DNA from: a virus
Strand: one strand, 5' to 3'
Length of the DNA stretch: 26,195 bases
Virus record (IMG/VR): IMGVR_UViG_3300025674_005971
Location: 1 to 26,195 of that record
The position numbers were made by a program, and so were the translations under genes. The notes under the pieces are model-generated. The model was not told the origin of the DNA, searched no databases, and saw only the letters and a list, made by a program, of their open reading frames with translations. Each line of letters starts with the position of its first letter. Within the stretch, counting starts at the first letter, position 1. This document shows, piece by piece, positions 1-26,195 of this stretch.

Positions 1-146
1 TCGGGAACACATACGTTTGGATTACGTTTTTGAAATTTAACTGCATCACATCCTGCAACTGCGGCGATGTCAATCAATCGTTTTGCGACATTGAGGTCAC
101 CGTTGTGATTGATTCCAATTTCACCAATTATATATGTACGTTTCAT
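1..146 (-). CDS. neuB: N-acetylneuraminate (sialic acid) synthase NeuB, N-terminal part, cut by the window edge
   Basis: Read leftward from an ATG at 146, the first 48 codons begin MKRTYIIGEIGINHNGDL and continue with a VAKRLIDIAA...AGCDAVKFQK stretch. This is the typical start of the NeuB/SpsE TIM-barrel: the EIGxNHNG strand and the DAVKFQ strand are family hallmarks. NeuB enzymes condense phosphoenolpyruvate with N-acetylmannosamine or a related sugar to make sialic acid or another nonulosonic acid in the cytoplasm. The start overlaps the stop of the upstream HAD gene as ATGA (143-146), so the two are probably translationally coupled. The rest of the barrel and any C-terminal antifreeze-like (SAF) domain lie outside the window. 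The family is clear; the exact sugar cannot be told from this fragment. Confidence 0.9.
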   Translation of the reverse strand, partial: MKRTYIIGEIGINHNGDLNVAKRLIDIAAVAGCDAVKFQKRNPNVCVP

Positions 147-457
147 AACTCTTCTATTCGTTTAGTCTTATCACAAATCAACAAATCGTATGGTGGTTTT
201 TCTCCTACACTTAGTTGATGGTATTTACATCCCCACTCATCCAATTGTTGTTTAGTGACATCATACCAATCAATACCCGTAACACTTCCACGTGCGGTCC
301 AATAAGTTATAATGTGACCTTGTTCATACAACATACAAATTTTTTTGATATTATCCAAATTAGGAATAGCTTTTTTGTAATCTCTACCTTCCGAATATTT
401 GTCTAATCCATCATCGTAAAAGCAAATTGTATCATCAATATCTACATATATGTTCAT
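143..457 (-). CDS. small HAD-superfamily phosphatase-like protein
   Basis: This 104-residue protein starts MNIYVDIDDTICFYDD. The DxDxT-type motif (DIDDT, residues 6-10) contains the HAD nucleophile aspartate and the acid/base aspartate. A later YWTARGS segment resembles HAD motif II, and LLICDKT near the C-terminus resembles the motif III/IV acidic end. Short HAD proteins of this type occur in capsule and nonulosonic-acid loci, where they may dephosphorylate a sugar phosphate. Here the gene is coupled by ATGA overlaps to a GT2 glycosyltransferase upstream (454-457) and neuB downstream (143-146). That placement suggests, by inference, a step of the same sugar pathway. The HAD fold is well supported; the substrate is unknown. 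Confidence 0.75.
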   Translation of the reverse strand: MNIYVDIDDTICFYDDGLDKYSEGRDYKKAIPNLDNIKKICMLYEQGHIITYWTARGSVTGIDWYDVTKQQLDEWGCKYHQLSVGEKPPYDLLICDKTKRIEEL

Positions 458-1083
458 AAGGAAAAGGTATCGTAATATTCGTTTTGACGTTCCTGCCTAT
501 CAATGTCTTTCATATGCCAAAGTGCATATTCGGCTTGAGTAGGCAGTGTTGTAAATTCCTTATGTCCAACAATTCTTTCATGCACATGATTCGTCCAATT
601 GATGTCGGGGTGATTTCTGTAAATCCTAGATTGAAAATCAGGCCAATTGACCCAACCCTTATCATTTTGTTGCCACCCCCACATTTTTAGATGTGTATCA
701 GTTAATCCTTTGACAATATTCACTCTAGGAACAAAAAACAAGTCTACATTGTCATTGTGTTCCAATATATCGGGAAGTACTTCAATAAGATGTTCATCAG
801 GATATTCATCTGCATCTATTTGAAATATCCAATCACCATCACACATTTTGTTTAATGCGTTTTTATGAGCTGCAAAATCATTATCAAACTTTCTTTCAAA
901 CCAAAGGTATTCGCCCATTTGAGAATGACTACGTAAGTATTCTTCTACGTATTCATGCCCATTGTTACTATCATACAATATTACAATCTCATCTTGATTG
1001 CGTTTGTGGTGTAGTAGGTGAGTAACAAGGTGTTGAATTTCACTTAACTCATTACATACTGGTATTGCGTAACTTATCTTCAT
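454..1083 (-). CDS. family 2 (GT-A) glycosyltransferase
   Basis: The 209-residue protein opens with MKISYAIPVCNELSEIQ, the usual first beta strand and Asn-Glu of GT2 enzymes (compare 'S.IIPVYNE'). It then has an AAHKNALNKMCDGDWIFQID segment ending in DADE, the metal-binding DxD-like motif at about residues 90-95. Downstream W-rich segments (KMWGWQQNDKGWVNWPDFQ, RIYRNHPDINW, HVHE) match the SunS/WaaE-like GT2 subgroup, which carries a conserved HE after the acceptor region. It probably transfers a sugar from a nucleotide donor to an unknown acceptor. It overlaps the preceding gene by 32 bases and the HAD gene by 4, inside a surface-sugar gene group with NeuB. Confidence 0.85.
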   Translation of the reverse strand: MKISYAIPVCNELSEIQHLVTHLLHHKRNQDEIVILYDSNNGHEYVEEYLRSHSQMGEYLWFERKFDNDFAAHKNALNKMCDGDWIFQIDADEYPDEHLIEVLPDILEHNDNVDLFFVPRVNIVKGLTDTHLKMWGWQQNDKGWVNWPDFQSRIYRNHPDINWTNHVHERIVGHKEFTTLPTQAEYALWHMKDIDRQERQNEYYDTFSL

Positions 1084-1573
1084 CAGTTTCGTTTGATTTG
1101 GTTTCTACTTCAGGTGGTTCTGAACAAGGATACATGGTTTCCAACTTTTTCCCAAACTTATAATTAACGACATATGCATTTTGAAACCCTTCCCAACGTA
1201 AAGTTCTATATGAGTTTCTTATAAACGCCTTTGGACTTTGTTTGATTTCTGTAATATAAGTCTTTTTGCTGGAACTTTCATCAATATCTGCCTGAATTAT
1301 TTTCACTCTTTGAACATTGTCAACACAAACCAACCCAAATTTTTCAATGAGTTTTAAAAATTGAAATTTAGGTATTTCGTTTAATTTAAGAGCGTGAACT
1401 TGCTTTTGAGTTTTAGGCCACTTTGGATGTAAAACTAAAAAGAAACAACGTTGTGTATCTCCTAGTTTGTTTTTATAAAACGCATCAATAATCATCCCAC
1501 TTTCAAATTTGGATGGGCTGATACGTACACGACTTTGCGTGTTACTGATATGTTCATTTATCCGATTCGCCAT
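1052..1573 (-). CDS. hypothetical protein, beta-rich N-terminus
   Basis: I do not recognise this 173-residue protein. It has no signal peptide or membrane segment. The N-terminal half (GMIIDAFYKNKLGDTQRCFF then LVLHPKWP) has alternating hydrophobic residues suggesting a small beta barrel, followed by a helix-like segment (FQFLKLIEKFG). The C-terminal half contains SYRTLRWEGFQNAYVVNYKF, which looks like a conserved aromatic core. The tail is hydrophilic and acidic (ETKSNETDEDK). The ATG at 1573 lies inside the end of the upstream gene (20-base overlap) and the gene ends inside the start of the GT2 gene (32-base overlap), so it is co-transcribed and likely real. Function unknown. Confidence 0.7.
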   Translation of the reverse strand: MANRINEHISNTQSRVRISPSKFESGMIIDAFYKNKLGDTQRCFFLVLHPKWPKTQKQVHALKLNEIPKFQFLKLIEKFGLVCVDNVQRVKIIQADIDESSSKKTYITEIKQSPKAFIRNSYRTLRWEGFQNAYVVNYKFGKKLETMYPCSEPPEVETKSNETDEDKLRNTSM

Positions 1574-2045
1574 CTAATTCAATATCTCCAAGTGAATACC
1601 CATTTATGTTTTTTACTGCATCCAAGAATCTATCATATCTAATCGCCGAATCCATATCAATTTTTTGATTGAAAGTTTCTTCATCGACGCCCATTTCTTT
1701 TGCTTGTTCGGGTGTGATTGGTACAATTGGAGCAAAACACCACTTCCAATCATCGGGCGTTCCTTCTGGAAACACTACACCGTTTTCAGATTGAATAGTA
1801 CATGGATACCAATATGATTCACCATCATCAAACTTTAAGTTTTTAACGATTTCTGGCATGGATTCTTCCATTTCTTCATGGTTAAAATCGGGATACTTTT
1901 TGTAGTTCATTGGATATTCATTAGTGAAATACCCACTGCTTATATCAAACTTGGATTCACCATGTTTATCATCATGTTCTACCAATACGTGTTCCTTTCC
2001 TGTAATTGGACTTTCAGTCCAAACATCATCATTAATCATTTTCAT
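1554..2045 (-). CDS. hypothetical acidic protein
   Basis: This 163-residue, strongly acidic protein is unrecognised. It starts MKMINDDVWTESPITGKEHV; Met3 (start at 2039) is an equally good initiator. It has a hydrophilic N-terminus, a WYPCTI...PDDWKWCFAPIVPITPEQAK segment with two cysteines and several tryptophans, and a C-terminal part (RYDRFLDAVKNI) probably helical. No transmembrane segment or signal peptide is visible. The start overlaps the end of a GT4 glycosyltransferase by 8-14 bases, and the end overlaps the next gene by 20. The composition and tight packing suggest a soluble cytoplasmic or virion-associated phage protein; no function can be assigned. Confidence 0.7.
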   Translation of the reverse strand: MKMINDDVWTESPITGKEHVLVEHDDKHGESKFDISSGYFTNEYPMNYKKYPDFNHEEMEESMPEIVKNLKFDDGESYWYPCTIQSENGVVFPEGTPDDWKWCFAPIVPITPEQAKEMGVDEETFNQKIDMDSAIRYDRFLDAVKNINGYSLGDIELDGESDK

Positions 2046-3357
2046 TTGTTACTTTTTTGAGTTTTGGTAATTTCAAAGTGGGTGGAGTTGAAGTTTCTCC
2101 GATTTTTTTGAGCTTTGGAAGTTTCAGTTGAACTTGTTTTACAATATGTTTATCTAAAATTTCCACAAACTTTTCAGTCATCTTATCGTGGTTAAACTCT
2201 TCACGGGCAACACGGGCCTGTTTTCTAGCATCTGGAATGTAATCTTTGTAGTTTTCATATACATTTTTTAGTAACCTTGATGCGTATCCATAGTTAACAT
2301 AGAACCAAGATGATTCCGGTAATATCATGTCTTTAACAACAGCCGATTGATGGACTTGTTTTAATTCACCCGGTAATTTTAGTGAGTGCTTTAAGAAATC
2401 CAAATGTCCAGACCAATTACTAGCCAATATTGGTTTCTGAGTCACGCCGAATTCTAACATCGGTCTACCAAATCCTTCACCATGCGTGAAACTAACCATT
2501 GCTTTAACCTTTCTGTGGTTATACAATCCATTCATTTCTTCTTTACTCAAATCGCCATGTATTAGATAAATGTTTGGTAAGTCTTTTTTATCATATCCAC
2601 GAGTAATCGATTTGATTTTATTCAAGATTTCTTCACGGTCACCTACACTAAAAGTAGCACCACTTGTTTTGAGTATTAAAGCAGGTCTATTGTGTTTTGC
2701 AAGTGATTTAAAAGTTTGAATAAACGTTGAAATTGTTCCACCCAAGTCTTTTCTATCGTGAGTAAAATCGCCTTTAATCCAATGACCAACTACCAAGAAA
2801 CAAAAATCTTCCTTGATATCATCCAATGTTTCTCCAATCGTGGCTGGAATATCATCTGTTTTATAGAAAGTATTTGGGTCTAATCCTTCAAAAAGAACTT
2901 CAATTGGTCGCTCCAATTTCAACTCCCCTACCTTTTGCTGAGTTCTGTTATCTATTGCATCAAAAACAGAACGTTCAAATGATTGTTTAGAGTGTTCAGA
3001 TGTGGTAATTACCAAATTCATTCGATTACACCCCTCAATCCATTGTTGGGAAACCAAAGTAGTTTCCATACCTGCTGTTATACCAATATTGAATTTACCA
3101 AATGCCTGAAATTCATTTGGAACAGTTACTTGAATCCAAACATCAGGTTGACGTTTCAGAGTGGTTCCGGTAAGTCTACTAGTGATATCACTATCAGCCT
3201 CGGTAAGGGCATTTCTATCACAGTTGCCCCATCTTTGGTCTATGATTTGAATATCAAACCTATCCATTTTGATGAGACTTCTGATTAATTCTCTACTGTG
3301 GTCTCCATAACCAGACCTTGAACTGGCAGGACAACTTATAACTAAATATTCTTTCAT
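2032..3357 (-). CDS. GT-B glycosyltransferase, family 4-like
   Basis: The protein starts MKEYLVISCPASSRSGYGDHSRE; the serine/glycine-rich SGYGDHSREL segment matches the N-terminal donor/acceptor loop of GT4 enzymes. The C-terminal Rossmann half contains NIYLIHGDLSKEEMNGLYNH followed by VSFTHGEGFGRPMLEFG, the canonical GT4 E-x7-E region (here HGEGFGRPMLE), which contacts the nucleotide sugar. I chose the ATG at 3357 because it forms an ATGA overlap with the stop of the upstream glycosyltransferase (3354-3357). An alternative ATG at 3369 adds four residues. About 441 residues, normal for the family. It sits directly after a second GT4 gene, so the two may act in sequence on one glycan. Donor and acceptor are unknown. 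Confidence 0.85.
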   Translation of the reverse strand: MKEYLVISCPASSRSGYGDHSRELIRSLIKMDRFDIQIIDQRWGNCDRNALTEADSDITSRLTGTTLKRQPDVWIQVTVPNEFQAFGKFNIGITAGMETTLVSQQWIEGCNRMNLVITTSEHSKQSFERSVFDAIDNRTQQKVGELKLERPIEVLFEGLDPNTFYKTDDIPATIGETLDDIKEDFCFLVVGHWIKGDFTHDRKDLGGTISTFIQTFKSLAKHNRPALILKTSGATFSVGDREEILNKIKSITRGYDKKDLPNIYLIHGDLSKEEMNGLYNHRKVKAMVSFTHGEGFGRPMLEFGVTQKPILASNWSGHLDFLKHSLKLPGELKQVHQSAVVKDMILPESSWFYVNYGYASRLLKNVYENYKDYIPDARKQARVAREEFNHDKMTEKFVEILDKHIVKQVQLKLPKLKKIGETSTPPTLKLPKLKKVTNEND

Positions 3358-4880
3358 ATTAGGACACAATTTGTATAATTCACATCTTCAAGATTACTAA
3401 CATCAATTATAGTGAATTTATTTCGTTTTTGGAAATTTTTCATACATTTTTCAACCGATTCGACAAATGTTTTTGTCATGTTATCACGATTGAATCCATT
3501 TTCAATTGCCCATTCACGGCCAACCAATCCACACTTTTTACGCTCTTGACGACCCATATTGTACCAATGCTCCAGTCCATCACGGATTTGGTCGATTGAA
3601 GCAACCGAATCATAGATATATGGGGTAGCTGGGGAACCTTGCAAGTTTAGTGTTGGCCATAGTGGATAGGTCCATTCTCCCGAATCTTTACTCATTGCTC
3701 CCTGAGAATTACTTGCAATATCATCGGTAAAATCATCCAATTCAATAAATCTATCACCAATTTTGAATCCCATTTGGTCTTGTAGACCACCCACAACAGT
3801 AGCCACAGTTGGGGTTCCTGCCATAACGGATTCCATGTGACTCAATCCAAATCCCTCAGCTGAACTTGGATTACAAGTTACATCTGCTATATTGTAAAGT
3901 AAGTTTAGTTCTTTGGTACTGATTTTTTTGTTACTGAAAACCACATTACAATCACTAGCAAGAGCCCCAACCAAAGCAGGAAGGTCAGTTCCATGTTGGT
4001 CTACAGGGTCGGTATGCATTACCAAATAACACTGCCTACGGTCTTCTTCAGGTAGTTTATCCATGAGAAGCTTATAAGCCAACACCAAATTACTTGGACA
4101 CTTGCGTCTGATATTTCTGCTATTATAGAACACAACAAACTTTGGGTCTACATTTCCAAACAAAGTCTGTTTTATCTTGATTAACTCATTGTCCAAATCA
4201 TCGACTGGTTTGAATTTGGTTTCATCAATACCATGTGGTACATAAGTAATAAGTGGCTTTGGTCGATAAGATTGTTCTAATCCAGTATTACCAACCCGTT
4301 CCATTCGTTGTTTATCTGATTCTGGATTTTCGGATTCATAATAACCATGCCCCATAACCATACGATTCAAGTTATAAGTTTGTTTACTGATAGCCATTAG
4401 CAAATCACAACTCTCATAAAAATTACGATTCCAATGTGGAGCAGGAAGGTCATCCCATATGTTAAGATAGATTAGAGGAACCTGTTGGCGAATCTCATGT
4501 TCCATAGCGTAAAGCCAACCCCAAAATCTTGGGTCCGTGAAGTGCATAATAACATCAGGTTTTTCATTATGCAAAATGTAACGAACCATATCGGGATTTC
4601 CATACCCATCGACAGGTAATAGTTTAACACTAGCATCTTGGACACCAGTTTCTTTGATTACATCTTGGCTAATATCAAGTTGTTGACCATTTTCGGGGTG
4701 TTTCATTGCGCCGGCAATCTGAATCCAATCATATTTGTCAACCGTACCAAACACCAATTCACGAGAAACCGTGCCAATTCCAGAATGTAATCTTAAATCA
4801 TCTGATAGTAACAGAATCTTTGTTTTCTTAGGACGATTCGGATCTATCTTACGTAACTTCGGTAAATTTAATTTTTCCAT
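3354..4880 (-). CDS. GT-B glycosyltransferase, family 4
   Basis: The 508-residue protein has KTKILLLSDDLRLHSGIGTVSREL near its N-terminus, the glycine-rich loop of GT4 enzymes. It follows with VPHGIDETKFKP at the start of the second Rossmann domain, and VTCNPSSAEGFGLSHMESVMAGTPTVAT, a textbook GT4 E-x7-E motif (E-G-F-G-L-S-H-M-E). The last 130 residues include VGREWAIENGFNRDNMTKTF, the usual C-terminal crossover helix. The enzyme should transfer a sugar from a nucleotide donor. The start at 4880 lies 10 bases after a TGATATTTATA element (4891-4901), so this gene may head a transcript running leftward through the sugar genes to neuB. Acceptor unknown: virion glycan, host envelope or DNA are all possible. 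Confidence 0.88.
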   Translation of the reverse strand: MEKLNLPKLRKIDPNRPKKTKILLLSDDLRLHSGIGTVSRELVFGTVDKYDWIQIAGAMKHPENGQQLDISQDVIKETGVQDASVKLLPVDGYGNPDMVRYILHNEKPDVIMHFTDPRFWGWLYAMEHEIRQQVPLIYLNIWDDLPAPHWNRNFYESCDLLMAISKQTYNLNRMVMGHGYYESENPESDKQRMERVGNTGLEQSYRPKPLITYVPHGIDETKFKPVDDLDNELIKIKQTLFGNVDPKFVVFYNSRNIRRKCPSNLVLAYKLLMDKLPEEDRRQCYLVMHTDPVDQHGTDLPALVGALASDCNVVFSNKKISTKELNLLYNIADVTCNPSSAEGFGLSHMESVMAGTPTVATVVGGLQDQMGFKIGDRFIELDDFTDDIASNSQGAMSKDSGEWTYPLWPTLNLQGSPATPYIYDSVASIDQIRDGLEHWYNMGRQERKKCGLVGREWAIENGFNRDNMTKTFVESVEKCMKNFQKRNKFTIIDVSNLEDVNYTNCVLI

Positions 4881-4890
4881 GTAACTTTAT

Positions 4891-4901
4891 TATAAATATC
4901 A
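4891..4901 (-). promoter_or_regulatory. TGATATTTATA element upstream of the GT4 gene
   Basis: On the minus strand this 11-base element reads TGATATTTATA and is followed by ATAAAGTTAC and the ATG at 4880. The overlapping TATAAT (4894-4889) resembles a -10 box, which would place a transcription start almost at the ATG. Identical 11-mers occur at 9087-9097 and 20264-20274, each just upstream of a leftward gene. Promoter function is inferred from the repeated position only. Confidence 0.45.
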
Positions 4902-4902
4902 A

Positions 4903-5325
4903 TCAATTAATGATAACAACAGATTTATTCAACTTTTCAACACTTCGTATAATATCCATTATGTTGTTACCCAATACACTTTCACCATCCCAAAATACTA
5001 CTAGTTTATCAATATACTTTGAGTACATACCATTTCTTTGAAACAAGTATTTGTTGCTAAATGGCTTACCATAATAGTTAGAATGACAGGCTGAGTATAG
5101 ATTTCTATTGGTGTATGCTGGGTTAAATTCTTTGTAATTACACTCCATTTCTAGTGCAAATTTCTTAACCATACCATCTGCTCCACCATTACCAATTGAA
5201 ACCAATTCAAAGTTCTCAACTCTTTGTTTTATTTTAAAAATCAAATCTCGAACCTTACGTTTACTCTGCCAACTCCCCGAACATATCATTCCGATTTTTT
5301 CAATATTCTGTTTTTCGGTGGACAT
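4903..5325 (-). CDS. SLOG-superfamily (DUF2493/LOG-like) Rossmann protein
   Basis: This 140-residue protein has KIGMICSGSW as first beta strand plus loop, then SIGNGGADGMVKKFALE (residues 44-58). GGADGM is the phosphate-binding glycine motif shared by SLOG proteins such as DprA, LOG and YspA. It ends with a short strand and helix, KLVVFWDG...IIRSVEKLNKSVVIIN, the usual SLOG C-terminus. SLOG domains bind nucleotides or nucleotide derivatives; some cleave them and some act as sensors in defence systems. The first ATG (5325) lies inside the nuclease gene. An internal ATG (Met13, 5289) makes an ATGA overlap with the nuclease stop but would clip the first strand, so I keep the longer form. Substrate unknown. 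Confidence 0.7.
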   Translation of the reverse strand: MSTEKQNIEKIGMICSGSWQSKRKVRDLIFKIKQRVENFELVSIGNGGADGMVKKFALEMECNYKEFNPAYTNRNLYSACHSNYYGKPFSNKYLFQRNGMYSKYIDKLVVFWDGESVLGNNIMDIIRSVEKLNKSVVIIN

Positions 5326-6209
5326 AATTCATGATTTGTTTTAAATGGACAATACATACATGCATTTTTATAAGCCGGATAGTCTCCATTGATATTATAA
5401 CTACCATCTTCCATAAAAGCATTACTCACAAATGATTCCAATGATTTTTCAGTTTTGTTAAGAGAAACTTTTGCATTTGGTGGTTTGAAAAGTTGAATTC
5501 TTTTTTGAGGAAATTCTGCATTTTCATACAACTTACGCTTTACAATAAAATATTCAACATCAATATCGTTTTCATCATAACCATACTGTTTTGCAAAATA
5601 CCGTTTGTAAAGTCTAAGTTGGTCACCTTCCAGTTTTTTCTTGTTAGGTTTCCAACCCCATGTACTGGTTTTGATATCCCATATTTTGATTTTATCATGC
5701 TCACGCATAACAACATCCAAAAACCCACGAATCAAAACGTTTTCGTTGAAATTGGTTTCAATCAAAAGTGGTGTTTCAATACCTAAAAGTTCACAATTAC
5801 GTTTACTGAAATAAGAACCTCGTTTCTTGATAAAGAACTCTAAGATAGCCAACCCATCTTTGTAAAATTCACTAAGTTCTTCTGGTGTGGAAAAATGATT
5901 GCCGAATACTTCCACTTCCCTTTTGTATTCAGCAATCATTCTATCCTTTAAAATGGTATGTACACCAAGTTGATTTGCTTCTTTGGCAGATTTGGTGTAC
6001 ATTACAGTTAAATATTCCTGTAATGTTTCGTGAAATGCTGTACCAAAAATTGTATAGATGCTTGGTTCATATGTTTTGTTACCATCCACATAGGTAAGTT
6101 TCCATTGATGTGGACATGATTTATACATATTGAACTGACTATAGCTTATAGCCTTTCTATCACCTATATCAGCAAGTTGTACACCACTATTTAAGCTTAA
6201 CGCTTCCAT
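5286..6209 (-). CDS. RecB/Cas4-like PD-(D/E)XK nuclease with Fe-S cluster cysteines
   Basis: The 307-residue protein carries the RecB-family nuclease signature: FGTAFHETLQEYL (His60), RGFLDVV (Asp165) and IKIWDIKTS (Asp178, Lys180), then a QLRLYKRYF helix like the QxxxY motif of Cas4 and AddB. Four cysteines, Cys32 (KSCPHQWKL) and Cys284, Cys287 and Cys296 near the C-terminus, have the spacing of the AddB/Cas4 iron-sulfur cluster. It is therefore likely a DNA exonuclease or single-strand nuclease that trims DNA ends in replication or recombination. Overlaps: 13 bases with the Nmad1-like gene upstream and up to 40 with the SLOG gene downstream. The fold and active site are clear; the exact role (recombination, host DNA degradation) is inferred. 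Confidence 0.87.
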   Translation of the reverse strand: MEALSLNSGVQLADIGDRKAISYSQFNMYKSCPHQWKLTYVDGNKTYEPSIYTIFGTAFHETLQEYLTVMYTKSAKEANQLGVHTILKDRMIAEYKREVEVFGNHFSTPEELSEFYKDGLAILEFFIKKRGSYFSKRNCELLGIETPLLIETNFNENVLIRGFLDVVMREHDKIKIWDIKTSTWGWKPNKKKLEGDQLRLYKRYFAKQYGYDENDIDVEYFIVKRKLYENAEFPQKRIQLFKPPNAKVSLNKTEKSLESFVSNAFMEDGSYNINGDYPAYKNACMYCPFKTNHELCPPKNRILKKSE

Positions 6210-6538
6210 TTTCTCATATTTACCAATCGTGCAATAACACCATAATTTGACATATCATTCAACGTTTCATTTACATCCTCACCAACCATGTCATCTACTC
6301 GATTAATCACTAATTGTCTCAGTCTTTGAATTTTATCATGTACTCTAAACCAAATACCGGTTAATGACAATCTTTTATCATCGTTGGATTCTAAAGATGT
6401 ACCTAAAGATATGTTATCCAACCCATAATTCATGTGTTTTCGACAAAATAATTCGTATTGTTCTCGTTGAATCAATTTGAACGCTTCTGTCAATTCTGGA
6501 TATTCACGTTCACAGATTTCTACTGGATTATCACTCAT
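6197..6538 (-). CDS. DUF1599 / Nmad1-like (nucleotide modification associated) protein
   Basis: The 113-residue helical protein has REQYELFCRKHMNYGLDNI (residues 25-43), TGIWFRVHDKIQRLRQLV (about 60-77) and ETLNDMSNYGVIARLV near the end. This order of a [KR]xxDYG-like segment, an R-x-x-D/HKIxRL helix and an E-x-L-x-D-x-x-NY helix is that of DUF1599, also called nucleotide modification associated domain 1, an all-alpha family related to MazG-type nucleotide pyrophosphatases. The acidic and Asn residues of the last helix would bind metal and phosphate. Family members are often found in phages with modified DNA bases. It overlaps the zinc-ribbon gene upstream by 8 bases and the nuclease gene by 13. 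Assignment rests on motif recognition only. Confidence 0.6.
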   Translation of the reverse strand: MSDNPVEICEREYPELTEAFKLIQREQYELFCRKHMNYGLDNISLGTSLESNDDKRLSLTGIWFRVHDKIQRLRQLVINRVDDMVGEDVNETLNDMSNYGVIARLVNMRKWKR

Positions 6539-6791
6539 TTACAATTGCATCTTTTGGTAAAAATTCCTTTCCAATAGTACCACACTCATCACATTTGAAA
6601 ACTTGAAGTGGTATCATTGTATCCTTTCCCATCGGGGACATTACTGCCGACAGTTTTTTGAAGATGAAAGCTTGTATAAATGTTTGATTTCCACATTTAC
6701 TACAAACGTAATCTTCTAAATCTTCTGGATTGATGTTTACGTTCAACCCGTTTTGGTCTTTTGGCATATTCATATTTACTTTCTTTCCCAT
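6531..6791 (-). CDS. small zinc-ribbon protein
   Basis: This 86-residue protein has an N-terminal hydrophilic Asn-rich stretch and then two CxxC knuckles, Cys30/Cys33 (VCSKCGNQTF) and Cys67/Cys70 (KCDECGTIG), separated by 33 residues. This is a standard zinc ribbon. The segment between the knuckles (AFIFKKLSAVMSPMGKDTMI) looks like the beta hairpin of related phage zinc-ribbon proteins. It starts 3 bases after the groEL stop, so is probably read from the groES-groEL transcript. A role in nucleic-acid binding or as a partner of a polymerase is plausible, but nothing specific can be assigned. Confidence 0.75.
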   Translation of the reverse strand: MGKKVNMNMPKDQNGLNVNINPEDLEDYVCSKCGNQTFIQAFIFKKLSAVMSPMGKDTMIPLQVFKCDECGTIGKEFLPKDAIVNE

Positions 6792-6794
6792 AAT

Positions 6795-8423
<1,629 letters not shown>

Positions 8424-8431
8424 TTATTTTC

Positions 8432-8719
8432 TTATTTTACAATTGTTAGTAATTCAGATTCCTTTACAACATAAAGGTTATCTTCATCATCAAATCGTTG
8501 GGCAGTCATTCGACTGTAATACACAACATCTCCGGGTTTACATTGCATTGCTCCATGCTCACCAGTAATTAGTAGGAGACCGGGGCCAACTGCAATTACA
8601 GTACCCTGTAGAATACCATCTTGAGATGTATCGGGGATTATAACACCACCTTGTGTTACATCCTCATGGATAGGTTGAATAACAACTCTATCTTGAATTG
8701 GTTGAAACTTTTTTTCCAT
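8432..8719 (-). CDS. groES: phage-encoded co-chaperonin GroES (Hsp10)
   Basis: The 95-residue protein begins FQPIQDRVVIQPI (the PLxDRVxV strand of GroES), then the mobile loop HEDVTQGGVIIPDTSQD (residues 18-34) with the conserved GG-hydrophobic-IP tip that docks on GroEL. It follows with GTVIAVGPG and KPGDVVYYSR, both standard GroES motifs. The length is normal for bacterial GroES and shorter than T4 gp31. It caps the GroEL ring encoded immediately downstream. The leader (minus strand, 8720-8740) is almost only A with no Shine-Dalgarno sequence, and ACTTTATATACGG about 30 bases upstream could be part of a promoter (inference). Confidence 0.97.
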   Translation of the reverse strand: MEKKFQPIQDRVVIQPIHEDVTQGGVIIPDTSQDGILQGTVIAVGPGLLLITGEHGAMQCKPGDVVYYSRMTAQRFDDEDNLYVVKESELLTIVK

Positions 8720-8757
8720 AACTTTTTTTTGTTTTTTTAATTACCGTATATAAAGTT

Positions 8758-9060
8758 TTAACTAAACTTAAATAAAACTATACCACGAGCGTTATATTGT
8801 TTTTTTATGTTTGCGGGTGTTTTTATTTGTTTAAATCCTGCACCACCCCGGCTAGTAAATAGTTTGCTAACATATTTTAGTGTGGCCGTTTTATCATCAG
8901 TATATAACCACCCGTATGGATGATATACCATAATCATATTTGGTGAAATGTATCTAGCAAACCCCTCGTGACGGGAATTCATTAATTTTGCATTTACATA
9001 TGATGCTAGTGATTCTAAATCATCTACATTTTCTTTTAACAAATCTTTTAATTTCACCAT
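8758..9060 (-). CDS. hypothetical protein of 100 residues
   Basis: An unrecognised basic protein starting MVKLKDLLKENVDDLESLAS, an amphipathic helix, followed by NMIMVYHPYGWLYTDDKTATLKYV with the look of beta strands, and a basic C-terminus (AGFKQIKTPANIKKQY). There is no signal peptide, membrane segment or cysteine. The ATG at 9060 has GAGG about 9 bases upstream, one of the few partial Shine-Dalgarno matches here, and a TGATATTTATA element 26 bases upstream (9087-9097). It lies between the clamp-loader genes and groES, so it may head the groES-groEL transcript. Function unknown. Confidence 0.72.
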   Translation of the reverse strand: MVKLKDLLKENVDDLESLASYVNAKLMNSRHEGFARYISPNMIMVYHPYGWLYTDDKTATLKYVSKLFTSRGGAGFKQIKTPANIKKQYNARGIVLFKFS

Positions 9061-9086
9061 AATTTAATCCTCAATCTAAATGTACT

Positions 9087-9097
9087 TATAAATATCA
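9087..9097 (-). promoter_or_regulatory. TGATATTTATA element upstream of the 9060 gene
   Basis: Second exact copy of the minus-strand 11-mer. Its first three bases are the TGA stop of the gp62-like gene (9097-9095), and it ends 26 bases before the ATG at 9060. It is a candidate promoter for the groES-groEL block; function is inferred from recurrence. Confidence 0.45.
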
Positions 9098-9532
9098 AGA
9101 ATTTTTAAAAAGTGTGAGTTTGGTTATTCTTTTTTTATCAAGACCGTATGCTGATAGTATCTCTCTTACTTCCTCTTTTGGTAGGATTTGTAAGTAATCT
9201 ACAACTTCACGTTTTGATACTCCAAACCATTTAGTTAAATAATCAAGTAATTCGGGTTCATACTTTTTTTCTGTTTTTCCTTTTATATACTTGTCCCAAG
9301 TCTTTTGAGCTGGTAAAAAGTGATAATAAAGTTTATAAACTTCACTTGGTTTCAGTAATCCAACGGTATACTTCTGTAAGTCATTTACAAACTCAATGTA
9401 GTCCATATTCATACTCAGAAATCTATTGATAAGAAATGGACTAAATGTTTTCTTATCAGCATCAGTAAGTGTATCCCAAGATACCTTCTTTTCCTTTATC
9501 CCTGAAAGATGTTCAAAAATTGTCTTTGCCAT
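9095..9532 (-). CDS. sliding clamp loader small subunit (T4 gp62-like)
   Basis: This 145-residue helical protein starts MAKTIFEHLSGIKEKKVSWD, followed by LTDADKKTFSPFLINRFLSM (21-40), a signature seen in gp62-type clamp loader small subunits of T4-like phages. A LLPA-type KLYYHFLPAQKTWDKYIK segment and a C-terminal basic helix follow. In T4, gp62 is the single non-ATPase subunit that bridges four gp44 subunits, and the complex loads gp45 onto primed DNA. The position after gp44 and a small membrane-protein gene fits this role. It overlaps that small gene by 20 bases. The protein is shorter than T4 gp62 (187 residues). Confidence 0.82.
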   Translation of the reverse strand: MAKTIFEHLSGIKEKKVSWDTLTDADKKTFSPFLINRFLSMNMDYIEFVNDLQKYTVGLLKPSEVYKLYYHFLPAQKTWDKYIKGKTEKKYEPELLDYLTKWFGVSKREVVDYLQILPKEEVREILSAYGLDKKRITKLTLFKNS

Positions 9533-9641
9533 TAATCTTAGATTTCACAATATAGTAAATAGTTGGGACAATTCCAAATAAAGATAGAAGTGATGGGTGC
9601 GGCTCTCCACAAGTTCCCAATATGTGATGTAACCAGTGCAT
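9513..9641 (-). CDS. 42-residue membrane microprotein
   Basis: An ATG at 9641, one base after the gp44 stop, opens a 42-codon frame that ends inside the gp62 start (20-base overlap). The product starts MHWLHHILGTCGEPHPS, then has a hydrophobic stretch (LLSLFGIVPTIYYIV, about residues 18-32) long enough for one membrane segment, and a basic tail (KSKINGKDNF). The position between gp44 and gp62, with no other use of these 110 bases, supports a real gene. The His/Cys-rich N-terminus (HWLHH, CGEPH) might bind a metal. I do not recognise the family. Confidence 0.6.
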   Translation of the reverse strand: MHWLHHILGTCGEPHPSLLSLFGIVPTIYYIVKSKINGKDNF

Positions 9642-9642
9642 A

Positions 9643-10575
9643 TTAAGTAAATTCAATGATACCCAAAATTGTTGCCATTACATTGATTTCTTTATCAATA
9701 ACAAATGTATCCTTGTACTGGGCATCAGCCAACTTTACAATAACTTCGCCTACATGTTCTCCAGCGAATTCATCCACGTTGTCATACAAAAACTTAAAGA
9801 ATGGTGTAAAGTCTTTTACTTTACTATCTGCAATAATTTGTCTGATTTTTGTAAACTTAGTTTTCGTATCACTATCCGACTTTAGAACTTGCAAACACTC
9901 ATCCATATAGTTTGCCTGTATCATTGAAGTTTTATCAATCTTCAATTTACCATCAACTACTTGTCGTTGTGCTGCGTTTAGGACTCTTCTGATATCAGGA
10001 TAACCACTATTCACCAACACACCCAAGTCTTTCACATCAAATTCAACAGACTCTTGTTGAAGAATTGTGTGTAGTCGTTTTGCTACCTCTGCTTTAGATG
10101 GTGGTGTGATACCAAACACTTGACATCTAGATTGGATTGGGTCAATAATCTTTTCTACATAGTTACACGTTAAGATGAAACGAGTAGATTTAGAGAATGT
10201 TTCCATCAGATTACGAAGTGCTGCTTGTGCATTTGGTGTGCCGAAATCCGCCTCGTCCAAAATGCAAATCTTCCATGTTCTGAACCCCATTGAACTGGCA
10301 AAGTTTTTGATTTTGGTTCTCACCGTTTCAATATTATTTTCGTCTGAAAAATTAATATACATCACATCGGCATCAATTGAATTAGCTATGATTTTTGCCA
10401 GAGTAGTTTTTCCGGTTCCAGCCGTTCCATATAACAATAGATGTGGAACATCACCAGATTCTATATATAGGCCAACTTTGTCTTTCAGTAATTCATTACC
10501 GATGTAATCATCTAAGGTTTGTGGACGATACCGCTCAGTCCAAATCGTATGTTCGGTGTTGTTTAAATTAAGCAT
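9643..10575 (-). CDS. sliding clamp loader ATPase subunit (T4 gp44-like)
   Basis: A 310-residue AAA+ ATPase. WTERYRPQTLDDYIG (12-26) is the clamp-loader N-terminal box, LLLYGTAGTGKTTLAK (47-61) the Walker A motif, KICILDEADF (about 103-112) the Walker B/DEAD-like motif, and DPIQSRCQVF the SRC arginine-finger motif. It forms the ATP-driven complex with gp62 that opens and loads the gp45 clamp. The ATG at 10575 lies 13 bases inside the end of the endonuclease gene, as expected if that gene inserted immediately upstream. Length and motifs match T4 gp44 (319 residues). Confidence 0.95.
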   Translation of the reverse strand: MLNLNNTEHTIWTERYRPQTLDDYIGNELLKDKVGLYIESGDVPHLLLYGTAGTGKTTLAKIIANSIDADVMYINFSDENNIETVRTKIKNFASSMGFRTWKICILDEADFGTPNAQAALRNLMETFSKSTRFILTCNYVEKIIDPIQSRCQVFGITPPSKAEVAKRLHTILQQESVEFDVKDLGVLVNSGYPDIRRVLNAAQRQVVDGKLKIDKTSMIQANYMDECLQVLKSDSDTKTKFTKIRQIIADSKVKDFTPFFKFLYDNVDEFAGEHVGEVIVKLADAQYKDTFVIDKEINVMATILGIIEFT

Positions 10576-11318
10576 TTATTTTTTACAGTTTCAATTGTTA
10601 ATTCATCTGACCAAATTCTTATTAAATTAAATCCTAATCGTTTAGCCAGTTCATTTTTAATTTTATCGTTTTTTCTTGTTCTAATTTGAGCCGCATCTAA
10701 TTCAGTATCTAATTTATCTTTACCATGCCAATATATACCATCGACTTCTACCAATGTATTCGTTTCAGGAATATAAAAATCATAATATTTGTTATCAACA
10801 CGGTATTGAAATATATAATCAATATTTAATTCATTCAGAATTAACTTTAATTCTAGCTCAGGGGCTGTATTATACATTGATGGTTTTTCCAAACATCTAG
10901 TTTTCATTGCACATGACCTACACATTTTTTTATTTGCATTTAATATATGAGTTTTTAACTGCACATCACTTAATTTATGCTTAGTATAATGTGTTTTAGT
11001 TGATCCACATAATTTACAAATAGATTTAAATGTATTATATTTTTTTGTTCCAAATTTTGTTTCGTGCCATTTTAATCTGCATTTACTACATGAAGTATTC
11101 CGATTATCTGCTGTATCTCTGCTCTGTCTATTCTTATATTTAATATCTGATAAACATTGTGGACATTTTCTAACATATTCAGATTCTATCGGGTATCGTC
11201 TACTACGACACGACTTACAAACTGTATTATTTTTGTTTGCTTCATTTAATGTTCTTTTTCGAGTATATGAAATCTCAATATCACACACGGGACAATTTCT
11301 AATGTATTTGTATTTCAT
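10563..11318 (-). CDS. homing-type endonuclease: three zinc ribbons plus Vsr-like nuclease domain
   Basis: A 251-residue protein with three tandem zinc ribbons of about 43 residues (cysteine pairs 9/12+34/37, 52/55+77/80, 101/104+133/136) and a C-terminal nuclease domain: Glu156, YYDFYIPE (Asp180), LVEVDGIYWHG (Glu191, Asp193, His198) and GFNLIRIWSDE. This matches the Vsr-like/EDxHD (PD-(D/E)XK type) group that includes free-standing phage homing enzymes such as I-Bth0305I. It sits between the dUTPase and gp44 genes, looks more A+T-rich than its neighbours, overlaps the gp44 start by 13 bases, and has its own upstream element (11329-11346). These traits suit a mobile gene that targets a conserved replication locus. 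The target site is unknown. Confidence 0.82.
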   Translation of the reverse strand: MKYKYIRNCPVCDIEISYTRKRTLNEANKNNTVCKSCRSRRYPIESEYVRKCPQCLSDIKYKNRQSRDTADNRNTSCSKCRLKWHETKFGTKKYNTFKSICKLCGSTKTHYTKHKLSDVQLKTHILNANKKMCRSCAMKTRCLEKPSMYNTAPELELKLILNELNIDYIFQYRVDNKYYDFYIPETNTLVEVDGIYWHGKDKLDTELDAAQIRTRKNDKIKNELAKRLGFNLIRIWSDELTIETVKNKCLI

Positions 11319-11328
11319 GGATATAATT

Positions 11329-11346
11329 CTTTATTATAAGTATCTA
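11329..11346 (-). promoter_or_regulatory. variant of the TGATATTTATA element, upstream of the homing-type endonuclease
   Basis: The minus strand reads TAGATACTTATAATAAAG. It differs at two positions from the 18 bases ending in TATAATAAAG upstream of the GT4 gene (4902-4885). It lies in the 68-base gap between the dUTPase stop (11386) and the endonuclease ATG (11318), 10 bases from that ATG. This supports a shared promoter-type motif and could give the endonuclease its own transcript. Function inferred. Confidence 0.4.
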
Positions 11347-11385
11347 TCCACTTAGTTTTCATCCAATGTGTTATTCGTTTATATA

Positions 11386-11817
11386 CTATACCCCAGTACT
11401 TCCAAATCCACCTTCACCACGTACCGAATCAGTAAGTTCTTCACTTTCTTGCCATTCAACACTTGGAATGGGCATAATTACCAATTGACCAATTCTATCT
11501 CCAATTTTATAAACATCAGATTCTCGGTCTCCCCAAAATTTGAATTTGATTTCGCCTCGATATCCACAATCTATAACCCCAACGGAATTTGATAAAATCA
11601 ATTGCTTCTTATAAATAGAACTTCTAGGAAAAATTAACCCAACATACCCTTCAGGTATTTCAACAGCTATACCAGTTCCATATGTGATTATGTTATTGAT
11701 ATCATAGTCAACAGATATGGCTGTTAAATCTGCCCCAGCATCTCCATGATTTGCAATCTTTGGAGCAACTGCGTTCTCTCTAACTTTTTTAAATTTAATC
11801 TGCAGTGAATTATTCAT
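11386..11817 (-). CDS. dut: dUTP diphosphatase (dUTPase)
   Basis: All five trimeric-dUTPase motifs are visible: HGDAGADLTA (motif I), PRSSIYKKQ (II), GVIDCGYRGEIKF (III, with the catalytic Asp and the uracil-pocket Tyr region), RIGQLVIMPI (IV) and RGEGGFGSTGV (V, the flexible phosphate-binding arm). The enzyme converts dUTP to dUMP plus pyrophosphate, feeding thymidylate synthesis and keeping uracil out of DNA. I chose the ATG at 11817 (MNNSLQIKFKKV), immediately after the stop of the upstream glycosyltransferase gene; a longer reading from 11877 only adds unrelated residues. The product has 143 residues, normal for the family. Confidence 0.95.
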   Translation of the reverse strand: MNNSLQIKFKKVRENAVAPKIANHGDAGADLTAISVDYDINNIITYGTGIAVEIPEGYVGLIFPRSSIYKKQLILSNSVGVIDCGYRGEIKFKFWGDRESDVYKIGDRIGQLVIMPIPSVEWQESEELTDSVRGEGGFGSTGV

Positions 11818-11818
11818 A

Positions 11819-13309
11819 TTAAAAGAATTTATTTGATGTAAAGTTTTGTGACCATTTAGGGTCTCTCTTAGACTCATCTAATGGGTCACCTTTGTAATCT
11901 ACGTTTCCTGCTTCATCAATAATTTTCTTAACATCATCAATGTTTTCTTCAGGAATCCAAAGTTTAGTATAAACTTCATTTGGTGAATCTTTCACACCTC
12001 TTTCTAAACACCACTGCCTAATACCTTCCCATGCGTTACTTTTATGTAATGACGGGTGACTATTATACAAGATGTTCCTTTTATATCCATTACCCTGTAA
12101 GATATGATATAACCACTCCACACCGTATTTGGTTTTGGATGTATGTTTCTTCTTACTGTTTTCTAAACAATGTATTAAATCACCAACAAGATTATTTTTA
12201 AAGTCTTCATCATGTGGTGGTAATTCCCAATCAAATTTCTTACCTTCAGGAATTTTATTTATTACATCTAAGAACTCATCTTTATTTGAGAAATATAATG
12301 GATAATCTTTACCCAAAACATATTCATGCGTTGGATGTTTAAATGCTAAACTTGGTTTGTTTAATCTAATTGCGTCTTGTACGGACAAGTTCCAAGTCAT
12401 GTAATTATCAACAAAACACAAAGTAGCATGAGACTGTTCAATCAAATTACGATATGCTCCACCACTTGGTAAATTCTTGACATACATCCATTTTGGTGCA
12501 GGTTTACCTGATTGAGGTTTCTTAGCGTTTTCATCAGTAACCCAAACTAACCACTCATCTCTATCAAGGTCTTCTGTATATTCAACAAGTTTATCGATAC
12601 CTGTTGAGTTATTCCATCTATGATTGAATAACAATATCTTTTTACCTCGTGCAGGATTAGGGAATGGTTCCGAATCAGGGAACTGTCCTACTCCTAATGG
12701 AAAGTAGTTAATCTTTTCATCCATGACTTCATCATTAATACCTTGAACTATATAATCTCTTTTGTTCCAATTAGATTTCATATAATCTTTTGATACGGGG
12801 CAGTGGAAGTATGATTTGTAAGACCAATTGATTGCTTCAAGTTGTCTATAAAATCCTTCGGGATATCCATCCGTAACTCTACTCTTTGGACAGTCTACCC
12901 AATGGAAAAAGTTGAAACATTCTACTGTAAGACCATATCTTGAAGACATGATTGAATTTACAACATTATATAAAAGTTCAGGTTGATGATTAAATATAAA
13001 GTCAAAATCTTGACCTCTCCAATCTGTGAGTTTGTTTAAGAGTTTACCGTTAAAGTATGCTCTATTCGATAAAACAGATTGAGTATAATCAAATGGTACT
13101 AATGTTACGTTTGGACCTAAATCAGAAATCGTGTTATTGGTAGGAACCAATATCGTATGGTGACACATCGGTAAAAACTTAATAGTCTTGACCATAACTT
13201 TATAGTTAGAATCACCGTGATGTTTAAATTTAGAACCACTCCACCTAACAGGCGACATAATATGTAGAACTCTCCTACCATACAATGGATGGTTGTAATC
13301 CTTAGTCAT
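11819..13309 (-). CDS. GT-B-like glycosyltransferase inside the replication block
   Basis: This 496-residue protein has an N-terminal Rossmann-like half (RRVLHIMSPVRWSG; FDFIFNHQPELLYNV; INYFPLGVGQFPD) and a C-terminal half with KKILLFNHRWNNSTGIDKLV, KWMYVKNLP and the segment TWNLSVQDAIRLNKPSLAFK, which corresponds to the GT4 motif of the nucleotide-sugar site without the usual first Glu. The last 110 residues (HILQGNGYKRNILYN; EGIRQWCLERG; VYTKLWIP) are a separate, unrecognised domain. It lies between the clamp and dUTPase genes. That context allows a DNA-glycosylating role, but this is inference and the acceptor is unknown. It has the only strong Shine-Dalgarno sequence in the window. Confidence 0.62.
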   Translation of the reverse strand: MTKDYNHPLYGRRVLHIMSPVRWSGSKFKHHGDSNYKVMVKTIKFLPMCHHTILVPTNNTISDLGPNVTLVPFDYTQSVLSNRAYFNGKLLNKLTDWRGQDFDFIFNHQPELLYNVVNSIMSSRYGLTVECFNFFHWVDCPKSRVTDGYPEGFYRQLEAINWSYKSYFHCPVSKDYMKSNWNKRDYIVQGINDEVMDEKINYFPLGVGQFPDSEPFPNPARGKKILLFNHRWNNSTGIDKLVEYTEDLDRDEWLVWVTDENAKKPQSGKPAPKWMYVKNLPSGGAYRNLIEQSHATLCFVDNYMTWNLSVQDAIRLNKPSLAFKHPTHEYVLGKDYPLYFSNKDEFLDVINKIPEGKKFDWELPPHDEDFKNNLVGDLIHCLENSKKKHTSKTKYGVEWLYHILQGNGYKRNILYNSHPSLHKSNAWEGIRQWCLERGVKDSPNEVYTKLWIPEENIDDVKKIIDEAGNVDYKGDPLDESKRDPKWSQNFTSNKFF

Positions 13310-13314
13310 ATTTA

Positions 13315-13320
13315 CTCCTT
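13315..13320 (-). promoter_or_regulatory. strong Shine-Dalgarno sequence AAGGAG
   Basis: The minus strand reads TTAAGGAGTAAATATG, with AAGGAG five bases before the ATG at 13309 and partly overlapping the gp45 stop. It is notable because almost all other starts in the window lack such a sequence. Confidence 0.75.
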
Positions 13321-14014
13321 AATTTATTTCTATTAGGTAGTAGTTAGATTTAAACCCATCGTGTTCAAACGATACCGATGCAAGTCCTTGAGATGAAATC
13401 TTCAATGAAGATGATTTAGCACCACGATTTGCATTTAGGATTTCTTTCAAGTATTTTGCTGAGAATGAGATTAGTTCGATATCACCATCACATTTACAGT
13501 TTACGTTAATATAAATTCTGTTAGAATTAATTTTTTGATACCCCAACACAACAGAACCTTTGTTGTTCTTACAAGAGAAAGTAAATGTATCTGATTCACT
13601 TAATGCTCCTTTTGACTTTACAAATGTTGAAATGAATTCATTATCTAATGTAATTTCAGCATTAAAGTCAGGTAGTTGTTTTAAATCAGGAACTGCAGGA
13701 ATAACAGATAAATCTGCTAACATATAATTAACTGATGTCTTCTTGTCTGAGAATACTAAAGATGCTTCACCTTCAGAAACCTCAATAGAAGAATCTAAAA
13801 CACCTAACAACCCTTTAAGTTGTGATGTTGTGTAAATACCGAACTCTCCATTTGGGAATTCTTTGTTTTCACTTTGAACACTCCCTAAGAGTGTCTTATC
13901 GTCTGAAATAAAACTTACAGACATACCTTCATCGGTTGAGTTAATTTTAACCGATTCGACTTCACCACCGAGATTATATCGGGAAATGAAGTTTGTTATT
14001 GATGTTTTATTCAT
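13319..14014 (-). CDS. DNA polymerase sliding clamp (T4 gp45-like)
   Basis: The 231-residue, beta-rich protein matches the length of T4 gp45 (228). It starts MNKTSITNFISRYNLGGEVE and has the alternating strands and acidic turns of a clamp (for example GLLGVLDSSIEVSEGEASLV and ISFSAKYLKEILNA). SAKYLKEIL followed by SQGLASVSFEHDGFKSNYYLI resembles the last domain helix and strands of gp45, which in T4 forms a trimeric ring. Upstream is the DNA polymerase gene and downstream the AAGGAG-led glycosyltransferase gene. It tethers polymerase to DNA; in T4 it also activates late transcription. Sequence identity in this family is low, so the call rests on length, pattern and context. Confidence 0.85.
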   Translation of the reverse strand: MNKTSITNFISRYNLGGEVESVKINSTDEGMSVSFISDDKTLLGSVQSENKEFPNGEFGIYTTSQLKGLLGVLDSSIEVSEGEASLVFSDKKTSVNYMLADLSVIPAVPDLKQLPDFNAEITLDNEFISTFVKSKGALSESDTFTFSCKNNKGSVVLGYQKINSNRIYINVNCKCDGDIELISFSAKYLKEILNANRGAKSSSLKISSQGLASVSFEHDGFKSNYYLIEIN

Positions 14015-14039
14015 AATGTTTAATATAGTAATTTATTTA

Positions 14040-16529
14040 TTAAAATCCAAAAAATTTGGATGCAATTTTCAAATTTTCATTAGGGAACTCCCAATTCAGT
14101 GCCTGATAAAAGTCTTCTAACTTACCCTGCATTTCAGCATCCCAAATTTTATCGTAATCAATGTATTGTTCTATAAATTGTAGAATTTGAGGTGGGTCGT
14201 TATATCCGGTGATAGCTATTGACCCAATACCAAATGGATTTTGTTTTATATAAATCCATTTTATTTTATCCCCGTTCTTAATTGGTTCAAACTTAGAATC
14301 CAACCCAAAGTGAGATAAAAGTTTATTATATGATATAGCTGATTTTACGTGTGCTGGAGTCGCCGGTTTAAATTTACCAATAGTATTTGTTATATCATAT
14401 TTACTCAACTCCTTAACTGCTGAATTTTTCGCAATTCGAATTAATGGTTCGGATGACATGTTTGATTTGTAGTTCAATATTTTTTCATCAACATCAGACT
14501 TATCAACATTTTTCATGATATCCCACAATACAGTTTTCATAACTTCCTTGAAGTACTCAGGAAAACTACTACGTTTTACATCCAACCCCTTGACATCCAA
14601 CTTATCACATGGAACTGTATTATCATTGATAATCCATTGTGCATATCTTTTCTTTGTAACCCAGAAACCACTTTTGGCTACGGTTTCTTGTTTGATATCA
14701 AATCTATGTGAGTTGATATTAAACATACGTTTTGCCATAGTATCATAAGTTTTATTGATATGATTTTGAACCTCGGTTGCTACATCTAAGATTGCAGGTA
14801 CCATTTGTTCATCGTTATTTATATCAATATTCGGATTCCTATGTATAATGAGTGGTATTGTACTCATATAAATTGAGTCAGTATCGCTGTAAACATTATA
14901 GTCATCGGGGGTTCCAATTTGCCGTGAATAATATTGATTGGCAATCATCTCCGTTGTTTTGATGATAGTTTGCCCAGTTGCTGTTACACCAAGAGCATTA
15001 TCGACATCATAGTAGCGAAATGATTCAAGCCCCAAACAACCATACATTGAATTAAGCATAATTTTGGTGACCAACTGGCGTTGATGGTAAAACTTGTACT
15101 TGTCATCATCACCAGTGTTTCCAAACTGTTTCATCAAATCCTTATACTCAACTCGTTTTTTAAACCAAACATCCAAGATTTCAGGAATTACACCAATCTT
15201 ATCAGTTCGATATAATACACCATTGGATGATATTGAATATTTTGTATCTAATAAAAAATCATTAAATGAACTTCTATCAAGTTCTGGATATTCATTACCA
15301 TTGGTGTCAATAAGTTTATAAGATTCCATCTGCCCTTTCATATGAGAATCCATTGAAAAGTTTTCAATCATTCCAATTTTAGTTTCCGGGCTGATGTTGA
15401 TACTCATAATAATGCTTGGATATAGACTTGTTAAGTCCAAGTCATAAATCCACTTGTGTAACCCCGGTTTAGGTGGTTTAACATATGCACCCATAAAAGT
15501 ACCACCACTTTCAGTACGCTTTGGTTTATTGATGGATACCTTTTTATTTCTACGTAGAAATGTAAGAATAGCCCCCTCTAACCATTTAGATGAAAACAAA
15601 AAATCTTCATAAGCTACATGCCCAGTGTGGCAAATAGCCCTAGCCAATTCAATGAATTGTAGTTTACGTTCAAATTCCACAATCAATTCAACATCCACTA
15701 AGTTATACTCAATGAACTTTTCCAAGTCATCTCTGAATAACTGGTCCAAATTTCCATTGTATTCAACTTTGCCTCTACCCAATGTTAACTTAGCCACAGT
15801 ATCTAACCGATAATTAGGTAGTTCTGTATATGTGTAATTTTTATACAAGGACATATAATCAAGTGAAGATACCCCAGCAAAGAAATATCGTTCACGTTTT
15901 GGGTTCCATTCAACAATACCAATTGGGGACATTCGATTTGCATCATATTCCCCCAATACTCTTTTTAATCTGTTATAAAGATAATTGTTATCAAATCTAT
16001 CAATATTCCAACCAGTGATAATTGTTGGATTTACACTTTCCCAAGTAGATATAAATGCCTGCAGTAAACTTACCTCATCTCGGAAAATAGATACATTTGC
16101 CCGTTCAAGATTATATTCTGTATTAGTGTCGCCTACTACAAAAACTGTGTACTCGTTGGTTATCGAGTCGTGAAATGCGATTGATGTTATTTCATTTGTG
16201 GCTATTAGTGGGTCTGGTAATCCACTATTCATTTCAACTTCAATATCATATGTCATGATACAATGACCATCTGATACTTCATCAGAGTCACCATAGTTAT
16301 CTATGAGAAATCTAGTAATTGGATTTACATCACTTTCGAAAAGTTTGTCCTCAGAACCATATTCCCAAGAGCCAATACGTTTTAGCTTATCACCATAGAT
16401 AGATTCATATTGACCATTTGGGTCTTTTATGTAAGCATACCTTACAAACCTTTCTTTTTTGTATCCCATAGCGTCATCCCAAATATGGATTTCTTGGTTC
16501 TTTCTGTCGAAATGAATATTCTGGTAAAT
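14040..16529 (-). CDS. family B DNA polymerase (T4 gp43-like), apparent ATT start
   Basis: All key motifs are present: exonuclease ExoI MTYDIEVEM, ExoII GWNIDRFDNNY, ExoIII YNLVDVEL; polymerase motif A DLDLTSLYPSIIM, motif B KIMLNSMYGCLG, motif C YSDTDSIY, and KKRYA for the template clamp. It replicates the phage genome with proofreading. The first ATG (16469) gives 809 residues, but the frame stays open upstream: from an ATT at 16529 it reads YQNIHFDRKNQEIHIWDDA before that Met, which fits the N-terminus expected for far-T4 polymerases. No ATG, GTG or TTG lies between the in-frame stop at 16533-16535 and 16469. I therefore give the ATT start, with 829 residues; the 16469 start remains possible. 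Confidence 0.93.
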   Translation of the reverse strand: MYQNIHFDRKNQEIHIWDDAMGYKKERFVRYAYIKDPNGQYESIYGDKLKRIGSWEYGSEDKLFESDVNPITRFLIDNYGDSDEVSDGHCIMTYDIEVEMNSGLPDPLIATNEITSIAFHDSITNEYTVFVVGDTNTEYNLERANVSIFRDEVSLLQAFISTWESVNPTIITGWNIDRFDNNYLYNRLKRVLGEYDANRMSPIGIVEWNPKRERYFFAGVSSLDYMSLYKNYTYTELPNYRLDTVAKLTLGRGKVEYNGNLDQLFRDDLEKFIEYNLVDVELIVEFERKLQFIELARAICHTGHVAYEDFLFSSKWLEGAILTFLRRNKKVSINKPKRTESGGTFMGAYVKPPKPGLHKWIYDLDLTSLYPSIIMSINISPETKIGMIENFSMDSHMKGQMESYKLIDTNGNEYPELDRSSFNDFLLDTKYSISSNGVLYRTDKIGVIPEILDVWFKKRVEYKDLMKQFGNTGDDDKYKFYHQRQLVTKIMLNSMYGCLGLESFRYYDVDNALGVTATGQTIIKTTEMIANQYYSRQIGTPDDYNVYSDTDSIYMSTIPLIIHRNPNIDINNDEQMVPAILDVATEVQNHINKTYDTMAKRMFNINSHRFDIKQETVAKSGFWVTKKRYAQWIINDNTVPCDKLDVKGLDVKRSSFPEYFKEVMKTVLWDIMKNVDKSDVDEKILNYKSNMSSEPLIRIAKNSAVKELSKYDITNTIGKFKPATPAHVKSAISYNKLLSHFGLDSKFEPIKNGDKIKWIYIKQNPFGIGSIAITGYNDPPQILQFIEQYIDYDKIWDAEMQGKLEDFYQALNWEFPNENLKIASKFFGF

Positions 16530-16558
16530 AACTTATTAATTTTAAATGGTTAAACTAA

Positions 16559-16578
16559 TTTACACTTGTGTCTGTAAA
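16559..16578 (-). promoter_or_regulatory. hairpin in the leader of the DNA polymerase gene
   Basis: The minus-strand transcript reads UUUACA-GACACAAG-UGUAAA, a 6-base-pair stem with an 8-base loop, about 30 bases before the ATT codon of the polymerase gene. The 108-base gap (16530-16637) holds no gene. T4-type gp43 represses its own translation by binding a leader hairpin with an 8-base loop, so this could be the counterpart; the loop sequence differs and the stem is weak. Inference only. Confidence 0.3.
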
Positions 16579-16637
16579 AATGAATATACGAATTATTATT
16601 CAAATATCCTAAAATTCTTAACGAAATTATTTTGGAA

Positions 16638-17426
16638 CTACCAAAATTCAGAGTCTTGTTTTGGTGTGTGAGTTTCGTGTCTTTCAATCAAGTGATTATA
16701 GCTTGATGATGATGTTGGGTATGGTTTTAATGGGTGCTTTAATTTAGCCATAATCTGACGCTTTTCTCTCTTATCTGTGAGTATCTGTAAATACCTATGT
16801 TTGTTAGCCATAGGTTTTGTCCAAAACTCAGATATACCATTTTTACCAAGTATTGTTTTAAGTGAGGAAACACTTACAGTTCCCCACTTATCATATACAC
16901 TTCGTTCAGGTATCCATTTATGAGGATTTGTAACAGAAAGCCAATAACTAGGAATTAACTTTATATCATCACCACTCTGATATAACCAATTAGTTGCTTG
17001 ATACACTTTACCTTCATGGTCTTGTTCGGGGTCTGCGTAGCTAATTAAAACCTTTATGTTTGGCACGTTTTCCTTTAACCATCTGAATGATTGTGATATA
17101 CAATATGATTCAATGTTCGAACCATACCCATCGTGGATATACATTCGGGTTAATTCCAAGCACTCGTCATTTTCTAAATCATCTGTAATTGATTTTACAG
17201 TTAATCTACCAAGTGGAAACCCATAAACCAAACACCCTATCAACTCTTCAAAGTTACCCAACACATCGGGGTTGTCATTTTTGTAAAAAACACCCAATGC
17301 GTAACGACATGAGGTCCATGTGTGAGAATAATGATATTTAACTACCATGTTCTCAGCTACTGATTTTTTTATTTCTCGAAGTGTAACTCGCGATGTATCA
17401 CAATAAAACTTATTAGGTTCTTTCAT
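16638..17426 (-). CDS. Mom-like DNA-modification protein (GNAT fold), copy 1
   Basis: The 262-residue protein carries the Mom-family signature. It has VVKYHYSHTWTSCRYALGVF (29-48, His/Tyr/Ser cluster), LIGCLVYGFP (62-71), CLELTRMYIHDG (89-100), SFRWLKENVPNIKVLISYAD (113-131) with SYADP, and HEGKVYQATNWLY (137-149). Phage Mu Mom is a GNAT-fold enzyme that converts adenine in DNA to a carbamoylmethyl (acetamido) derivative, protecting it from restriction. The C-terminal 80 residues (PERSVYDKWGTVSVSSLK, HRYLQI) are also typical. It follows copy 2 with an ATGA overlap (17423-17426), so the two are made together. Family assignment is strong; that the enzyme modifies adenine here is inferred. Confidence 0.85.
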   Translation of the reverse strand: MKEPNKFYCDTSRVTLREIKKSVAENMVVKYHYSHTWTSCRYALGVFYKNDNPDVLGNFEELIGCLVYGFPLGRLTVKSITDDLENDECLELTRMYIHDGYGSNIESYCISQSFRWLKENVPNIKVLISYADPEQDHEGKVYQATNWLYQSGDDIKLIPSYWLSVTNPHKWIPERSVYDKWGTVSVSSLKTILGKNGISEFWTKPMANKHRYLQILTDKREKRQIMAKLKHPLKPYPTSSSSYNHLIERHETHTPKQDSEFW

Positions 17427-18211
17427 ATATCAAAAAATGTTTTGGACTTCTCATTTATTCCATATTTTTGATAATTGTGGTTGAACACATCCATGTTGAA
17501 TTTTGGCATAGGTATCACTTCAAATTTACCAGTATTAACTCGTTTTTCAAAAAGCAAATCACTTTGTTTTGGGTATGGTAGATTACCATATAAATTGTAA
17601 ACAAGTTTTCTATTTGATTTATCCAATGGGTAAATGTATCTAAACATCAATCCCCTAATTCTTGATATTTTTTTGTATTCACAAAACTCATGAGTTAACC
17701 AAAAAACCTTTGACTTACCTAGTATCTGAGCATTTTCTTTACACAACTCCTTTGCACTTCGGGGGTGTATTTTTTCACCAGTAGATTCATCGAGATATAC
17801 ATCAGTTTTAAATTTACCAATATAAATGAAATTTGATGCTTGATACACATAACCACATTTACCCATGATTCCATCAGCAAGAGTATATAGAAATTTTATA
17901 TCTAAATTTTTCTTTATCCACTTGATGAGTTGTGATAATGCATAAGACCCCCAATTAGAATTGTTTTTATCGGGGATAAAGCACATCTTACCAATTTCAA
18001 AATAATCTGCAGTGGTAAATTGTTTATTTGGAAATATCTTTTTAATGGTTTGTAAGGGTTGTGTACCCCAACCAAGCGTTACCACTCCTACTAGTTTATC
18101 ATCTTCAAAAAACCCAATATAATGTTTTGTTAACCTTGGAAGTATCTTACTATAATGATATTGTTGTATAAATGGTACTGCTAAAGACTTCGGTATCTCT
18201 TTAATCAACAT
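17423..18211 (-). CDS. Mom-like DNA-modification protein (GNAT fold), copy 2
   Basis: Also 262 residues and clearly related to copy 1: FIQQYHYSKILPRLTKHYIG (14-33), KLVGVVTLGWG (39-49), FEIGKMCFIPD (71-81) in place of LELTRMYIHD, SYALSQLIKWIKKN (89-102), LYTLADGIMG (108-117) replacing SYADP, and CGYVYQASNFIYIG (119-132). The loss of the SYAD-P motif and the ELxRM-type strand suggests altered chemistry or a different substrate. The C-terminal half (FKTDVYLDESTGEKIHPRS, RGLMFRYIYPLD) is longer than in Mu Mom. It is the first gene of the pair; the DUF5522 gene ends 7 bases upstream of its ATG. It may modify DNA bases in another way or assist copy 1. Confidence 0.75.
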   Translation of the reverse strand: MLIKEIPKSLAVPFIQQYHYSKILPRLTKHYIGFFEDDKLVGVVTLGWGTQPLQTIKKIFPNKQFTTADYFEIGKMCFIPDKNNSNWGSYALSQLIKWIKKNLDIKFLYTLADGIMGKCGYVYQASNFIYIGKFKTDVYLDESTGEKIHPRSAKELCKENAQILGKSKVFWLTHEFCEYKKISRIRGLMFRYIYPLDKSNRKLVYNLYGNLPYPKQSDLLFEKRVNTGKFEVIPMPKFNMDVFNHNYQKYGINEKSKTFFDI

Positions 18212-18218
18212 CGGTCAA

Positions 18219-18365
18219 TCATTTAATCTTAGTAGAGCCTTTCTTATGCTTTGGATTATATGGACAATGGCGGCAACCATTACCACAACAGTAACCTCGT
18301 TTCATATGATACTGTTCAGTAAAAACTACCTTACCATTGTCCATATAGTAATCCTTTGATTTCAA
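18219..18365 (-). CDS. DUF5522-like cysteine-rich microprotein
   Basis: A frame of 42 codons from the ATG at 18344, or 49 including an upstream TTG at 18365, encodes a small protein with the core VVFTEQYHMKRGYCCGNGCR followed by HCPYN. This matches the DUF5522 family (VFTxxYHLKRGYCCGNGCRHCPY), small proteins of unknown function with a CC-x3-C-x2-C cluster that probably binds a metal. The upstream residues KSKDYYMDNGK also fit the family's usual N-terminus, so I prefer the TTG start. It lies 12 bases after the ribonucleotide reductase stop and 7 bases before the Mom-like pair. It is easily missed because it is shorter than most gene callers accept. Confidence 0.8.
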   Translation of the reverse strand: MKSKDYYMDNGKVVFTEQYHMKRGYCCGNGCRHCPYNPKHKKGSTKIK

Positions 18366-18377
18366 AAAAACCCGACA

Positions 18378-20234
18378 TCAAGCAATTTCGCAACTTGAAC
18401 CAGCGCATGCCAATTCTCCTTTCAAGTCAGTTTCATCTGTGAGTTCGATTACTTTACTCAAGTCAACATCATGCAAACTTTTCATCAATCTTTCATAGTC
18501 TTCCTTTGTACAGTCCTCAAATGGGGCTTGAGTATAAGTTCCACCGTTATATGGTAAAACGGATAAACCATTGTAATTTTCACGCTCACTCCACATCCAC
18601 TCACCAACAGCATCCCAATCGCCATCTTTAATGGATACGGTAGCTGATACGTTATGGGTGTTATTTCCATTTCTATGACCCGGTACAATCCATTCTTCAG
18701 AAACTTTTTTAACACGTTCTAACAAGTCAAAACTACTCTCGGTTCTTAGAATGGCACCAGAAGGCGCTTTCTGAGGAATTGAAATAACTGCCGTATCATG
18801 TGGTCGGAAATACTCATCCTCTATAAGTTCTGGGTGATTTATTGCAAGATATGTATAAATTGCTTCATTCTTACCTACACGAATTCTACGGATGTAATAA
18901 TCATTGTGCCAAGCATGAATTCCAGAACTTGTACCAAGTGTCAATGAAGTTGTACCAGCAGGTTTCACACAAGTGGTTCTAGCTGCTGGGTTGATACCAA
19001 TGAGATTTGCCACTCTTTCATTTTCATCTTTCACAACATTTGCAGCTTTACTCATATCATATCCAAGTACCACACCACTTCCAATACCTGTCATACTAAC
19101 GCCAATCAAAGCGTCCTTTTCAGTTGTACGTTGCCATATTGGTCTAAGATAGTGAAAATCGGTATATCCAGCTTGTAGAGTTCCAATAAACGCAGCTGCC
19201 TTAACACGAGTATTAAGGTCTTCTTGTGATTCAATATTACTTACGTTCACTTCTGTTAGATTACAGAACTGATATGGACGAAGTGCGATTTCGCAGCAAG
19301 GGTTTGTACCCCAATCCTTATCATTTGATAAATAGATACCCGGTTCTCCAGCTCCAGAAAGTTCAACACGTTTCCATATATCCATAAAGAACTTTTTGGT
19401 TATACGATGTCTCATCAAAACTGCCGAATTGTTAGCTCTACCACGTTGTGGGTTCTTCTCCCACCAATGGCCACTTTTACAAGAAATCATGTCATCATCA
19501 TCGGCAGAGAATAATGAGATAAGTGCGGCTCTGCGGATTCCACCCGCCAATACAGCATCAGCAATATAACAAACAATATCATGAACTTCAATTGGTTTTA
19601 GTTTTTCTCCATCTTGTTTTTCTGAAAGAATTCCTTCTACTTTAATCAAACATTCCTTTAATGGTTGTGGTCCGGGGGCCTTACCACCACTTGTAACAAG
19701 TCTAGCACCCTTTGGGCGAATATCACTAAAATCGAATTTGATTTTACTACCACCATATAAGTAACTCTTAATTAAAACCTTAACCGAATCGGCCCAACCC
19801 TGAATGGAATCATCAATTAAAAATCTACGTGTTCTGTTTATATTTGGTTTACGAATTTCGGGTAATTTTTCTACATGGTGTTTTTGAACACTATAACCTA
19901 CGCCAGTACCTCCCAAAAGTAAAAACATAATTTCACTAAAAGAACGCCAATCATCAATTGGTAGATACGCACAATTGTAAACTCTATTTGGACTAATTTC
20001 AATAGCCTTACCGGCAAACTGCATACTACGCATTGAGGGTAAAACCTTTTTGTCATACACCAATTGATACACACTTTCAATTTCATCCCGTAAATCTGGA
20101 TATTTCTTGATATGCATTTCTTTGTTTCGGTCTACCAATTCCTCCCATGTTTCCCGTCTATTCAACTCGGGGATATACTTGGCGTACTTCATATACACCG
20201 TAATGTCTGATAAAATTTTATTTGATAATTCCAT
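18378..20234 (-). CDS. nrdJ: adenosylcobalamin-dependent (class II) ribonucleotide reductase
   Basis: The 618-residue enzyme reduces ribonucleotides to deoxyribonucleotides for phage replication. Active-site residues align with the Lactobacillus RTPR type: redox Cys88 in VYNCAYLP, the NPCCEIALRPYQFCN segment with Asn311, thiyl Cys313, Glu315 and redox partner Cys324, and the C-terminal pair Cys610/Cys615 in ACAGSSCEIA that passes electrons from thioredoxin. The substrate and specificity loops contain SDIRPKGARLV and GGKAPGPQPL. No N-terminal ATP-cone is visible, so overall activity control is probably absent. It needs no oxygen but depends on vitamin B12 from the host. It starts at 20234, about 29 bases after a TGATATTTATA element, and ends 12 bases before the DUF5522 gene. 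Confidence 0.95.
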   Translation of the reverse strand: MELSNKILSDITVYMKYAKYIPELNRRETWEELVDRNKEMHIKKYPDLRDEIESVYQLVYDKKVLPSMRSMQFAGKAIEISPNRVYNCAYLPIDDWRSFSEIMFLLLGGTGVGYSVQKHHVEKLPEIRKPNINRTRRFLIDDSIQGWADSVKVLIKSYLYGGSKIKFDFSDIRPKGARLVTSGGKAPGPQPLKECLIKVEGILSEKQDGEKLKPIEVHDIVCYIADAVLAGGIRRAALISLFSADDDDMISCKSGHWWEKNPQRGRANNSAVLMRHRITKKFFMDIWKRVELSGAGEPGIYLSNDKDWGTNPCCEIALRPYQFCNLTEVNVSNIESQEDLNTRVKAAAFIGTLQAGYTDFHYLRPIWQRTTEKDALIGVSMTGIGSGVVLGYDMSKAANVVKDENERVANLIGINPAARTTCVKPAGTTSLTLGTSSGIHAWHNDYYIRRIRVGKNEAIYTYLAINHPELIEDEYFRPHDTAVISIPQKAPSGAILRTESSFDLLERVKKVSEEWIVPGHRNGNNTHNVSATVSIKDGDWDAVGEWMWSERENYNGLSVLPYNGGTYTQAPFEDCTKEDYERLMKSLHDVDLSKVIELTDETDLKGELACAGSSCEIA

Positions 20235-20263
20235 ATTATAAATCTCTAATTTTTAGTTGGATA

Positions 20264-20274
20264 TATAAATATCA
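20264..20274 (-). promoter_or_regulatory. TGATATTTATA element upstream of nrdJ
   Basis: Third exact copy of the minus-strand 11-mer, between the gp41-like helicase stop (20282) and the nrdJ ATG (20234). It marks a probable new transcript start for nrdJ, DUF5522 and the Mom-like genes. Inferred from recurrence only. Confidence 0.45.
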
Positions 20275-20281
20275 CATAACA

Positions 20282-21634
20282 CTATCCAGAAGTTAATTCT
20301 TTGAATTTATTTTTCAATAATTTTCGAGTATAATCCTGACCGTTATCCATTGATTTTTGCGTTGTCTTCCCATCAGTAGATTGACTATCATAAATGTCTA
20401 TCTTACCATTTGATGCATTCATTTTAGTTGGGAATGTAATACCATCTGGCCCAAATCTATTTTTAATCACATGAATTCTACCAGTACCAGCCACCTTATC
20501 TTCCAATTTACGAGATAGTGAAACAACAAAATCGGCCGTCATGATTTTACTGTAATCCTCAGAAATCTTTTCAGCTCCAATTACATCATCCTCAAGAGCC
20601 GCACGATTGGCCTGACTTGCAGTCCACACTGGTAATTCTTGCTCTCCGGCCAATCCACGTAACATTTCATAGATACTACCCAATTCATGTCTAATTTCTC
20701 TTGATGTTATGGAAGACCTTAAAAGGTCGGCATAGTCTACAATTATCAAATCTGGATTAAACCCTTGTATCTTACATTTTTCAATATGACTTGATAATGT
20801 ATTAGTTGTTGCCGTTTTTGTTGGATAATACTTGATTACCAAATCACCTTTGATGTTACCAACAATTCTCTTTACTTCATCAATATTGTATTTCAAATTT
20901 TGATTGGCTATACCAGTGAAAATACTATCATATCTCAATCCAACGTAAGCCTGATTTAACTCAAGCGTATAGTGGATTACCTTTAATCCAGAACGAACGG
21001 CATTTGCTCCTATATTGGCTAGTAACCAAGATTTTCCAATACCGGCTGGTGCTACTACAACCCCAAGTTCACCCTTACCCAATCCACCGGAGGTCACATC
21101 ATCAATGACATCCCAACCTGTAGTGATTGTATTTCGAACCGATTCTTCATATCGCTCATCAATATGTTGCATGTATTCATGTCCAACATCTCTATCAGCA
21201 CCTGCTTTCATTGCAGTATCAATCTTCAGCTTAATTTCATCATACTTACCATTTTTCAGTAAGTTCACAGAGTCCATTATAGCAGACTTCAACCTTTGAT
21301 TTTTACAAAACTCAAGAGTTTTTTCCTTTACAAACTCCAAATCATCCGACTCTAAATGTTTCCAAATTTGCTTAATTTGGTCAACAACCATTTCTTTTAG
21401 AACATCATTTTCTATTTCACTAATTTTAACCTTTAACACCTCCATCGATGGAGATGTTTTGTATTGTTGAAAATATTCACGGATTACATCGATGATAAAT
21501 TGATTTGCCTCACTCTCAAAATAACTAGTTTCTAATATATCAATAACTTGATTTAGAAATGACTTATCTTTGAAAAGAGAAGCCAACACCTTTATCTGAA
21601 AATTATAACCATACTCACTCAGTCTATCTGTCAT
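20282..21634 (-). CDS. replicative DNA helicase, DnaB/gp41 type
   Basis: The 450-residue protein has a DnaB-like layout. The N-terminal helical domain (residues 1-150, with SYFESEANQFIIDVIREYF) precedes a RecA-like motor that starts TTGWDVIDDVTSGGLGKGELG. Walker A is APAGIGKSWLL (195-205), Walker B is PDLIIVDYADLL (about 290-301), QASNRAAL matches motif H3, and SRKLEDK plus HVIKNRFGPDGITF supply the Arg finger and DNA-binding loops. It is the hexameric helicase that unwinds DNA at the replication fork. Length and motifs fit T4 gp41 (475). The ATG forms an ATGA overlap with the Rnh gene stop (21631-21634). The primase partner gp61 is not in this window. Confidence 0.93.
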   Translation of the reverse strand: MTDRLSEYGYNFQIKVLASLFKDKSFLNQVIDILETSYFESEANQFIIDVIREYFQQYKTSPSMEVLKVKISEIENDVLKEMVVDQIKQIWKHLESDDLEFVKEKTLEFCKNQRLKSAIMDSVNLLKNGKYDEIKLKIDTAMKAGADRDVGHEYMQHIDERYEESVRNTITTGWDVIDDVTSGGLGKGELGVVVAPAGIGKSWLLANIGANAVRSGLKVIHYTLELNQAYVGLRYDSIFTGIANQNLKYNIDEVKRIVGNIKGDLVIKYYPTKTATTNTLSSHIEKCKIQGFNPDLIIVDYADLLRSSITSREIRHELGSIYEMLRGLAGEQELPVWTASQANRAALEDDVIGAEKISEDYSKIMTADFVVSLSRKLEDKVAGTGRIHVIKNRFGPDGITFPTKMNASNGKIDIYDSQSTDGKTTQKSMDNGQDYTRKLLKNKFKELTSG

Positions 21635-22674
21635 ACGCTATGGGATTTATCAGCCATAACATTTAACGTTGTAAATACTTCACGTATCCATACATCTGGA
21701 TTTTTGATGGAAGTATTCATCATATCTTGAATTAACATTCTAGTTATAGCTAATTTATTTAATCTATTAATTGGTTGTCTAACAGAATCCATTATTGATG
21801 ATTTGGCAAATCCAGAAATATCAACATCACGTAACTGCATTAACTGATAGTTACGTTCTAGGATTGATTTACTGTCTCGAATAGTTTCAATCAATTTTGA
21901 CTTGCTGTTAGAATTACAAACATAATCAATTATTTCGTGAATACCAACCGATTCACTATCAAAAAGTATTGGAATTTGCTTTTTAAGAGACTTTGGACCA
22001 GCCCCTCGAATACCACCAATGTTGTCTGATTTATCACCAATTATCGAACGGTACTCTAAAAAATTATGGGAGTGTATCCCAAATTCATCAAATACAGATT
22101 CGCAGTCATACAGTTTCTTTTTTGTCGGGGACCAAACTCTAACTCTATCATCAACCAACTGTAAAAAATCTTTGTCGGAAGACATAATAAAACATTCTTC
22201 CTGATTGTATATTTGTTGTGTGATGTATGCTATAGCATCATCTGCTTCTATATTATCAATAGCCAATGTGGTTATTGGAAGATTATCCATATATTCTATT
22301 AACCTAGACATTTGTCTAGTCATAGATACCTTTTCTTCTTCCAATGAATATGTGTTTGGTCTAAAAACTTTCTGAGAAACTTTACGATTGGATTTATACC
22401 CATCATACAACTTCCTACGTCTTACAGAACCACCTTTACCATCGAAGCAAACAATTACTCTAGTAGGTTTTAGCATCTTAATGGCATACCCCATACTCAA
22501 AAGGGAACCAGTAATCCCCCCAATATGTTCACCGTTATCATTTACAACAGGCGTTGCTGCAAATGACCTAATAAAAAGGTTGAGTCCGTCAACCAACAAT
22601 ATCCTAGAATTTGGATTATCATTGGTTGCGGACTCTTCCTTTAAGTTCCGCAGAATTTCAATATACTTGTTCAC
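21631..22674 (-). CDS. 5'-3' exonuclease / RNase H of the FEN family (T4 Rnh-like)
   Basis: The 347-residue protein carries the PIN/FEN acid cluster: LLVDGLNLFIRSF (Asp at about 28), VIVCFDGKGGSVRRRKLYDG, NIEADDAIAYI, MSSDKDFLQLVDDRVRVWSP, and GDKSDNIGGIRGAGPKSLKK for the helix-hairpin-helix that holds DNA. In T4, Rnh removes RNA primers and acts as a 5' nuclease on lagging-strand DNA. The start is a GTG at 22674, eight bases inside the tail of the UvsX region, and it ends in an ATGA overlap with the helicase. Extra N-terminal residues (EILRNLKEESATNDNPN) precede the catalytic domain. Family assignment is secure; the RNase H role is by analogy with T4. Confidence 0.88.
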   Translation of the reverse strand: MNKYIEILRNLKEESATNDNPNSRILLVDGLNLFIRSFAATPVVNDNGEHIGGITGSLLSMGYAIKMLKPTRVIVCFDGKGGSVRRRKLYDGYKSNRKVSQKVFRPNTYSLEEEKVSMTRQMSRLIEYMDNLPITTLAIDNIEADDAIAYITQQIYNQEECFIMSSDKDFLQLVDDRVRVWSPTKKKLYDCESVFDEFGIHSHNFLEYRSIIGDKSDNIGGIRGAGPKSLKKQIPILFDSESVGIHEIIDYVCNSNSKSKLIETIRDSKSILERNYQLMQLRDVDISGFAKSSIMDSVRQPINRLNKLAITRMLIQDMMNTSIKNPDVWIREVFTTLNVMADKSHSV

Positions 22675-22679
22675 TAAAT

Positions 22680-23795
22680 TTAGCCATTTGGAACATCATC
22701 AATACCAACCTCAATATCATCAATACCTATATTGTCGGTTTTGTAAGCCATGATTACCGCATCTGCAATTTTGTTGTAGATATCATCTCGATTAGATGAA
22801 TCACTCAGTACCCTTTCTTCGAAGTCCTTTGATTGGAATTTGATTTCTTCACCAGTTTCTTCATTGATGTAAGTATACCAAGCGCCACTTTGCTTTACGA
22901 TGTTGTAATCTTTCATCACCTCTAACCAACTACCAAAATCATCAATACCGGATTCAAAAAGTATATTAAACTCAGCGGTACGTAGTGGTGGTCCCATTCG
23001 ATTTTTCACAACTTGTGCCTTCGTTTTGATACCAACCACTTGTTCTTTACCATGTATCTTTGCCTTCAATTGACCAACAGATTTCAATCTCAATCTGCAA
23101 GATGCGTGGAACTGAAGCGCTTTACCACCTGAAGTAGTATACTTGTCTCCAAACATAACACCAAGTTTTTCTCGGAGTTGGTTTGTAAAAACCAAAGCCA
23201 CTCGTTGTCTACCAATCAATTGTGTAATCTTTCGCATTGCCTTTGAAATAACAATTGCCTTGGCAGTAGACCACCCATCCTTTTCATAATCAGCAGATTG
23301 TTCTACTTTGGTTGTAGCGGCGGCTACCGAATCAACCACAATGGTAACCAACTTATCTTTATCAGACTCACGAACTTTTGTAATGATACTTTCAACAATT
23401 TCAAATATATCTTCAACCGTTTCCGTTTGGATATATAACATCTTGTTTAGGTCAACACCAATAGCCCCCAAAAACTGCTCATTGATAGCATTTTCAGTAT
23501 CTATGAATATGGCCAACCCGTCCTTCTTTTGAGTATTTGCCAAAAGATGAGCGGCTACCAACGACTTACCAGAAGCTTCAAGTCCGGTTATCTCTGTAAT
23601 TCTACCAACTGGTATTCCACCATGTTTTCTATTGGAAATAGCCAAATCTAACATAGATGACCCTGTAGAAATCCACTCAGTTAAGTCAGTTGGAGTTTCT
23701 TCCATTCCGTCTAAAAAGAAAGCCGTTTTATAGTCCTTAAACTTTTTATTGATAGAATCGGCTATAACTTGTGTTAAATCATCACGTTTGCTCAT
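22680..23795 (-). CDS. RecA-family recombinase (UvsX-like)
   Basis: A RecA-type ATPase: ITGLEASGKSLVAAHLL contains the Walker A P-loop (GLEASGKS), KDKLVTIVVDSVAAAT the Walker B strand, ALVFTNQLREKLGVMFGDKY the L1-like loop/Q-motif, and TTSGGKALQFHASCRLRL the L2 region. It catalyses strand exchange in recombination-dependent replication and repair. The sequence is closer in layout to bacterial RecA than to T4 UvsX. I chose the ATG at 23795 (MSKRDDLTQVIADS), which overlaps the 60-residue gene by 14 bases; ATGs at 23801 and 23822 are possible. The C-terminal tail is acidic (NIGIDDIEVGIDDVP), as in RecA proteins, where it restrains activity. Confidence 0.95.
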   Translation of the reverse strand: MSKRDDLTQVIADSINKKFKDYKTAFFLDGMEETPTDLTEWISTGSSMLDLAISNRKHGGIPVGRITEITGLEASGKSLVAAHLLANTQKKDGLAIFIDTENAINEQFLGAIGVDLNKMLYIQTETVEDIFEIVESIITKVRESDKDKLVTIVVDSVAAATTKVEQSADYEKDGWSTAKAIVISKAMRKITQLIGRQRVALVFTNQLREKLGVMFGDKYTTSGGKALQFHASCRLRLKSVGQLKAKIHGKEQVVGIKTKAQVVKNRMGPPLRTAEFNILFESGIDDFGSWLEVMKDYNIVKQSGAWYTYINEETGEEIKFQSKDFEERVLSDSSNRDDIYNKIADAVIMAYKTDNIGIDDIEVGIDDVPNG

Positions 23796-23964
23796 CGGCA
23801 TTTTCCCATTTTGAAATTTCATTGATGTTCTTTAAAACGTGAGCAATGATATCACTAATGGCACCATTGAATTGCCCACGTTTATCCAACTCACCCGCCA
23901 AAGTTTTGATAGGTGATTCTACATTTTTAGAAATGTACTTTTTACCGTCAGATGTAATTTTCAT
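23782..23964 (-). CDS. hypothetical 60-residue protein between gp32 and uvsX
   Basis: A short protein starting MKITSDGKKYISKNVESPIK, with a helical, basic/hydrophobic middle (TLAGELDKRGQFNGAISDII) and an acidic end (WENADEQT). There is no membrane segment or cysteine. It fills the gap between gp32 and UvsX exactly, with its end overlapping the recombinase start by 14-40 bases, which supports a real gene. Position suggests a small accessory of single-strand binding or recombination, but the family is not recognised. Confidence 0.6.
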   Translation of the reverse strand: MKITSDGKKYISKNVESPIKTLAGELDKRGQFNGAISDIIAHVLKNINEISKWENADEQT

Positions 23965-23982
23965 AATTAAGAGTTAAGTGGA

Positions 23983-24735
23983 TTAGGAATTGAATAGGTC
24001 ATCAAATGCTGAATCCAAATCATCGGTTTTAGTAACCGAACTGGTTTCTTGTTTTTCAGATTGAACTTGTTCATCGACAACTTCATCTTGATTGATATAC
24101 ATTTCAAGAGCATTCTTTAGTTCATCATACGAACGCTTTTCAAAGACATCAAAGAAATCGGATTGTTGATTCAACACCATATCGGCGATAGCCCGCTCTT
24201 CAGTTGCCGGAGTTGGGTTTGGTTTAATCATGATAGATGTTTTGGGATAATTAGCGCCTTCGGCAGGAACGTAAGTAACAACCACATCTCTACCATTTTT
24301 CAAGTCGGTAATATCACCATAATCGGGGTCAACAATATAGTTGAGCAATTCTTGATAAACAGTTTTACCGAATCCCCAAAGTTTAACACCCTCATTTTCC
24401 TTACCACGAACCAATACAGGAACATAAATTCTCATTTTTGGTTCTAGCTTACGACCAAGTTGCCAATCTTCCTTAACACCAGTTGACTTCAACTGCTCGG
24501 AAAATTCAACAATAGGGTCTGATTCTCCATAGGTTTGTGGAGATAAATAAGTTTTTCTACCCAAATTGTAATGAAAATAACCTTCAATGAAAGGATTTTC
24601 CTTATTGAATTGATAAGGTACAATTCGGATTTGGTTTTTACCAGTTTCAGGTTTCCAAATAAAATCACTCTTCTTTGAAGTTGATTTTTGCAAGCTGTTT
24701 AGTTTGTTTCTAATTGAATCTAAATCTAGTGACAT
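23983..24735 (-). CDS. single-stranded DNA-binding protein (T4 gp32-like)
   Basis: A 250-residue protein with the gp32 layout: an N-terminal basic helix region (SIRNKLNSLQKSTSKK) in place of the gp32 LAST-type cooperativity motif, a core with WKPETGKNQIRIVPYQF and FHYNLGRKTYLSPQTYG, and KMRIYVPVLVRGKENEGVKL. The C-terminal tail is acidic (TDDLDSAFDDLFNS), the part that in T4 recruits replication partners. It has no cysteine at all, so the structural zinc site of T4 gp32 is missing. It coats single-stranded DNA and organises replication, recombination and repair. No Shine-Dalgarno sequence precedes the ATG; the leader contains CTTATATTTACAAA, possibly a promoter. Confidence 0.88.
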   Translation of the reverse strand: MSLDLDSIRNKLNSLQKSTSKKSDFIWKPETGKNQIRIVPYQFNKENPFIEGYFHYNLGRKTYLSPQTYGESDPIVEFSEQLKSTGVKEDWQLGRKLEPKMRIYVPVLVRGKENEGVKLWGFGKTVYQELLNYIVDPDYGDITDLKNGRDVVVTYVPAEGANYPKTSIMIKPNPTPATEERAIADMVLNQQSDFFDVFEKRSYDELKNALEMYINQDEVVDEQVQSEKQETSSVTKTDDLDSAFDDLFNS

Positions 24736-24782
24736 AATTTTGAATTTTAAGTTTTTAGTGATGTTTGTAAATATAAGAATTG

Positions 24783-25793
24783 TTATTCAGAAATCAAAAT
24801 TTTATTTTGAATTTTTTGATATTGTATTAAAGATTGTTCTTTCATCTTTGCTTCAACCATTACATCAATGTCATGCCCATAATCATTGATTGGGCCCATT
24901 ATGTAATCACTATGAGCTTGTTCTTTAGTTTTACAGTATTGATTATACACTTTTGAAAGGGTTGGCCAACTGGGTAGTTCGTCCATACTGATGTTGTTTT
25001 TTCTACACAACTCTTCAATGACTAGTTTTTGTTCAACTCTGCGTGATTCTGAGTAATGAGTACATGGTTTGCAATTCCACGTACTGATTGCAAGTTGGAG
25101 AGCCTCTTGTTCGGTAAGTCCACCAGTACAAAATTTGTGATGGTAATAATCAAACACAATAGGAATACCAATAACTTTGTGAATGCCGTCATACAAATCA
25201 ACAACAGAATACATACTAGCTTTGTCATCGTTTTCTACAGTAAGACGTGCTTGTGTATGTGGGTGTAGTCGTTTGAAGTTTTCACAGAATCTTTGAAGAG
25301 CAGATTGTTTGTCACCATATGCACCTCCCACATGGATATTGATTTTAGCCATATTAGATTTTGGTAGACCCATCATATCCATAATCTGTGAATGCTTGTC
25401 TAACTCATCAATAGAACGATTAACAACATCTTCGTTAGGTGATGCCAATACACAAAATTGACCGGGGTGAAAACTCAATCTATGCCCGTGATTTTGGGCA
25501 AATTCTCCAGCCTCTTTGAGAATAGAATGTATACTCTCATAATCAGGTAAATCGGTAAATTGATATTCACTCATCCACGGAAATATACCACTACTCATAC
25601 GATAGAGCGGTACACCGTTATCAATATTCCATTGAATGATACGTTTAAGGTCGGTTACGTTTTTTAGAGCCAATTCGGACACGTATGAAAGACCACGTTT
25701 ATCAAATGTTTTACGAATCATACTGCGATTCGTGTGTATTCCTTGCTTACCTAGAGCAAGGTTAATACAAGCATAACCTAGTTGTAGAGACAT
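24783..25793 (-). CDS. uvsE: UV-damage endonuclease (UvsE/UvdE family)
   Basis: The TIM-barrel UVDE signatures are clear: LGYACINLAL at the N-terminus, PLYRMSSGIFPWMSEY, HRLSFHPGQFCVLASP with a metal-binding His, KINIHVGGAYGDK, ARLTVENDDKASM (metal-binding Glu), IPIVFDYYHHKFC and CTHYSESR. The enzyme nicks DNA on the 5' side of UV photoproducts and some other lesions, using divalent metals. I chose the ATG at 25793 (MSLQLGYACIN), giving 336 residues; a TTG at 25829 would add 12 residues that lie over a palindrome and T-run. It is upstream of gp32 and lies just after an inverted repeat. Confidence 0.92.
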   Translation of the reverse strand: MSLQLGYACINLALGKQGIHTNRSMIRKTFDKRGLSYVSELALKNVTDLKRIIQWNIDNGVPLYRMSSGIFPWMSEYQFTDLPDYESIHSILKEAGEFAQNHGHRLSFHPGQFCVLASPNEDVVNRSIDELDKHSQIMDMMGLPKSNMAKINIHVGGAYGDKQSALQRFCENFKRLHPHTQARLTVENDDKASMYSVVDLYDGIHKVIGIPIVFDYYHHKFCTGGLTEQEALQLAISTWNCKPCTHYSESRRVEQKLVIEELCRKNNISMDELPSWPTLSKVYNQYCKTKEQAHSDYIMGPINDYGHDIDVMVEAKMKEQSLIQYQKIQNKILISE

Positions 25794-25807
25794 TGATGTA
25801 ATGATAC

Positions 25808-25830
25808 AAAAAAGAGTTGATAATATCAAC
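25808..25830 (-). terminator. inverted repeat followed by a T-run: possible terminator or operator
   Basis: The minus strand reads GTTGATATTATCAAC (25830-25816), a nearly perfect palindrome, followed by TCTTTTTT. As RNA it can form a 5-7-base-pair hairpin with a short loop and a U-run, so it may end the transcript of the gene upstream. It lies 15-37 bases before the uvsE ATG, so a palindromic operator is another option. The stem is A+T-rich and weak. Confidence 0.4.
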
Positions 25831-25856
25831 CCCCCAATGTTAATTTTACGTTACCT

Positions 25857-26195
25857 TTATTCTATCGTAATAATATTATATACCTTAGTTGGTAATATAC
25901 TGAATTCCCCACCTCTAACCAACATTATTGAATTTGAATAATCATCCCAGTTAACTGTATATGATTTGTCTAAATTACCACCATTGAGCATTCTAATGAG
26001 TTGATTTAAAGCATTGATTGTGTATATGGTATTTGTTTCTTTTTTTCTATGTACTGATATTGTATCAGGTAACATATTGTATTTAGTTACATACGATATG
26101 TTGTATGTACACATCAATTCATCTTCATCATCACTTTCCAATACAAATATTCTATTGAAAAGTATATCATGCGTATCTATAATATCATCTAAAGT
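25857..26195 (-). CDS. hypothetical protein, C-terminal part (5' end outside window)
   Basis: The frame is open from the right edge (26195) to a TAA at 25857, at least 112 residues. It reads TLDDIIDTHDILFNRIFVLE, followed by SDDEDELMCTYNISYVTKYN, then HRKKETNTIYTINALNQLIR and ending ILPTKVYNIITIE. A TTG at 26141 could start a shorter 94-residue form, but the preceding residues look like coding sequence. I see no recognisable domain; short alternating hydrophobic strands suggest a compact beta/alpha fold. It is followed by a hairpin and uvsE. Confidence 0.6.
   Translation of the reverse strand, partial: TLDDIIDTHDILFNRIFVLESDDEDELMCTYNISYVTKYNMLPDTISVHRKKETNTIYTINALNQLIRMLNGGNLDKSYTVNWDDYSNSIMLVRGGEFSILPTKVYNIITIE

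Follow-up and report, generated by a model that had tools for sequence, protein, structure and literature searches.

A bacterial virus record of 26,195 bases, analyzed here in its entirety and referred to as the window, carries two adjacent genes of the Mom DNA modification family within a cluster of replication genes. The two genes overlap in the same orientation, their products match Mom by profile and by predicted fold and keep the serine whose replacement inactivates Mom of phage Mu, purifying selection acts on both genes, and the tandem slot that they occupy recurs in related phages. On balance, we read the pair as a two-gene anti-restriction cassette encoding two complete, separately acting Mom enzymes of different specificity. 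Mom itself, its GNAT fold, and its role in anti-restriction are already known (e.g., PMC7824862, PMC6483171). The literature searched, which excludes most subscription journals, yielded no account of Mom genes in tandem or of the EIGKM subfamily, to which one of the two proteins belongs.

The gene pair and its genomic setting

The pair and its immediate neighbors all lie on the minus strand. The upstream Mom is called MomB and the downstream Mom MomA2:

14040..16469, minus strand: family B DNA polymerase (gp43-like), downstream flank (Pfam/PHROG matches, synteny)
16638..17426, minus strand: downstream Mom, MomA2 (copy 1 of the initial annotation), ELTRM/SYADP, 262 aa (PF25680, 156.5 bits)
17423..17426, minus strand: ATGA overlap, with the MomA2 start on the MomB stop (sequence)
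17423..18211, minus strand: upstream Mom, MomB (copy 2 of the initial annotation), EIGKM/T.ADG subfamily, 262 aa (PF25680, 193.4 bits)
18219..18365, minus strand: small Cys-rich DUF5522 ORF just upstream of the cassette, start codon uncertain (PF17653, E 2.9e-20)
18378..20234, minus strand: ribonucleotide reductase, class II-like, upstream flank (Pfam/PHROG matches, synteny)

The initial annotation, made from the DNA letters alone, had described two 262-residue reading frames joined by an ATGA overlap, both with a YHYS motif followed later by VYQATN or VYQASN. All of these features were recovered in the window pair: the frames occupy exactly 16638-17426, with ELTRM and SYADP as described, and 17423-18211, with EIGKM and TLADG, and they overlap by 4 nt. 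The EIGKM gene, MomB, is the upstream member and is translated first; the ATGA overlap suggests that translation of MomB and MomA2 is coupled. The two proteins share only ∼24% identity over 230 aligned columns (31% over 140 aa by BLASTP). Because MomA2 falls in another clade and has 24% identity to MomB, the pair is not the product of a recent duplication within the window phage, an origin that we ruled out on these grounds and on the strong support for the separate clades.

The location of the pair between DNA polymerase and ribonucleotide reductase genes, also described previously, was confirmed, with the addition that the DUF5522 ORF sits between the pair and the reductase. The window encodes a T4-like replication set comprising the family B polymerase, gp32, UvsX, a DnaB-type helicase, a gp45-like clamp, clamp-loader subunits, and the ribonucleotide reductase (18378-20234), which was best matched to class II, or B12-dependent, models. 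The suggestion that this setting favors DNA modification also held, in that both proteins are predicted Mom-family GNAT enzymes encoded within a replication gene cluster. In phage Mu, by contrast, a single mom gene follows com at the genome end, whereas the window has two Moms in the replication cluster and lacks a Com-like activator upstream of the pair. The small Cys-rich ORF had been a candidate for such a regulator, matching Com in size and position; it was rejected on finding that it is DUF5522 and follows a class II reductase gene. In relatives, the DUF5522 ORF adjoins RNR_II and was not seen where RNR_II is absent. A Cys-rich DUF5522 protein of 40 to 48 aa is encoded directly downstream of the class II reductase gene in L173-L176, L187, L195, L201, L204, and other loci. 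Judged by this distribution, the ORF is context rather than a member of the cassette, traveling with the class II reductase, and its product is possibly a reductase-linked small protein.

Elsewhere, the window encodes GroEL-like and GroES-like chaperonins (6795-8420 and 8432-8719), the former ∼50% identical to the GroEL of Flavobacterium phages immuto, as well as a homologue of the UV-endonuclease UvdE (24783-25829) and a Vsr/DUF559-like endonuclease with zinc-ribbon-like Cys pairs (10563-11318).

Family membership and active-site residues

Profile searches and fold prediction alike place the two window proteins in the Mom family. Their scores in the profile search of the Pfam Mom family (listed above) compare with a curated cut-off of 27.1 bits, and PHROG 1384, "Mom-like DNA modification protein," matched both (E 3e-45 for MomA2 and 2e-39 for MomB). 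AlphaFold models of MomA2 (pLDDT 89.8) and MomB (pLDDT 88.9) each found Mu Mom (P06018 / NP_050657; PDB 8bv8) as the best PDB fold match in Foldseek, with probability 1.00 and E values of 1.2e-13 and 1.4e-12, respectively; the next GNAT fold matches for both models reached only ∼1e-4 to 1e-5. The same structure, the sole Mom of known structure that we found, was also the top PDB sequence match for both proteins. The initial annotation had proposed comparing predicted structures with Mu Mom and had allowed that copy 2, MomB, might turn out to belong to an unrelated GNAT family. Mu Mom was the top match for both copies, ruling out that placement of MomB.

Active-site comparisons follow the numbering of the 241-residue annotated Mu protein, which places the 8bv8 mutation at S124; our source for the inactivating serine is the title of that PDB entry, "Mom inactive mutant S124A." Although neither window protein exceeds ∼27% identity to Mu Mom, the Pfam family and predicted fold are common to all three. 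In the alignment with Mu Mom, the family-wide residues H58, Y59, E108, D149, Y159, N163, and Y217 were found, and equivalents of the first six and of N121 and S124 are present in both window proteins. In MomB, the Mu equivalents are H19/Y20 (H58/Y59), E72 (E108), K75 (R111), N86 (N121), S89 (S124), T110 (S146), D113 (D149), Y123 (Y159), N127 (N163), H149 (H183), and Y192 (Y217); in MomA2, they include R94 (R111), S107 (S124), D132 (D149), and Y142 (Y159). The inactivating-serine position is therefore S89 in MomB and S107 in MomA2, and serine was likewise found there in 58 of 60 MomB homologues (the other two have Thr) and in all 55 upstream and 57 downstream copies from tandem pairs.

MomB departs from Mu Mom by Lys at R111, Thr at S146, Gly at E150, and Lys at R154, and MomA2 by Pro at H183. 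The first of these Mu residues, the Arg of ELxR, is a hallmark of all non-EIGKM Moms; it is retained in MomA2 and is Lys in MomB and in 60/60 MomB homologues. This Arg/Lys difference appears to separate subfamilies without excluding MomB from the family, as MomB outscores MomA2 on the Pfam model. At H183, where His is found in 223 of 225 aligned Moms, MomB has His149 and MomA2 has Pro at 173, so that the window's departure from the family pattern is in MomA2, not MomB. The P173 codon, CCT, differs at a single position from the His codon CAT of a 56-kb relative (L003), and P173 is also encoded by an identical contig (L001). Lacking one near-invariant His in one strain, MomA2 is still, by its sequence, a Mom family member; if either window copy is damaged, it would be MomA2 rather than MomB. 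In the comparison with L003, dN/dS was 0.07 for MomB (98% protein identity) and 0.245 for MomA2 (87% identity), and both genes are therefore under purifying selection.

Distribution of the two Mom types

Scanning viral contigs with MomB yielded 80 loci, from which 60 distinct homologues were aligned with Mu Mom. All 60 have E-I-G-K-M, Thr at S146, Ala-Asp at 148-149, Gly at 150, and Lys at 154, giving an invariant EIGKM...T[LMW]ADG signature that differs from Mu-type Moms by R111K, S146T, E150G, and R154K; D149, Y159, and Y217 are kept in every one. The MomB clade is monophyletic with tree support of 1.0. These results do not support the earlier view of the pair as an altered copy 2 beside an intact Mu-type copy 1: EIGKM/T.ADG marks a clade of its own, in which it is fixed and whose members normally occur alone. 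MomB as a degenerate copy was likewise ruled out by the signature's invariance (60/60) together with its dN/dS of 0.07.

MomB was usually the only Mom of its contig, as in large contigs of 67 kb (G005), 61 kb (G024), 64 kb (G032), 73 kb (G042), and 129 kb (G044); it was likewise the sole Mom in the records of Edwardsiella phage ET-ABTNL-9 and of Methylophilales phage Melnitz. Because IMG/VR contigs are mostly fragmentary, solitary occurrence is secure only in the larger contigs, whose completeness is not stated. Of the nine contigs that reach 50 kb or more, two have another Mom besides MomB, as does Psychrobacter phage vB_PmaS_Y8A, a co-occurrence that is no more than suggestive, the samples being small and related. 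In L009, whose MomB is 68% identical to that of the window, MomB lies upstream of class I reductase genes, followed by a SYSDP-type Mom (48% identical to MomA2).

The MomB homologues of phages Y8A (OQ059336) and ET-ABTNL-9 are 64 to 67% identical to window MomB. The ET-ABTNL-9 gene is unannotated (MN399336.1, 71886-72629), and the Melnitz homologue is labeled DUF465 (MZ577097.1, 69571-70380). Y8A, which has been cultured, carries Moms of two types, MomB (39393-40157) and a Mom of the Mu-like clade (7125-7778); unlike the window pair, they are not in tandem, being separated by ∼32 kb in the coordinates of the record. The published description of Y8A names one Mom only (PMC10434257). The second, WBF05279.1 (OQ059336.1, 7125-7778), is annotated as a hypothetical protein, scores 187.9 bits with PF25680, and carries ELNRM and SFADG; its gene (L159, 2126-2779; L158, 1486-2133) adjoins a ParB/sulfiredoxin-domain gene.

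Beyond phages, a single scan of genome contigs detected MomB in 19 loci, mostly named as Lachnospiraceae and other Clostridia, at 55 to 58% identity to the window copy (L241-L259; e.g., L242, 9929-10759, and L253, 9962-10804). A second Mom type was seen in 0 of the 19 loci within the DNA fetched around each. Neighborhoods were inspected in a few of these loci, and those were conjugation-type, with neighbors that encode a TraG/VirB4-like ATPase, a protein of the NlpC/P60 kind, a mobile-element protein resembling CD1107, and mobilization proteins of the NikA/MobC type (L242). At L253, a C-5 cytosine DNA methylase gene lies immediately upstream of MomB. From gene content, at least several of the 19 loci appear to be conjugative elements, and such neighborhoods are where a conjugative element would be expected to carry an anti-restriction enzyme. 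Two EIGKM-type Moms are encoded in [Clostridium] symbiosum and two in Clostridium porci.

For MomA2, a search with an alignment of its relatives retrieved 80 viral loci, of which 75 were testable, having 800 bases or more of upstream sequence. A second Mom lay just upstream in the same direction in 55 of these 75 IMG/VR loci. The search for tandem copies in related phages, another check proposed at the outset, thus found pairs in most loci; the contrast that had been drawn with Mu and its single Mom is real, but pairs are not unusual, being the majority arrangement among MomA2 relatives in IMG/VR. Contigs with pairs were up to 245 kb long, with two Moms in most cases and three in L163, L172, and L187. 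The upstream partner is of the SYSDP type in 54/55 pairs; in the window, the EIGKM type, MomB, occupies its place. The tandem-upstream SYSDP clade is monophyletic (support 1.0), and the tandem-downstream clade that includes window MomA2 has support of 0.89. Clustered at 80%, the downstream clade contains ∼14 lineages besides that of the window, about ten of them with a tandem, and therefore does not represent one over-sampled phage. The loci counted here are phylogenetically non-independent.

In most pairs checked, the genes overlap by 11 to 17 nt or are 4 nt apart, and in the others they are separated by a gap of ∼170 to 420 nt. The gene order UvsX - exonuclease - DnaB - RNR - Mom pair - PolB - gp45 - gp44 - gp62 is shared with the window, whose two adjacent, co-oriented Moms lie between the reductase region and PolB as in the T4-like tandem cassette. 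Pairs of uncultured T4-like phages (e.g., L160, L163, L171, and L221) resemble that of the window in having overlapping or adjacent Moms at this location and a downstream gene in the MomA2 clade (46 to 60% identity), and differ in their upstream SYSDP, as opposed to EIGKM, type. With MomB as its upstream partner, the window pair is a variant of the tandem Mom cassette of T4-like phages.

Core residues are kept nearly throughout the 55 upstream and 57 downstream tandem copies. Upstream and downstream copies nevertheless carry distinct signatures, A148S in all 55 of the former and His-Tyr-Thr in 49 of the 57 latter. One sub-clade, accounting for 7 of the 57 downstream copies (L199, L200, L221, L222, L224, L227, and L228), has Asn at the otherwise invariant D149 (SYANN) while the upstream partner keeps Asp; these D149N proteins could be candidate pseudo-enzymes beside an intact partner. 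The MomA2 type was also found alone, in contigs of 238 kb (G063) and 175 kb (G073). Each subfamily, whether MomB, MomA2 type, or SYSDP type, also occurs without the others. Several of these phages encode an additional group of short Moms of ∼205 to 225 aa, mostly with ELRRL (e.g., L147, 3992-4660; L163, 13310-13945; L187, 5283-5903; L234; and L236-L238).

The closest cultured relative of MomA2 is the Mom of Polaribacter phage P12002L (YP_009209713; 46.9% identity). Unlike the window pair, it is a lone Mom, with a SYSDP motif, and adjoins an annotated DNA methyltransferase. Jumbo phages encode Mom-endonuclease fusions, and Mom-family domains occur in phage conflict systems (PMC7824862); both window Moms, in contrast, stand alone without a fused nuclease. 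A 565-aa protein of a close relative (G002; L144, 5386-7080) combines a Vsr-like nuclease region with a weak C-terminal Mom match (24.8 bits, below the cut-off) and resembles these fusions.

Explanations for the tandem arrangement

In the favored explanation, MomB and MomA2 would each hypermodify phage DNA on their own, presumably at adenine by analogy with Mu Mom. Different specificity is likely because each gene belongs to a long-separated subfamily with its own fixed active-site signature; judging from these signatures, the two enzymes most likely differ in sequence context, in the group transferred, or in both. Co-translated from overlapping genes in the replication cluster, they would together place marks that protect against more restriction systems than one enzyme could.

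Among the alternatives, the one that survives best, though we consider it unlikely, is a heterodimer in which the two proteins share one enzyme or divide into catalytic and specificity subunits, the overlapping genes ensuring equal amounts. Mu Mom is among the experimentally supported dimers (PHROG 1384, TM-score 0.88, ipTM 0.88; PMC13232217), the genes overlap or almost touch in most pairs, and the seven D149N downstream copies sit beside partners that keep the Asp. However, core residues are kept by both partners in nearly all pairs, and the presence in the window of MomB, at 24% identity to MomA2, in the place of the other type makes a specific co-evolved interface unlikely. The initial annotation had offered a heteromer as one option; its obligate form is disfavored because each Mom type occurs singly and the upstream partner has been exchanged for that of another clade.

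Less likely again, the two proteins may make the same modification, the pair serving redundancy or gene dosage. They have family, predicted fold, slot, and core residues in common, but the differences near the active site are invariant within subfamilies (R111K, S146T, E150G, and R154K in MomB; A148S in all upstream tandem copies), and diverged clades have been retained together in tandem over the long term. It is also improbable that a single copy works, with MomB as the modifier and MomA2 decaying or repurposed. Pro replaces the near-invariant His in MomA2, and relative to L003 its dN/dS is higher and its identity lower than those of MomB. Against this, the MomA2 frame is intact, its dN/dS is well below 1, L003 keeps the His, and DnaB gave a similar ratio (0.229) in the L003 comparison, with a divergence that suggests recombination. 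In this strain, window MomA2 may nevertheless be impaired, given P173 and its weaker constraint. That MomB is a GNAT acting on a protein, the nucleotide pool, or RNA instead of DNA is very improbable. In favor are the missing Arg of ELxR and the changed ADx motif. Against it, Mu Mom is a better match to MomB than other GNATs are, in both fold and sequence; MomB keeps Ser at the Mu S124 position and other core residues; and it occurs in phages and conjugation-type neighborhoods, in one case next to a DNA methylase, locations that suit an anti-restriction enzyme.

Two separately acting enzymes thus remain our preferred reading. More tentatively, EIGKM Moms may differ from Mu-type Moms in the group that they transfer or in the donor that they use, in which case phages with tandem pairs would carry two chemically different hypermodified bases and Moms would be interchangeable modifiers in a layered anti-restriction code of phages and conjugative elements.

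Accounts of Mom generally center on one enzyme, that of Mu, whose chemistry is puzzling. In the present analysis, diverged Moms in pairs prove to be an established feature across a large group of T4-like phages, and the EIGKM subfamily, with its fixed and different signature, spans phages and Clostridia mobile DNA. These natural active-site variants offer a way to probe the donor and sequence specificity of Mom, and Psychrobacter phage Y8A is a cultured phage that offers a second, unannotated Mom for study. If the paired enzymes do mark different sites or form different adducts, phages would stack DNA modifications as their hosts stack restriction systems.
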